This document shows positions 1-64,000 of a stretch of DNA of 64,000 nt, piece by piece. This DNA is from Winogradskyella sediminis (lineage in GTDB: Bacteria > Bacteroidota > Bacteroidia > Flavobacteriales > Flavobacteriaceae): the NCBI RefSeq assembly GCF_003387355.1, contig NZ_QUNH01000001.1, positions 1,188,023-1,252,022 of the forward strand. Direction: 5' to 3'. Position numbers and translations under genes: made by a program. The notes under the pieces were generated by a model, which ran no database searches, was not told where the DNA came from, and was given only the letters and a program-made list of their open reading frames with translations. Every line of letters starts with the position of its first letter. Position 1 is the first letter of the stretch.

Positions 1-1
1 A

Positions 2-2023
2 GCAGGTTATGTTAAAAACGACAGTCTAGAAACTATAGAATTCAACCTCACCAAAGACGAGGTGCTTTACGGAGGAGGCGCAAGAGCTTTAGGAATGAAT
101 CGTCGTGGACATCGACTGCAACTCTACAACAGAGCACATTACGGTTACGAAACCCATAGTGAATTAATGAACTTTACCATGCCAATTGTGTTGTCGTCTA
201 ACAAATACATGATCCATTTTGATAACGCACCTATCGGCTTTTTAGATTTGGATAGCAAAGGAGATAATACGTTGAAGTATGAAACTATTTCAGGACGAAA
301 AACATATCAAGTGATTGTTGGAGATTCTTGGTACGACATTACCAATAATTACACTGATTTAACAGGGAAGCAACCCATGTTACCACGTTGGGCGTTGGGG
401 AATTTCTCAAGTCGTTTTGGCTACCATTCTCAGGAAGAAGTAGAAATGACGATCGCTAAATTTAAAGACGAAGAAATTCCCGTGGATGCTATTATTCTCG
501 ATTTATATTGGTTCGGGAAAGACTTAAAAGGCACCATGGGAAATTTGGAAGTGTTTAGAGATTCTTTTCCAGATTTTGAAGGCATGGTAAAACGTCTGAA
601 CAATAAAGGTGTAAAAACCATCACCATCACAGAACCGTTTGTTTTAACCACGTCTAAAAAATGGGATGAAGCTGTTGAAAAAGATGTGTTGGCTAAAGAT
701 TCTGTCGGGAATCCGGCCAAATACGATTTCTATTTTGGTAACACCGGACTCATAGATATTTACAAGCCTGAAGGCGAAAAGTGGTTCTGGAATATTTATA
801 AAGAGCTTGTCAAAATGGGAGTTGCAGGTATTTGGGGAGATTTAGGAGAACCTGAGGTGCATCCAAGTTGGGTACAACATCACACAGGTTCTGCAGACGA
901 AGTTCATAATATCTACGGTCACGATTGGGCACGGTTAATTCACGAAGGTTATCAGCGTGATTTCCCAAACACAAGACCCTTCATTTTAATGCGTGCAGGT
1001 TATTCGGGCTCGCAACGCTATGGTATGATTCCATGGTCTGGCGACGTGAATAGAACTTGGGGAGGTTTACAATCACAACCTGAAATTGCCTTACAAATGG
1101 GCATGCAAGGTTTGGCGTATATGCATTCTGATTTAGGCGGTTTTGCGGGTGCTAATTTAGATGATGAATTGTATGTGCGTTGGTTGCAATACGGCGTGTT
1201 CAATCCTATTTTTAGACCACATGCTCAAGAAGATGTGCCTAGCGAACCTGTTTTTAGAAGCGAGAAAGCAAAATCTTTAGCTAAAGAAGCGATTGAGTTA
1301 CGTTACAGATTATTGCCATACAATTACAATTTGGTTTATGAAAATAACCAATTCGGGAAACCGTTGATGCGACCATTATTTTTTGAAGAATCTGATAATC
1401 CTGAATTATTTAATTACTCAAAAACCTATTTATGGGGAAATGATATTTTGGTGTCGCCTGTTTTGGAAGCTGGTAAAAAAGAGCAGGAGGTTTATTTTCC
1501 AAAGAACAATGTGTGGTTCGATTTTTATACTCATGAAAAGATTGAAGGTGGACAAACAAAAACGGTTCAACTAAAAGAAAATTCAATTCCGACGTATGTG
1601 AGAGCTGGTGCTTTTATTCCAATAGCAGAGTTGGTGCAAACCACCATAGATTATAAGGATACGTATTATCAGGTGCATTATTACTATGATGAATCTGTAA
1701 CTGCGAGTTCAGCTCAAATTTACACAGATAATGGCATGTCTTCAGGTCCCATTCAAAATGAAAATTATGAATTGCTTTCGTTTAATATGAGCAAAAAAGG
1801 ACATCGATTACAATTTGAAATTAATGACGTTATCGGTGATAACCTTGAAACAGAAGGTCGCGTATTTTATTTACTAATTCATGGACTAGATAAAAAACCA
1901 AAAAGCGTAATTGTTGGACCAAGTCGTCGATTTGAATGGGATGAAAATTCAAAAGTGCTTAAAATCCCAGTTGAGCGCAATCCAAGGGAACATTCTCTAA
2001 TCAAAATCAAACTAAAAAAATAA
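2..2023 (+). CDS. GH31 family alpha-glucosidase-like hydrolase, 5' end cut by window edge
   Basis: The reading frame is open to the left edge (from base 2), so the N-terminus and any signal peptide lie outside the window; the GTG at 62 is an internal codon. The protein has the GH31 TIM-barrel signatures: DLYWFGK near the barrel start, the nucleophile region IWGDLGEPE (Asp codon at 839) and the acid/base region PWSGDVNRTW (Asp codon at 1043), followed by the C-terminal beta-sandwich. GH31 enzymes release terminal alpha-glucose or related sugars from oligosaccharides by a retaining mechanism. It lies 4 bases upstream of a GH13 gene and is the first visible member of an alpha-glucan locus. The exact specificity (alpha-1,4, alpha-1,6, xylosidase) cannot be told from the motifs. 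Confidence 0.9.
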   Translation, partial: AGYVKNDSLETIEFNLTKDEVLYGGGARALGMNRRGHRLQLYNRAHYGYETHSELMNFTMPIVLSSNKYMIHFDNAPIGFLDLDSKGDNTLKYETISGRKTYQVIVGDSWYDITNNYTDLTGKQPMLPRWALGNFSSRFGYHSQEEVEMTIAKFKDEEIPVDAIILDLYWFGKDLKGTMGNLEVFRDSFPDFEGMVKRLNNKGVKTITITEPFVLTTSKKWDEAVEKDVLAKDSVGNPAKYDFYFGNTGLIDIYKPEGEKWFWNIYKELVKMGVAGIWGDLGEPEVHPSWVQHHTGSADEVHNIYGHDWARLIHEGYQRDFPNTRPFILMRAGYSGSQRYGMIPWSGDVNRTWGGLQSQPEIALQMGMQGLAYMHSDLGGFAGANLDDELYVRWLQYGVFNPIFRPHAQEDVPSEPVFRSEKAKSLAKEAIELRYRLLPYNYNLVYENNQFGKPLMRPLFFEESDNPELFNYSKTYLWGNDILVSPVLEAGKKEQEVYFPKNNVWFDFYTHEKIEGGQTKTVQLKENSIPTYVRAGAFIPIAELVQTTIDYKDTYYQVHYYYDESVTASSAQIYTDNGMSSGPIQNENYELLSFNMSKKGHRLQFEINDVIGDNLETEGRVFYLLIHGLDKKPKSVIVGPSRRFEWDENSKVLKIPVERNPREHSLIKIKLKK

Positions 2024-2027
2024 TGCA

Positions 2028-3911
2028 ATGCATATAAAAAATCTTATCTTAATTCCTTTAGTTTTTACAGTGTTTGTGAGTTGTAAAAACGACATAAAAG
2101 AGTTGCCAAAAACAAAAGAAATTAAAACTCAAATGAAGAAAAAGGAAGTCGTTTACCAAGTGTTTACACGTCTGTTTGGTAATACCAATACCACCAACAA
2201 ACCTTGGGGAACTTTAGAAGAAAATGGCGTTGGTAAATTCAACGATTTTACGGATAAAGCTCTAAAAGAAATTAAAGATTTAGGCGTTACACACATTTGG
2301 TATACAGGAGTGCCACATCATGATGTTATTACAGATTATACGGAATTCGGCATCTCAAATGACGATCCTGATATCGTAAAAGGTCGTGCAGGTTCACCAT
2401 ATGCCGTAAAGGATTATTATAATGTAAATCCAGATTTAGCAGAAAATGTTGAAAACCGGTTAGAAGAATTTGAAGCCTTAATTGAACGTACCCATAAGGC
2501 CGGATTAAAAGTGATTATAGATATCGTTCCGAATCACGTGGCGCGTAATTACCAAAGTTTAACCAATCCTGAAGGGATAACCGATTTTGGTGCAGACGAT
2601 GATAAAACTAAGACTTACGTCGTTAATAACAATTTCTATTATAATCCAGGAGAGGCTTTTAAAGTGCCAGAATGGAAACATGGCTATCAGCCTTTAGGAG
2701 GTGAGAAGCATCCATTAGCAGATAGTAAGTTTGAAGAAATTCCTGCAAAATGGACAGGCAATGGTTCTAGAGCATCGCAACCCGATATGAATGATTGGTA
2801 TGAGACAGTAAAAGTCAATTATGGAATTTCACCCGAAGGTCAAAAAGATTTTGATGAGTTAGCAGATGGTTTCGACAGTGAAGATTATAAAAAGCATTTC
2901 GAATTTTGGAAAGATAAAACCGTTCCTAGTTCTTGGATAAAATTTAAAGATATTGCTTTGTATTGGACGGCTAAAGGCGTTGATGGTTTTCGCTATGATA
3001 TGGCAGAAATGGTGCCAGTTGAATTTTGGAGTTATATGAATTCAGCTATAAAAATGGAAAATCCAGATGCCTTTTTATTGGCAGAGGTGTACAATCCAAG
3101 TTTGTACCGCGATTACATCCGAAAAGGAAAAATGGATTACCTCTACGATAAAGTTCAGTTATACGATACCTTAAAACACGTGATGCAAGGTCACGGTAGC
3201 ACCAATAATGTGCCACCAATTTTAGATGATTTACGGGATATTGAGCACAACATGCTTCACTTTTTAGAAAACCACGATGAGCAACGTATTGCAAGTCCAG
3301 ATTTTGCAGGTAATGCAGAAAAAGGAAAACCTGCAATGGTCGTTTCTGCAACGTCATCCACAGCACCAACGATGATTTATTTCGGTCAGGAATTCGGAGA
3401 ACCAGGCGCTGAAGATTTAGGTTTTGGAGATCCAACGAGAACGTCAATTTTTGATTATGGTTCAGTGCCTAGCTTAGTCCGTTGGGTAAATGATAAAAAG
3501 TTTGATGGTGGGCAATCCACAGAAGCAGAAAAAACACTTCGTGATTTTTATAAACGACTGTTGAATTTTACGATAAATAGTTCGGCTTTAATGGGCGACT
3601 ATCAAGATATTCAACATTACAATCATCAACATACAGAATGGTATAATGATAAAGTCTTGTCGTTTGTGCGTTGGAGCGATAATGAAAAATTGATTATTAT
3701 TTCAAATTTCAATGCAGAAAACACCTATGGCTTCGAATTGCAATTACCAGAAGATTTGGTTCAGAAATTAGGACTTCAAGATGGTGAATACGACGTAAAA
3801 GACCAATTGTATAATCAATATACGTCAACCTTAAAAGTTGAAAACGGAAAAGCGCAGGTAAGAATAGATATTAAACCATTGGAGTCATTAATTTTAAAAA
3901 TTGAAGAATAG
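2028..3911 (+). CDS. GH13 alpha-amylase-family lipoprotein
   Basis: A 627-residue protein with a type II signal peptide (hydrophobic stretch 5-17, lipobox Cys19), so it is probably anchored in an outer or inner membrane leaflet. GH13 catalytic motifs are complete: GFRYD (nucleophile Asp324), LLAEVYNP (acid Glu353) and FLENHDEQ (transition-state Asp417). The early DIVPNHV motif is region I of GH13. It should cleave internal alpha-1,4 bonds of starch, glycogen or maltodextrins. It starts 4 bases after the GH31 stop, so the two are surely co-transcribed. The length is greater than a minimal amylase because of insertions between residues about 175 and 290. Subfamily was not determined. Confidence 0.92.
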   Translation: MHIKNLILIPLVFTVFVSCKNDIKELPKTKEIKTQMKKKEVVYQVFTRLFGNTNTTNKPWGTLEENGVGKFNDFTDKALKEIKDLGVTHIWYTGVPHHDVITDYTEFGISNDDPDIVKGRAGSPYAVKDYYNVNPDLAENVENRLEEFEALIERTHKAGLKVIIDIVPNHVARNYQSLTNPEGITDFGADDDKTKTYVVNNNFYYNPGEAFKVPEWKHGYQPLGGEKHPLADSKFEEIPAKWTGNGSRASQPDMNDWYETVKVNYGISPEGQKDFDELADGFDSEDYKKHFEFWKDKTVPSSWIKFKDIALYWTAKGVDGFRYDMAEMVPVEFWSYMNSAIKMENPDAFLLAEVYNPSLYRDYIRKGKMDYLYDKVQLYDTLKHVMQGHGSTNNVPPILDDLRDIEHNMLHFLENHDEQRIASPDFAGNAEKGKPAMVVSATSSTAPTMIYFGQEFGEPGAEDLGFGDPTRTSIFDYGSVPSLVRWVNDKKFDGGQSTEAEKTLRDFYKRLLNFTINSSALMGDYQDIQHYNHQHTEWYNDKVLSFVRWSDNEKLIIISNFNAENTYGFELQLPEDLVQKLGLQDGEYDVKDQLYNQYTSTLKVENGKAQVRIDIKPLESLILKIEE

Positions 3912-3925
3912 TAGTTAATCGCAAC

Positions 3926-3958
3926 AGACCTGTCAGGTTTCTAAAAACTGACAGGTCT
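3926..3958. repeat. Interspersed palindromic repeat, family A
   Basis: A perfect 11-bp stem (AGACCTGTCAG at 3926-3936 pairing with CTGACAGGTCT at 3948-3958) around an 11-base loop. The core AGACCT...AGGTCT recurs at 5732, 5868, 54061 and 54121. It lies between two co-directional GH13 genes and has no T-run, so it is better read as a dispersed repeat than as a terminator. Confidence 0.75.
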
Positions 3959-3974
3959 TAAAATCATAAATAAT

Positions 3975-4024
3975 CGTCACTTCGAGTGAATTTGTGAAGC
4001 ATGAACAAATTTGTATCGAGAAGT
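3975..4024 (+). repeat. Interspersed repeat, family C
   Basis: About 50 bases beginning CGTCACTTCGAGTGA and ending TATCGAGAAGT. The two ends are partial inverted repeats. Two more copies, in inverted orientation to each other, lie at 52033-52077 and 52090-52136 inside a glycosyltransferase gene. This copy sits just upstream of the second GH13 gene. Confidence 0.7.
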
Positions 4025-4038
4025 AATAATAAAAACAC

Positions 4039-5715
4039 ATGAAAAAACTAATTTTATTAACCCTAATCCTATTCACTTTGAGCTGCAAAAATAAGGAGAC
4101 GGAACACAAAATCGCTACTGTAGAACCAGTACAAACTATGGAAACACCTTTCGTTTGGGAAGGAGCTAATCTCTATTTTTTATTAACAGACCGCTTTAAT
4201 AACGGAGATACGACTAATGATGTTAATTTCGATAGAACCAAAGAAACAGGAGAACTTCGTGGTTTTGAAGGAGGAGACATTAAAGGAATTACTCAAAAGG
4301 TAAAGGAAGGTTACTTTACAGATTTAGGTATCAATGCCATTTGGATGACACCAATCGTTGAACAAATTCATGGTGGTACTGATGAAGGTACAGGGGTTAC
4401 TTATGGTTTTCATGGCTATTGGGCTAAAGATTGGACAAAAATTGATCCAAATTTTGGAACCAAAGAAGATTTACACGAGCTTGTAAACGAAGCACATGCC
4501 AGAGGTATTCGTATCGTTTTAGATGCTGTTATAAACCACACAGGCCCCGTAACGGATAAAGATCCGGTTTGGCCAGAAGAATGGGTAAGAACAGATAAAC
4601 AATGTAGTTACGATAATTATGAAAACACCGTTAGCTGTACTTTAGTTGCCAATTTGCCAGATATTAGAACGGAAAGCAATGAAGATGTCGCATTGCCACC
4701 ACAATTAGTCGAAAAATGGAAAGCCGAAGGTCGTTACGAACAAGAAGTACAAGAGCTCAATGCCTTTTTTGAAAGAACCGGCCATCCAAGAGCTCCTCGT
4801 TTTTACATCATGAAATGGTTAACGGATTACATCACTGAATTTGGAGTTGATGGTTACCGTGCAGATACCGTTAAACATACCGAGGCTTATGTTTGGGAAG
4901 AATTTAAAAAAGAATGTGATTACGCTTTCGAGCAATTCAAAAAGAACCATCCAGAAAAGGTTTTAGATGATAATCAGTTCTATCTCGTTGGTGAAGTTTA
5001 TAACTACGGAGTAAGTAGTGGTCAAGAATTTGATTTTGGCGATAAAAAAGTTAATTATTTTAATCCACCGAGCTTTCAAAGTTTAATTAATTTTGAATTT
5101 AAATGGAATTCAAAAGAAATGAATTATGAGGAGTTGTTTAGTAGATATTCTAATGTATTAAATGGCGATTTAAAAGGTTTTGGAACCTTAAATTATTTAA
5201 GCTCTCATGACGATGGTAGTCCTTTTGATGCCAACAGACAAAAACCTTTTGAAACGGCAAATAAATTAGTGTTATCGCCTGGGACATCACAGGTGTATTA
5301 TGGTGATGAGTCTGCTAGATCACTAGTAATTCCAGGTACGGAAGGTGATGCAACCTTACGTTCATTTATGAATTGGGATGCTATTGCCAAAAGAAAAAGA
5401 ATAAAAGAAGTCTTATCGCATTGGCAAAAATTAGGTCAATTTAGAGCTAAGCATCCTTCAATTGGTGCAGGAACGCATCAAATGATATCAGCTTCACCGT
5501 ATTATTTTTCTAGAAGTTATCAATCAGGTGCTTATAAGGATAATGTAGTTGTTGGCTTAGATTTAGAAAAAGGTAAAAAAGTAATCGATGTCTCTAAAGT
5601 TTTTGAAGAACGCGTCATGCTGCGTGACGCCTATTCTGGAGAAACAGCAACGGTAGAAAATGGAACTGTAACTATAAATTCCGATTTTGAAGTTGTATTA
5701 TTAGAGAAGGAATAG
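4039..5715 (+). CDS. GH13 alpha-amylase-family lipoprotein (second copy)
   Basis: A 558-residue protein with a short lipoprotein signal peptide (lipobox LSC, Cys16). The GH13 catalytic residues are present: GVDGYRADTVKH (Asp276), YLVGEVYNYG (Glu319) and YLSSHDDGSP (Asp391). The region-I motif appears as VLDAVINHTG. It is only distantly similar to the upstream GH13 protein, so the two probably have different specificities or cellular sites. The 127-base gap to the upstream gene contains two dispersed repeats. Role: endo- or exo-cleavage of alpha-glucans at the cell surface or in the periplasm. Confidence 0.92.
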   Translation: MKKLILLTLILFTLSCKNKETEHKIATVEPVQTMETPFVWEGANLYFLLTDRFNNGDTTNDVNFDRTKETGELRGFEGGDIKGITQKVKEGYFTDLGINAIWMTPIVEQIHGGTDEGTGVTYGFHGYWAKDWTKIDPNFGTKEDLHELVNEAHARGIRIVLDAVINHTGPVTDKDPVWPEEWVRTDKQCSYDNYENTVSCTLVANLPDIRTESNEDVALPPQLVEKWKAEGRYEQEVQELNAFFERTGHPRAPRFYIMKWLTDYITEFGVDGYRADTVKHTEAYVWEEFKKECDYAFEQFKKNHPEKVLDDNQFYLVGEVYNYGVSSGQEFDFGDKKVNYFNPPSFQSLINFEFKWNSKEMNYEELFSRYSNVLNGDLKGFGTLNYLSSHDDGSPFDANRQKPFETANKLVLSPGTSQVYYGDESARSLVIPGTEGDATLRSFMNWDAIAKRKRIKEVLSHWQKLGQFRAKHPSIGAGTHQMISASPYYFSRSYQSGAYKDNVVVGLDLEKGKKVIDVSKVFEERVMLRDAYSGETATVENGTVTINSDFEVVLLEKE

Positions 5716-5731
5716 ATTAATTACAGACAGT

Positions 5732-5746
5732 GACCTATAGCAGGTC
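5732..5746. repeat. Family A repeat core
   Basis: GACCT and AGGTC separated by 5 bases, a short copy of the family A palindrome seen at 3926-3958. It lies in the 262-base gap between the GH13 and GH97 genes, which is largely made of repeats. Confidence 0.5.
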
Positions 5747-5769
5747 TTGAAAGTAGAAAAAATATCCGT

Positions 5770-5833
5770 AAAGTCCCCTCAAAGGGACAATGCACTCAAA
5801 TGAAAAGAAAGATTGTCCCCTTGAGGGGTCTTT
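5770..5833. repeat. Interspersed inverted repeat, family D
   Basis: Arms of 22 bases (5770-5791 and 5812-5833) pair with two mismatches; the core of the left arm is AAGTCCCCTC and of the right arm GAGGGGTCTT. The loop is 20 bases and no T-run follows the right arm. It is a strong RNA hairpin whichever strand is transcribed, and could damp transcription between the GH13 and GH97 genes. Confidence 0.7.
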
Positions 5834-5867
5834 AGGGGTGTAAACTAAATATAAATTGAAGAAATTA

Positions 5868-5882
5868 AGACCTAGCAGGTCT
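5868..5882. repeat. Family A repeat core
   Basis: AGACCT-agc-AGGTCT, a perfect 6-bp palindrome with a 3-base centre, the same core as at 3926 and 54121. Confidence 0.55.
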
Positions 5883-5915
5883 CATAGAAAAGCAAAATAA
5901 ATAAACTAAAATTAA

Positions 5916-5960
5916 CCTATTCGACTTCGACTACAACTAGTCATAGTGAAATCTAATAGG
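5916..5960. repeat. Imperfect inverted repeat upstream of GH97 gene
   Basis: Outer arms CCTATT (5916-5921) and AATAGG (5955-5960) enclose further imperfect pairing. It lies 17 bases upstream of the GH97 start codon. Function is unknown; it may be another dispersed element. Confidence 0.4.
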
Positions 5961-5977
5961 ACTAAAAATATATATAC

Positions 5978-8101
5978 ATGAAAATCTACATTTCAATTTT
6001 AGTAATGGCATTAGCATTAGTCTCATGCAATTCAGAAAAAAAACAAACCACAAAAATCAAATCACCTAACGAAAAAGTGATAGTCGATTTTAACGTTAAT
6101 AAAGAAGGACAACTCTATTATCTCGTGAAATTCAATAACAAAACTGTTGTTGATACCTCTTATTTAGGTTTTGAATTTAAAGATGAACCAGCCTTTAATA
6201 AGAATTTTAGTATTAAAAACACAAGCACATCAACGTTTAACGAAACGTGGCAAATGCCTTGGGGAGAGCAGTTAGATGTGGTTAACAATTACAACGAATT
6301 AAAGATTGAACTCGAAGAAACTTCTGAACAAAACCGACAATTAAATATCGTTTTTAAAGTGTACGATGATGGTCTCGGATTCCGATACGAATTTCCGGAG
6401 CAAGCAAACTTAACGGGAGACGTTTTTATAACAGAAGAGCATACCGAATTCAACCTTACAGAAGATTATAAAACCTTTTGGATTCCTGGAGATTGGGATA
6501 TCTATGAGCATTTATACAACACCACGAAGTTATCTGAAATTGATGCTTTAAAATTAGCAAACCATAAAAACTTGGCTCAAACTCATATTCCTGAAAATGC
6601 TGTAAACACACCTGTGACTATGGTAGGGGCTGATGGAACACATTTAAGCTTTCATGAGGCAGCTTTAGTGGACTATTCTGGTATGACTTTAAAAGTAGAT
6701 ATCGAAAACTTAGATTTAAAAAGCAATTTAGTAGGCTCAGAAAATAGAGATTATAAGGTGAAGAAAACTATGCCGTTTAACACGCCATGGAGAACCATTC
6801 AAATTACTGATAATGCGCCAGATTTAATTGAATCTAAACTTATTGTTAATTTAAACGAACCGAATAAACTAGGCGATGTATCTTGGTTTAAACCGATGAA
6901 ATATACAGGTGTTTGGTGGGAAATGCACTTGGGTAAATCCTCTTGGGATTATGGCATGACTCAAGATATGAGTACTTGGACAGATGGTGGACAATCAAAT
7001 GGAACTCATGGAGCAACTACAGAAAACGTAAAGAATTTTATAGATTTCTCTGCCAAAAATAATATCGGAGGCGTTTTAGTTGAAGGTTGGAATACTGGTT
7101 GGGAACATTGGATTGGTTTTGAAGATAGAGAAGGAGTTTTCGATTTTGTAACACCTTATCCTGATTACGATATTGACGAAGTAGTGCGTTACGGAAAAGA
7201 AAAAGGGGTAGAAATTATAATGCACCATGAAACCTCAGCAGCAACAGAAACCTACGAAAAACAGCAAGACACGGCTTATGCGTTAATGCAGAAATACGGC
7301 ATGCATGCTGTAAAGTCTGGTTATGTTGGTAAAATTCTGCCTAAAGGCGAATATCACCATGGGCAGTATATGGTGAATCAATATAACAATGCGGCTATTA
7401 AAGCAGCACAATATCAAGTTGCAGTCAATGCACACGAGCCGATAAAAGCCACAGGTTTGCGTAGAACGTATCCTAATATCATTTCTAGAGAAGGACTTCG
7501 AGGACAAGAATTTAATGCTTGGGCTACAGATGGCGGAAATCCACCAGAACATTTACCAATTGTAGCTTTTACAAGAATGTTATCGGGACCCATAGATTAT
7601 ACTCCAGGTATTTTCAATATAAAATTTGATGAATACAAAAAAGACAATCAAGTTAATACAACCATAGCACAACAATTAGCTTTGTATGTGGTGATTTACA
7701 GTCCGGTGCAAATGGCAGCAGATTTGGTAGAGCATTATGAGGCGAATCCAGAACCACTTCAATTTATAAAAGATGTTGGTGTCGATTGGGAACAAACTAA
7801 AGTTTTAAATGGCGAAGTTGGTGATTATGTCACTATTGCCAGAAAAGAACATGGCACCGGAAATTGGTTTGTGGGAGGTATTACCGATGAAGATGCTAGA
7901 ACAGTAAATATTGCATTCACTTTTTTAGATGAAAATCAAACCTATGAGGCTACGATCTATAAGGATGGAGAGGAAGCTCATTGGGATAACAACCCGTTGG
8001 ATATTAAAATTGAGACGATTGAAGTTAATAAAGATTCACAATTAAAAGTGAAACTTGCCGAAGGAGGTGGGTTTGCCATAAGCTTAAAAAAGACGAATTA
8101 A
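5978..8101 (+). CDS. GH97 alpha-glucosidase lipoprotein (SusB-like, inverting type)
   Basis: A 707-residue protein with a lipoprotein signal (Cys17). It has the GH97 layout: N-terminal beta-sandwich, TIM barrel, C-terminal beta domain. Three glutamates fit the inverting SusB pattern: Glu418 in MHHETSAAT, Glu487 in NAHEPIKATG and Glu511 in REGLRGQEFN. Their spacings, 69 and 24 residues, equal those I recall for SusB (Glu439, Glu508, Glu532), which supports inverting alpha-glucosidase rather than retaining alpha-galactosidase activity. It would release glucose from maltooligosaccharides made by the upstream GH13 and GH31 enzymes. Co-directional with them, but separated by a 262-base repeat-rich gap. 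Confidence 0.92.
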   Translation: MKIYISILVMALALVSCNSEKKQTTKIKSPNEKVIVDFNVNKEGQLYYLVKFNNKTVVDTSYLGFEFKDEPAFNKNFSIKNTSTSTFNETWQMPWGEQLDVVNNYNELKIELEETSEQNRQLNIVFKVYDDGLGFRYEFPEQANLTGDVFITEEHTEFNLTEDYKTFWIPGDWDIYEHLYNTTKLSEIDALKLANHKNLAQTHIPENAVNTPVTMVGADGTHLSFHEAALVDYSGMTLKVDIENLDLKSNLVGSENRDYKVKKTMPFNTPWRTIQITDNAPDLIESKLIVNLNEPNKLGDVSWFKPMKYTGVWWEMHLGKSSWDYGMTQDMSTWTDGGQSNGTHGATTENVKNFIDFSAKNNIGGVLVEGWNTGWEHWIGFEDREGVFDFVTPYPDYDIDEVVRYGKEKGVEIIMHHETSAATETYEKQQDTAYALMQKYGMHAVKSGYVGKILPKGEYHHGQYMVNQYNNAAIKAAQYQVAVNAHEPIKATGLRRTYPNIISREGLRGQEFNAWATDGGNPPEHLPIVAFTRMLSGPIDYTPGIFNIKFDEYKKDNQVNTTIAQQLALYVVIYSPVQMAADLVEHYEANPEPLQFIKDVGVDWEQTKVLNGEVGDYVTIARKEHGTGNWFVGGITDEDARTVNIAFTFLDENQTYEATIYKDGEEAHWDNNPLDIKIETIEVNKDSQLKVKLAEGGGFAISLKKTN

Positions 8102-8118
8102 TATAATACCAGTTTACT

Positions 8119-8604
8119 ATGAAATCTATAATTATTGCGATATTTATTCTTTTTATTAATACAGCATTTGCTCAGGTTGGTATTAATACTACAGATCCAA
8201 AGAGTACACTAGATATTAATGGTAATTTATCTGTTAAAGTAGTTGAATACAACGGAGGTCCAGGTTGGGCAGCGACTCCCATCGATGATGGTGTATATAT
8301 TAATCTAGTACCAACAGCTTCTAATGTTGAGTTTATCTTACCCGACGCAAGTCTCGTTCCTGGTAGAATTTATATCCTTAGAAACATCTCTGATGCAGAG
8401 AATGCGGTAATTTATACTTTCGGAGCGGATGCTACATCTGGAGCTGGTGTAGAGTTTTATCGCGGTGATGGCAGAAATAGTCAAGGTCCACTAGGCTCTG
8501 TAATTATGACTGCAGATATTGACAATAATGGTGGAGATATCACAAAAACACTTATCTTTATAAGCGATGGTGCCAATTGGACCTACGGTCATATTGGGCT
8601 TTAG
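8119..8604 (+). CDS. Small secreted protein of unknown function
   Basis: A 161-residue protein with a clear Sec signal peptide (cleavage expected after FINTAFA, residue 18). After it comes the segment QVGINTTDPKSTLDING, which is common at the start of flavobacterial secreted, adhesin-like or tail-fibre-like proteins. The rest is Gly/Asn/Asp-rich and probably all beta. No enzyme motif is visible. It begins 17 bases after the GH97 gene and may be co-transcribed, but nothing shows a role in glucan use. Confidence 0.75.
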   Translation: MKSIIIAIFILFINTAFAQVGINTTDPKSTLDINGNLSVKVVEYNGGPGWAATPIDDGVYINLVPTASNVEFILPDASLVPGRIYILRNISDAENAVIYTFGADATSGAGVEFYRGDGRNSQGPLGSVIMTADIDNNGGDITKTLIFISDGANWTYGHIGL

Positions 8605-8680
8605 AGCCGCTTTAGCATTTAATTTTTAATAAAAAGTGCTGTAAGTAGCTCAAGTAATTGTCGACTATTTATTTAATCGA

Positions 8681-8688
8681 TAACTTTG
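8681..8688 (+). promoter_or_regulatory. Bacteroidota -7 box (TAACTTTG)
   Basis: An exact TAnnTTTG match 22 bases upstream of the TTG start at 8711. Transcription would begin near 8695, giving a very short leader. Confidence 0.6.
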
Positions 8689-8710
8689 CCTATATAAAAA
8701 ATTACACACT

Positions 8711-11083
8711 TTGGATATTAACGCTAATATAGAATCACCGCTTTTGCTTAAAGTAAGCTTTAATAAGCTTGTTAAGCAATACGAAAAATTAATTGCGAAT
8801 AGCGATGAACACGTGTCAGCCACTGCGCAACGTGTATTAGATATTGCTAAAGAGAATCCTATACTTGTGGATGGATTTAGCGATGCTACTATATTTAAAA
8901 CGCATGAAAAAGAAATAAAATCCATATTACAAGATACATTCAGTCCTGTTTTAACGAAGAATGAAATTAAAACAGCCTCTGTTCCTTATCACGATTTTAT
9001 ATTTAATGCCTCAGAACGCTTTAAGTCTATTTTAAATATTGCTGGAGACGACTTTAAGTTAGAAATGAAGAATTTACCAGAAAATCAACGCTACATAATG
9101 GCTTGTACTGCGATTCTTAATTTCTGTTATGGGTATAATCTTAATGTTAAGCGTCCGCTTTTTTACGAAATACCAGATGATGATGGTGTAACGCGTTACT
9201 ATAAAATATTATATAATGCTGATTTTACTGAAATCATTCCTAATGAAAATGCACCAAAGATTACTCAAGAAGACTATGATGAGTTATTAGATAACTTTGA
9301 TAATATTGAATTATGGAGAAAGAAGTTTCCTCCAAATAGTTACACCTTCAAAGGATTTGTGATTTCTAATATTTTTGATGTTACAGATGATCAATCGATA
9401 TCCAATATTAAATCGAATTTAATTAAAGAAGAAAAACGCTCCAATTCAAGTTTTGTTGAAGAGTTTGTTGAAATTTTTCAGTCTTTATTTGGATTGAAAA
9501 ACATAAAAGTTGGTTTTTCTATTTACAATGAAGAAGAAGATACGTTTGAGCAGATTTATGGAGTTGGTACACATAGCTATTTGCTCAATGATTTAGAAAG
9601 TAAATTATGTGCCGACGTGTTATGCGAATGGTCTTATAATAAACTATTACGAGAACATGATTTCTTCTCTGTTTCCGACGTAGATAAATCCCTAACCTGT
9701 TCTAATGATGAGGCACCACATATTAAAGTTTTAAAGAAGCAAGGATTTAAAAGTGCCATTTTTGCACCAATAGCTAATGAAAACGGCTTACTGGGTATTT
9801 TAGAAATTGTTTCTAGTACGCCTAAAGTCTTAAATAGCATTAACGCAAATAAATTAGTGGATGTAATGCCATTTATTATTGCAGCCGTAGAGCGTTCTAA
9901 AAATGAGGAAGCGAATTTAATAGAGGCTGTAATTCAAAAAGAATGTACCTCTATTCATCCAAGTGTAAAATGGAGATTTAAAAAAGAAGCTAAAAATTTT
10001 ATAAGACATCAGATAGATGGTAAAGATGCTAATTTTAATAAAATAGCTTTTGAAAACATCTATCCTTTATATGGTCAGATTGACATAAAAGGCTCTTCCG
10101 AAGCTAGAAACTGGGCTACACAACAAGATTTATCATTACAGTTAAATACTTTAAAAGACATTCTGAAAAACGCTATTGAAAAAGAAAATCTGCCAATTTA
10201 TGCGCAGTATATTTTTCAAATTGATGATTTTATCAGTGCTATAGATGAACACTTTCAGGTAGATAGTGAGCATCAAATATCAAATTTTATTAAAATTGAA
10301 ATAGAACCTGTTCTTCAACATTTGTATGCTGCAAATATTTTAAAAGATGAAATTGATGCCTATTTTGAGTCTATAGATAATCGAGTTAATGTATTATACC
10401 ATCATAGAAAAAATTACGATGATACCATTGCTTCTATCAATAAAGAAATGGCAGCGTTATTAGACCTTAAGCAGATAGAAGCCCAACTGATGTATCCACA
10501 TTATTTTGAGCGTTTTAAAACAGATGGTGTTGAGCATAATATGTATATCGGTGAATCGATCACTCAAGAGGATACCTTTAGTCCAATTTACTTATATAAT
10601 TTAAGATTGTGGCAATTGCAAATTATGGTAGAAATGGAAAATAGGTATTACCAGATGCAATCCGATTTTCCTATTAAATTAGATGTGGCCTCTATGATCT
10701 TGGTTTTTAATCAGCCATTATCTATAAGTTTTAGAATGGATGAAAAGCAATTTGATGTTGATGGCACTTATAATGCGAGATACGAAATTGTAAAAAAACG
10801 TGTTGATAAAGCTTTTGTAAAAGGCACCCAAAAACGCGCCACAGAAAAGGGCAAAATAACCATTGTATATTCGCAAAAAGAAGATGAGTTAGAGTATTTA
10901 AGATATATCAAATTCTTACAGTCTAAACACTATTTAGATACGGATGTTGAAATTGTAGAACTTCAGGATTTACAAGCCGTAACAGGTTTAAAAGCGATAC
11001 GCGTAAGTGTGTTATATCACAAAGATAAGAATGACAAATCTTTTTATACTTACGAAGATTTAATGCAGGAGATCAATAAATAA
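8711..11083 (+). CDS. GAF-domain protein
   Basis: A 790-residue cytoplasmic protein starting at TTG; a stop codon at 8681 and the lack of an in-frame ATG nearby make TTG 8711 the likely start, and it fits the -7 box just upstream. Residues about 250-400 look like a GAF sensory domain (SAIFAPIANENGLLGILEIVS). The regions on both sides are helical and rich in Lys/Glu and have no catalytic signature I can name. No signal peptide or membrane helix. Probably a small-molecule-sensing or scaffold protein. It converges with the HD/PycTM gene downstream (36-base gap). Confidence 0.75.
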   Translation: MDINANIESPLLLKVSFNKLVKQYEKLIANSDEHVSATAQRVLDIAKENPILVDGFSDATIFKTHEKEIKSILQDTFSPVLTKNEIKTASVPYHDFIFNASERFKSILNIAGDDFKLEMKNLPENQRYIMACTAILNFCYGYNLNVKRPLFYEIPDDDGVTRYYKILYNADFTEIIPNENAPKITQEDYDELLDNFDNIELWRKKFPPNSYTFKGFVISNIFDVTDDQSISNIKSNLIKEEKRSNSSFVEEFVEIFQSLFGLKNIKVGFSIYNEEEDTFEQIYGVGTHSYLLNDLESKLCADVLCEWSYNKLLREHDFFSVSDVDKSLTCSNDEAPHIKVLKKQGFKSAIFAPIANENGLLGILEIVSSTPKVLNSINANKLVDVMPFIIAAVERSKNEEANLIEAVIQKECTSIHPSVKWRFKKEAKNFIRHQIDGKDANFNKIAFENIYPLYGQIDIKGSSEARNWATQQDLSLQLNTLKDILKNAIEKENLPIYAQYIFQIDDFISAIDEHFQVDSEHQISNFIKIEIEPVLQHLYAANILKDEIDAYFESIDNRVNVLYHHRKNYDDTIASINKEMAALLDLKQIEAQLMYPHYFERFKTDGVEHNMYIGESITQEDTFSPIYLYNLRLWQLQIMVEMENRYYQMQSDFPIKLDVASMILVFNQPLSISFRMDEKQFDVDGTYNARYEIVKKRVDKAFVKGTQKRATEKGKITIVYSQKEDELEYLRYIKFLQSKHYLDTDVEIVELQDLQAVTGLKAIRVSVLYHKDKNDKSFYTYEDLMQEINK

Positions 11084-11118
11084 TTCAAGGAGCCACTAAA
11101 GTTTTTTAGCCACTATAA

Positions 11119-12333
11119 TTATGTTATTGGTCTGGCTTCAATACCAGAAAGCTGAAAGGCCAATACAAAAGCAATAACGCTTACAATGATGCCAACCATA
11201 AAGACGGTATACGTGATGCGTAATAATTTGTATTTTCTATTTAATACAAGTCCTAAAAAGTAAAGGTCTTTAGTGAGTGATCCATAAAGGTAGTCTCTGT
11301 CTTGCATCATTTCGCTCATTGCCCATTCAAACTCATCGAGTTTCATTTTATGGAAATTTCCGAAAAATAATAAATTCACTTTTTTATTAGCTACATCTTC
11401 TTTTGTAAATTTTCCTCTAGTTACATTTGGTCGAGTGGCCAATACTGATAAGACAATAGAAACCACTGTAAATAACGCAAATATAGCCGTTGGTAATATT
11501 AAATAGCCGTTAGACGGATTGTCTAATTTTGAAATAAGATTAGAGATAACTAAAGAAATGATAATGGCGTTTACAGACAATAATATATTGGCTTTGGTAT
11601 CTGCAATATCGCTTAAAGTAATATGATTTCTAAGGGCTACTCTAAACATGGTTTCAATTCCGCGTTCAGGAAGTTCTATTTTGTTTTTTTTAAATTTCAA
11701 CTGGTCTTTTTTTTGCTGAAGCTTTATATTATCTCGTTCTACTTTATTTTGTTTTTTTAATAATTGAGCGAGGTTTTTACTTTTGCGCTCTTCCCATTTT
11801 GTCGCTGCAATATCAGAATAAAACTTGTGTTGTGTTGTAAGCCAATGGATGTTTTCTTTTAGCCATTCAGATTCTGTTAAAACTTTATCGCAAGTCAATT
11901 CCCATTCTCTTCGCAGTAATTCGCAACTCTCAAGGTATCTTTTACTACCTATATGAGAAGAATCGGCATCTCGCATAAGTTTTTCTAAAAGATGAGTGGG
12001 TTCGCGGTTCACTTCAGTTGCTAAAATTAAATTTAGAACAATTTCTATATCTGGATCCGGATACTGCTGTGCTTTTAAAAAGTCTGAAGCTATTTTTACG
12101 CTTTCCTTTTCGTGAGCCTTATGACCTTTTGTAAAACCAGTGTCATGTAACCATGCCGCTAACTCTAAATGTTCTTTATCGGTATCATTAAGTTCTAAAT
12201 CTGTTGAAAGCGTTTTTATACTTGCAACAACGTGTTGTGTATGTGCAAGGTTGTGATAGACATAATTATGATCTAAATGTTCATTTAAAAGCTGAACAAC
12301 AAATTTTTCGGTTTTTAAAATAATGTTTTCCAT
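11119..12333 (-). CDS. HD-domain phosphohydrolase fused to a PycTM-type membrane effector domain
   Basis: A 404-residue protein. Residues 1-170 form an HD domain: His31 in HNLAHTQH, His63-Asp64 in AAWLHDTGF and Asp122 in MRDAD are the expected metal ligands. A basic coiled-coil linker (about 180-218) follows. Residues 232-305 match the Pycsar effector membrane module (PycTM/DUF5706): SDIADTKANILLSVNA, two membrane helices (about 248-268 and 277-299), then TRPNVTRGKF; a third helix lies at 376-397. PycTM domains in Pycsar defence respond to cyclic pyrimidine nucleotides and damage the membrane. Here the domain is joined to a putative phosphodiesterase and no PycC cyclase gene is nearby, so a housekeeping or signalling role is equally possible. 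Confidence 0.8.
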   Translation of the reverse strand: MENIILKTEKFVVQLLNEHLDHNYVYHNLAHTQHVVASIKTLSTDLELNDTDKEHLELAAWLHDTGFTKGHKAHEKESVKIASDFLKAQQYPDPDIEIVLNLILATEVNREPTHLLEKLMRDADSSHIGSKRYLESCELLRREWELTCDKVLTESEWLKENIHWLTTQHKFYSDIAATKWEERKSKNLAQLLKKQNKVERDNIKLQQKKDQLKFKKNKIELPERGIETMFRVALRNHITLSDIADTKANILLSVNAIIISLVISNLISKLDNPSNGYLILPTAIFALFTVVSIVLSVLATRPNVTRGKFTKEDVANKKVNLLFFGNFHKMKLDEFEWAMSEMMQDRDYLYGSLTKDLYFLGLVLNRKYKLLRITYTVFMVGIIVSVIAFVLAFQLSGIEARPIT

Positions 12334-12442
12334 GAAGTGGGAATAAGAGACTAAATTAAGGAATTTTGTTAGGAATCTTACGTATCAATACTTATAAACG
12401 TTTCTTAAAATTTATAATGTTGCAATCTCGATCCTAGTTTAG

Positions 12443-12459
12443 CGACAAACAGTTTGTCG
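12443..12459. promoter_or_regulatory. Perfect palindrome, possible operator
   Basis: CGACAAAC-A-GTTTGTCG, 8-bp arms around one base, in the 260-base gap between the divergent HD/PycTM and metallophosphoesterase genes. A loop of one base makes an RNA hairpin terminator unlikely, so a dimeric regulator site is more plausible. Confidence 0.4.
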
Positions 12460-12567
12460 GTTTACATGGAATATAATTACTTTTCATTGCAATTATTGTA
12501 AATTGAAGGGATTATTTTTAATATTTTTAATTCTGTCTATCATAAAGTATGTCGTTATTCTAATTTG

Positions 12568-12575
12568 TACCTTTG
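12568..12575 (+). promoter_or_regulatory. Bacteroidota -7 box (TACCTTTG)
   Basis: An exact TAnnTTTG match 19 bases upstream of the ATG at 12594. It overlaps an upstream in-frame TTG (12573), which argues that the ATG is the real start. Confidence 0.65.
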
Positions 12576-12593
12576 ATATCTAACCCTATTTTT

Positions 12594-15500
12594 ATGAGAA
12601 TATCTTACAAGTTTGTTATTCTATTGATTTTAATTTTAGTGCACACCTCCTGTGCTACATTTAAAATGCAAATGATTGAAGGTTCTGAAAAAGCCAGACC
12701 TTCGCAAAAAGAGATTGAACATAGTTTTTATCTTATCGGAGATGCAGGAAATTCTGATTTAGGTGAGAGTTCTGAGGCGCTAAAATTTTTTAAAACCGAA
12801 TTGCAACGTGCTAGTAAAAATAGTACAGCTATTTTTTTAGGAGATAACATTTATCCTGTTGGGCTTCCAAAAAAATCAGACGAAGACTATGACTTAGCAA
12901 AACACCGTATAGAAATTCAGACCGAAGCTGTTAAGGATTTTAAAGGGGAAACTATATTTATTCCTGGAAATCACGATTGGTATTCCGATATCTCGGGTTT
13001 AAAAGCTCAAGAAAAAATTGTTGAAAAAGCGCTAGGGAAAGATAGTTTTTTACCAGAAGATGGCTGCCCTATTGATAAGATCCATATTTCAGATGCTATT
13101 GAACTTATCATCATAGATTCTCATTGGTACATTACCAACTGGAATGAGCAACCCACCATTAATGATGATTGTGAAATTAAAACAAGACAACGATTTTTAG
13201 ATGAGTTTGATAGTCTCATAAAAAAAGCTAGAGGTAAAACGACCATTGTTGCCATTCATCATCCTATGTATTCTAATGGTTCACATGGCGGACAATTTAG
13301 TTTTAGAAGTCATATGGCTCCGATTCCAATTTTAGGGACCCTTAAAAATATAATTAGAAAAACAAGTGGTATTGCCAATGTAGATCTTCAGAATAAGATG
13401 TATAATGAGCTTAAAAAACGATTAGTAACTTTAGCTCAAGCTAATGATAAAGTAATTTTTGTGTCTGGCCATGAGCACAATATGCAATATTTGGTAGAAG
13501 ATAATTTACATCAAATCGTATCGGGTTCGGGTTCTAAAGTATCAGCAGTACGCAATATAGGCAGTGGTGTTTTTGGCTATGCAGCACCAGGATATGCTAA
13601 ACTAAATGTGTATAAAGATGGGTCATCGCATGTTACATTTGTGGCGATTGACAAGGAGACTGAGGTTTTTCAAACAGAAGTTTTTTCAGAAGATAAACCA
13701 GAGAATCATACCGAATACGCAAATGATAGTCCATTTTCAACCGCCTCAGTGTATTCTGAAGAGGAAACTAAGGTGAGCGGTTTTGGAAAATTACTTTGGG
13801 GAGAACGTTATAGAGATGCATATAGTACCAAAGTTACAGTCCCAAATGTAAAATTAGACACTTTATTTGGTGGTTTAATTCCTGTTCGTAAAGGTGGAGG
13901 AAATCAATCAAAATCGTTGCGTTTAGAAGATAAAAATGGAGCGCAATATGTAATGCGTGCCGTGAGAAAAGAAGCGCTTAGATACCTTCAAGCGGTTATG
14001 TTTAAGGATGAATATATTGAAGGTCAGTTTGAAGATACAGCTACCGAAGATCTAATCTTAGACGTTTTTACAGGTTCGTATCCTTATGCTCCTCTTGTTG
14101 TTGGTGATTTGGCAGATGCTATTGGTGTGTATCATACCAATCCGGTATTGTATTATGTACCAAAACAAGAACGCTTAGGGCATTATAATGATGATTTTGG
14201 TGATGAATTATACATGATTGAGGAACATACTTCTGAAGGTCATGCTGATAAAGCGAGTTTCGGTTTTCAGAATGAGCTCGTATCTACAGAAGATATGATG
14301 AAGAAGATTCATAAGGATGAAGATATAGTTGTAGATGAAGCTGCTTATATTAGAGCCAGGTTATTCGATATGCTTATTGGAGATTGGGATAGGCATCACG
14401 ATCAATGGAGATGGATTGAGTTTAAAGAAGATGGTAAGGAAGTATATAGACCAATGCCAAGAGATAGAGATCAAGCATTTTCAATGATGTCCGATGGATT
14501 TCTATTTGGAGCTGCGGTAAAGTTAATTCCGGCGGCACGTTTACTAAGAGCGTATTCAGAGGATTTGGTCGATGTAAAAGGGCTTAATGTTGAACCCTAT
14601 TCTATCGATATGGAAATTATAACACAATCTGGCAAAGCTGTTTGGGATGCACAAGTACAACTTATTCAACAAAATATCACCGATGCTGTTATAGAAAAAG
14701 CGTTTCAAAATTTACCAGAAGAGATGCCTAAAGCTTCTATTGCTGAAATGAAACGACTATTGAAAGCGAGACGCAGTAATCTTCAAAAGATTTCTGATCG
14801 GTATTACACACTAATTAATAAATATGCTGTTATAAAGGGAACTAATAAAGACGATTGGTTCGATGTAGAGCGTCTGCCTAATGGACAAACCAAAATCACA
14901 GCCTATCGTATTAAAGGAGATGAAAAAGCAGATATATTTCATGAGCGTACCTATACAAAAGATGACACCAAGGAAATATGGATTTATGCTTTAGATGATG
15001 ATGATGTATTTCATGTTAAAGGCGAGGGAGATCATTTAATAAAGCTGAGATTAATAGGTGGACAAAACAATGACACTTACACAATAGATAATGGTAAACG
15101 CGTGGTGTATTACGATTACAAATCAAAGAACAACACCATTGTAACGACTAAAGGTCATCAAAAACTCACAGACGATTATAAAACCAATGTTTACGACTAT
15201 AAAAAACTAAAAACTAATACCAATCAGTTAATTCCGGCTATTGGAGCAAATCCAGATGATGGACTTAGAGTAGGATTTGTTAATGCCTATACCACCTATG
15301 GTTTTGAAAGGAATCCTTTTACAGCTAAACATCAGTTAGCCGCCTCGTATTATTTTGCCACACATGGTTTCGATATTAATTATAAAGGTGAATTTGCCAA
15401 TGTCATTGGTCAGTTTAATTTAGGCATAGATGTACGTTTTACCAGTCCTAATTATGCTTTTAATTTCTTCGGAATTGGAAATGAATCTTTAAATCCTGAA

Positions 15501-16268
15501 GAGGATGAGAATGATGGATTAGACGTTAATATGGATTATAATAGAGTAAAGCTTGAAACCTTTAAAGTGGCTCCAACTTTAATGTGGAAAGGCCGATACG
15601 GATCTAGTTTTGAGTTCGGTGTCACCTACGAGTCTATTGAAGTTGAAGCTTCTGACGATAGATATATCAATCAATTTATAGGGAACAACACTGAAATTAG
15701 AAATAGCTTTTACGGAACTGATGCAAAATTTGAATTCGATCACTCAGATAACGAAACGTTTCCAACCTTAGGGATGCTTTTCAATATTCAAGGTGGTTTC
15801 AGAAATAATATAGATACTTCTAAAGGCTTCGGGTATATTATATCAGAGTTTGGGGTAGATTATAAATTAGTACCTAGCGGAGCCTTAGTATTGGCTTCAA
15901 AATTAAGAGGCCATTTTAATTTTGGAGATGATTTTGAGTTTTACCAAGGTGCCACCATTGGAGCTCAAAATGGGTTAAGGGCTTATAGAAATAACAGATT
16001 TAATGGTAAAACGGCTTTTGTACAACGTTCGGACTTAAGATGGAATGTTAAGAAATTTAAAACCAGTGTGATACCTGTGCGATTAGGCTTATATGGAGGG
16101 TTTGATTACGGTAGAGTTTGGATAGCGAATGACGAGTCTAACCTTTGGCATACTTCTGCTGGAGGCGGAATTTTTGCCATTGCTGCAGATAAAGTAACTT
16201 TAAATTTATCAGCATTTAATAGTACGGAAGGAGTAAGGTTTGCCTTTAATCTCGGTTTTGGTTTTTAA
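12594..16268 (+). CDS. Three-part lipoprotein: metallophosphoesterase, kinase-like domain, outer-membrane beta-barrel
   Basis: 1224 residues from ATG 12594, chosen because it gives a lipoprotein signal (ILILVHTSC). Part 1 (about 35-320) is a purple-acid-type metallophosphoesterase with a complete ligand set: GDAGNSD, GDNIYP, GNHDWY, AIHHPMY, SGHEHN. Part 2 (about 440-700) has a pattern like atypical kinases: a basic strand QYVMRAVRKE near 455, IGDWDRHHDQWRW (Asp599, Arg600, His601) and PRDRDQAF (Asp624, Asp626). Part 3 (about 880-1224) is a BamA/TamA-like beta-barrel with the NGLRAYRNNRFNG motif and a terminal aromatic residue. Parts 1 and 3 are well supported; the kinase reading of part 2 is my inference. 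Probably a surface phosphatase held by its own barrel. Confidence 0.8.
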   Translation: MRISYKFVILLILILVHTSCATFKMQMIEGSEKARPSQKEIEHSFYLIGDAGNSDLGESSEALKFFKTELQRASKNSTAIFLGDNIYPVGLPKKSDEDYDLAKHRIEIQTEAVKDFKGETIFIPGNHDWYSDISGLKAQEKIVEKALGKDSFLPEDGCPIDKIHISDAIELIIIDSHWYITNWNEQPTINDDCEIKTRQRFLDEFDSLIKKARGKTTIVAIHHPMYSNGSHGGQFSFRSHMAPIPILGTLKNIIRKTSGIANVDLQNKMYNELKKRLVTLAQANDKVIFVSGHEHNMQYLVEDNLHQIVSGSGSKVSAVRNIGSGVFGYAAPGYAKLNVYKDGSSHVTFVAIDKETEVFQTEVFSEDKPENHTEYANDSPFSTASVYSEEETKVSGFGKLLWGERYRDAYSTKVTVPNVKLDTLFGGLIPVRKGGGNQSKSLRLEDKNGAQYVMRAVRKEALRYLQAVMFKDEYIEGQFEDTATEDLILDVFTGSYPYAPLVVGDLADAIGVYHTNPVLYYVPKQERLGHYNDDFGDELYMIEEHTSEGHADKASFGFQNELVSTEDMMKKIHKDEDIVVDEAAYIRARLFDMLIGDWDRHHDQWRWIEFKEDGKEVYRPMPRDRDQAFSMMSDGFLFGAAVKLIPAARLLRAYSEDLVDVKGLNVEPYSIDMEIITQSGKAVWDAQVQLIQQNITDAVIEKAFQNLPEEMPKASIAEMKRLLKARRSNLQKISDRYYTLINKYAVIKGTNKDDWFDVERLPNGQTKITAYRIKGDEKADIFHERTYTKDDTKEIWIYALDDDDVFHVKGEGDHLIKLRLIGGQNNDTYTIDNGKRVVYYDYKSKNNTIVTTKGHQKLTDDYKTNVYDYKKLKTNTNQLIPAIGANPDDGLRVGFVNAYTTYGFERNPFTAKHQLAASYYFATHGFDINYKGEFANVIGQFNLGIDVRFTSPNYAFNFFGIGNESLNPEEDENDGLDVNMDYNRVKLETFKVAPTLMWKGRYGSSFEFGVTYESIEVEASDDRYINQFIGNNTEIRNSFYGTDAKFEFDHSDNETFPTLGMLFNIQGGFRNNIDTSKGFGYIISEFGVDYKLVPSGALVLASKLRGHFNFGDDFEFYQGATIGAQNGLRAYRNNRFNGKTAFVQRSDLRWNVKKFKTSVIPVRLGLYGGFDYGRVWIANDESNLWHTSAGGGIFAIAADKVTLNLSAFNSTEGVRFAFNLGFGF

Positions 16269-16332
16269 CGAAATATAATTCTGTTCCGTTTTCAAATTAC
16301 GAAAACGCGTCACCGATATTATAGTATTTCGT
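16268..16332. other. Nested inverted repeats after the barrel gene
   Basis: Outer arms ACGAAATA (16268-16275) and TATTTCGT (16325-16332) enclose an inner hairpin CGTTTTC (16287-16293) / GAAAACG (16301-16307). No T-run follows. It may act as a weak 3' structure of the upstream mRNA; function is not established. Confidence 0.35.
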
Positions 16333-16437
16333 AAATGGGTTAACATCAAACTGTATTTTTATAATTAATAGAATTATTAATTGTTTTATTGCAATCGTGT
16401 ATAACTAGATTTCATGCAACCGACATTTAGAAATTTC

Positions 16438-18000
16438 ATGCAACTTAATATAAAAGATACGTTTAATAAAGAATTGCCTTCCGATCCAAATACGGATAAT
16501 ACAAGGCGTCAAGTTGCCGAGGCGACACATTCTTATGTAACGCCTAAAAAGCCTTCGAACCCTCAACTAATTCATGCCTCTAAAGAGGTTGCACATGCTA
16601 TTGGTTTAGAGGAAGAGAGTCTGATGTCTAAAGATTTTTTAGAGGTGTTTTCGGGTTCAAAAATTTATCCAAAAACAAAACCCTATGCTATGGCTTATGC
16701 CGGACATCAGTTTGGCAATTGGGCAGGGCAATTGGGAGATGGAAGAGCAATTAATTTATTTGAAGTTGAGCATCACCATAACCGTTGGGCTATTCAACTT
16801 AAAGGTTCAGGGGAAACACCCTACTCGAGACAAGGTGATGGCTTGGCCGTGTTACGTTCTTCAATTCGCGAGTATCTATGTAGTGAAGCCATGTATCATC
16901 TCGGTGTACCTACCACCAGAGCTTTAAGTCTTATGTTATCTGGTGATGATGTTCTACGCGATATGCTTTATAACGGTAATGCGGATTACGAAAAAGGGGC
17001 GATTGTAGCACGAGTAGCACCGACGTTTATTCGCTTTGGAAATTTTGAACTATTTGCAGCACGAAACGATATTAAAAACCTCAAAAAATTAACTGACTAC
17101 ACTATAAAATACTTTTATCCAGAATTAGGAGCACCATCAAAAGAAACGTATATCCGTTTTTTTGAAGCCGTGACACAACGCACTTTGCAGATGATTGTAC
17201 ATTGGCAGCGCGTAGGATTTGTGCACGGAGTGATGAATACCGATAACATGTCTATTTTAGGGTTAACTATAGATTATGGTCCTTATGGCTGGCTTGAAGG
17301 TTTTGATTTTGGGTGGACGCCAAATACTACAGATCGCGAAAACAAACGCTACCGTTTCGGTAATCAGCCCAATATTGGCCTTTGGAATCTATTACAACTA
17401 GCAAATGCTTTATATCCGCTAGTTGAAGAAGCGGAGCCTATAGAAGCTATTTTAAACCAGTATCAAATTGATTTTGAAAATCAATCCCTTCAAATGATGC
17501 GATCTAAATTAGGTCTTCAAGTTGCAATGGATGGAGATACAAAGCTAATTAGAGATTTTGAAGATTGTTTGCTACAAGCTGAAACGGATATGACTATAGC
17601 CTTTAGATTATTATCAAATTACAAAAAAGGATATCCAGAAAATGGTTTAGAGCTCATTGAAAATGCTTTTTATAAACCAGAAGCGCTTAACGAAGAAAAA
17701 CCTAACCTTTGGAAAGTTTGGTTTAAATCTTACGACCAACGGTTACAGAAAGAAGAATTAACAGATGATGAGCGACAACAAAAGATGAACACTGTTAATC
17801 CAAAATATGTACTTCGAAATTATATGGCACAATTAGCCATAGATGAAGCAGATAAAGGTAATTATGATGTGGTAAATGAATTATTTCAATTGCTTAAAAA
17901 ACCTTATGATGCGCAACCTGAACATGAAAAATGGTTTGCTAAACGCCCAGAATGGGCAAGACATAAAGTAGGGTGCTCTATGTTGAGTTGTAGTTCTTAA
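16438..18000 (+). CDS. selO: Protein adenylyltransferase SelO (Cys form)
   Basis: About 520 residues of the SelO/YdiU pseudokinase family, which transfers AMP from ATP to Ser, Thr or Tyr of target proteins and is linked to redox stress. Visible motifs: GHQFGNWAGQLGDGRA, LKGSGETPYSRQGDG, and the metal-binding pair in TDNMSILGLTIDYGP. The C-terminus is CSMLSCSS: where animal SelO has selenocysteine three residues from the end, this gene has TGT (Cys). An in-frame ATG at 16414 would add 8 residues, but TAGATTTC at 16406-16413 (7 of 8 match to the -7 box) suggests that ATG 16438 is the true start. Confidence 0.9.
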   Translation: MQLNIKDTFNKELPSDPNTDNTRRQVAEATHSYVTPKKPSNPQLIHASKEVAHAIGLEEESLMSKDFLEVFSGSKIYPKTKPYAMAYAGHQFGNWAGQLGDGRAINLFEVEHHHNRWAIQLKGSGETPYSRQGDGLAVLRSSIREYLCSEAMYHLGVPTTRALSLMLSGDDVLRDMLYNGNADYEKGAIVARVAPTFIRFGNFELFAARNDIKNLKKLTDYTIKYFYPELGAPSKETYIRFFEAVTQRTLQMIVHWQRVGFVHGVMNTDNMSILGLTIDYGPYGWLEGFDFGWTPNTTDRENKRYRFGNQPNIGLWNLLQLANALYPLVEEAEPIEAILNQYQIDFENQSLQMMRSKLGLQVAMDGDTKLIRDFEDCLLQAETDMTIAFRLLSNYKKGYPENGLELIENAFYKPEALNEEKPNLWKVWFKSYDQRLQKEELTDDERQQKMNTVNPKYVLRNYMAQLAIDEADKGNYDVVNELFQLLKKPYDAQPEHEKWFAKRPEWARHKVGCSMLSCSS

Positions 18001-18019
18001 TTAAAAAAAACACTAGAAT

Positions 18020-18745
18020 ATGGATTTTTCAAAACTTAAAGTAGTGTACATTAATTGTACCTTAAAGAAATCACCAGCAGTGAGTCATACTGAAACACTC
18101 ATGAAGCTGTCTCAAAATATTCTAGAAAAAGAAAAGGTGTCCTTTGAGAGCATTCGACTTATAGATTTAGATGTGGCTTCAGGTGTTTATCCTGATATGA
18201 CCGAACATGGTTGGGATAAAGATGACTGGCCAGAGCTTTACAAAAAAGTAATAGACGCCGATATTTTAATTATTGGCACACCCATTTGGTTGGGAGAAAA
18301 GTCTTCTGAGGCTCAAAAGTTAATTGAGCGTCTTTATGCTATGAGTGGCAAAACAAACGACAAAGGTCAATACGTTTATTACGGTAAAGTTGGCGGTTGT
18401 ATGATAACAGGTAATGAAGATGGAGTAAAACATTGTGCCATGGGCATCTTATACTCCTTACAGCATATTGGGTACTCAGTTCCACCACAAGCCGATAGTG
18501 GCTGGATTGGAGAAGTTGGTCCAGGTCCAAGTTATGGTGATACCGAATGGAAAGATAAAAGCATTAATCCACCAGTAGGTTTTGATTCTGAATTCACCAA
18601 TAGAAATACCACATTTATGACTTACAATCTTTTACATTTAGCAAAGCTATTGAAAGAAAATAAAGGCTATAGTAATTATGGAAACTCGAGAGAAGCATGG
18701 GATAGCGGTACACATTGGTCTTTTGAAAACCCGGAATACAGATAG
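18020..18745 (+). CDS. Flavodoxin-fold NAD(P)H-dependent oxidoreductase
   Basis: A 241-residue protein of the NADPH-dependent FMN reductase family. The FMN phosphate loop appears as INCTLKKSP at the N-terminus and the isoalloxazine-contacting loop as IIGTPIWLGEKSSEAQ. The family reduces quinones, azo compounds or flavin itself. It begins 19 bases after SelO and is followed by DUF427, hydrolase-OsmC, EgtB and EgtD genes on the same strand, so it probably belongs to a redox-stress operon. Its real substrate cannot be told. Confidence 0.85.
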   Translation: MDFSKLKVVYINCTLKKSPAVSHTETLMKLSQNILEKEKVSFESIRLIDLDVASGVYPDMTEHGWDKDDWPELYKKVIDADILIIGTPIWLGEKSSEAQKLIERLYAMSGKTNDKGQYVYYGKVGGCMITGNEDGVKHCAMGILYSLQHIGYSVPPQADSGWIGEVGPGPSYGDTEWKDKSINPPVGFDSEFTNRNTTFMTYNLLHLAKLLKENKGYSNYGNSREAWDSGTHWSFENPEYR

Positions 18746-18805
18746 AAATTAAGCATCCACAAATGGAGCGAGATTCAAGTTTCTGTTTGATAAAAAACAA
18801 TAAAG

Positions 18806-19087
18806 ATGAAAGCAATTTGGAATAATAAAGTCATAGCAGAGAGTAATGACACTATAGTCATAGAAAGAAATCATTATTTTCCTTACGAAAGTATAAAAAA
18901 GGAATTTTTTAAAGCAAGTGACTTACACACCGTATGTCCATGGAAAGGCACAGCATCTTACTATACTATAGAAGTTGATGGCAAAGAAAATAAAGATGCT
19001 GCTTGGTTTTATCCAGAAGTATCAGAATTGGCAAAGGGGATTAAAAACCATGTCGCTTTTTGGAGAGGTGTAACAATTGAAGATTAA
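18806..19087 (+). CDS. DUF427 family protein
   Basis: A single-domain protein of 93 residues with the DUF427 hallmarks YFPYESI and CPWKGTASYYTIEVDG near the middle and AAWFYPEV later. The family is small, cytoplasmic and of unknown biochemical role; the conserved Cys-Pro-Trp-Lys-Gly motif could be a binding site. It lies 9 bases upstream of the hydrolase-OsmC gene, so it is almost certainly co-transcribed with it. Confidence 0.85.
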   Translation: MKAIWNNKVIAESNDTIVIERNHYFPYESIKKEFFKASDLHTVCPWKGTASYYTIEVDGKENKDAAWFYPEVSELAKGIKNHVAFWRGVTIED

Positions 19088-19096
19088 AATTAGGTT

Positions 19097-20314
19097 ATGA
19101 AAAGCACAAAACTCAAGATAAAAAATCGAAAAGGAATTACTCTCAATGCCAATTTGGAATTACCAGCCAATCAGAAACCAAATTACTATGCCATTTTTGC
19201 ACATTGTTTTACATGTAGTAGTAGCTTAAGTGCGGTTAGAAATGTGAGTAGAGCATTAACTCAAAACGGATTTGCGGTGTTGCGTTTCGATTTTACAGGC
19301 TTAGGTCGAAGTGAAGGCGAATTTGCGGACAGTCATTTTTCCGCAAATGTGGATGACTTGTTAGATGTCCATAAATTTATGGAAGAACACTACCAAGCAC
19401 CAAGTTTATTAGTTGGTCATTCATTAGGCGGAGCAGCCGTATTAGTGGCGGCTTCAAAACTTGAAACCGTAAAAGCGGTTGCTACTGTAGGTGCGCCATC
19501 AACTGTAAATCATGTAAAGCATTTATTCTCGCATCAAGTTGAAGAATCTGAAGAAAAAGGAGATATCGAAGTCAATATTGGTGGTCGACTATTTGTTATT
19601 AATCAAGATTTTGTAGAAGCGTTTGATAACACAGATTTACCTGCAATAGTTAAAGATTTGCGTAAGCCTTTATTAATTATGCATGCGCCTTTCGATAAAA
19701 TTGTAGGTATTGAAAACGCAGAACAACTTTATAAAAAAGCACATCATCCCAAAAGTTTTATAACATTAGATAATGCAGATCATTTATTAACTAAAGAAGA
19801 AGATAGTCGGTATGTTGGTCATATGATTGGTACTTGGGCAATGCGTTATTTTCCAAAGGTTAAAAATATAATATTAGACACCGAAGGAGAACAATTGGTA
19901 GGACATCTCAATAGTGTTGAAGACAATTTTACCACCTCTATTCAAACGGCAAATCATACTTTTATTGCCGATGAGCCTGCAAGTGTAGGAGGAAATGATT
20001 TTGGGCCGTCTCCATACGAATATCTCAATGCAGCCTTAGCAGCCTGTACCGTAATGACTTTAAAAATGTATGCCGAACGAAAAAAATGGGATTTAAAAGA
20101 AGTCTTTGTTTATATTACACATTCTAGAAAGCATAGTGAAGATATGAAGGATAAATCGGACAAACCTAAATACTTAGATCATATTAGCAAGAAACTAAAG
20201 TTTGTAGGTGATTTAACTTCCGAACAGAAAGACCGTTTAAAAAGCATATCATCGCGTTGTCCTGTGCACAAAACTTTAGCAAGCGAAGTCATTTTTGAAA
20301 CAGAAATACTATAA
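19097..20314 (+). CDS. Alpha/beta hydrolase fused to OsmC-family peroxidase
   Basis: A 405-residue two-domain protein. Residues about 1-255 are an alpha/beta hydrolase with nucleophile elbow GHSLGG and a late His in NADHLLT. Residues about 265-405 are OsmC-like, with the two redox cysteines in LAACTVMTL and SRCPVHKTL. OsmC proteins reduce organic hydroperoxides through the two cysteines. This fusion is known in several bacterial phyla. Its place directly before egtB fits a thiol/peroxide defence operon. Confidence 0.9.
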
Positions 20315-20322
20315 ATTTAGAC

Positions 20323-21489
20323 GTGAAAACTATAACAACACATAAAATTTCAAAAGAACGTTTTTTAGACGTTAGACATCACACGGAATTAATTTGTCAA
20401 TCGCTGCAACCTGAAGATGTTTCAATTCAACCAGCAGAATTTGTGTCGCCTCCAAAATGGCATTTAGCACATACGACTTGGTTTTTTGAGCAATTTGTGC
20501 TGTCAGAATATCTACAGAATTATAAAGTATTTAATAAAGATTTTGCCTATTACTTTAATAGTTATTACAACAATGTTGGAGAGCGTGTGTTGCGTGCCGA
20601 ACGTGGTTTAATGACACGTCCAACCTTACAAGAAGTTTTAGATTATAGAGCCTATGTCAACGCTGAATTGGCAGCATTTATATCCAAAGGAACCACTGAA
20701 GCTGTTTTTAATATTATTGAAATCGGTTTACAGCACGAGCAACAGCATCAAGAATTATTAATTTACGATATCAAATATATATTCGGAAATCAACCTTCAT
20801 TTCCCGTTTTGGATTATAAAATTCAATTGGAAGTAGAACATGGTCCGCAGCAATTTCTTCAAATTGAAGAAGGCGTTTATGAAATTGGTCATAAGGACGA
20901 AGGATTTTGTTTTGATAATGAGTTAGGAAGGCATAACGTTTATTTGCATGATTTTCAAATTTCAAATCAATTGGTAACAAATTCAGAATACATAACTTTT
21001 ATAGATGATGGAGGGTATAAAAACTTCAACTTTTGGCATGCTGAAGGCTGGGATTTTGTGCAGCAAAACGGTTTAGAAGCTCCATTATATTGGCATAAAG
21101 TAGATGGTAAATGGATGCATTATACACTGAATGGCTTTGTTGAGGTTAATGGCGATTTGCCTGTTACTCATATAACTTTTTACGAAGCATTTGCCTTTGC
21201 ACAATGGAAAGGTATGCGTTTACCTACAGAGTTTGAATGGGAAATTGCATCCTCAAAATTTAACTTTGGACAGTTGTGGGAGTGGACAAATAGTGCTTAT
21301 TTACCATACCCTAATTATACCAAAGTAGATGGTGCCCTTGGTGAATACAATGGCAAATTTATGGTGAACCAGATGGTATTGCGTGGAGGTTCTGTAGCGA
21401 CGTCAAAAAATCATTGTAGACCAACGTACAGAAATTTTTTTCAGCCAGACATGCGTTGGCTATTTTCAGGAATTAGATTAGCAAAATAA
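20323..21489 (+). CDS. egtB: Ergothioneine biosynthesis sulfoxide synthase EgtB
   Basis: A 388-residue protein starting at GTG 20323, 8 bases after the previous stop. The N-terminal DinB-like domain carries the iron-ligand histidines (HLAHTTW, HEQQHQE) and the C-terminal formylglycine-generating-enzyme-like domain carries LPTEFEWE, LRGGSVAT and RPTYRNFF. EgtB joins trimethylhistidine (hercynine) to a thiol donor with O2. The next gene is the methyltransferase EgtD. No gamma-glutamylcysteine ligase (EgtA) or EgtC is nearby, so the donor may be cysteine itself or gamma-Glu-Cys made elsewhere. Confidence 0.92.
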   Translation: MKTITTHKISKERFLDVRHHTELICQSLQPEDVSIQPAEFVSPPKWHLAHTTWFFEQFVLSEYLQNYKVFNKDFAYYFNSYYNNVGERVLRAERGLMTRPTLQEVLDYRAYVNAELAAFISKGTTEAVFNIIEIGLQHEQQHQELLIYDIKYIFGNQPSFPVLDYKIQLEVEHGPQQFLQIEEGVYEIGHKDEGFCFDNELGRHNVYLHDFQISNQLVTNSEYITFIDDGGYKNFNFWHAEGWDFVQQNGLEAPLYWHKVDGKWMHYTLNGFVEVNGDLPVTHITFYEAFAFAQWKGMRLPTEFEWEIASSKFNFGQLWEWTNSAYLPYPNYTKVDGALGEYNGKFMVNQMVLRGGSVATSKNHCRPTYRNFFQPDMRWLFSGIRLAK

Positions 21490-22428
21490 ATGACAGATAC
21501 CTTTACCAAAGATATAGTGGATGGCTTAACGGCCAAGGATAAACACTTACCATCTAAGTACTTTTACGACGATAACGGGAGTCGCATATTTCAGGAAATA
21601 ATGAATATGCCAGAATATTATCCTACCAATGCGGAATTTGAGATTTTATCCATGCAATCCAAACAAATTATTGAAGCCTTAAAATTTTCTAGGCCATTTA
21701 ATATCGTAGAATTGGGTGCTGGAGATGGTTTTAAGACCTTTAAGCTTTTAGAGTATTTGGTAAATAACGAAGTGGATTTTCATTATGTACCCATCGACAT
21801 TTCTCAAGAAGCGATAGATATCCTCACCCGACGCCTAAAGGAAAAATTACCTGCATTAAAAATAGATCCAAAAGTGGGTGATTATTTTGAAATTTTAAAG
21901 GATAACAGGCAAAGTGATTACCCAAGCTTATTACTGTTTTTAGGTGGAAATATCGGGAATTATTTAGAGCATAAAGCCAAAGAATTATTGGCCTTGTTTC
22001 ATAAGAATATGAAACGTGGTGACAAGTTGCTCATTGGTTTTGACCTTAAGAAAAACCCAATAATCATTCATAATGCTTACTACGATAAACACGGTATTAC
22101 AAAGCGATTTAATTTGAATTTGTTGGTGAGAATTAATAGAACATTAGATGCCGATTTTAAGATTGATGATTTTGATTTTTATTGCCATTATAATCCAATA
22201 ACGGGTGACGTAAAAAGCTATATAGTGAGTCTTAGAAAACAAACCGTACATCTTAAAGCTATAGATAAGTATATCCATTTTGACCATGACGAACTTATCT
22301 GGACGGAACTTTCAAAAAAGTATGCACTAGAGGAAATTAACGATTTGGCTGAACACGCTAAATTTAAAGTAGAAAACAATTTTCTCGATTGTAAACATTA
22401 TTTCACTGATAGTTTGTGGCAAAAATGA
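21490..22428 (+). CDS. egtD: L-histidine N-alpha-methyltransferase EgtD
   Basis: A 312-residue SAM-dependent methyltransferase; the start codon directly follows the egtB stop codon, so translation is probably coupled. SAM motif ELGAGDGFKT near residue 78 and LLFLGGNIGNY near 155 are typical of EgtD. It trimethylates histidine to hercynine, the substrate of EgtB. The EgtE lyase step has no candidate in the window. Being a separate methyltransferase, it argues against the fused OvoA ovothiol pathway. Confidence 0.92.
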   Translation: MTDTFTKDIVDGLTAKDKHLPSKYFYDDNGSRIFQEIMNMPEYYPTNAEFEILSMQSKQIIEALKFSRPFNIVELGAGDGFKTFKLLEYLVNNEVDFHYVPIDISQEAIDILTRRLKEKLPALKIDPKVGDYFEILKDNRQSDYPSLLLFLGGNIGNYLEHKAKELLALFHKNMKRGDKLLIGFDLKKNPIIIHNAYYDKHGITKRFNLNLLVRINRTLDADFKIDDFDFYCHYNPITGDVKSYIVSLRKQTVHLKAIDKYIHFDHDELIWTELSKKYALEEINDLAEHAKFKVENNFLDCKHYFTDSLWQK

Positions 22429-22501
22429 TAAGGATTACAATCTAATGCAAAAGGGTTAAGGACTTATGTCCTAAAGATGTTTCTTAGAGCTTTGTTGAAA
22501 A

Positions 22502-23851
22502 ATGTATTTTTCAATGCTATCATTTGACCATCAACCCGTGAAAAAATACCTATATAAAGTCTTTGAATCGCTAGATAAGCTAGAAAGTAAAATTGCATTT
22601 TACCCTTCTATAATTAGTTTATTAGGGTTGGTCTTTGCTTTTTTTATGATTTATTTAGAAAGTCAAGGTGTTTCTAAATATTTGGTGGAGCATGCACCAA
22701 TTTTAGTAGTCAACAATACCGAAACTGCGAGAAGTTTGTTAACCACATTTATTGCCGGATTAATTTCAATCATGGTATTTAGTTTTTCTTTGGTAATGAT
22801 TCTTCTCAATCAAGCTTCAAGTAATTTTTCACCTAGAGTATTACCAGGATTAATATCAAACAGACGACATCAGATAATTTTAGGCATTTATAATTCTACC
22901 TTACTTTACTGCATTTTCACCTTGGTTTCAATTGCTCCAACTGGTGATAAATATCAAATTCCTGGGTTTTCAGTATTGTTAAGTATTGTTTTTATGACCC
23001 TTAGTTTGGCTGCTTTTATTTATTTTATTCATTCGATTTCTCAAGAAATTCAAGTGAATACCATTATGGATAAGATTTATAAAAAATCTAAAACCCGATT
23101 AGAAACGCTCATTGAAAATGAACAACATCATGATACCACATTTGAGGATACTTCAAAGTGGAATCATGTTATGGCAGATTCAACAGGTTATATACAAGAT
23201 ATGAGCTTAAATGCTTTAGCTGATTTAGCGGAAGAACACCAATTAAAAATTGAGATTGTGCCTATAAAAGGAGCCTATGTTTTAAAAGGTATTCCGATTC
23301 TGAAATACAAAGGTAATAGCGATAAAGCGTTAGAGAAAAAGCTAGGAGAAACCATCACGTTTTCTAACAGCGAATTAATAGAAGACAACTATATCCTAGC
23401 GTTTAAGCAAATAACAGAGATTGCTTTAAAGGCCATGTCACCTGGTATTAACGATCCAGGTACTTGTATTAATGCCATTGATTATCTCACTGAGCTATTT
23501 GCTTTACGCATGACAAAAAAAGACGAGAGTTATTATTTTGATGACAATGGAAACGCACTCATCTTTATTAAAACCGTGAGTTTTGAGCAATTACTTTATA
23601 ATGTGATGGCTGCATTAAGAACTTACTGTAAACACGATATAATTATCCTGCAAAAATTATTTTTAATGCTGCAATATTTACTGCAAAATGATGAGGTCTT
23701 AGACGAAAAATATCATCAAATTGTGGTTAAGGAAATACAGAATCTCGAAAAAGATGCCTTGGATAATCATTCCAATGAAGCAGATATTGGCATTATAAAA
23801 TCTTGTATTGAACGCTTGCGACAAGTAAATACGTCGGGATATGAAATATAA
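22502..23851 (+). CDS. DUF2254 membrane protein
   Basis: A 449-residue protein with about four membrane helices in the first 190 residues, followed by a soluble C-terminal half. The segments TARSLLTTFIAGLISIMVFSFSL (split here as TARSLLTTFIAG and SIMVFSFSL) and MSPGINDPGTCINAID are hallmarks of DUF2254. The biochemical role of the family is unknown; the soluble half lies on one side of the inner membrane. It may continue the EgtD transcript (73-base gap with a small hairpin at 22459-22472) or be separate. Confidence 0.85.
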   Translation: MYFSMLSFDHQPVKKYLYKVFESLDKLESKIAFYPSIISLLGLVFAFFMIYLESQGVSKYLVEHAPILVVNNTETARSLLTTFIAGLISIMVFSFSLVMILLNQASSNFSPRVLPGLISNRRHQIILGIYNSTLLYCIFTLVSIAPTGDKYQIPGFSVLLSIVFMTLSLAAFIYFIHSISQEIQVNTIMDKIYKKSKTRLETLIENEQHHDTTFEDTSKWNHVMADSTGYIQDMSLNALADLAEEHQLKIEIVPIKGAYVLKGIPILKYKGNSDKALEKKLGETITFSNSELIEDNYILAFKQITEIALKAMSPGINDPGTCINAIDYLTELFALRMTKKDESYYFDDNGNALIFIKTVSFEQLLYNVMAALRTYCKHDIIILQKLFLMLQYLLQNDEVLDEKYHQIVVKEIQNLEKDALDNHSNEADIGIIKSCIERLRQVNTSGYEI

Positions 23852-23854
23852 CTT

Positions 23855-24664
23855 CTAGTTTAAATTAAAAGTATAGATATAGCCTCCTTCAAAATCTTTT
23901 CTTTCATCTGTAATAACTACGGTTGAATCCGTTTTAAAACAAATGCCTTCTTTTTGAGAATTATGTTCAAATTCAATTTCTCTAATATCTCCTGAGAAAA
24001 AATCATCGCCTTTAAAATTTGAAAGTTCCCATAATTTATCATGATTTAAGAGTACTATAGTTTTGCCGTCTTTGCTAATATCGGCTGAGGTAATTTTATT
24101 GTTTTTGCCTTTCAAATTATATTTAGAATGCACTTCAGCAACCTGCTTTCCTGTTCTATTTTTAACTTTTAAAACAACAAACTTCTTATGCTCTTTACTA
24201 AATATATAAAAGGAGTCGTTAAAGATGAAAAAGGATTCAAAATCTTCAGATTTTTGATCTTTAGGCAGTGTGAATTCAATACGCTCAGCAGTGGCAGTGG
24301 CTGCATTTAAATCCTCTGGGTTTACCTTATAGATGGTAAATGTTTTCCGTTTTTTGTTATTATTTCCAAAATCGCCAATATAAATATTGCCGTGATCATC
24401 AGAGGTTAAATCTTCCCAGTCTCTATTTTTAGCATTGGTAATATAGAGGTTTCTTACTATATGTCCGTTTTGGTTTAGTCCTATGAGGTTATTGGCATTA
24501 CCAGCATCTTGAATGACCCAAGTAAGATCCGAATTTTTGCTAAATTCTGCGGCAGATACTTCTTCTAGTTCTTCAGTAATACGCGCTTCAATTTTTAATT
24601 GCCCCGTAGATTGACAAGAACTCACAATAAATAATAGAAATATTAGTCTTTTGATGTATATCAT
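23855..24664 (-). CDS. Lipoprotein with probable beta-propeller, unknown function
   Basis: From ATG 24664 the product is 269 residues with a clean lipoprotein signal (LLFIVSSC, Cys17); an in-frame ATG at 24712 would put 16 hydrophilic residues before the signal and is rejected. The repeated pattern of short strands with motifs such as WEDLTSDDHGNIYIGDFGNN and ICFKTDSTVVITDE suggests a beta-propeller similar to NHL or SdiA-regulated families. No catalytic residues are evident. It converges with the DUF2254 gene, with only 3 bases between stops. Confidence 0.7.
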   Translation of the reverse strand: MIYIKRLIFLLFIVSSCQSTGQLKIEARITEELEEVSAAEFSKNSDLTWVIQDAGNANNLIGLNQNGHIVRNLYITNAKNRDWEDLTSDDHGNIYIGDFGNNNKKRKTFTIYKVNPEDLNAATATAERIEFTLPKDQKSEDFESFFIFNDSFYIFSKEHKKFVVLKVKNRTGKQVAEVHSKYNLKGKNNKITSADISKDGKTIVLLNHDKLWELSNFKGDDFFSGDIREIEFEHNSQKEGICFKTDSTVVITDERKDFEGGYIYTFNLN

Positions 24665-24748
24665 TGTAATTTTATACTTTGATTCAAAGTAATGCTCGTC
24701 ATTAAAACACACAAAAAAATAATCACAAAATCTTCTTAATATAACAGT

Positions 24749-25966
24749 TTGAATACGGAAAAGGATATTATCATTATTGGCGGAGGAGCGGCTGGTTTCT
24801 TTGCTGCCATTAACATTGCAGAACGATACCCAAAAGCATCTGTTGCTATTTTAGAACGTGGAAAAGAAGGTTTACAAAAAGTAAAAATTTCCGGTGGTGG
24901 TCGTTGCAATGTGACACATGCAGAGTTTATACCATCTGAATTAGTTCAAAATTATCCAAGAGGAGAAAAGGAGCTTTTAGGGCCTTTTCATACGTTTATG
25001 ACAGGTGATACCATCGCTTGGTTTGAAGAACGTGGTGTGGCATTAAAAATTGAAGAAGACGGTAGAATGTTTCCGATGTCTAATTCCTCACAAACTATCA
25101 TTGATTGCTTTTTAGAAGAGGCAGAAAAACATAAGGTTGAAGTGCTTTATAATCATGCTGTAAAAACAGTAAAAGCCTTAGAACATGGTTTTACAATTAC
25201 CACTTCTCAAGGCGATTTTTATGCTAAAAAATTAATCTTCGCCACAGGAAGCAATCCTAAAATATGGGATATTCTTCAAGATTTAGGTCATCGTATTGTT
25301 CCACCGGTACCGTCTTTATTTACCTTTGATATTAAAGACGATCGAATAAAAGGTATTCCTGGTGTTGTAGCCAAACACGTGGACGTTAAAGTGGTTGGCA
25401 CAGATTTAGAATCCAATGGACCATTATTGATTACACATGTCGGAATGAGCGCACCAGCGATTTTAAAATTGTCTGCATTTGGAGCCGTAGCATTAGCGAA
25501 ACTGAATTATAATTTTGAGATTGAAATTAATTTTATTCAACAAGATTTTGCAACCTGCGTTGAAGAACTGAGAAATTTTAAGCAAGAGTTTGCTAAAAAA
25601 ACGGTGTTTAACTCAGCGCAATTCGACTTGCCAAAACGGTTATGGAAAACACTTGTTTTAGCTTCTAAAATTAACGATCAAGAACGTTGGGCGGATATTA
25701 ATAAGCGGCAACTCGACAATTTAGCAGCACAATTAACCAAAGCTTTATTTAAAGTTACCGGAAAAAGCACATTTAAAGAAGAATTTGTAACGGCTGGAGG
25801 TGTAGACTTAAAAGATATTAATTTTAAAACTTTTGAAAGTAAACGCCTTCCAAACCTGTATTTAGCAGGCGAAGTTATAAATGTCGATGCTGTAACGGGT
25901 GGTTTTAATTTTCAGAATGCATGGACCAGTGCTTATATGGCTTCAGCTTCTATTACGTTACCTTGA
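24749..25966 (+). CDS. HI0933/BaiN-type FAD-dependent oxidoreductase
   Basis: A 405-residue flavoprotein starting at TTG 24749; the dinucleotide-binding motif IIIIGGGAAGFFAA follows six residues later, so no later start is possible. KISGGGRCNVTHAE and a C-terminal GGFNFQNAWTSA with VTAGGV are typical of the HI0933/YhiN family, uncharacterised flavoproteins sometimes annotated as aminoacetone oxidases or BaiN-like reductases. It is divergent from the lipoprotein gene upstream. Its 3' end overlaps the convergent sensor kinase gene by 34 bases. Confidence 0.88.
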   Translation: MNTEKDIIIIGGGAAGFFAAINIAERYPKASVAILERGKEGLQKVKISGGGRCNVTHAEFIPSELVQNYPRGEKELLGPFHTFMTGDTIAWFEERGVALKIEEDGRMFPMSNSSQTIIDCFLEEAEKHKVEVLYNHAVKTVKALEHGFTITTSQGDFYAKKLIFATGSNPKIWDILQDLGHRIVPPVPSLFTFDIKDDRIKGIPGVVAKHVDVKVVGTDLESNGPLLITHVGMSAPAILKLSAFGAVALAKLNYNFEIEINFIQQDFATCVEELRNFKQEFAKKTVFNSAQFDLPKRLWKTLVLASKINDQERWADINKRQLDNLAAQLTKALFKVTGKSTFKEEFVTAGGVDLKDINFKTFESKRLPNLYLAGEVINVDAVTGGFNFQNAWTSAYMASASITLP

Positions 25967-28212
25967 TTTCGTTTATGGCGATAGGATGTAATAATGGCTT
26001 TAAAATCTTCAAAAATATAAGGCTTTGTAATAATCTGATCTATACCAGCAGCTTCAGCTTTGGTTGAGATTTCACTAGAATTTAAAGCGGTTAACGCCAA
26101 AATTGGAATATTAGGATTAAACATTCTTACATGTTTTGTAACTTCATAACCGTCCATATCTGGCATATTTATGTCCATTAAGATAAGATCAAAATCCTTT
26201 TCTTTAGCTAAGCATATGGCCTCTTTTCCATTGGATATAGTGACACAAGTATAGCCTTCTATTTTTTCGATATTCTTTTTAGTAATTAGTAAGTTAATTT
26301 TATTATCGTCAACTATTAAAACATGCATGCTTCGTTTTTCTGATGTTGAAGCACTTGTTAAATGCGTAGTTGCCATAGAAAGCTGAAACGTTATTTCAAA
26401 GAAGAAACTAGTGCCTTCATTTGGAGTGGACACAAAATCAATATCAGAATTATGACTTTTTAGTAACGTCTTTACAATATATAAGCCTAGGCCAGATCCA
26501 CTACTGTTTTTATTTAAAAATGTTTTGTTTTCAAAAGCACTAAATACAATAGAGCGATGTTCTTCCTTTATACCAATGCCTGTGTCATTCACCTCAAAGC
26601 GTAATGTAATGTTGCCGTTTTCTCTGCTTTTTTCAAAAACATTGATGGTAATATGGCCTTTCTTGGTGTATCGTATAGCGTTATAGGCCAAATTAATTAA
26701 GATTTGACTAAAGGCTACTTTGTCAATTAAGATATATTCGTTGTCGTCAGATTCGTCTATATGTACTCTTAGTTCTAAGTCTTTATTTTTGGCGGCTACT
26801 GCAATAGTACTCACCACATGGCTGACGATTTTCTCAATTTTATCTGGTTTTAATCGGAGATTTTTATTTTCAAATTTTAGTCTATTGGCTTGTAAAATAT
26901 TGTCTATTAAAATAGATAAATAGTTACTAGAAGATATCAATGACTCTAAATACGATTGTTTTTTACTAGTATCATTTTCTTGATTGATAAGTATAGCTAA
27001 ACCGTTAATACCGTAAATTGGTGTACGTAATTCATGACTTAAAATTGAGAAAAATTCTAGTCGATCTTTATCAATGGCTAATAGTTTAGAATTAGATTGT
27101 TTTAAGGCTTCATTAACTTTGGTAATATTCTTCTTGGCTTTAAAATAAAAGTAGAAACTGGTTAATATAATGGCTAAAGTGATGCTCATTATAATTGTTA
27201 TTATTGCAAATCTTTTTGAGTTAAGTGCGGCTTTATTACGAATCTCATTTGCTATAGCCAGCTGTTCTTCTGCATTAATAATTTTATGCACTAAAGCACC
27301 ATTTCTAATGATTTTATATTCTAAATGATTTAATGCTTGGTACTTGTAAGTGTCAGATTTTAAAAGGTATTTATTGGCTGAATCTAGGTTCTTCTTACTA
27401 TTGGTATAATAAAGATATTTATAGTAGTTTAGAGAGGCCAATTTTCTGTACGAGTTAACATCAGTAAGAATAATAGAAGCTTTCAATTTGTCTTCTTCTA
27501 TTGCAAACAACGCACCGTAATCCTTAGCATCAAAATCTGAAAGTTTAATTTGAGCAATAGCATTATAGTACTGGTAAGATTGAAATAAATTTTCTTTGAG
27601 GTTATTTATAGGATAATTAAGGGAGGGATTGAGTGTAATAAAATCCGAGTTTTTTAATTTTGATAAAGCAAAATTACTAGAGTTGAGCATGCCTATATTA
27701 TCAAAACTGTAGTAGGCTTTTTTTATCTTATACTCCAGATTAATAAAGTATATTTCGCTATTGAGTTTCTTAGAAATATCTTGAGCTTTTGGATAAAGAC
27801 TATCAAACTTTGAATAGTTTTTCGCTAATACAAAAGCATTGAGTAAACCTGAATAAGCTAGGTCGCGCCCTGTATCAATATCTAGCGAATCATATAATTG
27901 TAATGCCTTGGTGTGGTATATTTCAGCTTTCTGAAAATTAGACATTTTTGTTAAGACCTGTCCATATGCATTATAAGATTCAGCTTCTATATTTTTTAAT
28001 CCATTTTTTTTGGAAAATGCAATAGCATTATGAATAAGAACGGCCGCCTCATATAGGCTATCGCTTCTTACAAGAGAATTTAGTTTATAACTATTAAACG
28101 AGTACGAACTGCTATCTGTGTTTACAAGTGATTCTTGTGCATTTGCAAAGAAGACATTAGTAATCAGCGCTATAAACAAAACAATAACAGTGTTTGATTT
28201 GGGGAAACACAT
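25933..28212 (-). CDS. Hybrid sensor histidine kinase with extracytoplasmic helical sensor and receiver domain
   Basis: A 759-residue protein. It has a signal peptide (about 1-25), a helical TPR-like extracytoplasmic region (about 40-330), a membrane helix near 335-360, a HisKA domain with phosphoacceptor His393 (SILSHELRTP), an ATPase domain with NLAYNAIRYT and GSGLGLYIVK, and a receiver domain with phosphoacceptor Asp680 (LILMDINMPDMDG). No DNA-binding output domain follows, so the signal must pass on to another protein through a phosphorelay or by binding. The gene has its own promoter and no partner next to it. Confidence 0.9.
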   Translation of the reverse strand: MCFPKSNTVIVLFIALITNVFFANAQESLVNTDSSSYSFNSYKLNSLVRSDSLYEAAVLIHNAIAFSKKNGLKNIEAESYNAYGQVLTKMSNFQKAEIYHTKALQLYDSLDIDTGRDLAYSGLLNAFVLAKNYSKFDSLYPKAQDISKKLNSEIYFINLEYKIKKAYYSFDNIGMLNSSNFALSKLKNSDFITLNPSLNYPINNLKENLFQSYQYYNAIAQIKLSDFDAKDYGALFAIEEDKLKASIILTDVNSYRKLASLNYYKYLYYTNSKKNLDSANKYLLKSDTYKYQALNHLEYKIIRNGALVHKIINAEEQLAIANEIRNKAALNSKRFAIITIIMSITLAIILTSFYFYFKAKKNITKVNEALKQSNSKLLAIDKDRLEFFSILSHELRTPIYGINGLAILINQENDTSKKQSYLESLISSSNYLSILIDNILQANRLKFENKNLRLKPDKIEKIVSHVVSTIAVAAKNKDLELRVHIDESDDNEYILIDKVAFSQILINLAYNAIRYTKKGHITINVFEKSRENGNITLRFEVNDTGIGIKEEHRSIVFSAFENKTFLNKNSSGSGLGLYIVKTLLKSHNSDIDFVSTPNEGTSFFFEITFQLSMATTHLTSASTSEKRSMHVLIVDDNKINLLITKKNIEKIEGYTCVTISNGKEAICLAKEKDFDLILMDINMPDMDGYEVTKHVRMFNPNIPILALTALNSSEISTKAEAAGIDQIITKPYIFEDFKAIITSYRHKRNQGNVIEAEAI

Positions 28213-28233
28213 GCTTTTAGGGGATTATTGAGA

Positions 28234-28263
28234 CAAAACTAAACTTTTTATCTATTTGAGCAA
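28234..28263 (-). promoter_or_regulatory. Promoter of hybrid sensor kinase gene
   Basis: On the minus strand the sequence reads TTG (28261-28263), 19 bases, TAGTTTTG (28234-28241): a full match to the Bacteroidota TTG-N19-TAnnTTTG pattern, 21 bases from the start codon at 28212. Confidence 0.7.
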
Positions 28264-28416
28264 CATTTAATCGGCTTTATTTGCACTTTATAGAATGTTA
28301 ATTTTTTGAATTTATATTGTGAAATTATTTAATACATTGTAGTTTAATTGGTTATGGGTTTATTTATATGAAGATCTGTTTTAGCTATATTTACATTTTA
28401 ATTTTAAACATATCGC

Positions 28417-28950
28417 ATGCAAACGTATATTGCTCTTTTACGAGGTATAAATGTCGGAGGTCATAAAAAAATGCCCATGGCGGAACTTAGAGAATTGCTG
28501 TCAAAATCAGGATTTGAAAATGTAAAAACCTATATTCAAAGTGGAAATGTAACATTTCAATCTTTAAAAACCGATACAATTGTACTAGAAGAAAGTGTTA
28601 AGTCGCTGATTTTAGGAGGGTTTGGTTTTGAGGTGCCTGTTTTGGTACGAACCAACCAACAATTAAAAACAATATTTAATAATTGTCCTTTTGCCGATGA
28701 AAAAAAAACGGAAAGCTATTTTGTGTTGTTAAGCGATAATCCTCCTAAAAAAAATATCGACGAAGTGTCAGAAAAAACATATCCTGATGATACTTATGTT
28801 ATTATAAAAGATTGTATTTACTTGCACTGTACAAAAGGTTATGGCCGTTCAAAATTTAATCTGAATTATTTTGAGAGAAAACTTAATGTCAATGCTACAG
28901 CCAGAAACTATAAAACTATGGTAAAACTATTATCTTTGTCCGATATTTAA
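28417..28950 (+). CDS. DUF1697 family protein
   Basis: A 177-residue protein with the DUF1697 signature at its start, YIALLRGINVGGHKKMPMAEL, which spans residues 3-23 (shown as YIALLRGINVGG and KKMPMAEL), then YIQSGNVTF. The family consists of small cytoplasmic proteins of unknown function related in fold to ferredoxin-like domains. It lies 6 bases before the diphosphomevalonate decarboxylase gene and shares its transcript, but no role in isoprenoid synthesis is known for it. Confidence 0.88.
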   Translation: MQTYIALLRGINVGGHKKMPMAELRELLSKSGFENVKTYIQSGNVTFQSLKTDTIVLEESVKSLILGGFGFEVPVLVRTNQQLKTIFNNCPFADEKKTESYFVLLSDNPPKKNIDEVSEKTYPDDTYVIIKDCIYLHCTKGYGRSKFNLNYFERKLNVNATARNYKTMVKLLSLSDI

Positions 28951-28956
28951 AAGGCA

Positions 28957-30066
28957 ATGACAGCACAAGACTTTATTCTTAAATCTTACCAGACCACAGT
29001 AGAAAACGGATCTGTAAAATGGGAATCACCAAGCAATATCGCATTAGTAAAATATTGGGGGAAAAAGGAACATCAAATTCCAGAAAACCCATCAATTAGT
29101 TTTACCCTTTCAAACTGTAAAACGATTACTGAAGTAACTTTTACTAAGAAAGAAAGTGAGGGCTTTAGTTTCGATGTTTTTTTTGAAGGTATAAAAAATG
29201 AAGCCTTTAAGCCTAAAATTCAGACGTTTTTTAAGCGCATAGAGAATTATGTACCTTTTTTAAAGGAGTATCATTTTAAGATTGAAACCTCAAATACATT
29301 TCCACATAGCTCAGGTATTGCATCTTCTGCTTCTGGTATGAGTGCCATTGCTCTGTGCTTAATGAGTATTGAACAAATCTTAACTAATTACAGTACTTTA
29401 GATGCGCCAGATGGTTTTTATAATTCGACTTATTTTAAGCAAAAGGCATCGTTTTTGGCTCGATTAGGTTCCGGAAGTGCATGCCGAAGTGTTGAAGGCA
29501 CACTTGTTGTTTGGGGAAATAACAACACTTTTGAAGGCAGTTCAGATTTATATGGAGTGAAATATGAAGAGGAGGTACATTCTAACTTTCAAAATTACCA
29601 AGATACCATTTTACTTGTAGATAAAGGTGAAAAACAAGTGAGTAGTACTGTTGGTCATCAATTAATGTATGGACATCCATTTGCAAAAGAACGTTTTGCT
29701 CAAGCTCATGATAATTTAGCAAAACTGAAAACTATTTTAGCGTCTGGTGATTTAGAGGCTTTTGTGAAAATTGTAGAAAGTGAAGCCTTAACGCTTCATG
29801 CAATGATGATGACAAGTATGCCTTACTTTATTCTTATGAAACCAAATACATTAGAAATTATTAATAAAATTTGGGCATACAGATTAAAAACGGATTCAAA
29901 AGTTTGTTTTACCCTAGATGCAGGAGCCAATGTTCATGTATTGTATCCTGAAAATGAAAAAGCTTCAATCTTAGAATTTATTAAGACTGAATTGGTTAGC
30001 TATTGCCAAAATGGACATTATATTTGCGATCAAATTGGTCTAGGCGCCAACCAAATAGAATTTTAA
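28957..30066 (+). CDS. mvaD: Diphosphomevalonate decarboxylase
   Basis: A 369-residue GHMP-family enzyme that converts mevalonate 5-diphosphate to isopentenyl diphosphate using ATP. Motifs: SNIALVKYWGKKE, HSSGIASSASGMSAIA (phosphate-binding loop) and CFTLDAGANVHVLY with the catalytic Asp. The mevalonate route is usual in Flavobacteriaceae. It is followed by mevalonate kinase; phosphomevalonate kinase is not in the window. Confidence 0.93.
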   Translation: MTAQDFILKSYQTTVENGSVKWESPSNIALVKYWGKKEHQIPENPSISFTLSNCKTITEVTFTKKESEGFSFDVFFEGIKNEAFKPKIQTFFKRIENYVPFLKEYHFKIETSNTFPHSSGIASSASGMSAIALCLMSIEQILTNYSTLDAPDGFYNSTYFKQKASFLARLGSGSACRSVEGTLVVWGNNNTFEGSSDLYGVKYEEEVHSNFQNYQDTILLVDKGEKQVSSTVGHQLMYGHPFAKERFAQAHDNLAKLKTILASGDLEAFVKIVESEALTLHAMMMTSMPYFILMKPNTLEIINKIWAYRLKTDSKVCFTLDAGANVHVLYPENEKASILEFIKTELVSYCQNGHYICDQIGLGANQIEF

Positions 30067-30070
30067 TACG

Positions 30071-30078
30071 TATATTTG
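30071..30078 (+). promoter_or_regulatory. Bacteroidota -7 box (TATATTTG)
   Basis: An exact TAnnTTTG match 22 bases upstream of the mevalonate kinase ATG at 30101 and just after the mvaD stop. It suggests an internal promoter, though no good -33 element is seen. Confidence 0.4.
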
Positions 30079-30100
30079 TTAAAGAAATTGCTAATTATAC

Positions 30101-31030
30101 ATGAAGGGACCACTATTTTATTCTAAAATACTTTTGTTTGGCGAGTATGGAATTATCAAAGATTCCAAAGGGTTATCTATACCCTATAATTTTTATAACG
30201 GAGCGCTTAAGCGTGACGAGAATCCAACCCAAGAAGCACAAGAGTCTAACGAAAGTTTAAAACGTTTTGCTGCCTATTTAGAAGGTTTAGACCATAGTTT
30301 AGTAACCTTTAATATTAATAAGTTACAAGAAGATGTTGCTTCAGGTATGTATTTTGATTCCTCTATACCTCAAGGATATGGAGTTGGCAGTAGTGGTGCA
30401 TTAGTGGCTGCGATTTACGATAAATATGCCAGTGATAAAATTACGGTTTTAGAAAATTTAACGCGCGAAAAATTGCTAAAATTAAAAGCCATTTTTTCTG
30501 AAATGGAATCCTTTTTCCACGGAAAATCCTCTGGTTTAGATCCATTAAACAGTTATTTAAGTCTTCCTATTTTAATCAATTCTAAAGATAATATTGAAGC
30601 GACAGGTATTCCTTCTCAAAAAACCGAAGGAAAAGGCGCAGTGTTTTTAATCGATAGTGGTATCGTTGGAGAAACGGCACCAATGGTTAGTATCTTTATG
30701 GAGAGCATGAAAAACGAAGGGTTCAGAAGCATGCTAAAAGATCAATTTATAAAACATACGGATGCCTGTGTTGATGATTTCTTAAAAGGAGATATGAAAT
30801 CTTTATTTAAGAATACAAAGCAGCTATCTAAAGTAGTGCTTAATAACTTTAAACCTATGATTCCTGCTCAATTTCATGAGCTATGGAAAAAAGGATTAGA
30901 AACCAACGAATATTACCTAAAACTTTGCGGTTCTGGTGGAGGTGGTTACATCTTAGGATTCACTGAAAATATAGACATTGCAAGGAAAGCACTTAAAGGT
31001 CAGAAATTAGAGGTAGTATATAATTTCTAA
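30101..31030 (+). CDS. Mevalonate kinase-like GHMP kinase
   Basis: A 309-residue GHMP kinase. N-terminal KILLFGEYGII, the nucleotide loop IPQGYGVGSSGALVAAIYD and C-terminal LCGSGGGGYILGF are diagnostic of the superfamily; the position beside mvaD indicates mevalonate kinase, the phosphorylation of mevalonate with ATP. Phosphomevalonate kinase activity cannot be excluded by motif alone. Cytoplasmic, no signal peptide. Confidence 0.88.
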   Translation: MKGPLFYSKILLFGEYGIIKDSKGLSIPYNFYNGALKRDENPTQEAQESNESLKRFAAYLEGLDHSLVTFNINKLQEDVASGMYFDSSIPQGYGVGSSGALVAAIYDKYASDKITVLENLTREKLLKLKAIFSEMESFFHGKSSGLDPLNSYLSLPILINSKDNIEATGIPSQKTEGKGAVFLIDSGIVGETAPMVSIFMESMKNEGFRSMLKDQFIKHTDACVDDFLKGDMKSLFKNTKQLSKVVLNNFKPMIPAQFHELWKKGLETNEYYLKLCGSGGGGYILGFTENIDIARKALKGQKLEVVYNF

Positions 31031-31096
31031 ATTTTTAGCTTTTGAGTTTTACGCTTAGAGCTAACTGTTGTTTCAGAAATTTACAGAATTAAACTA

Positions 31097-31999
31097 ATGT
31101 TATCAAGACGGCAGAAACACATTCTTCTAAAATTTTTCAGCCTATTTTCTGTAGTTAGAGGTTATAATATTCTAGTGGTAGTATTGGCGCAATACTTGGC
31201 TTCAGTCTATATTTTTGCGCACGATAAACCTGTTAAATCGGTACTTTTAGATCTTAATCTTCTCATGTTAGTTTTGGCTTCTTCAGCAACTATTGCAGGT
31301 GGTTATATTATTAATAATTTTTACGATTCTGAAAAAGATTTAATCAATAAGCCCAGAAAAACGATGCTAGATCGTTTAGTAAGCCAAAACACAAAACTAT
31401 CCTTTTATTTTGTTTTAAACTTTTTATCTGTTGTATTTGCCAGCTATGTGTCTTTTAAAGCGGTTATCTTTTTTTCAATGTACATTTTTGCGATTTGGTT
31501 GTATTCACATCGCCTAAAAAAGCTGCCGATTGTAGGTAACATGGTCTCTGCCATACTTACAGTAACACCATTTTTTGCCATTTTTATCTATTATCAAAAT
31601 TTTGAAACCGTTGTCTTTGCTCATGGCCTCTTTTTGTTTTTATTGATTTCTATGAGAGAACTCACAAAAGATTTAGAGAATTTAAAAGGGGATTTAGCGC
31701 TTAATTATAGAACAATTCCGGTTATTTATGGTGAGAAAGTATCAAAATTAATGTTAACACTTGTTGCAGTGTGTACCATTATTTCAGCCGTAATATTGGT
31801 TCTGTTTTTTAAAATAGGTCATATGTATTATTTCTTTTACCTCAGTATTGCTTTAATCATTTTATATCTTATAATTTTATTAAAATCGAATAAGAAAACA
31901 CATTATTTAATTTTGCATAACATTCTTAAATTCATCATTGTAAGTGGTGTGTTTTCTATTCTTTTAATTGATGTTTCCATAGTCTTAAACCGAATTTAG
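31097..31999 (+). CDS. UbiA-type prenyltransferase (geranylgeranylglycerol-phosphate transferase-like)
   Basis: A 300-residue integral membrane protein with about eight to nine helices. The first Asp-rich motif is NNFYDSEKDLINKPRK and the second RELTKDLENLKGDLALNYRT. UbiA enzymes attach polyprenyl diphosphates to an aromatic ring or a glycerol phosphate. Bacteroidetal members next to mevalonate genes are usually annotated as geranylgeranylglycerol-phosphate geranylgeranyltransferases; the acceptor here is not proven. Genes for its prenyl donor lie immediately upstream. Confidence 0.85.
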   Translation: MLSRRQKHILLKFFSLFSVVRGYNILVVVLAQYLASVYIFAHDKPVKSVLLDLNLLMLVLASSATIAGGYIINNFYDSEKDLINKPRKTMLDRLVSQNTKLSFYFVLNFLSVVFASYVSFKAVIFFSMYIFAIWLYSHRLKKLPIVGNMVSAILTVTPFFAIFIYYQNFETVVFAHGLFLFLLISMRELTKDLENLKGDLALNYRTIPVIYGEKVSKLMLTLVAVCTIISAVILVLFFKIGHMYYFFYLSIALIILYLIILLKSNKKTHYLILHNILKFIIVSGVFSILLIDVSIVLNRI

Positions 32000-32084
32000 T
32001 CATAGAAATTGTGATTTTTACCAATTAGGTTATTAAATCAACCAAACAACAAAAATTAATAATAGCAAGATGTAAACTATTGTT

Positions 32085-32092
32085 TACCTTTG
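32085..32092 (+). promoter_or_regulatory. Bacteroidota -7 box (TACCTTTG)
   Basis: An exact TAnnTTTG match 15 bases before the ATG at 32108. It overlaps an in-frame TTG (32090) that could be mistaken for the start of the pseudouridine synthase-like gene. Confidence 0.65.
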
Positions 32093-32107
32093 CGAAAAAT
32101 ATTAAAC

Positions 32108-32950
32108 ATGAGCAAAAATCAGCATAGCAAAGGAAAAGGGAAAACTTCAGGGAGAGGAAATGCAAATAGTAAAACTAATAGTTTTACTAAAGGTAATGCT
32201 CCAGTAAAAAAGAAAGCGAAAGCTACTAATGAACCATCTAATTCAGATGAGATTCGTTTAAATAAATACATTGCTAATAGCGGTATTTGTTCGCGTCGCG
32301 AAGCTGATGAGAATATTGCGATTGGTTTAGTTACCGTAAACGGAAAAGTTATCGTAGAAATGGGATATAAAGTAAAACGAACGGATGATGTACGTTTTGA
32401 TGGTCAACGCATCGCACCAGAGCCACCAGTTTATGTCTTATTAAACAAACCTAAAGGTTTTGCAACTACAACTGCTGAAGGTAAAGGTAGAACAGTTATG
32501 GATTTAGTAGCCAATGCAACGAATGCCAATATAAAACCTATTGGTAGATTAGGAAGAAATTCATTAGGATTACTCTTATTTACGAATGATGATACTATTG
32601 TTCAAAAATTTACTAACTCTAAGAACGGAGTTGCGAGATTATTTCAAGTGGAACTCGATAAAAATTTAAAGTTTGAAGATTTAAAAAAGATTCAATCCGG
32701 ATTTAAAATTGAAGGTAAACTTGTTGCCGTTGAGGAAGTAAGCTACATTCAAAATGAGTCTAAAAATCTAGTAGGTATCAAAATTAAAAATACAGGAAAT
32801 ACAATTTTACGCACTATTTTTGATCATCTTAACTACGATATTGTGAAAATTGATTGTGTAGCGATAGGTCATTTAACCAAAAAAGATATTCCTAGAGGTC
32901 ATTGGAAGCATCTTACTGAACAAGAGGTAAATACCTTGAAAATGCTATAG
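32108..32950 (+). CDS. RluB/RsuA-family pseudouridine synthase homologue lacking the catalytic Asp
   Basis: 280 residues from ATG 32108. A basic, low-complexity N-terminus (Lys/Ser/Thr/Asn-rich, about 1-45) precedes an S4 RNA-binding domain (IRLNKYIANSGICSRREAD) and a pseudouridine synthase domain. In the catalytic motif, active enzymes read GRLD followed by R-N/x-T-x-G-L-L; here it reads IGRLGRNSLGLLLF, with Gly149 (GGA, bases 32552-32554) in place of the essential Asp, and Leu in place of the usual Thr. The remainder, to the C-terminal HLTKKDIPRGHWKHL, is intact. The protein may bind rRNA without modifying it, unless the base is a sequencing error. Confidence 0.88.
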   Translation: MSKNQHSKGKGKTSGRGNANSKTNSFTKGNAPVKKKAKATNEPSNSDEIRLNKYIANSGICSRREADENIAIGLVTVNGKVIVEMGYKVKRTDDVRFDGQRIAPEPPVYVLLNKPKGFATTTAEGKGRTVMDLVANATNANIKPIGRLGRNSLGLLLFTNDDTIVQKFTNSKNGVARLFQVELDKNLKFEDLKKIQSGFKIEGKLVAVEEVSYIQNESKNLVGIKIKNTGNTILRTIFDHLNYDIVKIDCVAIGHLTKKDIPRGHWKHLTEQEVNTLKML

Positions 32951-32990
32951 GCACTGCGCTAAGCCTCAATTTACAAAATTTTTAAAACTT

Positions 32991-33034
32991 ACCGTTCGTC
33001 GAATAAATGTTACATTTTATCGGTCGGTTCGTTG
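32991..33034 (+). promoter_or_regulatory. Possible LytTR-like direct-repeat operator
   Basis: ACCGTTCGTCG (32991-33001) and TCGGTTCGTTG (33024-33034) match at 8 of 11 positions, 33 bases apart, upstream of a lipoprotein gene. A similar pair lies at 47821-47866. The pattern resembles LytTR-type response-regulator sites; no regulator is encoded nearby. Confidence 0.3.
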
Positions 33035-33078
33035 TTTTTTCTATATTGCCAACCCAAATAGTTAAAAATAACCTACTT

Positions 33079-33462
33079 ATGAAAAATGTAATACTCATTT
33101 TTGTATTTCTACTTATGGTAAATTGTACAGCGGATTCATCTAGTGTACTCGAACCTCAAAATCAATTAAGTGTTGAAGCTTATAATTGTGTGGACGATTT
33201 GCCACAAGTTAAAGTCACAAATAACGGTACTGTTAATTTCGACTTAATTATTTACAATCAAGAGGGTCTCAGCGAGATTTATGAAGAAAATTTATCTATT
33301 TCCGATCAAAGTGAATGGATAGAATTACCAAATAATGACATTCTCATTGTTATTAATAATGTTGATTACGGAGGTCATAAAATCGAGCTAACAGCCTTTC
33401 CTTGTGAAAGTGTTGAAGTTGAGATTGATATCAACAATGTTTTATCCGTTTTAGGTATATAA
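33079..33462 (+). CDS. Small lipoprotein of unknown function
   Basis: 127 residues from ATG 33079, chosen because it opens a lipoprotein signal peptide (ILIFVFLLMVNC, Cys14); an upstream in-frame ATG at 33007 would place 24 extra residues in front, inside the probable promoter. The mature part is short, acidic and probably all beta (VEAYNCVDDLPQVKVTNNG). It has two Cys beyond the lipobox that could form a disulfide. No family recognised. Confidence 0.65.
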   Translation: MKNVILIFVFLLMVNCTADSSSVLEPQNQLSVEAYNCVDDLPQVKVTNNGTVNFDLIIYNQEGLSEIYEENLSISDQSEWIELPNNDILIVINNVDYGGHKIELTAFPCESVEVEIDINNVLSVLGI

Positions 33463-33482
33463 GGCAACCTATAACCGTTTTA

Positions 33483-34493
33483 CTATTTCACTTTAAAGGT
33501 ATAGGAGGCGATGAAGTCTTCATTGATTATAACATGTACATCGTAAAAACCCGAGGTTTTAAATTGATGTTCAATTATAAGCGAAGCGTTTAGAGTTGAT
33601 GTCGAAAAAGGTATTGTTTCCCATGACGTAAATCCATTGTCTATTAGAAGTTTAATACCTTTTATCTGGGCCGTGGATTTTAAGTCGTATTCAAACCTTA
33701 CTTTTTGATAAGGCAGAACCGTTTGATTCATCTTGTCTGGTAGAATATGTTTATTTAGAAGTGTATAAGCTTTTCCGTATAGTACTGGAGAGTCTAAAAA
33801 GTGATGTAAAGACGGAGGGTTCTTTTCTATTAACCACCATTTTGATTTTACAGGAAAATGATTTACGGAAAATAACATAGGATTGGTTAGAAAAAAGCCA
33901 TCATTATATTGAAATGTAAACCGATTGGTTTTAGGGTTTGGGTATCCGCTTGCCCAAGTTGGGTCGCATAAATACCATTTATTATCTAGTTTTACGGCAT
34001 TCCAAGAATGGTTAGGTTGGTCTAATTTATCTATATTTGTAGTACTTACCCTTCCATAGCCTATTACAATTTCACATTCTATATGTGCCAGTTGTGAAAG
34101 TTCTTTAACGAGATATGCATAGCCTGTACAAATTGTACTTTGATCTTTACGAAGTTTACTAAATAGTTTTTTTCTGAATTTGCTATTCCATTTTTCGAGC
34201 TTAGTGCTGTCATTTTTAAAGCGTTGACGTTGGCGTTTTTGTTTTAAAAACAGATTGTAATTATTAGATATATTCTGACATACCCATATGTAAATGGCTC
34301 TAAAACGTTCTACTTCTGTATCTAAATGAGACGTAAGATTATAAGCAAGTAGAGGCAAGTTAGAAAGCCCTTCGTCTTTGTAAGCTAAAGCAATACTATC
34401 TGATTTTTTAAAATCGAGATGATTAAAATCAGATCTTTGAGCGTAAATCTGAGTAACAAAAATAAAGGGCCATATCAATAGATATATTTTCAA
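33483..34493 (-). CDS. Secreted transglutaminase-like protein
   Basis: A 336-residue protein starting at TTG 34493, which opens a good Sec signal peptide (IYLLIWPFIFVTQIYA, about 1-18). The transglutaminase-like core shows the Cys-His-Asp triad: STICTGYAYL, PNHSWNAVKL and YLCDPTWASG. Such periplasmic domains act as peptidases, amidases or cross-linking enzymes; the substrate is unknown. A beta domain follows at about 230-336. It begins 10 bases after the small CarboxypepD-like gene, so the two form an operon. Confidence 0.82.
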   Translation of the reverse strand: MKIYLLIWPFIFVTQIYAQRSDFNHLDFKKSDSIALAYKDEGLSNLPLLAYNLTSHLDTEVERFRAIYIWVCQNISNNYNLFLKQKRQRQRFKNDSTKLEKWNSKFRKKLFSKLRKDQSTICTGYAYLVKELSQLAHIECEIVIGYGRVSTTNIDKLDQPNHSWNAVKLDNKWYLCDPTWASGYPNPKTNRFTFQYNDGFFLTNPMLFSVNHFPVKSKWWLIEKNPPSLHHFLDSPVLYGKAYTLLNKHILPDKMNQTVLPYQKVRFEYDLKSTAQIKGIKLLIDNGFTSWETIPFSTSTLNASLIIEHQFKTSGFYDVHVIINEDFIASYTFKVK

Positions 34494-34503
34494 GAGATAC
34501 GTT

Positions 34504-34941
34504 TTAATTTTTACGTTTAGATGTATATGGTTTTACGGATTGTAATGCGCCACTAATTTCAATTAAATCTTCAGTTAATATTAGTGTAATAAAGGTCGTG
34601 TCATCTTTTATTTCTACTTTTTGAGTTTTATATCCTAAATAACTAAATAGTAAAATATCACCAGCTTTTAAGGTGTTTGGAAACGTAAATTCCCCCTTTT
34701 CATTTGTTACAGTCCCATTAGTAGTACCTTGTTGAATAATGTTAACGCCTTCTAAACCTGAAGTTTCATCGCTAACTATTCCTTTAATAACCTTTTCACT
34801 AGAGGTTACTTCTGAAATTGAGCGTGTAGCTGTTTGTCCATACATAGGATGTAATGACATAACGGTTAGCAGTAGTAGTAGGCCAAATACATTTAAAATC
34901 TTGCTAGTTGGTTTTTGAGTGATGTTTAATGTTGAGATCAT
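34504..34941 (-). CDS. Short secreted CarboxypepD_reg-like protein
   Basis: A 145-residue protein: signal peptide (hydrophobic about 16-30, ending near MYGQ), then one CarboxypepD-type regulatory domain (KGIVSDETSGLEGVNI, TNEKGEFTF, LLFSYLGYKTQ). This domain usually forms the N-terminus of SusC-type TonB receptors, where it is followed by a plug. Here the gene ends with a basic tail (PYTSKRKN) and no plug or barrel follows, so it is either a free-standing domain or the remnant of a larger receptor. Likely periplasmic. Confidence 0.75.
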   Translation of the reverse strand: MISTLNITQKPTSKILNVFGLLLLLTVMSLHPMYGQTATRSISEVTSSEKVIKGIVSDETSGLEGVNIIQQGTTNGTVTNEKGEFTFPNTLKAGDILLFSYLGYKTQKVEIKDDTTFITLILTEDLIEISGALQSVKPYTSKRKN

Positions 34942-35297
34942 AATATTAAATTGTTTTGTTTACAGTAAATCTATATGCTAGCGTTACCATATTATAGTTA
35001 AATTGAGTAATGTCATCCTTTAAGTACGTAAAGTAGTGATTTGGATTAGGGATAGATTTTGGGATGCAATTGTTGTTCTAATTTTATGGAATGACTTAAA
35101 CAAGTAGCGAAAAAAAGAACTAAAAAGATCTTTTTTCTATACGGTGAAACCAGAATTGAGTAGATTATATGATCTGTAATCAATAGCAAATTCTCAATGT
35201 TTTCTGAATGAGGTGTGGGTTTAAATCTTTGGTAATCAGTTGTGTTAAAAATAATTTAAAAAAAATAAAAAAAAGATCATTGTATTAAAAAATAAAT
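34942..35297. other. AT-rich intergenic stretch, no gene seen
   Basis: Between the divergent CarboxypepD-like gene and the polyamine leader. It is AT-rich and has a short palindrome (AAAAAGATCTTTTT at 35122-35135), but no open frame with coding character, no recognisable RNA gene and no clear minus-strand promoter. Confidence 0.5.
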
Positions 35298-35305
35298 TAC
35301 ATTTG
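35298..35305 (+). promoter_or_regulatory. Bacteroidota -7 box (TACATTTG) of polyamine operon
   Basis: An exact TAnnTTTG match. Transcription would start near 35312 and give a leader of about 284 bases before the arginine decarboxylase ATG. The best upstream TTG (35280-35282) is a little too close (15 bases). TATACTTG at 35573-35580 is a weaker second candidate just before the gene. Confidence 0.5.
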
Positions 35306-35375
35306 CTGCGAAAATTGGATACCATGTATTAATTTATAATTTCAATTTTTAGCTGAACAATTGAAACGTGTTTTT

Positions 35376-35528
35376 ATGTTCGGGCTTTTGAAAATTAGGA
35401 AGTCATATTCAAAAGCTGCTTATAAGATAAGTAACCGAATTTTAGAGCTAACTTCCGCATCTTCGATAGCTGCTAGTCAGCATATTTATGGTTTTGTACC
35501 TACGACACAAAGCCAGATTCAAGTATGA
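35376..35528 (+). CDS. Possible 50-codon leader ORF, overlapping the structured RNA
   Basis: An ATG-TGA frame of 50 codons inside the leader, starting MFGLLKIRKSYSK and ending TTQSQIQV. It is basic at the N-terminus. It overlaps the hairpins described for the leader RNA, so it may be a chance frame or a leader peptide whose translation decides which hairpins form. No homologue is known to me; coding status is uncertain. Confidence 0.2.
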   Translation: MFGLLKIRKSYSKAAYKISNRILELTSASSIAASQHIYGFVPTTQSQIQV

Positions 35529-35568
35529 TATAGTGTCATTACGAGCTGTATGACGACCCTATTTTTTT
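35376..35568 (+). ncRNA. Candidate structured leader RNA with kissing hairpins
   Basis: Hand folding gives four ordered hairpins. P1: GCTTTTGAA (35384-35392) with TTCAAAAGC (35408-35416), perfect 9 bp; its loop contains GGAAGT (35398-35403). P2: 35442-35450 with 35467-35476, about 9 pairs with one bulged G; its loop starts with ACTTCC (35451-35456), an exact 6-base complement of the P1 loop. P3: GGTTTTGT (35490-35497) with ACAAAGCC (35507-35514), 8 pairs including one G-U. P4: GTCAT (35535-35539) with ATGAC (35550-35554), followed by seven T (35562-35568), a weak terminator-like end. It could be a cis-regulatory leader for the polyamine operon or a separate small RNA. I recognise no known family. 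Confidence 0.45.
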
Positions 35569-35595
35569 AATTTATACTTGAATTTTTTTTACAAC

Positions 35596-37053
35596 ATGAA
35601 CAATAAATATATTGATCTCATTGATCAATCATTCGACTTTCCTCAGCCAGAATTTAAGCTAGAGGATAAAACCTTACATTTCCATGATATAGACCTCATG
35701 ACATTAGTAGAAACCTATGGTGCACCTTTAAAATTCACCTATTTACCACAGATTTCTAACAACATTCAGCGTGCTAAAACATGGTTTGCAGATGCGTTTA
35801 AAAAGTATAACTATAAAGGACAATACAAGTATTGCTATTGTACTAAAAGTTCGCACTTTAAGCACGTTTTAGACGAAGCACTATCTAATGATATTCATAT
35901 TGAAACCTCATCGGCGTTTGATTTAGATATTGTTAGAGCACTTAAAAAAGAAGGAAAAATCACTGACAAAACGTATGTGTTAAGCAACGGTTTTAAACGC
36001 GAAAAATACATTTCTAATATCGCTGCTCTTATAAATGATGGACACCAAAACTGTATTCCAATCATAGATAACTATGAGGAAATAGACTTATTATCGGAAG
36101 AAATAAACGGAAAATTTCAAGTAGGTATAAGAATTGCCTCTGAAGAAGAACCGAAGTTTGAATTCTATACCTCTCGATTAGGCATTGGTTATAAAAACAT
36201 TGTACCTTTTTATAAAAATCAAATTCATACGAATAAGAAGGTCGAGTTAAAAATGTTGCACTTTTTTATTAACACAGGCATTAGAGACAATGCGTATTAC
36301 TGGAATGAATTGCACAAATGTTTAAAGGTCTATACGTCACTGAAGAAAATTTGTCCAACCTTAGATAGTTTAAACATTGGAGGAGGTTTTCCTATTAAAA
36401 ACTCGCTCGCATTCGATTTTGACTACGCTTATATGGTAGATGAAATTGTAAACCAAATTAAAATTGTTTGCGATGAAGAAGAGGTTGACACTCCGAATAT
36501 TTTTACAGAATTTGGAAGTTTTACCGTTGGAGAAAGTGGAGGTGCTATTTATAAAATCCTTTACCAAAAGCAACAAAATGATCGTGAAAAATGGAACATG
36601 ATTAATTCCTCATTTATTACAACTTTACCAGATACTTGGGCTATAAATAAGCGTTTTATTATGCTGCCAATCAATCGTTGGCGCGATAGCTATGAGCGTG
36701 TGCTATTGGGAGGTTTAACTTGTGATAGTGATGATTACTACAACAGCGAGCAGCACGTTAATGCCATTTATTTACCAAAATACAATAAGGATAAAGATTT
36801 GTATATCGGTTTTTTTAATACAGGAGCTTACCAAGAAACCATTGGAGGATTTGGAGGGTTGCAACATTGTCTAATTCCAACTCCTAAACATGTTTTAATA
36901 CAAAAGGATGAAGATGGGAAATTAAGCACTCGTGTTTTTGCAGAACAACAAAAAAGTGAAGATCTATTAAGCATTTTGGGGTATGAAGCAGAGTCGAAGG
37001 AGACAAATACCTCAAGAGCTAAGACCGCTGAACTGTTAGAAAATAGAATATAA
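35596..37053 (+). CDS. Arginine decarboxylase, alanine-racemase-fold (short PLP type)
   Basis: 485 residues from ATG 35596; an in-frame TTG at 35578 is rejected because it lies in the T-rich leader end. The protein has a PLP barrel with the probable cofactor lysine in YCYCTKSSHF, the glycine loop SLNIGGGFPIK, and late GFFNTGAYQE. It resembles the bacteroidetal arginine decarboxylases, shorter than classic SpeA (about 630 residues). It would convert arginine to agmatine, as the following agmatinase gene implies. First gene of a four-gene polyamine operon, behind a long structured leader. Confidence 0.85.
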   Translation: MNNKYIDLIDQSFDFPQPEFKLEDKTLHFHDIDLMTLVETYGAPLKFTYLPQISNNIQRAKTWFADAFKKYNYKGQYKYCYCTKSSHFKHVLDEALSNDIHIETSSAFDLDIVRALKKEGKITDKTYVLSNGFKREKYISNIAALINDGHQNCIPIIDNYEEIDLLSEEINGKFQVGIRIASEEEPKFEFYTSRLGIGYKNIVPFYKNQIHTNKKVELKMLHFFINTGIRDNAYYWNELHKCLKVYTSLKKICPTLDSLNIGGGFPIKNSLAFDFDYAYMVDEIVNQIKIVCDEEEVDTPNIFTEFGSFTVGESGGAIYKILYQKQQNDREKWNMINSSFITTLPDTWAINKRFIMLPINRWRDSYERVLLGGLTCDSDDYYNSEQHVNAIYLPKYNKDKDLYIGFFNTGAYQETIGGFGGLQHCLIPTPKHVLIQKDEDGKLSTRVFAEQQKSEDLLSILGYEAESKETNTSRAKTAELLENRI

Positions 37054-37199
37054 ACTAGAACTAAAATTGTTGAGTCGAAACTATCAATCGAAGATAGAAT
37101 GAACCAGAAGGTTTAATCGAGAAAACAATGAAAATACAATTAAAGAATTAAGTTTTAAGAATAACATTTAATAAAATCCTACTTCTCTGGGAAAAGATT

Positions 37200-38144
37200 A
37201 TGAATAAACAAACTTACGCTGGTATTCCAGAAGATTTAGCCAAATTAGAAACGGCTAAAATCGTATTAATTCCGGTACCATATGATGGTACAAGTACATG
37301 GCAAAAAGGTGCTGACAAAGGTCCTGATGCTTTTTTAGATGCTTCTGCTAATATGGAGCTCTATGATATTGAAACAGATTCTGAAGTCTATTTACAAGGA
37401 GTATTCTTGGCAGATGCTGTTACTGAGAATACATCACCAGAATCTATGGTAGAAGCCGTTCATAAAGTCACCAAATCGTATATTAAGAAGAACAAATTCG
37501 TAACTGTAATTGGTGGAGAACATTCTATATCTATTGGCACCATTAGAGCTTTCAATGAAATGTTCGAGAACATAACGGTTTTGCATATCGATGCGCATGC
37601 AGATTTACGTAAAAGCTACGAAGGTTCTACCTGCAACCATGCTTGTGCGGTTTATGAAGCGAGTCAAGCCACCAATTTAATTCAAGTAGGTATCCGATCA
37701 ATGGATAGCATTGAGAAAACCGTTATGGACGAAGAAAAAACTTATTTCGCTCATGAGATGGCTGTTGATGATGGTTGGATGGATGCGGCAATTGATCAAA
37801 TGACCGATAATGTATTTATCACATTCGATTTGGATGCCTTTGATCCTTCAATTATGCCTAGCACAGGAACTCCAGAACCAGGAGGTTTATTGTATTACGA
37901 AACCTTAGAATTTTTAAAACAAGTCTTCGAAGAAAAAAATGTGGTTGGGTTTGATATTGTAGAATTATGTCCTAATGAGATTGATAAATCGTCAGATTTT
38001 TTAGCGGCTAAATTGTACTACAAAATGTTGAGCTACAAATTTCAAGATCAAAATATAGAAGATCATTTTGAAAGCAACTTTCATAATTCAACACAAAACG
38101 GAAACAAAAAAACTAAATTCAACACAGAAGATGACAACGACTAA
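37200..38144 (+). CDS. speB: Agmatinase
   Basis: A 314-residue ureohydrolase with the binuclear manganese motifs GGEHS, HIDAHADLR and FDLDAFDPS. It hydrolyses agmatine to putrescine and urea. The C-terminal tail (about 290-314) is polar and rich in Asn, Lys and Glu; its last 14 bases overlap the start of the next gene, so translation is probably coupled. The 146-base gap upstream holds only a small hairpin (CTATC/GATAG at 37081-37097). Confidence 0.92.
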   Translation: MNKQTYAGIPEDLAKLETAKIVLIPVPYDGTSTWQKGADKGPDAFLDASANMELYDIETDSEVYLQGVFLADAVTENTSPESMVEAVHKVTKSYIKKNKFVTVIGGEHSISIGTIRAFNEMFENITVLHIDAHADLRKSYEGSTCNHACAVYEASQATNLIQVGIRSMDSIEKTVMDEEKTYFAHEMAVDDGWMDAAIDQMTDNVFITFDLDAFDPSIMPSTGTPEPGGLLYYETLEFLKQVFEEKNVVGFDIVELCPNEIDKSSDFLAAKLYYKMLSYKFQDQNIEDHFESNFHNSTQNGNKKTKFNTEDDND

Positions 38145-39108
38145 AGGAGAAATTTCAAAATTTATAGAAAAATATTATTTACACTTTAATGCTGCAGCTT
38201 TAGTTGATGCCGCTAAAGGGTACGAAGAACAACTCAATTCTGGAGCAAAGATGTTAGTTTCTTTGGCTGGTGCTATGAGTACAGCTGAACTGGGTAAGAT
38301 TTTTGCCGAAATGATTCGTCAAGATAAGGTTCAAATTGTGTCTTGTACAGGAGCAAATCTCGAAGAAGATATTATGAATTTAGTGGCGCATTCACATTAT
38401 AAACGCGTCCCAAATTATAGAGATTTAACACCTCAAGATGAATGGAATTTGCTCGAAAAAGGATTAAATCGAGTTACTGATACGTGTATTCCAGAAGAGG
38501 AAGCGTTTAGACGAATACAAGAACATATTGTAAAAATTTGGAAGGACGCTGAAGCTAAAGGTGAACGCTACTTGCCACATGAGTATATGTACAAGTTGTT
38601 GTTGTCAGGTGTTTTAGAAGAATATTACGAAATAGATATTAAAGATTCTTGGATGTATGCTGCCGCAGAGAAAAACTTACCTATTGTTTGTCCGGGTTGG
38701 GAAGATAGCACTATGGGGAACATTTTTGCTAGCTATGTTTTAAAAGGTGAGTTAAAAGCAAGTACTATGAAATCTGGTATAGAATACATGACCTTTTTGG
38801 CGGACTGGTATACCGATCATTCAGAAAATGGTATTGGATTCTTTCAAATAGGTGGTGGAATTGCTGGTGATTTTCCAATTTGTGTGGTACCTATGTTATA
38901 TCAAGACATGGAACGTACCGAGACCCCATTTTGGAGTTATTTTTGTCAAATAAGTGATAGTACTACAAGTTACGGCTCGTATTCTGGAGCGGTTCCTAAT
39001 GAGAAAATAACTTGGGGTAAATTAGATATTAATACCCCGAAATTTATCATTGAAAGTGATGCTACCATTGTTGCACCATTGATTTTTGCTTATCTTTTAG
39101 ATATGTAA
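38131..39108 (+). CDS. Deoxyhypusine synthase-like protein (possible homospermidine synthase)
   Basis: 325 residues from ATG 38131, chosen over an in-frame ATG at 38068 that lies deep in the agmatinase gene. The NAD-binding and active-site features of deoxyhypusine synthase are present: SLAGAMSTAELG near the N-terminus, VSCTGANLEEDIMN, GGGIAGDFPIC, and EKITWGKLD, whose Lys matches the enzyme-intermediate lysine of eukaryotic enzymes. Bacteria lack eIF5A, so such proteins probably transfer aminobutyl groups between free polyamines, for example making homospermidine from putrescine or spermidine. Stop and next start overlap (TAATG). Confidence 0.88.
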   Translation: MTTTKGEISKFIEKYYLHFNAAALVDAAKGYEEQLNSGAKMLVSLAGAMSTAELGKIFAEMIRQDKVQIVSCTGANLEEDIMNLVAHSHYKRVPNYRDLTPQDEWNLLEKGLNRVTDTCIPEEEAFRRIQEHIVKIWKDAEAKGERYLPHEYMYKLLLSGVLEEYYEIDIKDSWMYAAAEKNLPIVCPGWEDSTMGNIFASYVLKGELKASTMKSGIEYMTFLADWYTDHSENGIGFFQIGGGIAGDFPICVVPMLYQDMERTETPFWSYFCQISDSTTSYGSYSGAVPNEKITWGKLDINTPKFIIESDATIVAPLIFAYLLDM

Positions 39109-40640
39109 TGGAAGAGCATAAAATAGACAACATAGAATTAAGTTTTTTAACGGTTGACGATTTTGAAGCCTTAAAATCGGCAACCTTAGAAGCCTATGGT
39201 GGTGTTTTAAATTCGTATTGGAAAAAAGACCATATTGCGCGTTTAACTTCTATTTTTTCTGAAGGTCAAGTGGTTATCAAAATTGATGGCCAATTGGCTG
39301 GTTGTGCGTTGTCTTTAATTGTCGATTACGATAAAATTGATGACAACCACACTTATGCAGATATTATTGAAGGGGATAAATTTAAAAACCACGATCCTAA
39401 TGGAGATGTGCTTTACGGTATTGACGTTTTTATTAAACCTGAATATAGAGGTCTCCGATTAGGCCGACGTTTATACGATTACCGAAAAGAATTGTGTGAA
39501 AATCTAAACCTTAAGGGTATAGTTTTTGGCGGTAGAATGCCAAATTATTACAAGTATAAAGCACAATATTCCCCTAAAGAATATATTCAGAAGGTGAAGT
39601 ATAAGGAAATTCACGATCCGGTTTTAAACTTTCAGATGTCTAATGATTTTCATCCCATACGAATCATTAAAGGATATTTAGAAGGCGATACGGCTTCAAG
39701 TGAATATGCAGTGTTAATGGAATGGGATAATATTTATTATACCAAACCGAACAAAAAGGCGAGTAGTGTTAAAACTGTGGTGCGTTTAGGGTTGATTCAG
39801 TGGCAAATGCGACCTTATAACGATTTAGAGGATCTCATGCGACAAGTGGAGTACTTTGTAGATAGTGTGTCTGCTTATCGTTCAGATTTCGCTGTGTTTC
39901 CTGAGTTTTTTAATGCACCATTGATGGCAAAATACAATCATTTGCATGAGTCGCAAGCCATTAGAAAACTGGCAGGTTATACAAAAACTGTGGTAGAAAA
40001 GATGCAGCAATTGTCCATTTCATATAACATAAATATCATTTCTGGAAGTATGCCAGAAATTGTTGATGATGTTTTGTATAATGTGGGTTACTTATGCCGA
40101 AGAGATGGGAGTTTAGAGCGCTATGAGAAAATCCATGTCACACCAGATGAAGCTAAAGTCTGGGGCATGCAAAGGGGTAATCAACTCAAAACATTTGAAA
40201 CGGATGCAGGAAAAATAGGTGTATTAATTTGTTATGATTCCGAATTTCCTGAATTGTCTAGATTGTTAGCAGATGAAGGGATGGATATTTTATTTGTGCC
40301 GTTTTTAACCGACACTCAAAATGGGTATTCTCGTGTGCGTTTATGTGCACAAGCTAGAGCGATTGAAAATGAATGTTATGTAGCCATTGCAGGTAGTGTA
40401 GGGAATTTACCCAATGTAAATAATATGGATATCCAATATGCGCAATCTGCTGTGTTTACGCCTTGTGATTTTGCTTTTCCAAGTAATGGCATAAAGGCAG
40501 AAACTACACCTAATACAGAAATGATATTAGTTGCTGATATAGATTTGGGATTGTTAAGAGAATTGCATTCCTTTGGAGCAGTTAAAAATTTAAAAGATCG
40601 CAGAAAAGATGTTTACGATGTTATACGTGTAAACAAATAA
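39108..40640 (+). CDS. GNAT acetyltransferase fused to carbon-nitrogen hydrolase
   Basis: A 510-residue two-domain protein. Residues about 1-215 are a GNAT acetyltransferase (acetyl-CoA loop YRGLRLGRRLYDYRKEL). Residues about 225-510 are a nitrilase-family amidohydrolase with the triad Glu in FAVFPEFFNAPL, Lys in RYEKIHVTPDE and Cys in GVLICYDSEFPE. It overlaps the preceding stop by one base, so it is coupled to the polyamine genes. Plausible substrates are acylated or carbamoylated polyamines, but the reaction is unknown. Last gene of the operon. Confidence 0.88.
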   Translation: MEEHKIDNIELSFLTVDDFEALKSATLEAYGGVLNSYWKKDHIARLTSIFSEGQVVIKIDGQLAGCALSLIVDYDKIDDNHTYADIIEGDKFKNHDPNGDVLYGIDVFIKPEYRGLRLGRRLYDYRKELCENLNLKGIVFGGRMPNYYKYKAQYSPKEYIQKVKYKEIHDPVLNFQMSNDFHPIRIIKGYLEGDTASSEYAVLMEWDNIYYTKPNKKASSVKTVVRLGLIQWQMRPYNDLEDLMRQVEYFVDSVSAYRSDFAVFPEFFNAPLMAKYNHLHESQAIRKLAGYTKTVVEKMQQLSISYNINIISGSMPEIVDDVLYNVGYLCRRDGSLERYEKIHVTPDEAKVWGMQRGNQLKTFETDAGKIGVLICYDSEFPELSRLLADEGMDILFVPFLTDTQNGYSRVRLCAQARAIENECYVAIAGSVGNLPNVNNMDIQYAQSAVFTPCDFAFPSNGIKAETTPNTEMILVADIDLGLLRELHSFGAVKNLKDRRKDVYDVIRVNK

Positions 40641-40775
40641 GTATTATATTTAAAAAAAAAATAGCTTCAGAGATATTATGAGAAAATGACGTCGCCATAT
40701 CTTAACCCTTATTGTGGAGCATCATTTTTATTATGGATATAACAGCTGACATATAGAAAAAATAAAATTTACCTG

Positions 40776-41102
40776 ATGAAACCAAAAGACGCCCATTTAA
40801 AACGAGTAATTGTTGACTTTAAAAAGTTAACCCCTGAAATATTAGCGCTTCTAGTAGAAAAATATCCTGATGGATATGACGATGATAATGTTATCTCGTT
40901 TAAAAATGCTAAAAATGAAATTGTTGAAGCTGTTGAAGTTACTACCGAGGATACCAAATATTTGGTAAAAGTAAGCACCAAGCTAGAACAAACAATGGAA
41001 AATTACGACGAGGATGATTATGAAGATTTCGAAGATGATGATCCAAATGCAGTGGTAGATCCGGAATTAGAACCAGGTGCTGAAGACGCCGATTTTACCT
41101 AA
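40776..41102 (+). CDS. Acidic hypothetical protein
   Basis: A 108-residue soluble protein. The first 75 residues form a mixed alpha/beta region (IVDFKKLTPEILALLVEKYPDG); the last 35 are extremely acidic (ENYDEDDYEDFEDDDP). Acidic tails of this kind mimic nucleic acids or bind basic partners, but no family is recognised. It is a single gene between the polyamine operon and a strong terminator. A minus-strand frame covering the same bases is its shadow. Confidence 0.72.
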   Translation: MKPKDAHLKRVIVDFKKLTPEILALLVEKYPDGYDDDNVISFKNAKNEIVEAVEVTTEDTKYLVKVSTKLEQTMENYDEDDYEDFEDDDPNAVVDPELEPGAEDADFT

Positions 41103-41143
41103 ACAGTAATTTAAAATTTCGTTTTAAAATCCTATAAATTATT

Positions 41144-41190
41144 ACTCAGCTATAATTCTGTTTGCAGAACTCATATAGCTGAGTTTTTTT
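41144..41190. terminator. Rho-independent terminator
   Basis: ACTCAGCTAT (41144-41153) pairs with ATAGCTGAGT (41175-41184), perfect 10 bp, followed by a T-run to 41190. It ends the acidic hypothetical gene and separates it from the convergent glycosyltransferase operon. Confidence 0.85.
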
Positions 41191-41216
41191 GTTAGCAACC
41201 TGATTAAAAGATAAAA

Positions 41217-42584
41217 TTAATCAAGCTTTAGGTATTTTATTGATAACGATTTTTTGAGAAGTACTTCCCAGATAAATACAGCAAATACAATGATATATTC
41301 TAGGCTTATAATCCATAGGTTTTCGGTATTTGAAGCGTTTGTGTAAGCCAGATAACTTAAAATGATGACCAAGGACCAAACTAGTGGGAATTTGTAATTG
41401 GTGAATATGCCACATATAATGAGTGTAGCAATGTACCATGGATGTACTGTGGTGCTTAAAAACAAGTAACATGTTAAGACCAATAACATTGAAGTTATTA
41501 ATTGTGGTAACTGCATATGCTTTTTTATAAACGAAAAGCTTAAAATAATCAGTATAGCAATAATCGGCAGTACTTTACCAATTATTGCAATTTCATTATA
41601 ACCTGTAATACTATAGCCAATAGCTCTAGCAAGGTAATAGATACTTGCGTTGAATTCAAAATTTCCAAACCAAAGTCCCACCGTTTTAGAATAATTGTCT
41701 ATAAATTCCATTGAGAAAAATGGCAAGAAGAAGGCTATTAGCGAGAGTCCAATAACGGTGTAGAACATTATAAGTTTTGAATATGAAATCTTGCTTGTAT
41801 CCGCTCTTTTAAAATAATTATAAAACAGCGGTAGCAACATCAATGGTATTAATTTTACCGAAACCGAACAAGCCAAGATAAAAGCTGCCCATTTCCATTT
41901 GTTAATTTGTAAGAGGTAAAGCGACCAAATAAAGAAGAAAATCATGACTCCTTCAAAATGAAGATTTCCTGTAAGTTCAATTATTATAAACGGATTTAAG
42001 GAGTACCAGAAAATGCGATGAACAGGCATGTTTAATGCTTTCAGAAGTTTTTTTCCGAAGTAAATGGTGCCAATGTCTGCTGCAATGATAAGAAGACGCA
42101 TAACAATAACAGCTCCCAAAATACTTTTACTAGAGAAGAATGCTGCAATGGTAAAGCATAACTGATTTATGGGAGGGTAATTGGTAAAATGAGAAGCGCT
42201 TAAAGCTCCCATACCATTATATAAGGTTTGTGCTTGCGCAATTGGAAATTTTCCGTTGAGAATAAAAGAATCAGGTGTGTATAGATAGGGGTTAAATCCT
42301 TCCATAATCATACGGCCGTCCCATATAAAGCGGTAAAAATCTTGAGATAAATTTGGAGTCGCGCACAGAAATAATAAGCGAACAACAACAGAGAAAACAA
42401 TTAAAAGTCTAAAATCTAATTGTCTTTTTATAATCTGAAAAGTTAGGATAAAGAGCGTAACATAAATACCGATTAATGGTAATGCGTCTGCACGCATTAT
42501 GCCATAAGCAAACCAAATGTATAGAACACAACTAAGAATAAAAAATAGGATAGGAACTTTGTGATATTTCCAAAGCAAACTCAC
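41217..42584 (-). CDS. GT-C-type polyprenyl-phosphate-sugar-dependent glycosyltransferase
   Basis: A 455-residue protein with about eleven to twelve membrane helices. The first external loop carries the acidic GT-C signature (SQDFYRFIWDGRMIMEGFNPY) seen in mannosyltransferases, here given as SQDFYRFIWDG and EGFNPY. Such enzymes take a sugar from a lipid phosphate carrier on the outer face of the inner membrane. It starts at GTG 42584, overlapping the previous stop by 4 bases, and shares an operon with a dolichyl-phosphate-mannose-synthase-like gene that could make its donor. Confidence 0.82.
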   Translation of the reverse strand: MSLLWKYHKVPILFFILSCVLYIWFAYGIMRADALPLIGIYVTLFILTFQIIKRQLDFRLLIVFSVVVRLLFLCATPNLSQDFYRFIWDGRMIMEGFNPYLYTPDSFILNGKFPIAQAQTLYNGMGALSASHFTNYPPINQLCFTIAAFFSSKSILGAVIVMRLLIIAADIGTIYFGKKLLKALNMPVHRIFWYSLNPFIIIELTGNLHFEGVMIFFFIWSLYLLQINKWKWAAFILACSVSVKLIPLMLLPLFYNYFKRADTSKISYSKLIMFYTVIGLSLIAFFLPFFSMEFIDNYSKTVGLWFGNFEFNASIYYLARAIGYSITGYNEIAIIGKVLPIIAILIILSFSFIKKHMQLPQLITSMLLVLTCYLFLSTTVHPWYIATLIICGIFTNYKFPLVWSLVIILSYLAYTNASNTENLWIISLEYIIVFAVFIWEVLLKKSLSIKYLKLD

Positions 42585-44071
42585 ACCTTAGAGCTTAATG
42601 ACTTAAAGAATACATAGCCAAAACCAATAAAAAGCATTAAGTGAAATGGGAACAAACCAAAATCACCTCCTTGGTCTCCTACAATAAAAGCGCTATACAT
42701 ACCAAAAGCAAAATAGAGCATTAAAAAACCTTCAATCACCACATGTGGAGATAATTTTTTTCTGAGGTATTTATTGCCTTTCCATGAATCTCTAATGGTG
42801 CTAATATTAAATTTAGGAGTTCTTACAAATTCACTACGTTTTCCAATATGACCTTCAATTACCGCAATTGAATTATGAAGCGAAAAGCCCATTGCAATTG
42901 AGAAGAACGTAAAGAACATTCCTATATAACTAAAGAATTTCTTAAAACCACTACCATAGATGTTGCGATACATAAACCAATAACACACAAAGAAAATAAT
43001 GGTGCTCATTACAAAGAAACTCATCACATAGAAATAATTTCTTAAATGCGCGTATTCGTTTTTTATGTACAACATCGGAATACTTAAAATAGCAACAGTA
43101 AAAATGCTTAAAAACATGGTGCTGTTTAATAAGTGCAATAACCCGTGAATTTTAGTTTTAGACGAAATATTGTCCGATTTTATAACGCGCCAAAGCATTT
43201 TTCTGAAGTTTTCGGCTCCACCCTTATTCCAACGGAATTGTTGTGAACGCGCAGCGCTAATGACTACTGGTAATTCTGCAGGAGTTTCAACATCTTCTAA
43301 ATATTTAAACTCCCAATTTTTTAATTGTGCTCGGTAACTTAAATCTAAATCTTCAGTCAGGGTATCGCCTTCCCAATTTCCAGCATCTAGGATACAAGCT
43401 TTTCGCCAAACTCCGGCTGTGCCGTTAAAATTAATAAAATGACCTTTACTATTTCTACCTACTTGCTCTAATGTAAAATGCGCATCTAAAGCAAAAGCTT
43501 GAATCTTCGTTAACAAGGAATAATTTCTATTAATATGACCCCAACGCGTTTGAACCACACCTATATTTTCATTTTTAAAATAAGGAATGGTACGCTTTAA
43601 CCAGTTTGGTTGTGGTAAAAAGTCAGCATCAAAAATAGCTATAAATTCACCTTTTGCAATTTTTAAACCTTCTTTTAAAGCTCCAGCTTTAAATCCACTT
43701 CTGTCAGTTCTGGTAATATGTTTTATGTCTAAACCCGTTTTTGCTAATTGCTCTACATGTGCTTTGGTTGTCGCCACAGTTTCATCTGTAGAATCATCTA
43801 AAACTTGAATCTCTAATTTGTCTTTAGGATATTCTAAAAGCGCAATATTATCTAATAAACGCTCCATCACATACATTTCGTTGTAAACAGGAAGTTGAAT
43901 GGTTACAAATGGGATTTCTTCAGCAATAGAAAAATCAAAGATATCGCAATCTTGTCTTTTCTTTTTTGAAGATAAATAATTGTAAAGTAAATTTAGTTGC
44001 GCTAAAGCGTACATAAATATGAGTACAATGGCAACGGTGTAGATAACAATAACGATTGATTCGAGAATCAT
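42581..44071 (-). CDS. Processive GT2 glycosyltransferase, cellulose-synthase-like
   Basis: A 496-residue membrane protein: N-terminal helix, GT2 domain (LDDSTDETVA, DADFLPQPNWL, TEDLDLSYRAQ), the QQFRWNKGG motif that corresponds to QxxRW of processive enzymes, then four or five membrane helices. It uses a nucleotide sugar to extend a polysaccharide or lipid-linked sugar at the inner membrane. It overlaps both neighbours by 4 bases, so the three genes form one translationally coupled unit. Confidence 0.88.
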   Translation of the reverse strand: MILESIVIVIYTVAIVLIFMYALAQLNLLYNYLSSKKKRQDCDIFDFSIAEEIPFVTIQLPVYNEMYVMERLLDNIALLEYPKDKLEIQVLDDSTDETVATTKAHVEQLAKTGLDIKHITRTDRSGFKAGALKEGLKIAKGEFIAIFDADFLPQPNWLKRTIPYFKNENIGVVQTRWGHINRNYSLLTKIQAFALDAHFTLEQVGRNSKGHFINFNGTAGVWRKACILDAGNWEGDTLTEDLDLSYRAQLKNWEFKYLEDVETPAELPVVISAARSQQFRWNKGGAENFRKMLWRVIKSDNISSKTKIHGLLHLLNSTMFLSIFTVAILSIPMLYIKNEYAHLRNYFYVMSFFVMSTIIFFVCYWFMYRNIYGSGFKKFFSYIGMFFTFFSIAMGFSLHNSIAVIEGHIGKRSEFVRTPKFNISTIRDSWKGNKYLRKKLSPHVVIEGFLMLYFAFGMYSAFIVGDQGGDFGLFPFHLMLFIGFGYVFFKSLSSKV

Positions 44072-44760
44072 TTTTTAAAACTGTATTTAAAAATCCAACC
44101 TAAGATTTTTATGCCTGCAAAGATAGCACCTTTTATCGTACCTGAAACTTTTGAGACACCTATTCTGTTTCTATAATTAACAGGAATTTCTCTATAGCTT
44201 AATTTCTGTTTTAAAACTTTTAATTGCATTTCTACCGTCCAGCCGTACGTTTTATCTTCCATATTAAGGCCTAATAATTTAGAGTACTTAATAGCTCTAA
44301 AAGGACCTAAATCTGTAAAAGTTGATTGAAAAAATAACGCCATTAAGCTTGTTGCTAGCCAATTACCAAAAATTTGAGGTGTGGTCATAGAGCCTTCTTC
44401 CCGTAAGTTTTTAACGCGTGCACCAACTACGAAATCTATATTTTCTTTTACTATAGGTTGAATGATTTTTGTGAGTTCTTCAGGATAATCGCTATAATCT
44501 CCGTCTAAAAAAACGATGATATCTGGCTTTTTTTCTAATTTAGAAATATAATCCATTCCTTTTAAACAAGCGTAACCATAGCCTTTTTGGTGCTCAACAA
44601 GTACAGTTGCACCTGCGTTTTTGGCATTAATTTCAGTATTGTCGGTAGAATTATTACTCACCACAATAACTTCATCAACTATTGAGGGTATGTCTTTTAT
44701 AACTAAAGGAATGGATGCTTCCTCGTTATAAGCTGGAATAATAACTTTTATGTTGGGCAT
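44068..44760 (-). CDS. Dolichyl-phosphate-mannose-synthase-like GT2 glycosyltransferase
   Basis: A 230-residue GT2 protein with KVIIPAYNEEASI, NNSTDNTE and FLDGDYSDYPEEL (metal-binding Asp pair) and no large membrane domain apart from a weak C-terminal hydrophobic stretch. Such proteins load a sugar onto a polyprenyl phosphate. As the first gene of the three-gene operon it could supply the GT-C enzyme at the end of the operon with its lipid-linked donor. Sugar identity is unknown. Confidence 0.85.
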   Translation of the reverse strand: MPNIKVIIPAYNEEASIPLVIKDIPSIVDEVIVVSNNSTDNTEINAKNAGATVLVEHQKGYGYACLKGMDYISKLEKKPDIIVFLDGDYSDYPEELTKIIQPIVKENIDFVVGARVKNLREEGSMTTPQIFGNWLATSLMALFFQSTFTDLGPFRAIKYSKLLGLNMEDKTYGWTVEMQLKVLKQKLSYREIPVNYRNRIGVSKVSGTIKGAIFAGIKILGWIFKYSFKK

Positions 44761-44802
44761 TTAATTCAATTAAAAATGCAATAATACAATTTTGAAAAGG
44801 CA

Positions 44803-44840
44803 TTAGCTTAGGTATTCACCGGAAGTTTTATCTAAGCTAA
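44803..44840. other. Hairpin between oxidoreductase and glycosyltransferase operons
   Basis: TTAGCTTAG (44803-44811) pairs with CTAAGCTAA (44832-44840), perfect 9 bp with a 20-base loop. On the minus strand it lies after the Fe-S protein gene and 43 bases before the glycosyltransferase start. With only a T4 after it, it may be a weak terminator or a leader structure. Confidence 0.35.
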
Positions 44841-44903
44841 CAAAGACAGCAATTAATTATGCTAATGTTCTGATGTTTCTTTTAAACGATAAGTGATGAA
44901 TCC

Positions 44904-46493
44904 TTACTTCTGATTTACCAATTCCATTAAATCAACATCATTCCCTAATAATACATCTTTTGAGTTAATTCTACCTTTCATGCTATCGTTTTCTAACTTT
45001 AAAACTCCTCTAGGACAAACCGCAGAACAAATACCACAACCCACACAACTAGAGCGTACAATATTTTCACCCTTCTGTGCATATGCTCTCACATCAATTC
45101 CCATCTCACAATACGTGGAACAGTTACCGCAAGAAATACATTGCCCTCCGTTAGTGGTAATTCTAAATTTAGAAAATAAGCGTTGCTGAAGGCCTAAAAT
45201 AGCAGCCATAGGACAACCAAAACGACACCAAGAGCGGTTACCTAATATTGGATAAAAACCGGTGCCAATTACCCCAGAAAAGATGGAGCCAATATAGATA
45301 CCATATGCTGCTCTTAATGCTCCGGCTTTAATATAGAAAAGATGATCTGTTGTGCCTGTAAAATGCATAAATAACAAAAGTGCAATTGCAATAAAGAAGC
45401 TAATAGCTCCGTATTTTGCATCTTTTGCTAATTCCTGACGTTTAAATATCATAGTCGCCGCAAAGACTAAGGTTAATAAACCAATAACTAAACTGATGAA
45501 AACACCTCGCGTAAGCCAAAAATCATTTTTATCGTATCCGAGATAAGTGTACACGACTGCTGTGGTCATAATCACCGAAAAAACTAATACCACATGGATT
45601 AACCAACGCTCAATTTTCCATGCGTACATTTTTTTAGAGGATAATTGCCTAAAAGAGTCACCAGCCGTTTCGGCTAAGCCACCACAACCGCAAACCCAAG
45701 AACAATACCAACGTTTACCATATTTATAGGTTAAGATTGGTGTAAAAACAAAAATTGATAGGATGCCAAAAATGAGTAAAGCTAGTCCAATATTACCACT
45801 AGATAAAAACCCTTTTACAGACCACTCATCAAAAATATAGTAGTTTAATGGCCAAATACTTTTAAGGTCGTAGTAGGGCAAATCATTATTCATAACGTAC
45901 ATAAATTCAGGAATCAAAAAGGCAAAACCCAATTGAAAAAACATCACTGAGACTGTACGTAATTGCTGGTAACGATTGTGCCTGTATTTCAAAATAAATT
46001 TATATCCAAAAGCCAAAATAGCAACAGTATAAAGTGTACCATACACAAACCACTGACTGGCATTACGCCCGCTTAATAATTGACTCAAGGGATCAAAAAG
46101 GGCAATTAATCCTGTGTTTGCTTCTCCGTTTGTACCTAAACCCAAATATTTTGGAAAAAAATATAGAACAATATAGAAGGTGGTTAAAACAACTCCGAGA
46201 ATCCACCCTAAAATTCCACGCGATGAAATAGATTTAAACCAAACACCATCGTTTTTTATACCTTCATGCTTGGCGAGGTATGCTTCTCTAGAAAACCATA
46301 GAGTACCACCAATAATGGCACTTAAGGCTAAGGTAAGAAATACCCCTTGGTTAGGGAAATTAGTGTTTAGTAGGGCTAAGGTTAATATAAATAACCCAAT
46401 AACTCCAATGGCAACGGCTGCTTTTTGTTTGTTGTTAATACCTAAGGCATCTGGTTTAGCCAAAGACATGCTGTGATTTAATTTGTTGCTCAT
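44904..46493 (-). CDS. Polytopic membrane 4Fe-4S protein (NapH/NosR/CcoG-like)
   Basis: A 529-residue protein with about ten membrane helices and a C-terminal ferredoxin domain: CISCGNCSTYCEMG and CVGCGICSAVCPRG bind two 4Fe-4S clusters. Two further Cys motifs lie at membrane borders: WCSWVCGCGG and CRFGCPMA, as in NapH and NosR proteins. These pass electrons across or along the inner membrane. Its start overlaps the stop of the FAD oxidoreductase gene by one base, so that flavoprotein is the natural electron donor or acceptor. The terminal partner is unknown. Confidence 0.85.
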   Translation of the reverse strand: MSNKLNHSMSLAKPDALGINNKQKAAVAIGVIGLFILTLALLNTNFPNQGVFLTLALSAIIGGTLWFSREAYLAKHEGIKNDGVWFKSISSRGILGWILGVVLTTFYIVLYFFPKYLGLGTNGEANTGLIALFDPLSQLLSGRNASQWFVYGTLYTVAILAFGYKFILKYRHNRYQQLRTVSVMFFQLGFAFLIPEFMYVMNNDLPYYDLKSIWPLNYYIFDEWSVKGFLSSGNIGLALLIFGILSIFVFTPILTYKYGKRWYCSWVCGCGGLAETAGDSFRQLSSKKMYAWKIERWLIHVVLVFSVIMTTAVVYTYLGYDKNDFWLTRGVFISLVIGLLTLVFAATMIFKRQELAKDAKYGAISFFIAIALLLFMHFTGTTDHLFYIKAGALRAAYGIYIGSIFSGVIGTGFYPILGNRSWCRFGCPMAAILGLQQRLFSKFRITTNGGQCISCGNCSTYCEMGIDVRAYAQKGENIVRSSCVGCGICSAVCPRGVLKLENDSMKGRINSKDVLLGNDVDLMELVNQK

Positions 46494-47800
46494 TAGGATA
46501 TAGTTTGTAAGGTGTTTTTGTAGGTTTTAAGAATATCATTTTCAAATCTTGAATAAAATTCAGGATCAAAATTGGCTTCAGGTAAATGATGTATAACATA
46601 ATCTACATCGCGTTTTTCGGTAAGCCAACGGTCAAAAACTTCGTGACGCATACGAATCCCAAAGGTATTGATGCCTAAAAATTCATTCGTGTTTTTATGG
46701 TAAGCAATGGTTATACATTTGGTGTCATCGTCATGTTTCCAATGAAAATGCTGTTCGTATCCTGGGCGTCCACGTTCACCAAACACCCACCCGTAAGTTT
46801 GGTATTCGATATCTAAAAATTTCGCCGAATTAAACCAATGACCTGGATTATAAGCCATTTTGTTGCCACAAATTGTTTGCGCTAAAGTTTCACCCATCAT
46901 ACGACCTGTGTACCAAACCGCTTCAATAGGTCTTCGATTGCCAATGGCTTCATGCTGTTCTGCACAATCTCCAATGGCATAAACATCAGAAATATTAGTT
47001 TCTAAAAAACGATTCACTTTTACACCTCTTCCCAACTCAATATCAGAATTTTTTAAAAAATCGATATTAGGAGTCACACCAGCGGTTAAACCAACCACAT
47101 TACACGGTATTTCTTCACCAGTTTCGTCAATGATGATAGATGTTACTTTACCGTTATTGTCCGATTTAATTTCTCTAAGGTTTGACGATAATCGTAAATC
47201 TATATGATGATTTTTAATATGTCTAGTAATCATAGCGCTTTCCCCTTTAGGTAAAACTCCATTCCAAAAACTAGCTTCTCTAACTAAAAACGTTACCGGA
47301 ATACTTCTACTATTTAGCATTTCTGCTAATTCAATACCAATTAAACCTCCACCAACAATTACGGCATGTTTACAGATTTCATTATTAGGTGCGTATCGTT
47401 CTAATTGTTCTAAATCTTGTTTGTGATACATGCCCATAACCCCTTTTAAATCTTGTCCTGGCCAACCAAATTTATTGGGTTTACTGCCAGTTGCAATGAC
47501 CAATTTGTCATAGGTTAGCGTGTCTCCTTCTTCAAAATGTAGTGTTTTAGAGCTGGTGTCTACCGTATTTACATAACCTTTTTTAAGGATAATGTTGTTC
47601 TTTTCCCAAAACCAGTTTTCGTAGGGTTGCGTGTTTTCAAACTTCATATGGCCCATGTAAACATACATTAACGCTGTTCGAGAAAAGAAATAATCGGTTT
47701 CGGCAGAGACAATAGTTATTTTTTTATCAGATAACTTTCTTATATGTCTCGCAAGTGTAACTCCAGAAATGCCGTTACCAATAATAACGATGTGTTCCAT
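46493..47800 (-). CDS. NAD(P)H/FAD-dependent pyridine nucleotide-disulfide-type oxidoreductase
   Basis: A 435-residue flavoprotein with FAD motif IIGNGISGVTLARHI at the start, the NAD(P) motif VIVGGGLIGIELAEML near 150 and the FAD ribityl motif DVYAIGDCAEQ near 285. It lacks the CxxxxC disulfide of classical reductases and is closest in layout to NADH:rubredoxin/nitrite reductase-type ferredoxin reductases. It is joined by a TAATG overlap to the membrane 4Fe-4S gene, which suggests NAD(P)H to Fe-S electron flow or its reverse. Confidence 0.87.
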   Translation of the reverse strand: MEHIVIIGNGISGVTLARHIRKLSDKKITIVSAETDYFFSRTALMYVYMGHMKFENTQPYENWFWEKNNIILKKGYVNTVDTSSKTLHFEEGDTLTYDKLVIATGSKPNKFGWPGQDLKGVMGMYHKQDLEQLERYAPNNEICKHAVIVGGGLIGIELAEMLNSRSIPVTFLVREASFWNGVLPKGESAMITRHIKNHHIDLRLSSNLREIKSDNNGKVTSIIIDETGEEIPCNVVGLTAGVTPNIDFLKNSDIELGRGVKVNRFLETNISDVYAIGDCAEQHEAIGNRRPIEAVWYTGRMMGETLAQTICGNKMAYNPGHWFNSAKFLDIEYQTYGWVFGERGRPGYEQHFHWKHDDDTKCITIAYHKNTNEFLGINTFGIRMRHEVFDRWLTEKRDVDYVIHHLPEANFDPEFYSRFENDILKTYKNTLQTIS

Positions 47801-47820
47801 AAATTGATGTTGTTGATATA

Positions 47821-47866
47821 ACCAATAGGTCGAAGCTTTTGTTAAAACCTTAACCGATTAGTCGAA
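47821..47866. promoter_or_regulatory. Direct repeats in divergent promoter region, LytTR-like
   Basis: ACCAATAGGTCGAA (47821-47834) and ACCGATTAGTCGAA (47853-47866) agree at 11 of 14 positions with a 32-base period, about three helical turns. They lie between the divergent oxidoreductase and GH113-like genes. A similar pair is upstream of 33079. Confidence 0.35.
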
Positions 47867-47896
47867 TTTCTTTAAATTTAGACATTATTTTATAGT

Positions 47897-48907
47897 ATGC
47901 GACAGATTTTCTATTTCCTTTTATGTTTCATTGTCTTTAGTTGTGCTGCTGCTAAATACAAGCCTACAAAAATTAATGGTGTTAGTTTTGTGGCGGCAAG
48001 AGATGTTATTGACCAGACACATACCCAACCGATTATTAGTATTAATGCCAATGCTGCGGCTATTATGCCATTTGGCTTTCTAAAAGATGTTAATCATCCT
48101 AAAATTATTCATAACACAGACCGTCAATGGTTTGGAGAAACAAGAGCAGGCGCAAAACAATACATAGAAACATTGCATAAAGACCAGATTGAAGTTATGA
48201 TAAAACCTCAGATTTGGATTTGGCATGGAGAGTTTACAGGCTTTTTGAAAATGAATTCTGAAGCCGATTGGAAACTTTTAGAAACATCGTATACCAACTT
48301 TATTTTAGCGTATGCAGAACTAGCCGAAGAATTAAATGTTGAAGTGTTTTGTATTGGTACTGAGCTAGAAGAATTTGTAAAGAATAGACCAGCATATTGG
48401 CATCAGTTAATAAAAGAAATTAGAACAATTTATACCGGAAAATTAACTTACGCTGCGAATTGGGACGAGTTTTGGACCACACCGTTTTGGCCAGAATTAG
48501 ATTATATTGGTATCGATGCGTATTTTCCTGTGAGCGATATGCAAACTCCAACGATTGAAGATTGTATTAAAGGATGGGAAAAGCACAAACCTGGTCTTAA
48601 GGCCTTTTCAGAAAAATTAAACCGCCCAATTGTATTTACAGAATACGGATATCGAAGTGTAGACTACACAGGTAAAGAGCCTTGGCGCTACGATAGGTCA
48701 ATGACCTCTGTAAATCTCACAGCACAGCAAAATGCTACACAAGCACTATTTGAAACCGTTTGGAATGAAGAATGGTTTGCAGGTGGTTACCTTTGGAAGT
48801 GGTTTATTAATCATAACGACGTAGGTGGTTTGGAAGACAATCAATTTACTCCGCAGAATAAACCTGTGGAGCAAATTATTAAAGCTCACTATAAAAACGC
48901 GTTGTAA
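47897..48907 (+). CDS. GH113-like glycoside hydrolase lipoprotein
   Basis: A 336-residue TIM-barrel protein with a lipoprotein signal (LLCFIVFSC). Probable catalytic glutamates are Glu156 in IGTELEEF (acid/base) and Glu249 in VFTEYGYRS (nucleophile), the pattern of GH113 beta-mannanases in clan GH-A. The family acts on beta-mannans or related beta-linked glycans. It is a single gene, not in a SusCD-type locus, so it may act on the cell's own glycans as easily as on food. Confidence 0.8.
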   Translation: MRQIFYFLLCFIVFSCAAAKYKPTKINGVSFVAARDVIDQTHTQPIISINANAAAIMPFGFLKDVNHPKIIHNTDRQWFGETRAGAKQYIETLHKDQIEVMIKPQIWIWHGEFTGFLKMNSEADWKLLETSYTNFILAYAELAEELNVEVFCIGTELEEFVKNRPAYWHQLIKEIRTIYTGKLTYAANWDEFWTTPFWPELDYIGIDAYFPVSDMQTPTIEDCIKGWEKHKPGLKAFSEKLNRPIVFTEYGYRSVDYTGKEPWRYDRSMTSVNLTAQQNATQALFETVWNEEWFAGGYLWKWFINHNDVGGLEDNQFTPQNKPVEQIIKAHYKNAL

Positions 48908-48914
48908 TAAAAGA

Positions 48915-50444
48915 CTATTCGCTTTCTAGAGTTTTAAATTCTTTTATGGCTTTGTTTGGTTCTATAATGTTGTACCCTTTCCAGAATTCAGGATCGTATT
49001 GGTTTAATTGTGTGGGCTCCGTAAAGGCGGTTTGTGTTAAGGTTTTAAAATCGGATTCCGTAATCGCATCGGTTTCAAAAACAATGAGTTCTGTTTTTTC
49101 AATATTTCTTACAACAAAATGGATGTCGCCTTTTAACTCATTTTGTTTACGTCTGCCTTTTACATGTTTGTTTTTTTCAACAATTTTTATTGGCCGCTTG
49201 ATGCCTACTTGTTGACCTAATGTTTCATCTCTGTATTTTAAGCTGTACTTTTCATTTTCATTTTTCTGAAAGATGATAGTCCCTGTTTTTAAATATTTTT
49301 TCATGGAAATACCAAGTAATGAGAACTTACTTAAAGGTTTTACATTTTTGTAATCGACTCTTACCACGGCGAAATCTTCAGTATTTACATACATTGTTCC
49401 AGAAAAGTCTTCACTGCGCTTGGGCTTAAAAGGAATAACGTATACAAACATGTCGTTGATATAAGCGTAATCTGCAATTTCAAATTCGTAACGTCTCGAT
49501 TTATGAATAAAATTAAGATCGTTGTCTTCATCAATAAAATTATTGTTTTCAAAATTGTGAATCTGCATCTTTCTCCAGTGTAAAAAACCAATTTTTTGTA
49601 TGGAATCTTTTCGCTTTTGTTCAGCAAGTAAGACTTCTGATGCTTGTTGATCTTCTTCTTGATTCTCGCCAAACAACGACGGATCGATATCTTCTTTAAC
49701 GCTAAACCAGCCCGATTTAATCTTAAAATACGAATCGCGTTTTACATATTTTTTAAATATAGTATTGAATCGCTTTTCGTAGTTGTCCATATTGATGTCC
49801 TTAGATTTATCATATAAACGGCAAGCTTTTAGAATGTTTAATTTCTGTGGGGATTGAGGGTCAATTTTACCAAAGATTTCGCCCAATATTTCGGTGTGAT
49901 GACTATTTGTTTTAGGCATAATTTGCAACAAACTATCAATTAATTGCTGATTGAATTCTGGTATGGTAGATACCTCTAAATTCACATCATATTTATCCAT
50001 TTCATTATAATATGAAGTTCTGTAAAAGAGCTTGCGTTTGTTGTAGTTAAAGTCGTAGTTAACCTCAAGATTTTCCTTTATATTATCGAGAATTTCGTCA
50101 ATGGTGTAATTTTTATTAGTGACTAACACTTCTGATAAATCGACGGTTTTAGACTCTAAATATATCTTATCATTGTTGAAATTTAGAAGTGCTATTCGTT
50201 TTTCTTCATAACCTAAACAACTAATATGAAGTGAGTCTGTCGCTTTTATTTGGCGCGTTATGGTAATATTAAATTCGCCATTATCGTTACTGATAACTCC
50301 AGTTTTAGCATTAAATTGAATGGTTGCAAAAGGAATGACTTGCTTTGTCTTTGCATCTAATAAGGTTGAAGAATACGTTTGCTGTCCGTAAGATTGCGAT
50401 ACCAACAATAGTGATATCGCAATAAGGATTGATTTAATGTTCAT
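48915..50444 (-). CDS. Secreted CarboxypepD_reg-like protein of unknown function
   Basis: A 509-residue protein with signal peptide (about 1-20, ending SQSYGQ), a CarboxypepD-like regulatory domain (about 22-110; VIPFATIQFN, NDNGEFNITI, LGYEEKRI) and a long C-terminal region (about 115-509) of probable alpha/beta-sandwich character. It has no TonB-receptor barrel. Similar two-part proteins are frequent in Flavobacteriaceae and remain uncharacterised. Its stop is 7 bases from the convergent GH113-like stop. Confidence 0.75.
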   Translation of the reverse strand: MNIKSILIAISLLLVSQSYGQQTYSSTLLDAKTKQVIPFATIQFNAKTGVISNDNGEFNITITRQIKATDSLHISCLGYEEKRIALLNFNNDKIYLESKTVDLSEVLVTNKNYTIDEILDNIKENLEVNYDFNYNKRKLFYRTSYYNEMDKYDVNLEVSTIPEFNQQLIDSLLQIMPKTNSHHTEILGEIFGKIDPQSPQKLNILKACRLYDKSKDINMDNYEKRFNTIFKKYVKRDSYFKIKSGWFSVKEDIDPSLFGENQEEDQQASEVLLAEQKRKDSIQKIGFLHWRKMQIHNFENNNFIDEDNDLNFIHKSRRYEFEIADYAYINDMFVYVIPFKPKRSEDFSGTMYVNTEDFAVVRVDYKNVKPLSKFSLLGISMKKYLKTGTIIFQKNENEKYSLKYRDETLGQQVGIKRPIKIVEKNKHVKGRRKQNELKGDIHFVVRNIEKTELIVFETDAITESDFKTLTQTAFTEPTQLNQYDPEFWKGYNIIEPNKAIKEFKTLESE

Positions 50445-50600
50445 TTTTTGATTGATTGGTTAATAGTCAGCAAAGTAGAAGATTGAATTAATATTGAAAA
50501 TTGATTTAAACTTTTGTTAAGTAAGATTTATCTTAAGTTTAACATCTTTAAGATTTTTTAAGAATAATATTGAAGCGAAACATTATTGAAAATTAAATTT

Positions 50601-50608
50601 TAGCTTTG
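50601..50608 (+). promoter_or_regulatory. Bacteroidota -7 box (TAGCTTTG)
   Basis: An exact TAnnTTTG match 17 bases upstream of the phosphoesterase ATG at 50625. No well-spaced -33 TTG was found. Confidence 0.55.
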
Positions 50609-50624
50609 AAAAAATTAAATTAAT

Positions 50625-51356
50625 ATGAGAACGTTAGCTGTGGGAGATATACATGGAGGATTAAAAGGATTAATTCAGCTTTTAGATAAGCTACATTTAA
50701 AGCCTGATGATTCCTTAATCTTTTTAGGAGATTATGTTGATGGTTGGAGTGAAGCTGCACAAGTTATTGATTATATCATTGAATTGTCTAAAACACAATC
50801 TTGCGTATTTATTAAAGGTAACCATGATGTGTGGTGTGAGCAGTGGCTATCTACAGGTAATGTTAACGATGTTTGGTATCAACATGGCGGAAAAGAGACG
50901 ATAGAAAGTTATAAGACTTTTAGTGAAAATCAGCGTAAAATCCATCTGTTATTTTTTGAACAAATGAAATTGTATCATATTGATGCTCAAAACCGGCTTT
51001 TTCTTCACGCTGGTTTTACCTCAATGCACGGAGTAAAAAAAGAATCTGATTATGCTAATTTTTATTATGATAGAACCTTATGGGAAATGGCCATGGCAAT
51101 GGACGAATCTCTAAGTCCTGTATCAGAAAAATTTCCAAAGCGTTTTAAACATTATTCAGAAATTTACATTGGGCATACACCAACTATTAATTACAATATT
51201 GAAGTGCCTATTAACGTCGCTAACGTCTGGAATGTAGATACAGGATCCGCATTTACAGGTAAATTATCTGCAATAGATGTTGCTACTAAAGAAGTGTTTC
51301 AAAGTGATAAGCTTACAGATTTATATCCGGATGAATTAGGACGAAATAAAAAATAG
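50625..51356 (+). CDS. PPP-type metallophosphoesterase
   Basis: A 243-residue cytoplasmic phosphoesterase with the complete metal-binding set of the serine/threonine phosphatase or ApaH family: GDIHGGLKGL, GDYVDGW, KGNHDVW and IGHTPT. It could dephosphorylate proteins or hydrolyse dinucleoside polyphosphates. It is a single gene with its own promoter. In contrast with the minus-strand phosphoesterase at 56144 it keeps all ligands. Confidence 0.88.
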   Translation: MRTLAVGDIHGGLKGLIQLLDKLHLKPDDSLIFLGDYVDGWSEAAQVIDYIIELSKTQSCVFIKGNHDVWCEQWLSTGNVNDVWYQHGGKETIESYKTFSENQRKIHLLFFEQMKLYHIDAQNRLFLHAGFTSMHGVKKESDYANFYYDRTLWEMAMAMDESLSPVSEKFPKRFKHYSEIYIGHTPTINYNIEVPINVANVWNVDTGSAFTGKLSAIDVATKEVFQSDKLTDLYPDELGRNKK

Positions 51357-51422
51357 CGATGAAAACAAGGTGCCTTAAAACATTTGCCCAACTCGTCGGT
51401 TCTACTCATTTATTCCATGCAA

Positions 51423-51449
51423 TTAAGTGTTTATTATAAGATCACTTAA
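51423..51449. terminator. Possible bidirectional terminator
   Basis: TTAAGTG (51423-51429) pairs with CACTTAA (51443-51449) around a 13-base loop, between convergent genes; the right arm covers the stop codon of the minus-strand glycosyltransferase. Stem of 7 bp without a good T-run, so low confidence. Confidence 0.3.
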
Positions 51450-52291
51450 CACACATACTTCTTGTAATAAGCTAACAAGTCATCAGCGGAGGCACCCAAC
51501 CATTTTTTTACATAAATGGTCCAGAAGTGATATTGCAATGTCCAAACTCCATGTTTTCGGTACAGTCTTGCTGAGGTTTTAATTTTTTTATTGATGACCA
51601 CATATTCATTTCGAGCGTAGAGTTCATTGATTAAGATATTGTCTTCATAAATAATGTAGTTTTCGTCATAACCACCAATGTCATTAAACAGTGTTTTGGT
51701 TATAAACTGACTCTGGTCGCCACCTCTGCAAGCACGCCAAGAAAATTGGGTAAACCAACTCGCTAATTGTAGCCACCAATGATTACTGTCAAATTGCAAT
51801 CTAAAACAACCGGCTTTATTTCCTTTGTTAACTTCATTAATAATCAGTTGGTCAAAATTTTTTGGCGGAAACGAGTCGGCATGAAGAAAATATAAGATAT
51901 TTCCTGTGGCATGTTTTGCGCCTAAATTCATTTGTTTGGCTCTGCCTTTTTTAGAATTAATTAAAAGAATTTTAGATTGATTTTGAAAGTCTGCACTTCG
52001 TTCAGTGTCTATAACATCGCTGCATAGTTGAACGTCAGTTCGAGTGAAATTCCTTTTTTTGAATTTTGTGTCGAGAACATTCTTATTAGCTTCTCGATTC
52101 AATTCTTCACGTTGTTCAGAATCACTCGAAGTGACGAAATCGCTAATAATATTTAAAGTTCCATCTGTACTTCCACCATCCACAACAATTATTTCCGAAA
52201 TATTAGAAGCCGATACATTTTGTTTAATATGGTATAATAATTTACCAATAGTATCAACTTCATTTAAAACAGGAATAATAATACTTATCAT
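51446..52291 (-). CDS. TIGR04283-type glycosyltransferase with repeat-derived insertion
   Basis: A 281-residue GT2 protein. The core matches the TIGR04283 family found with ArsS: IIPVLNEVDTI, IIVVDGGSTDGTL, KKGRAKQMNLGAKH, FLHADSFPP and the late GGYDENYIIYEDN. The usual length is about 230. The extra 50 residues (about 53-104) lie between GGSTDGT and KGRAKQMN, and residues about 52-87 are encoded by two inverted copies of the family C repeat (52033-52136). The frame stays open, so a modified protein is probably made, with a hydrophilic loop close to the nucleotide-sugar site. Last gene of the minus-strand arsenosugar-like run. Confidence 0.85.
   Translation of the reverse strand: MISIIIPVLNEVDTIGKLLYHIKQNVSASNISEIIVVDGGSTDGTLNIISDFVTSSDSEQREELNREANKNVLDTKFKKRNFTRTDVQLCSDVIDTERSADFQNQSKILLINSKKGRAKQMNLGAKHATGNILYFLHADSFPPKNFDQLIINEVNKGNKAGCFRLQFDSNHWWLQLASWFTQFSWRACRGGDQSQFITKTLFNDIGGYDENYIIYEDNILINELYARNEYVVINKKIKTSARLYRKHGVWTLQYHFWTIYVKKWLGASADDLLAYYKKYVC
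52033..52136. repeat. Inverted pair of family C repeats inside a CDS
   Basis: Copy 1 at 52033-52077 (begins CGTCAGTTCGAGTGA, ends GTCGAGAA) and copy 2 in reverse orientation at 52090-52136 (reverse complement begins CGTCACTTCGAGTGA and ends TCGAGAAG). Both match the intergenic copy at 3975-4024. Together they form a long imperfect inverted repeat within the glycosyltransferase reading frame. Confidence 0.75.
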
Positions 52292-52324
52292 AGAGCTATT
52301 TACGAAAAACTAGAGCATGTACTT

Positions 52325-53110
52325 TTAATCATTTAAATCCCAGTTGTAATCTTTAAAGCTTTTTTTAGCTGCACGTGAAATTTTTACATCCGAATATTGA
52401 TTTAAGAAGTCTATTAAATCGCCATCATGTTCAAAATCTTTTTTAAACCATTTAAAGATTTTAGACAGTTTAATGTGGTCTTCTGAAATTTCATTTTTAG
52501 AAGCATCGTTTAAGAATTCTTTAGTCGCTTTTGTTAATTGTGTTTCTAAATTTGAAGCTGTAAAGGCTTCGTTCTGTAATTTCGGACAGGAAATAGAGGC
52601 ACAAACTATCGCAAAATGAATACGAGGTTCGTTCATTTCTCTTAAAATCTTGTGCTCAATATTATTAAGATTTTGCCAAGTGCCGCCAAATTGCCAAAGG
52701 CGTTGATCCCAAGGATCTTTGATGTCTTTAATACTTTTTACAGGGTAATTTCTAAGAATTAAATCTATGGTAAGCGCGTTATAAGCATTTATCCAATAGG
52801 CTAGTTTTTCATTTTTAGACCATGTGTCATCAGGTAATGTTTCACTTAAATAATCGATGTAGACGTCAAATTCTGAATCGTTTTTTATGGCTTCATAATT
52901 CACATTTCCATTAATGGTAACATGCTTTTGTAAAATGGAATGCCATCTATTGTGCATGGATTCCTTATAATTTTCAGACTGCTTTGGTGGTTTAGGCGGC
53001 AGAGGAAGGTGAACTTCAACATTGTTGTCTTGATGTTTAATTGGGGTTTGAAAACCCAAACAAGACGATGTGAAAATAAGGGTGATAAGTAATGTTGATA
53101 GATAGTTCAT
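52325..53110 (-). CDS. DUF547 secreted protein
   Basis: A 261-residue protein with a signal peptide (LLITLIFTSSC; the Cys may be a lipobox) and a DUF547 domain: NEKLAYWINAYNALTID, YPVKSIKDI, PRIHFAIVCASISCP. DUF547 proteins have a papain-like or transglutaminase-like fold and conserved Cys and His, with unknown substrate. DUF547 genes are commonly found beside ArsS and TIGR04282/TIGR04283 genes, which supports membership of the arsenosugar-like cluster here. Confidence 0.87.
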   Translation of the reverse strand: MNYLSTLLITLIFTSSCLGFQTPIKHQDNNVEVHLPLPPKPPKQSENYKESMHNRWHSILQKHVTINGNVNYEAIKNDSEFDVYIDYLSETLPDDTWSKNEKLAYWINAYNALTIDLILRNYPVKSIKDIKDPWDQRLWQFGGTWQNLNNIEHKILREMNEPRIHFAIVCASISCPKLQNEAFTASNLETQLTKATKEFLNDASKNEISEDHIKLSKIFKWFKKDFEHDGDLIDFLNQYSDVKISRAAKKSFKDYNWDLND

Positions 53111-53121
53111 CTTAGATGTTG

Positions 53122-54024
53122 TTAGGGTTGAGGTTTACGTTTTTGCTGAAATGCAGGATATGCCGATTGCCTAATAAAGTCTTTTGGAAAATTTTCATCA
53201 TCATCAAAACCAAGTTCAATATCTCTACCATCGTGTGGAATATAGTCTGTCTTAAAAATGTAATCCCACAAACTGAGGGTAATGCCAAAATTCACACCAA
53301 AGCGTTCGCCTTTAGGTAATTCTTTTACATGATGCCAAATGTGCATTTTAGGATTGTTGAAAATGTATTTAAAGACGCCATAATCCCACCCCAAGTTGGC
53401 GTGATTTAAATGCCCAATAGTGATGTTAAAGAAATATACAATCGCTACATCTTGCGCATCAAAACCACCGATGATTGCCAAAGGAATATACAATAGTGAC
53501 TTGTACACCACAGGTTCCATCCAATGGTAACGTAGATGTCCTGCGAAGCCCATTTCTTTGATGCTGTGATGTACTTTATGGAAGTTCCAGAGCCATTCAA
53601 AACGGTGTAAAAGTCGGTGTGTGTTCCATTGTACAAAATCAGAAACGATAAAAAGAATAAATAAGCCCAACCATCTAGGCAGTGCTTTAATATCGACTAA
53701 CTGGAAACTAGAAACCGATAAACCAACCAGCCCTAAAACATCATTAAATGCTTCTGAAACTGTATTAGATAAGGCAATGAGTATAATAAGGTTTAATATG
53801 AAGAAATTGAAAAACATATAAAAAATGTCTAACCAAAAATCCTTTCTAAAAAGCGCTTGCTCTTTTCGCCATGGGAATGCAATTTCTAAAATCCAGACTA
53901 AAACTGAAATTAGAATAAGACCATAAAAATAGTTGTCCCAATGATTAAGGTCAATGAGTTCATATTTTAAATAATTCCAGTAATTGGAATAGGATTTGGT
54001 GAATATGTCTAGGTATTTTTCCAT
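53122..54024 (-). CDS. Sterol desaturase / fatty acid hydroxylase family membrane protein
   Basis: A 300-residue protein with four to five membrane helices and the three histidine clusters that bind a di-iron centre: HRLLHRFEWLWNFHKVHH split as HRLLHR and HKVHH, HLNHANLG, and HIWHHVKE. The family hydroxylates or desaturates lipids, or cleaves ether bonds. It starts 11 bases before the DUF547 gene on the same strand. Within an arsenosugar-like cluster, a role in modifying a lipid or lipid-linked product is possible but unproven. Confidence 0.88.
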   Translation of the reverse strand: MEKYLDIFTKSYSNYWNYLKYELIDLNHWDNYFYGLILISVLVWILEIAFPWRKEQALFRKDFWLDIFYMFFNFFILNLIILIALSNTVSEAFNDVLGLVGLSVSSFQLVDIKALPRWLGLFILFIVSDFVQWNTHRLLHRFEWLWNFHKVHHSIKEMGFAGHLRYHWMEPVVYKSLLYIPLAIIGGFDAQDVAIVYFFNITIGHLNHANLGWDYGVFKYIFNNPKMHIWHHVKELPKGERFGVNFGITLSLWDYIFKTDYIPHDGRDIELGFDDDENFPKDFIRQSAYPAFQQKRKPQP

Positions 54025-54029
54025 GCAAC

Positions 54030-54047
54030 TTCCTGCGAAGGCAGGAA
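54030..54047. repeat. Family B palindrome
   Basis: TTCCTGC-gaag-GCAGGAA, 7-bp arms, 5 bases upstream of the start codon of the sterol-desaturase gene. Related palindromes lie at 56977-56994 and 63765-63784, also just upstream of minus-strand genes of the same cluster. Confidence 0.65.
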
Positions 54048-54060
54048 TCTTATTTTTAAT

Positions 54061-54087
54061 CCTGCAAGGTTTTAAAAACCTTGTAGG
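54061..54087. repeat. Family A-like hairpin
   Basis: CCTGCAAGGTTTT and AAAACCTTGTAGG form a near-perfect inverted repeat, in the 170-base gap between the purine nucleoside phosphorylase and sterol-desaturase genes. Confidence 0.65.
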
Positions 54088-54120
54088 TATTGATTCTTTA
54101 TTTTATTGGACATTTTATTA

Positions 54121-54153
54121 GACCTACAAGGTTTTTTGAAACCTAGCAGGTCT
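54121..54153. repeat. Family A repeat
   Basis: GACCTACAAGGTTT pairs with AAACCTAGCAGGTC imperfectly. The core AGACCT-type arms match copies at 3926 and 5868. Second element in the same gap. Confidence 0.65.
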
Positions 54154-54194
54154 TCCTCAAAGGCTCTGTAGGATTGTCCGTATCTTGCCAACTT

Positions 54195-55007
54195 TTAAAG
54201 CGTCTTTATCAACTGCTTAAAAAGTGTAATCATATGTGGTTCTGCCTTTTCTGCCATAGCAATAATTTCAGAAATATCAACAGGTTTCAAGTTGTCTGGA
54301 TCACATTCATCTGTTAACACCGAAACTGCAGCGACTTTGAGCTTAAGGTGATTAGCGACTATAATTTCGGGCACAGTACTCATGCCAACGGCATCTGCAC
54401 CAATAGTTTTCAGCATTCTGTATTCTGCTCGTGTTTCTAACTGCGGACCAACCACTGAAGCATAAACTCCTTTGTGTAAGGTGATGTTTTGCGCTTTAGC
54501 AATACTTTCAAATTTTGAATTGATGTCTGCATCATAAGGTGCGCTCATATCTGCAAAACGTTCACCTAATTCAGACACTCCTTTAAAGGCTAAAGGCGAA
54601 CCTCCTTGTAAATTTAGGTGGTCGTCAATAAGCATTAATTCTCCTTTTTTGAAATCTAAATTTACAGCTCCAGCAGCATTAGAAACTAACAACGTTTTAA
54701 TCCCTAATTTTTCCATAATGCGAACTGGAAACGTAACATCTTGTAAAGTATAGCCTTCATAAATATGAAAACGACCTTGCATAACAACGACTTTTTTTCC
54801 GGCAAGATTACCGTAAATAAGTTTGCCTTTATGAAATTCTACAGTGGCTGTGGGGAAATTTGGAATGTGATTATAACTGGCTTCGGCTATAATGTCTATT
54901 TCATTAATTAATTGTCCCAAACCGGTTCCTAAAATGATGCCGATTTCCGGGTTGTCAAAACCTTTGCTTTGTAAATATTCTGTGCTTTCTGTTATCTGTT
55001 TAATCAT
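54195..55007 (-). CDS. Purine nucleoside phosphorylase
   Basis: 270 residues from ATG 55007 (the frame extends upstream to 55064, but that part lies inside the previous gene). Family signatures: GIILGTGLGQL, MQGRFHIYEGY, LLVSNAAGAVNL and VGPQLETRAEYRMLKTIGAD split as VGPQLETRAEY and KTIGAD. It cleaves purine nucleosides with phosphate to the base and ribose 1-phosphate. The start overlaps the upstream TIGR04282 gene by 8 bases. Next to ArsS, whose product is an arsenic-containing adenosine, it is a good candidate to remove the adenine, but ordinary purine salvage is also possible. Confidence 0.9.
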   Translation of the reverse strand: MIKQITESTEYLQSKGFDNPEIGIILGTGLGQLINEIDIIAEASYNHIPNFPTATVEFHKGKLIYGNLAGKKVVVMQGRFHIYEGYTLQDVTFPVRIMEKLGIKTLLVSNAAGAVNLDFKKGELMLIDDHLNLQGGSPLAFKGVSELGERFADMSAPYDADINSKFESIAKAQNITLHKGVYASVVGPQLETRAEYRMLKTIGADAVGMSTVPEIIVANHLKLKVAAVSVLTDECDPDNLKPVDISEIIAMAEKAEPHMITLFKQLIKTL

Positions 55008-55629
55008 TGAGTTGTTGTATTTTTTCTTGTAATTTGATATTCGATTTATAGAAATCTGAAGCAATTAAGTCTTCGTAAGTATCTATATCATTTAAAGTGT
55101 CTAAGGTACTAACGGAAACATTATTTTTCTGTAACTCTTGTAACGTTTCTGTTAATAAATGGGGTTGACTCCAAGGTTTATTTGTAAAAACGGAAGCTTC
55201 AAGCTGAGACATGCCTACTAAATAATAACCACCATCTTCCGCTGGTCCGAACACAACGTCATTAGCTTCTAAAGCCTTTAGACCATTCATAATATGTGTG
55301 GCATTAATATCTGGTAAATCGGAACCAATTAGTACTATTCTTTTATAACCGGCTTCAAAACCGTCTTTAAAAGCATTCATCATACGTTCGCCTAAATCAT
55401 TTCCGTTTTGTACCGTTTTATAATCGTTTGGCCATTGCGATTCCACTACAGTATTAGAAAAATAAATACGTTTATCTATAGGTAATTGTTCGGTTGCGTT
55501 TTCGGTGATTTTAACCAATTCTGTGTAAACTTCAAAAGCTCCAAGATTGCCAATGGTTTTTGCGAGTCGTGTTTTTACAGTTCCTAAAGTGATGTTTTTT
55601 ACAAACACAATTACGAGTGTATCAGTCAT
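55000..55629 (-). CDS. TIGR04282-type glycosyltransferase / nucleotidyltransferase-like protein (complete)
   Basis: A 209-residue protein with the full TIGR04282 (DUF2064) signature: N-terminal VFVKNITLGTVKTRLA, then GNDLGERM, LIGSDLPDI and GPAEDGGYYLVG. The fold resembles CofC/MobA nucleotidyltransferases; the family is tied to arsenosugar-type clusters by co-occurrence with ArsS. It overlaps the rhodanese gene by 8 bases upstream and the phosphorylase gene by 8 downstream, so the three are translationally coupled. The chemistry is unproven. Confidence 0.87.
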   Translation of the reverse strand: MTDTLVIVFVKNITLGTVKTRLAKTIGNLGAFEVYTELVKITENATEQLPIDKRIYFSNTVVESQWPNDYKTVQNGNDLGERMMNAFKDGFEAGYKRIVLIGSDLPDINATHIMNGLKALEANDVVFGPAEDGGYYLVGMSQLEASVFTNKPWSQPHLLTETLQELQKNNVSVSTLDTLNDIDTYEDLIASDFYKSNIKLQEKIQQLND

Positions 55630-56113
55630 ATATTTTATTTCCTTTTAATAGCCATTGGCTCCAATGATGAGAAAATGCATGTACATTTTCTGTTTCTCCT
55701 TCCTTATTATAAACTTTGAAATTAGTATTCTTCCATTCAAAAATACCACCAAATAAGTTGTATACGTTGGTGTAACCGTTCTTTTTAAGTTGCTCTGCGA
55801 TATCTTCTGAGCGAATGCCCAACGAACAATACACCACAATAGTTGCCGATTTATTTGGTAATAAAGCTGTTGTGGCTTCTAAATTAAACGCTTCATAACC
55901 AACGTGTATGGCATTCTCTAAATGACTAACCTTAAACTCTGAAAGTTCTCTAGCATCTAGCAAAATAGCTTCCGTTTTTGGCATCGCTAATTCCTCTACA
56001 GAAATGTATGGTATATTTTCTTTATTATGCGTTTTTAAAAGTTCATGAATCGTTTCTTGGCTATGTCCCAGATAGCTTAAGAGTAAAAACGATAGGATAA
56101 CAATTTTTTGCAT
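55622..56113 (-). CDS. Periplasmic rhodanese-domain protein
   Basis: A 163-residue protein with a Sec signal peptide (ILSFLLLSYLGHS, about 1-18) and one rhodanese domain. The active-site loop is CSLGIRSEDIA with an intact catalytic Cys. Rhodaneses transfer sulfane sulfur or bind oxyanions such as arsenate. Export to the periplasm and coupling to TIGR04282 suggest a role in handling a sulfur or arsenic species outside the cytoplasm, but this is inference. Confidence 0.86.
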   Translation of the reverse strand: MQKIVILSFLLLSYLGHSQETIHELLKTHNKENIPYISVEELAMPKTEAILLDARELSEFKVSHLENAIHVGYEAFNLEATTALLPNKSATIVVYCSLGIRSEDIAEQLKKNGYTNVYNLFGGIFEWKNTNFKVYNKEGETENVHAFSHHWSQWLLKGNKIYD

Positions 56114-56143
56114 GTGCTTTTAGTGTAAATAATTTACTTAACC

Positions 56144-56971
56144 TTACAGTAGTATGGTTTTTCCTTGTAATTGTTTTTCGGGTTCAGGTAAAATTTCCAT
56201 GTTATCCCAAATACCAGAGACTATAGTTTTTGCATAAGATTCTGGTAATAATCCGTTTAACATCAGTTGATTTGTGCGTTTATAATTGTAATCTAATCTA
56301 CGGAAATTTACTGTAGTCGATTGCTCGGAATCGTCCAAGATAGCATACCAAACACTAGGATTTCCGTCGTTGGCAGGCATACCAATAACGCCAGGATTAA
56401 CCCAAAGTTTGTCGTCTTGTTGGTCTAAAAAAGGTAAACCACAATGTCCTGCAATGATGATATCACTTTTTGTGGCTGAAAAATTTTTAGCTTTTATGGA
56501 CCAATCTGTAGATTTGAAAATAAATTCTGAAATATTAAAACAAGAACCATGAACAACCATCACGTTTTGATTCCCAATAGTAAAAGTAATATGGTCAGGA
56601 AGCGTTTCAAGATAATTTAAAGAATCCTTTGATAATTTACTTTTAGCATAAGGATACCATTGTTGGGAAAAATTATCACATCGTGAGCCTTCTCTAAAAT
56701 CGCAGCCACAATCGTCTTCATCATCGCGCAATTGTATTTCTACATTGCCAACAATGCTTTTTGCGTTCCAGTTTTTAAACGTTTGAATGGTTTCTTCTGG
56801 CTGAGCACAGTACCCAATAATGTCGCCTGTACAAATACAATTTTCTGGCGGAATACCTTCTGATTCTGCTACAGCAATTAAAGCTTCTAGCGCTTGAAGA
56901 TTACTGTAAACACCACCAAATAGTAATACTTTACCAGTTAAATGTCCTATGTCTGTTATTTTTTTATCCAT
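56144..56971 (-). CDS. YfcE-like metallophosphoesterase with degenerate metal site
   Basis: 275 residues from ATG 56971 (a GTG at 56983 is in frame, but overlaps a palindromic repeat). The fold motifs are clear, but ligands are missing: the usual S-D-x-H-G-N reads GGVYSN (Gly20, Tyr22), the usual GNHD reads GNVE (Val77), and the usual GHTH reads GHCG. CTGDIIGYC (Asp50), Asn76 and VHGSC remain. There are many cysteines (CICTGDIIGYC, DDCGCDF, RCDNF). It is probably not a normal phosphoesterase and may bind a ligand or a soft metal or metalloid. It belongs to the arsenosugar-like run, upstream of the rhodanese gene. Confidence 0.83.
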   Translation of the reverse strand: MDKKITDIGHLTGKVLLFGGVYSNLQALEALIAVAESEGIPPENCICTGDIIGYCAQPEETIQTFKNWNAKSIVGNVEIQLRDDEDDCGCDFREGSRCDNFSQQWYPYAKSKLSKDSLNYLETLPDHITFTIGNQNVMVVHGSCFNISEFIFKSTDWSIKAKNFSATKSDIIIAGHCGLPFLDQQDDKLWVNPGVIGMPANDGNPSVWYAILDDSEQSTTVNFRRLDYNYKRTNQLMLNGLLPESYAKTIVSGIWDNMEILPEPEKQLQGKTILL

Positions 56972-56976
56972 AACAT

Positions 56977-56994
56977 TTTCCACGAAAGTGGAAA
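56977..56994. repeat. Family B palindrome variant
   Basis: TTTCCAC-gaaa-GTGGAAA, 7-bp arms, between the SSS symporter stop and the metallophosphoesterase start. The layout (palindrome then ATCT) matches the copies at 54030 and 63765, with the stem changed at both arms so that pairing is kept. Confidence 0.55.
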
Positions 56995-56996
56995 TC

Positions 56997-58337
56997 TCAT
57001 TTTTTTGATTTCAACCATTTCGGAATGAAATATATAATATTACAACTTAAAATTCCCCAAATATTTACCCAAAGCAAGTCCGCATATTTACCTTGCGTGA
57101 AAATTAATGATTCAGGAAATACATTAAAAACCAGCAAGAACCCAAAAATTAATCCTGTGATAATACTCAAATAAAAACTGATTTTTGGGGCTTTCATTTT
57201 CCAGAATAGAAAAATTGGTGTTAAGCCAATAACCATAGTTCCAGAAATGGTGGTTGCAGATAAAATTTCGGCATTTAAAAATATGGGTAAGGTGCCTAAA
57301 ATAGCAATGGCAGCCATGGAAGCACGTCCGAATGTGAGGTCTTTTACCATGCCTAAATCAATAACCAGTAATTTAGAAAATGACGAAAATGTAGAGTCTA
57401 ATGTCGACGCTGCAGAGGTAATCATTATAAAATTAATAACTAAAAGAATAATAACACCGAATGCTTTACCAACTTGCACTGCTGCCTGACCAGTAAAGCC
57501 TTGTGTTTGTGCATAAACACCAATAATACTAAATAAAATAATACAAATAGCACCTAATAAACTTGCCCACAAAAAGCTTTTACGCGTGACTTTTGGCGAA
57601 CTTATAAATGCTCTATCCGTTAAAACTGGGTCGTGAAAGGGATAACTGAAGGATTGAATAAAGGCAGCAAAAAATAAGTTTAAACCCAACTCAAAACTCC
57701 ATGTACCTGATGACGTAACATCATTAATGGTAAAGGATTCCACTGAAAAGATTTTCCAAAGGATGACTAATAATAAAACACTAAATAAGACCATTTGAAT
57801 CACATCTGTAAAAATGGAACTGCTTAAACCACCTTTAATCGCATAGGCTAAAGTTAAGGCTGTAAAAACCACAATGGCCCAATAATAATTTGAGCTTCCA
57901 ATGTCTCCGAAATAACTTCCAATAACCATGGTGTTACTCCAAACTTCATTAAATAAACGAATAGCAATTAAAATTGAAAATAAAGCCATGGCACCTTTGC
58001 CGAATTTACTCGTTAGGAATTCATGAATACTCTTAAAACCACCAACAGTTCTAATTTTATAAATCAATACACCTGCTACAGCAAAAGATAAATAATAACC
58101 AGCATAAGCCACACCACCAACTATACCAAAGCTTAAGCCTAAATTGGCAGCATTGGTAATACTCTTGGCAAATATCCAAGAAATAATAAGGCTACCAGTA
58201 AGCACCAAAGCATTTGGCGCTTTCTTTTTATGAACGGCCTTGAAAAATTGGTCTGTAGTTTTAGCTAATGGCGAAAGCACAAAGAGCAAAACACTCGATG
58301 TGACTATTAAAAGCCATTGCCAGTCAATTATATCCAT
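56997..58337 (-). CDS. Sodium:solute symporter (SSS family)
   Basis: A 446-residue inner-membrane protein with about twelve to thirteen helices and the SSS-family pattern (GGVAYAGYYLSFAVAG, RTVGGFKSIHEFL, ITSAASTLDSTFSSFSKLL for the sodium-site helix, shown as ITSAASTLDSTFSS). It imports an organic solute with Na+. It lies 6 bases after the SusD gene, so outer-membrane uptake by SusC/SusD and inner-membrane uptake by this symporter probably serve one substrate. Substrate unknown; sugars, nucleosides, carboxylates and vitamins are all handled by the family. Confidence 0.88.
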   Translation of the reverse strand: MDIIDWQWLLIVTSSVLLFVLSPLAKTTDQFFKAVHKKKAPNALVLTGSLIISWIFAKSITNAANLGLSFGIVGGVAYAGYYLSFAVAGVLIYKIRTVGGFKSIHEFLTSKFGKGAMALFSILIAIRLFNEVWSNTMVIGSYFGDIGSSNYYWAIVVFTALTLAYAIKGGLSSSIFTDVIQMVLFSVLLLVILWKIFSVESFTINDVTSSGTWSFELGLNLFFAAFIQSFSYPFHDPVLTDRAFISSPKVTRKSFLWASLLGAICIILFSIIGVYAQTQGFTGQAAVQVGKAFGVIILLVINFIMITSAASTLDSTFSSFSKLLVIDLGMVKDLTFGRASMAAIAILGTLPIFLNAEILSATTISGTMVIGLTPIFLFWKMKAPKISFYLSIITGLIFGFLLVFNVFPESLIFTQGKYADLLWVNIWGILSCNIIYFIPKWLKSKK

Positions 58338-58343
58338 ACGTTT

Positions 58344-59786
58344 TTATTCATTCCACCACACTGGCACATTTATACTATTGTTATCGGTTGCAGATGCAGC
58401 AAGACTATAATTTTCAAAATTTAAAGCTTCTTCTTCCGCAGGATAAGGCATTCTTACCGGAATTAAATCGTTGTTTAAACTCGCAGAAATGGTTCTTAAT
58501 TCAGGGAAACCTGTTCTTCTAAATTCTATCCAACCTTCATAGCCATTAATCACATTGGCTATCCATTTTTGAGTTAAAATTTGCTCAATAGGATTAGACC
58601 CAAAAGCATTGTAAGCCGCAGGACCAGTTAAATAATCGGCTGGTAATTCTGTGTTCCAATATTCAAAAGCCAACGTAACTCCATTATTGTATAACGTTTG
58701 TGCATCTGCGGAAATTATGTTTTTGGCAGCCGCTTCTGCTAAAGCAAATTGCACTTCCCAAGCGGTAATAAAATTAGCGTCTAAAGTAGAGGTGTCTTCT
58801 CTAAAAGCAGTACTTGCTAACGAGTAATCGGCTAAGGCAATAGAAGTGGAAGACGCATCGATGCCATTTAATAATCCGTTATATTCATTTGTAGTTGAAT
58901 TAGAAAACGGACGAAATAAACTTGAAATTCTAGTGTCGTTTAAATTTATTAAAATATCTTCCATTGTTTCAGATAACACGAAGTTGTTGAAATCTCCAAT
59001 GCGTAATTGTGCTAATCTAAAACTGTTTGGGTCTGTATTTGTAAAGTTGAAAATAGCATTCTCACTGTTTGAAGTGATATAATTGCCTTCATCAAAAAGC
59101 GTTTGTAAATCATTAGATACATCTATTTTATCTGAAATACGAAGCAAATGTTTGATTTTTAAAGCGTTTGCAAATTTTACCCAAGCGTCTAAATCTCCAT
59201 AAAATAAAATATCGCCTTCGAGTGGAATGGCATCCGAATAGGCTTCAATGGCAGCAATACCTTTATCTAAATTATTTAAAATACCGTTTTCATTCAGGTA
59301 AATATCTTCCTGTAAATCATAATTAGGTGTAACGGAACCTTCAATACCATTAAAGGCTTCAAAATACGGTACGTCTCCAAATAAATCAGTTAAACCAGCA
59401 GCCATATAGGCTTTTAAGATTAACGCAGGACCTTCGTAAACCGCAAAAGTCTCCACAGTTTGCGATTGCTTTAAAATGATTTCATTGTCTCTTAAGTTGG
59501 TATAAAATATAGGCCAAGGATTACCACCTAATTGTGGCGATTTTAAAGCATGTCTATCAAATAAATTAAAATCTAAAGCGGTTCTGTGTTGTGCTAATAA
59601 GTCGCCAGCCACAAAACCTTCGTAGCTCATGTTTTCGCCAAAATCATAAATCACTTGTCGCAGCAACAAACTCGGTTGTACTGAACTTGGCGAGTTAGGA
59701 TTGGTATTGATATCTTCAAAATCTTTGGTACAGCTTATTGTAAAAATTAAACTTAAAATTGAAATGGTATATATAAATTTTTTCAT
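58344..59786 (-). CDS. SusD/RagB-family outer-membrane lipoprotein
   Basis: A 480-residue lipoprotein (signal ILSLIFTISC, Cys19) of the SusD-like type, with FEDINTNPNSPSS just after the lipobox, helical repeats through the middle and the C-terminal pattern QKWIANVINGYEGWIEFRRTG, cited as NGYEGWIEFRRTG. SusD proteins sit as a lid on the SusC pore and bind the incoming substrate. It is 9 bases from the SusC gene. The gene is not near the alpha-glucan enzymes at the left end and no glycoside hydrolase is beside it, so its cargo is probably not a polysaccharide. Confidence 0.93.
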   Translation of the reverse strand: MKKFIYTISILSLIFTISCTKDFEDINTNPNSPSSVQPSLLLRQVIYDFGENMSYEGFVAGDLLAQHRTALDFNLFDRHALKSPQLGGNPWPIFYTNLRDNEIILKQSQTVETFAVYEGPALILKAYMAAGLTDLFGDVPYFEAFNGIEGSVTPNYDLQEDIYLNENGILNNLDKGIAAIEAYSDAIPLEGDILFYGDLDAWVKFANALKIKHLLRISDKIDVSNDLQTLFDEGNYITSNSENAIFNFTNTDPNSFRLAQLRIGDFNNFVLSETMEDILINLNDTRISSLFRPFSNSTTNEYNGLLNGIDASSTSIALADYSLASTAFREDTSTLDANFITAWEVQFALAEAAAKNIISADAQTLYNNGVTLAFEYWNTELPADYLTGPAAYNAFGSNPIEQILTQKWIANVINGYEGWIEFRRTGFPELRTISASLNNDLIPVRMPYPAEEEALNFENYSLAASATDNNSINVPVWWNE

Positions 59787-59795
59787 CGTACTATT

Positions 59796-62700
59796 TTAGA
59801 AATTAAATCCGGCTTTAAAACCAATGCTTCGTGTTGTGGCATAACTCATATCTTCAACACCACTTACAAATCCGTTGCCTTGTACGGCTAATTGTTCTGG
59901 GTCAAAATGTGGATTTTCAGTAATGGCGAATAAATTATTTCCTACCAAAGACAGGTTTAAATCTGCACCTTCTTTTAAGCCTAAAAAGCCATCTTTAAAA
60001 TTAAAGGTGTAACCAATGGCACATTGACGCAGTTTTAAAAATGACGCATCGTAAACATTGTTTTCTTCATGGTTTCTATCGTAAAATTGTCTGTAATAAC
60101 TTTCTGCTGTAATGGCAACCGTATTTGCTGCACCAGTATTAACATTAACACCCTGTGCCACAATGCCGTCCTCTGGTCTGTAACTGGTTTCGGCTAGTTG
60201 GCCACCAACATTTCCTAAGGCGCGTGTTCTAGAAACGATTTCGCCTCCTTGTCGCCAATCGAATAAAAAGCTTAGGTTCCAATTTTTATAATTGAAATTG
60301 TTTCGCCATCCTAAAGTGAAATCTGGATTGTAATTTCCTAGCTTTTTTAAATTGTCATCAGCAATGTAATTCCCGTTATCATCAATTAAAAATTGTCCGT
60401 TATCATTTTTCTGATAAGCTGTTCCGTAGAAATCGCCAACACGTCCGCCTTCTTCCACTTGAAACCAAACGGTTTGGTTAGAACTATCATAAATTCTACT
60501 GTAAGCGAGTGTTAGGCGTCCATCAGATTGTGGTAAATCTTTAATCACTGAACGGTTTGTAGCGAAATTAAACGTGGTGTTCCAGTTAAAATTATCCGTT
60601 TGTATTGGTGTAATGCCTAAAATGATTTCTACACCTTGCATGTTTACTTTTCCGCCATTTACCACTTGCTGACTGTAACCTGAAGAAATAGCGACTGGTA
60701 ACGAAATGATTTGGTCTTCGGTGTTGGCATTGTAATACGTAAAATCTAATCGTAATTTATTATCTAAAAAACGTAAATCGGTACCAAACTCATAAGAAGT
60801 GGTACGTTCTGGTTTTAAATTAGAATTAGGAATAAAATCTTGGTTGCTAAAGGTTGGCTCGCTATTGTAAGGCGTTTGCGATACAAAAGCGCCAGAAGTT
60901 TGGTACGCACTGGTATCATTTCCTACTTGGGCAATACTCGCTCTTAACTTTGCAAAAGAGAATATCCTTGGCAATTCCGTAACGTTAGATAAAATAAAAC
61001 TCGACGATACAGAAGGGTAGAAGAATGATGTACCATCTACCGAAAATGGTGTTGCTAAAGCACTAGACCAATCATTTCGGCCTGTAATATCTAAAAACAG
61101 AAAATCTTTATATCCGAATTTTGTAATGCCATAAAATGAATTGATGCGTTTTTCACTTTCAAATTGAAACGTTTCAATGGGCGAAGCTGCATTATTGAGA
61201 TTGTAAATTCCAGGTTGCGCCAAACTCACAGTTTGCGATTGATTTGTGGTTGCGGTTTGGTTAAGTCTATTGCCACCTAAAAACACATCCACAGAAAAGT
61301 CATTAAACTGATTTTTATAGTTGATTAAAAAATCGGTATTCACTTCTCTAAACATTACATCGTGCTCTGCATAAGCACCATTGCTAAAACGATTGCTACT
61401 ATAAGCGCGTCTTAACTGACGCTTTTCTGTACTGTAATCCATTCCTGTTCTTAATGAAATACTTAGGTTTTTGGCTAATTCTTGAGTAATAGAAATGTTC
61501 CCAAAAATGCGGTCACGATTAAATGCATTGGTGTTTTCATTCAAGATAAAATACGGATTATCAAAAAACGTATAATTAAAAGAATATTGTTGCGTGCCTT
61601 CTAAACCAGGTTGCCAATAATCCTTTAAATTTTCAATATTTAAAGAACGTGGTCCCCAAGCCACAAGCGAATAATTGGCGTTTTCACTTCCGTAACCATT
61701 AGAAGGTCTGTTGTCGCTACTAGAATTTATATAACTAATAGACGCATTAATTTCGGTCTTTTCACTTGGATTAAAATTTAATTTTGCCGCAATGGTTTGT
61801 CTATCTAAATTAACACCAGGAATAATAGATTCACTTCTTAAATCTGTAAATGACAGTCGGTAGTTTCCGGAATCAAATCCATTAGAAACTGAAATGTTAT
61901 TAATGGTTGTGGTCCCAGTTTGATAGAAATCTTTTAAGTTATCTGGATTTGAAATAAAAGGTGTCGCAGTAATGTCTAAACCGTTATAAAGTGCAGTGTC
62001 GCCACCTCTTACAACAGAACCATTTGCTAATTGCACAGGACTATCAAATTGCGGAATAAGTAAACCAGCATCTAAACGTGGTCCCCAAGAATAGGTAATA
62101 TTATCGTTGATGCCACCACCAAGACCATCAACATATTCAAACTGACCAGAATTTCCTTGACCATAAGAATTTTGAAAATCAGGTAATCTAAAGGCCGAAT
62201 CTACAAACAATGAGGTGTTGATACTAATGCCTAAGCCTCTTTTGTTACTACCATTTTTAGTGTTGATAACAATAACACCATTAGAGGCTCTTGTACCATA
62301 CAAAGCTGCAGCACTTGGTCCTTTTAAAACGGTAACAGACGCAATATCATCCGGATTTACTTCCATACCACCATTTCCAAAATCAATTTCTTGAAATCCA
62401 GCAGCAGCTTCATTAGTAAAATTAAAAACAGTTTCGTTATTAATAGGTACACCATCTACCACAAACAAAGGATTGTTATTAGAAAAAGACGCTTCGCCTC
62501 TAATGGTAATTTTAGAAGACGACCCAACACCAGTTGCGCCTTTTGTAACGGTTACACCAGCCAATTTGCCTTGTAAGTTGTCTAAAAAATTAATGGTTTT
62601 TACCTCGTTTAAACTTTTTGAGGAAATCGCTTGTACAGCATAACCCAATTCTTTGGTATCGCGTTCTAAACCTAATGCTGTAATAACAACTTCATCTAAA

Positions 62701-62990
62701 GCCGCAGAATCTTCTTCTAAAGTAACATTAATTAGGGTTTGGTCGCCAACCACAATAGTTTGAGATTTAAAACCTAAAAACGAAAATGTAAGTGTATCTG
62801 AGTTAGACGAAACCACAATGTTGTACGTTCCATCGTCATTTGTTGTGGTGCCTAAACCTGTGTTTGATGTAATGTTTACAAACGGTAAAGGTGTTGCAGA
62901 AACCGCATCTGTGACGATTCCGGTAATTGTAATTTGAGCATTACTGAAAAAGCATAAGCATAGCAGTAAGCCTGTGTAAATGTGCTTCAT
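59796..62990 (-). CDS. SusC/RagA-family TonB-dependent outer-membrane receptor
   Basis: A 1064-residue protein: signal peptide (YTGLLLCLCFFSNA), CarboxypepD-type regulatory domain (about 20-105; TGIVTDAVSATPLPFVNI), plug domain (about 110-240; IRGEASFSNNNPLFVVDGVPI spans it, with GPSAAALYGTRASNGVI at its end) and a 22-strand barrel. It uses TonB energy to move substrate through the outer membrane with the SusD partner. Full length for the family. It stands between the TIGR04282 paralogue and SusD on the same strand. An 88-base gap upstream has a small palindrome (CCACA/TGTGG at 62998-63010). Confidence 0.94.
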   Translation of the reverse strand: MKHIYTGLLLCLCFFSNAQITITGIVTDAVSATPLPFVNITSNTGLGTTTNDDGTYNIVVSSNSDTLTFSFLGFKSQTIVVGDQTLINVTLEEDSAALDEVVITALGLERDTKELGYAVQAISSKSLNEVKTINFLDNLQGKLAGVTVTKGATGVGSSSKITIRGEASFSNNNPLFVVDGVPINNETVFNFTNEAAAGFQEIDFGNGGMEVNPDDIASVTVLKGPSAAALYGTRASNGVIVINTKNGSNKRGLGISINTSLFVDSAFRLPDFQNSYGQGNSGQFEYVDGLGGGINDNITYSWGPRLDAGLLIPQFDSPVQLANGSVVRGGDTALYNGLDITATPFISNPDNLKDFYQTGTTTINNISVSNGFDSGNYRLSFTDLRSESIIPGVNLDRQTIAAKLNFNPSEKTEINASISYINSSSDNRPSNGYGSENANYSLVAWGPRSLNIENLKDYWQPGLEGTQQYSFNYTFFDNPYFILNENTNAFNRDRIFGNISITQELAKNLSISLRTGMDYSTEKRQLRRAYSSNRFSNGAYAEHDVMFREVNTDFLINYKNQFNDFSVDVFLGGNRLNQTATTNQSQTVSLAQPGIYNLNNAASPIETFQFESEKRINSFYGITKFGYKDFLFLDITGRNDWSSALATPFSVDGTSFFYPSVSSSFILSNVTELPRIFSFAKLRASIAQVGNDTSAYQTSGAFVSQTPYNSEPTFSNQDFIPNSNLKPERTTSYEFGTDLRFLDNKLRLDFTYYNANTEDQIISLPVAISSGYSQQVVNGGKVNMQGVEIILGITPIQTDNFNWNTTFNFATNRSVIKDLPQSDGRLTLAYSRIYDSSNQTVWFQVEEGGRVGDFYGTAYQKNDNGQFLIDDNGNYIADDNLKKLGNYNPDFTLGWRNNFNYKNWNLSFLFDWRQGGEIVSRTRALGNVGGQLAETSYRPEDGIVAQGVNVNTGAANTVAITAESYYRQFYDRNHEENNVYDASFLKLRQCAIGYTFNFKDGFLGLKEGADLNLSLVGNNLFAITENPHFDPEQLAVQGNGFVSGVEDMSYATTRSIGFKAGFNF

Positions 62991-63078
62991 ATTAAGACCA
63001 CAATGTGTGGCGATTTTTTTGAGATGTTTTGGTTTGAATGAAAAAATCGTGGGAATTAGAACAATTTAAATTCCCGTT

Positions 63079-63759
63079 TTAAATATGAAGTAAAATAGGC
63101 GAGCCTTTGTTATGGTGCTTTTTGAAAATTGATTTATCATGAAAAACAGCCGTAAAACTAGAGTTTGTTTGAATGGCTTTCCGAAGCTTTAAGAGTAACT
63201 TTTTTATCTTAAAATCTAACGGTTTGAAACTTTCTAAGATTAGCTCAAAATCCGAAGCATCATCGATATCTGATAAAGTTTCAAGATAAGCGGTTTTTAT
63301 TTGTTGCTGTTGTAGTTCCGCATTTAAACAATGACGAAGTTGTTTGGTTTGCCAAGGTAAATTCTGAATTTTAGTGGTATTAAAATGCGTTTGTTTGAAA
63401 CCCATTAAATAAAAACCACCATCCGTAGAAGGTCCTAAAACAACATCAGAATGATTTAGTTTGTCCTTTGCCTTTAATATATGATTGGCTGTAAGATGCG
63501 GTATATCATTACCAAGCGTAATAACCTGGTTAAAACCTTTGTTGTAAATGGCATCAATAGCATTTGTAAAACGCTCGCCAAAGGTGTTTCCTATTTGTTC
63601 TTTTTCAGAATAATGAAAATAAGGTAAACCTGTTTTTTCAACCGTTTTTACCGTTTTAGAATCTAGCAATTCAAAAAAATCAGCAGAAGCAACTGATGAA
63701 GACATCAATTCTTTTTCTGCAGAATTTGCAAAGATTAATATGGCGGTTTTTTTATTCAT
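63079..63759 (-). CDS. TIGR04282-type paralogue with degenerate N-terminal motif
   Basis: A 226-residue protein related to the one at 55000-55629. It keeps GNTFGERF, LGNDIPHL and GPSTDGGFYLMG, but the N-terminal KTRL-type phosphate-binding motif is lost: after ILIFANSAEKE there is no basic loop. It also has a C-terminal extension of about 25 residues. It lies directly after ArsS (37-base gap with a palindrome). It may have another substrate, be a binding protein, or work with the complete paralogue. Confidence 0.83.
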   Translation of the reverse strand: MNKKTAILIFANSAEKELMSSSVASADFFELLDSKTVKTVEKTGLPYFHYSEKEQIGNTFGERFTNAIDAIYNKGFNQVITLGNDIPHLTANHILKAKDKLNHSDVVLGPSTDGGFYLMGFKQTHFNTTKIQNLPWQTKQLRHCLNAELQQQQIKTAYLETLSDIDDASDFELILESFKPLDFKIKKLLLKLRKAIQTNSSFTAVFHDKSIFKKHHNKGSPILLHI

Positions 63760-63764
63760 ATGTC

Positions 63765-63784
63765 ATTCCTACGTAGGCAGGAAT
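63765..63784. repeat. Family B palindrome
   Basis: ATTCCT-8 bases-AGGAAT between the ArsS stop and the TIGR04282-paralogue start, 5 bases from the start codon. Same orientation and place as the other two copies. Confidence 0.6.
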
Positions 63785-63795
63785 CTAAATTTGTT

Positions 63796-64000
63796 TTAAG
63801 CAACAACACCTTGGCAGCTGCTTCCGGCACCTGCAGTACAACCATAGCAATGTTGTGAAATGACGATGTTTCGTCCTTCTAATAATTCTTCATTGAATTC
63901 TGAAATATGTTTAGACTTACTATTTACAGGCAATTCTAACATTTGGTTAAAATCGCAATCAAATAAATAGCCATCCCAACTAATGGATAGTGTATTAGTA
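63796..64000 (-). CDS. arsS: Radical SAM protein ArsS, C-terminal part (cut by window edge)
   Basis: An open frame from the right edge to a stop at 63796 gives 67 C-terminal residues, including SWDGYLFDCDFNQMLELP and the end HCYGCTAGAGSSCQGVVA. The Cys-rich terminus is that of the ArsS family (TIGR04167), which joins a dimethylarsenic group to the 5'-deoxyadenosyl moiety of SAM in arsenosugar synthesis. In some members the SSC position is selenocysteine; here it is TGC (Cys). The radical-SAM core lies outside the window. It is the most upstream visible gene of the minus-strand cluster. Confidence 0.85.
   Translation of the reverse strand, partial: TNTLSISWDGYLFDCDFNQMLELPVNSKSKHISEFNEELLEGRNIVISQHCYGCTAGAGSSCQGVVA

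Follow-up and report, generated by a model that had tools for sequence, protein, structure and literature searches.

We found that a five-gene module, with its own SusC/SusD transporter and probable sodium symporter, accompanies the arsenosugar-type ArsS cluster of Winogradskyella sediminis in a genome without ArsM. Across genomes, the module is a unit that travels with ArsS, its presence goes with the absence of ArsM, and the loss of ArsM is specific among the core genes of the cluster. This suggests that cells with the module scavenge arsenic compounds made by others.

The window, that is, the whole stretch of DNA analyzed, comprises 64,000 nt of the forward strand of contig NZ_QUNH01000001.1 (assembly GCF_003387355.1, positions 1,188,023-1,252,022). 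An earlier note on this DNA described twelve minus-strand genes with short gaps or overlaps, and we confirmed all twelve as a co-directional run from ArsS to a TIGR04283 glycosyltransferase (51446..64000), in which neighboring genes lie -8 to 88 bp apart, the one exception being 170 bp between the genes for the purine nucleoside phosphorylase (PNP) and the FA hydroxylase (Table 1). ArsS continues beyond the window edge, its whole gene (353 aa) spanning 63796-64857. For PNP, the ATG at 55007 is a likelier start than the TTG at 55064. The gene order is kept across many genera, and the arrangement is thus not due to chance.

Table 1. Features of the ArsS run and its surroundings (window positions; family scores in bits)
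Feature	Position	Strand	Remarks
AhpD-like gene, upstream of ArsS, outside the window	64938-65273		TIGR04169, 193.1 (cut-off 120)
ArsS (radical SAM), 3' end	63796..64000	-	TIGR04167, 442.8 (cut-off 300); 205 bases within the window
Module gene 1, CofC/DUF2064-like	63079..63759	-	TIGR04282, 104.2, below cut-off (134); degenerate N-terminus
Module gene 2, SusC/RagA TonB-linked outer-membrane transporter	59796..62990	-	TIGR04056, 619.9 (cut-off 368)
Module gene 3, SusD-like lipoprotein	58344..59786	-	PF12771, 294.9 (cut-off 27)
Module gene 4, probable sodium symporter of the SSS family, divergent	56997..58337	-	PF00474, 25.2 (gathering 22.8)
Module gene 5, metallophosphoesterase-fold protein	56144..56983	-	Metallophos_2, PF12850; part of metal ligands replaced, four invariant Cys
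Core, rhodanese, apparently exported (N-terminus judged by eye)	55622..56113	-	NF045521, 202.4 (cut-off 145)
Core, CofC-like glycosyl/nucleotidyltransferase, second copy	55000..55629	-	TIGR04282, 192.6 (cut-off 134)
Core, PNP	54195..55007	-	NF006054, 343.2 (cut-off 218)
170-bp gap, ArsM (NF038099) slot of relatives	54025..54194	.	Window genome without ArsM
Core (variable), FA_hydroxylase-family membrane di-iron protein	53122..54024	-	PF04116
Core, DUF547 protein	52325..53110	-	PF04784
Core, glycosyltransferase	51446..52291	-	TIGR04283, 228.2 (cut-off 182)

The ArsS score identifies an arsenosugar-cluster ArsS, and the matches to TIGR04169, TIGR04282, TIGR04283, and NF045521 bear out the earlier description of the locus as an arsenosugar-type set. 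Adjacent SusC and SusD genes, both matching their families, make up a SusCD outer-membrane importer. The symporter barely exceeds the gathering threshold of PF00474 and falls far under TIGR00813 (37.9 bits, cut-off 184). SusCD and SSS are importer families, and none of the module proteins is tied to arsenic by its sequence family. PNP also matched TIGR01700 (294.6 bits, cut-off 293.35) and is not an MTA phosphorylase by TIGR01694 (93.9 bits, cut-off 274.85); likewise, the FA_hydroxylase gene is not an ornithine lipid hydroxylase (OlsE) by NF052566 (81 bits, cut-off 475).

Comparison with relatives divides the run in two. The core there reads ahpD-arsS-rhodanese-TIGR04282-PNP-[ArsM]-[FA hydroxylase]-DUF547-TIGR04283, so that the rhodanese, PNP, and di-iron hydroxylase, previously regarded as unusual additions, are ordinary core members. 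The five-gene module (CofC-like, SusC, SusD, SSS symporter, and Cys-rich metallophosphoesterase-fold protein) is separable: it is placed before ahpD in Maribacter loci, lies about 180 kb from ArsS in one genome (G074), and is mostly unlinked to ArsS outside the family, and 53 of the 80 named ArsS loci (a few of these 53 being short contig ends) are without the module metallophosphoesterase. What had been taken for a single enlarged set is instead a known core plus a separable module. Relatives with the SusCD/SSS genes elsewhere and ArsS alone weaken the notion of one set, but the functional link is saved by co-occurrence at the genome level.

This co-occurrence was assessed in a family sample of 139 genomes (110 ArsS-positive and 29 ArsS-negative) and an outside-family sample of 381 genomes (57 ArsS-positive). 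All 22 module-bearing genomes of the family carried ArsS, 21 of them with the module within 10 kb of it; outside the family, 11 of 12 did, compared with 57 of all 381 genomes (p = 4e-9), even when the two were unlinked. One genome (G515, 89% complete) had the module and a canonical ArsM, and no ArsS was found. The earlier view that SusCD, the symporter, and the metallophosphoesterase belong with ArsS therefore holds. Because the family is rich in SusCD pairs, the module could in principle be a common SusCD locus for polysaccharides or nutrients that lies beside ArsS by accident; given the counts above, a chance neighbor is ruled out, and we regard such an explanation as highly improbable.

ArsM normally follows PNP in relatives, and tblastn of the corresponding 170-bp gap returned no ArsM match above 45 bits. 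The earlier note had found no ArsM in the window, and the same is true of the whole genome (99.9% complete), in which the top match to NF008823 scored 34.8 bits (cut-off 263) and the AsSugarArsM query gave no match at E<=1e-40; absence of ArsM was judged by this one profile and this one protein query. These whole-genome searches, together with the sequence beyond the window, ruled out an ArsM just past the window edge. In the family, AsSugarArsM occurred in 86 of the 110 ArsS-positive genomes and in ArsS-positive genomes only (86/86), a pattern that a shared pathway would predict.

Module presence goes with ArsM absence. Among the 110 ArsS-positive family genomes, the module was present in 10 of 14 without any ArsM and in 12 of 96 with ArsM (p = 9e-6). 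Pagel-type tests, run with our own code on quick trees in which few branches were well supported and branch lengths were limited to 0.6, indicated correlated evolution of the module with ArsM absence (p = 6e-5 with 106 rows; 3e-4 and 7e-5 with 110 rows on two trees) and with AsSugarArsM absence (p = 0.002). The 106-row tree was built without four long rows (G2, G57, G58, and G32), two of them against the hypothesis, and the 110-row repeat covers two of the three tests. Some fitted rates were unrealistic, implying frequent, fast regain of ArsM; the order of changes inferred for canonical ArsM differed between the two trees; and an independent-pair test confined to well-supported branches was not significant (three tests of 6 pairs each). 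Outside the family, ArsS-positive genomes carried the module in 6 of 13 cases without ArsM versus 5 of 44 with it (p = 0.011; pooled p = 7e-8).

The named loci gave the same picture. The ArsM slot was visible in 64 of the 80, and was empty in 13 of 17 loci with the module versus 3 of 47 without it (p = 8e-8), or in 11 of 15 versus 3 of 38 after removal of 13 loci from family-sample genomes (p = 5e-6); the remaining 16 (10 with the module and 6 without) were omitted because the slot after PNP was not visible. Within Winogradskyella, the slot was empty in 5/6 named loci with the module versus 0/13 without it. Winogradskyella thalassocola and Algibacter pectinivorans exemplify an empty slot accompanied by the module, and W. 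bathintestinalis exemplifies ArsM without the module. When all candidates were scored, the 27 ArsM-less ArsS-positive genomes of both samples reached at most 72.2 bits against NF008823, which is the level of general methyltransferases, and the types of ArsM encountered among the family genomes scored at least 112 bits. Matches of 192-230 bits in three genomes (G089, G128, and G070) were not scored as canonical ArsM; counting them leaves the ArsM-less group unchanged.

Among the core genes, the loss was specific to ArsM: rhodanese, TIGR04282, PNP, DUF547, and TIGR04283 were retained in all seven module-bearing ArsM-less loci with the core in view (seven of ten, those whose examined stretch contained PNP). 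In G129 and G066, two of the remaining three, the core lies elsewhere and is likewise without ArsM. Canonical ArsM was found in 10 of 24 ArsS-positive genomes without AsSugarArsM versus 3 of 86 with it (p = 8e-6; 4e-5 to 6e-5 on trees), and this enrichment supports methylated arsenic as a shared intermediate. Since ArsM was retained in 12 of the 22 module-bearing family genomes, the module permits the loss of ArsM and does not exclude ArsM. Four ArsS-positive family genomes lacked both ArsMs and the module, three with reduced clusters in the stretch examined (G043, G058, and G083) and one without such reduction (G056), and 7 of the 13 ArsM-less ArsS-positive genomes outside the family were also without the module.

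The metallophosphoesterase-fold protein of the module is ligand-depleted and Cys-rich, as had been proposed. In an alignment of 61 rows (57 distinct sequences, including that of the window), Gly24, Tyr26, and Gly182 were found in 61/61 rows at positions where 5/5 distant homologs have Asp, His, and His; with three ligands replaced, the two-metal ligand set of a binuclear metallophosphoesterase is incomplete. Asp54, Asn80, His145, and His180 are retained, and Cys59, Cys92, Cys94, and Cys102 are invariant.

The suggestion that PNP strips adenine from the ArsS product stands in part. At the position that we take to be His257 of human PNP, 88 of 89 core PNPs have Ile or Val (Ile in the window; the 89th has an unreadable X), which makes adenine removal plausible; Asp at the presumed Asn243 position occurs in the window PNP and in every PNP compared, and discriminates nothing. 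A dedicated role is not supported, as the same PNP type was found in 12 of the 29 ArsS-negative family genomes (another type in 8 and none in 9). The window genome has two further phosphorylase-superfamily genes.

We propose, with slightly better than even confidence, that the module supplies an arsenosugar-type cluster with an imported organoarsenical that other organisms have produced, which would make the cell's own ArsM unneeded and account for its repeated loss. Of the cargoes envisaged in the earlier note, an arsenic- or nucleoside-containing compound, an arsenic compound is the best reading, backed by the genome-wide absence of ArsM and its recurrence with the module; we infer what is carried, in which direction, and each of the enzymatic steps. 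The arsenical would be methylated beforehand by other organisms, probably algae or phytoplankton, and would cross the outer membrane through SusCD and the inner membrane with sodium through the symporter. In the cytoplasm, the metallophosphoesterase-fold protein may handle or free it via the conserved thiols. ArsS, which Cheng et al. reportedly found in 2021 to act on dimethylarsenite, would attach a 5'-deoxyadenosyl group to arsenic that is already dimethylated. PNP could exchange adenine for phosphate, and transfer of the arsenoribose onto an acceptor would fall to the CofC-like and GT2 proteins. A wider proposition, that Bacteroidota possess a dedicated TonB/SusCD and sodium-symporter system for scavenging organoarsenicals, in which a former metallophosphoesterase serves as an arsenic-binding protein, and that this system enables some marine bacteria to make arsenosugars without their own arsenic methylation, is tentative, with somewhat less than an even chance of being right.

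SusCD systems usually carry cargo larger than dimethylarsinate. Moreover, a lower size limit of cargo is reported for one SusCD system (PMC7782687), and free DMA is therefore awkward as SusCD cargo. The usual large size would suit a non-arsenic co-substrate of the late pathway, such as a glycosyl acceptor, nucleoside, or peptide, with the loss of ArsM having another cause; the nearest solved relative of SusC, BT_2264, is called part of a peptide complex in PMC7782687, and more than half of the module-bearing family genomes keep ArsM. We nevertheless consider this explanation unlikely, for it does not predict that ArsM alone, among otherwise steady core genes, goes missing with the module.

Import would be superfluous if module-bearing ArsM-less cells had an unrecognized methyltransferase elsewhere, or if ArsS acted directly on inorganic arsenite. 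The reliance on a single profile and a single query leaves room for this, as do the several ArsM subfamilies, one of which (about 190 bits) adjoins ArsS in G428; however, the score gap between the ArsM types of the family sample and the ArsM-less genomes speaks against it, and it does not explain why ArsM absence and the module should be linked, so we give it a rather small chance. Finally, the arsenic label derives from a cyanobacterial enzyme, and profile comparison of the run genes matched none to a family named for arsenic resistance, so the TIGR04167 cluster of these Bacteroidota might handle another soft element or thiophilic group imported by the module. We find this improbable, as AsSugarArsM lies inside the cluster in most relatives, canonical ArsM is enriched where AsSugarArsM is lacking, and nine of the family genomes examined have a PHO4-type transporter next to ArsM.

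Tied to ArsS and to the absence of ArsM, the module is a candidate organoarsenical importer in marine Bacteroidota; import of organoarsenicals would connect algal arsenic to bacterial arsenosugars and can be tested by single gene removals. A 2025 review describes the uptake of arsenobetaine, arsenosugars, and arsenolipids as "largely unknown" (PMC12608789), and we found no description of a SusCD/SSS module with ArsS in the titles and abstracts of openly licensed literature.

Two papers describe the ArsM-ArsS arsenosugar pathway of Synechocystis (PMC8552651) and the radical SAM adenosylation of arsenic (PMC12159101). The present cluster resembles the Synechocystis pathway in its ArsS, above the cut-off, and in relatives with AsSugarArsM in the same cluster, but the window genome has no ArsM and the cluster includes SusCD, the symporter, and the metallophosphoesterase-fold protein. 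NCBIfam names TIGR04167, TIGR04169, TIGR04282, TIGR04283, and NF038099 for arsenosugars and NF045521 as rhoda_near_glyco; five of these six members are present above their cut-offs, whereas NF038099 is missing and the SusCD-SSS-metallophosphoesterase module lies outside the set. Both SusC and SusD exceed their family cut-offs, as in a system like BT_2263/BT_2264, and among solved structures SusC is closest, by a wide margin, to chain B of 5fq6 (BT_2264; 416.8 bits, with the next at 139.1); in contrast to that system, the module has no match to a glycan-degrading enzyme or peptidase, and its partners are the symporter and the Cys-rich metallophosphoesterase-fold protein. As in the dimethylarsinate use of SAR11 (PMC6426599), a marine heterotroph would draw on arsenicals methylated by phytoplankton; however, SAR11 demethylates them for energy, whereas here the arsenical would enter by a different transporter and be built into arsenoribose.

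The arsS region of Winogradskyella sediminis comprises 11 whole genes and the 3′ end of a twelfth, all on one strand; the flanking part of the contig supplies the 5′ part of arsS and, next upstream, the TIGR04169 AhpD-like gene. Intergenic gaps range from −8 to 88 bp, except for 170 bp between the purine nucleoside phosphorylase (PNP) and FA hydroxylase genes. We mapped the window genes onto the best-matching 80 of at least 579 named ArsS loci, the closest being from Winogradskyella (97%). Most followed the core order ahpD-arsS-rhodanese-TIGR04282-PNP, then often a methyltransferase, FA hydroxylase, DUF547, and TIGR04283. The one core methyltransferase tested scored 573.5 bits (cut-off 400) to NF038099, 'arsenosugar biosynthesis arsenite methyltransferase ArsM' (hereafter AsSugarArsM). 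A metallophosphoesterase gene like that of the window was found in 27 of the 80 loci, with SusC alongside in 25 of them, and the usual layout was cofC1-susC-susD-sss-mpe, between arsS and rhodanese. This set lay before ahpD in two Maribacter loci and after arsS in Leeuwenhoekiella; these five genes therefore form a unit of their own (the module), separate from the core. In some loci (L025, L052, L073, L111, L131, and others), the CofC-like gene is found next to arsS or ahpD with none of the SusCD, SSS, and metallophosphoesterase genes, as if it were a remnant of a lost module; an unidentified ORF of 1037 aa comes after it in L025.

Coordinates of the gene run and of neighboring or related features
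Feature	Location	Strand	Remark
arsS gene run	window 51446-64000	−	
TIGR04283 protein	window 51446-52291	−	apparent insert of ~30-40 residues near residues 57-90; profile match split in two stretches
Second metallophosphoesterase-like gene	window 50625-51356	+	directed toward cluster end; 28 of the 80 named loci have a homologue (62-70% identical) close to the cluster
Nucleoside deaminase-like gene	L004:3888-4361 (window 65365-65838)	same as ahpD	directly upstream of ahpD; several loci of Winogradskyella, Olleya, and Lacinutrix have a xanthine dehydrogenase-like set (labelled by reading sequences) in between
Secreted DM13-domain protein	L007:19900-20628 and similar		type IX secretion tail; inserted near PNP in several clusters
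Third ArsM-like type	G428:C1:3581656-3582384		~190 bits to NF008823, ~350 aa; directly after ArsS
PHO4-family transporters, genome (locus)	G17 (L124), G60 (L133), G69 (L186), G75 (L163), G86 (L164), G121 (L193), G122 (L158), G128 (L126), G029 (L269)		

The module was confined to ArsS-bearing genomes in the family. Among 139 genomes drawn evenly from Flavobacteriaceae, 110 had ArsS over the cut-off and 22 had the module metallophosphoesterase (≥56% identity; five further matches at 24-32% were treated as other proteins and not counted). All 22 carried ArsS, no more than 10 kb from the module in 21 and ~180 kb away in G074. The complete five-gene module was present in 19 of the 22; G096 was without the CofC-like gene, and G002 and G105 had the SSS and metallophosphoesterase genes only. 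In 395 genomes of the class outside the family, 12 had the module gene, of which 11 were ArsS-positive vs 57 of 381 overall (p = 4e-9, the overall count being made on 381 genomes). Genome G515 (locus L222) combined the module metallophosphoesterase, seen in 3 kb at a contig end, with a canonical ArsM, and no ArsS was found in this 89%-complete assembly. The module adjoined ArsS in only three outside genomes (G378, G462, and G494); therefore, the co-occurrence does not merely reflect a shared neighborhood. SusC, SusD, SSS, and metallophosphoesterase formed one run in 10 of the 11 outside modules with a visible neighborhood, and in the eleventh (G346) the metallophosphoesterase was inverted.

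The window genome (99.9% complete) yielded no ArsM: its top match to NF008823 was 34.8 bits, and the AsSugarArsM search gave no match. In the family, AsSugarArsM was found in 86 genomes, all ArsS-positive. Fifteen genomes passed the NF008823 cut-off for canonical ArsM, and 13 of these were ArsS-positive; the canonical type occurred in 10 of the 24 ArsS genomes without AsSugarArsM vs 3 of the 86 with it (p = 8e-6). Counting one genome per species and presupposing that the searches detect ArsM, we found the module in 10 of the 14 ArsS genomes without either ArsM vs 12 of the remaining 96 (p = 9e-6), and outside the family in 6 of 13 ArsM-less vs 5 of 44 ArsM-bearing ArsS genomes (p = 0.011; pooled odds ratio 11, p = 7e-8). 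When every candidate in the 27 ArsM-less ArsS genomes was scored, the best reached 72.2 bits, and Escherichia coli and Bacillus subtilis also gave matches at the threshold of this search. Besides the third ArsM-like type directly after ArsS in G428 (~190 bits to NF008823), matches of 173-188 bits were seen in G196, G327, and G373. Among named loci with a visible slot after PNP, where ArsM would stand, the slot was empty in 13 of 17 with the module vs 3 of 47 without (p = 8e-8), and in 11 of 15 vs 3 of 38 (p = 5e-6) after removal of the 13 of 80 loci that come from genomes in the family sample. Within Winogradskyella, these counts were 5 of 6 vs 0 of 13; W. psychrotolerans has module and ArsM together, and G134, of the same genus, shares the window's gene order but has ArsM and lacks the module.

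On a tree built from ArsS plus AhpD, ArsM-less module genomes fell, as judged by eye, at about eight places, in many cases next to ArsM-bearing module genomes (G42/G33, G67/G125, G65/G11, and G46-G66-G129/G50). Dependent evolution of ArsM absence and module was favored over independent evolution (p = 6e-5 with 106 rows, 3e-4 with 110 rows, and 7e-5 on a FastTree of ArsS), as was that of AsSugarArsM loss and canonical ArsM (p = 4e-5 to 6e-5, the order of changes differing between the two trees), these p-values being rough because tree resolution is weak and custom code was used. A stricter test on six pairs at well-supported branches was not significant.

The loss was specific to ArsM. Seven ArsM-less module loci had the core within the stretch retrieved: all seven carried rhodanese, TIGR04282, PNP, DUF547, and TIGR04283, five carried FA hydroxylase, and none carried ArsM. 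In the stretches from the four ArsS genomes with neither ArsM nor module, rhodanese and TIGR04283 were each present in 1/4 and DUF547 in 2/4, with G056 as the intact exception. Where the core is located elsewhere, ArsM was absent there too in G129 and G066 and present in G010, G029, G050, and G136.

In all 61 rows compared (57 distinct, drawn from the family and from other Bacteroidia), the metallophosphoesterase-fold protein of the module carries Gly24, Tyr26, and Gly182 at positions that are Asp, His, and His in five distant homologues; it retains Asp54, Asn80, His145, and His180. Judged from the sequence, the metal centre is partly lost. The protein also has four invariant cysteines, Cys59, Cys92, Cys94, and Cys102, which may form a thiol site; three of the five distant homologues share Cys92 and Cys94. 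Metallophosphoesterases in L261, L262, and L263 (G093, G097, and G049) keep the Asp/His/His ligands together with the DDCGC motif of the module protein, and are possibly its ancestors. The nearest relative of SusC was BT_2264 of entry 5fq6, a complex that PMC7782687 mentions in connection with a peptide, and no close relative of the SSS protein was found among solved structures. These residues and relatives do not name the cargo.

The substrate of ArsS is dimethylarsenite, so a cell with ArsS and without ArsM needs methylated arsenic from outside. The module may be an importer meeting this need, with methylated arsenic as its putative cargo; its retention with ArsS and its association with ArsM absence fit such a need. 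According to PMC12159101, oxo-arsenosugar biosynthesis includes the adenosylation of arsenic by radical SAM enzymes; PMC8552651 describes ArsS as acting together with ArsM, and PMC6426599 states that dimethylarsinate is excreted by phytoplankton and found in seawater. However, free dimethylarsinate would be a small cargo for SusCD, ArsM is kept in 12 of the 22 family module genomes, and among ArsM-less ArsS genomes the module is missing from 4 of the 14 in the family and 7 of the 13 outside it, all of which limit this reading. For the later steps, family chemistry suggests that PNP would yield a 1-phosphate, followed by CofC-like activation and GT2 transfer. Nine family genomes, all with ArsM and none with the SusCD module, carry a PHO4-family transporter (phosphate/arsenate-type, a label checked on one of the nine) beside ArsM in the core cluster, where arsenate entry for methylation would fit.
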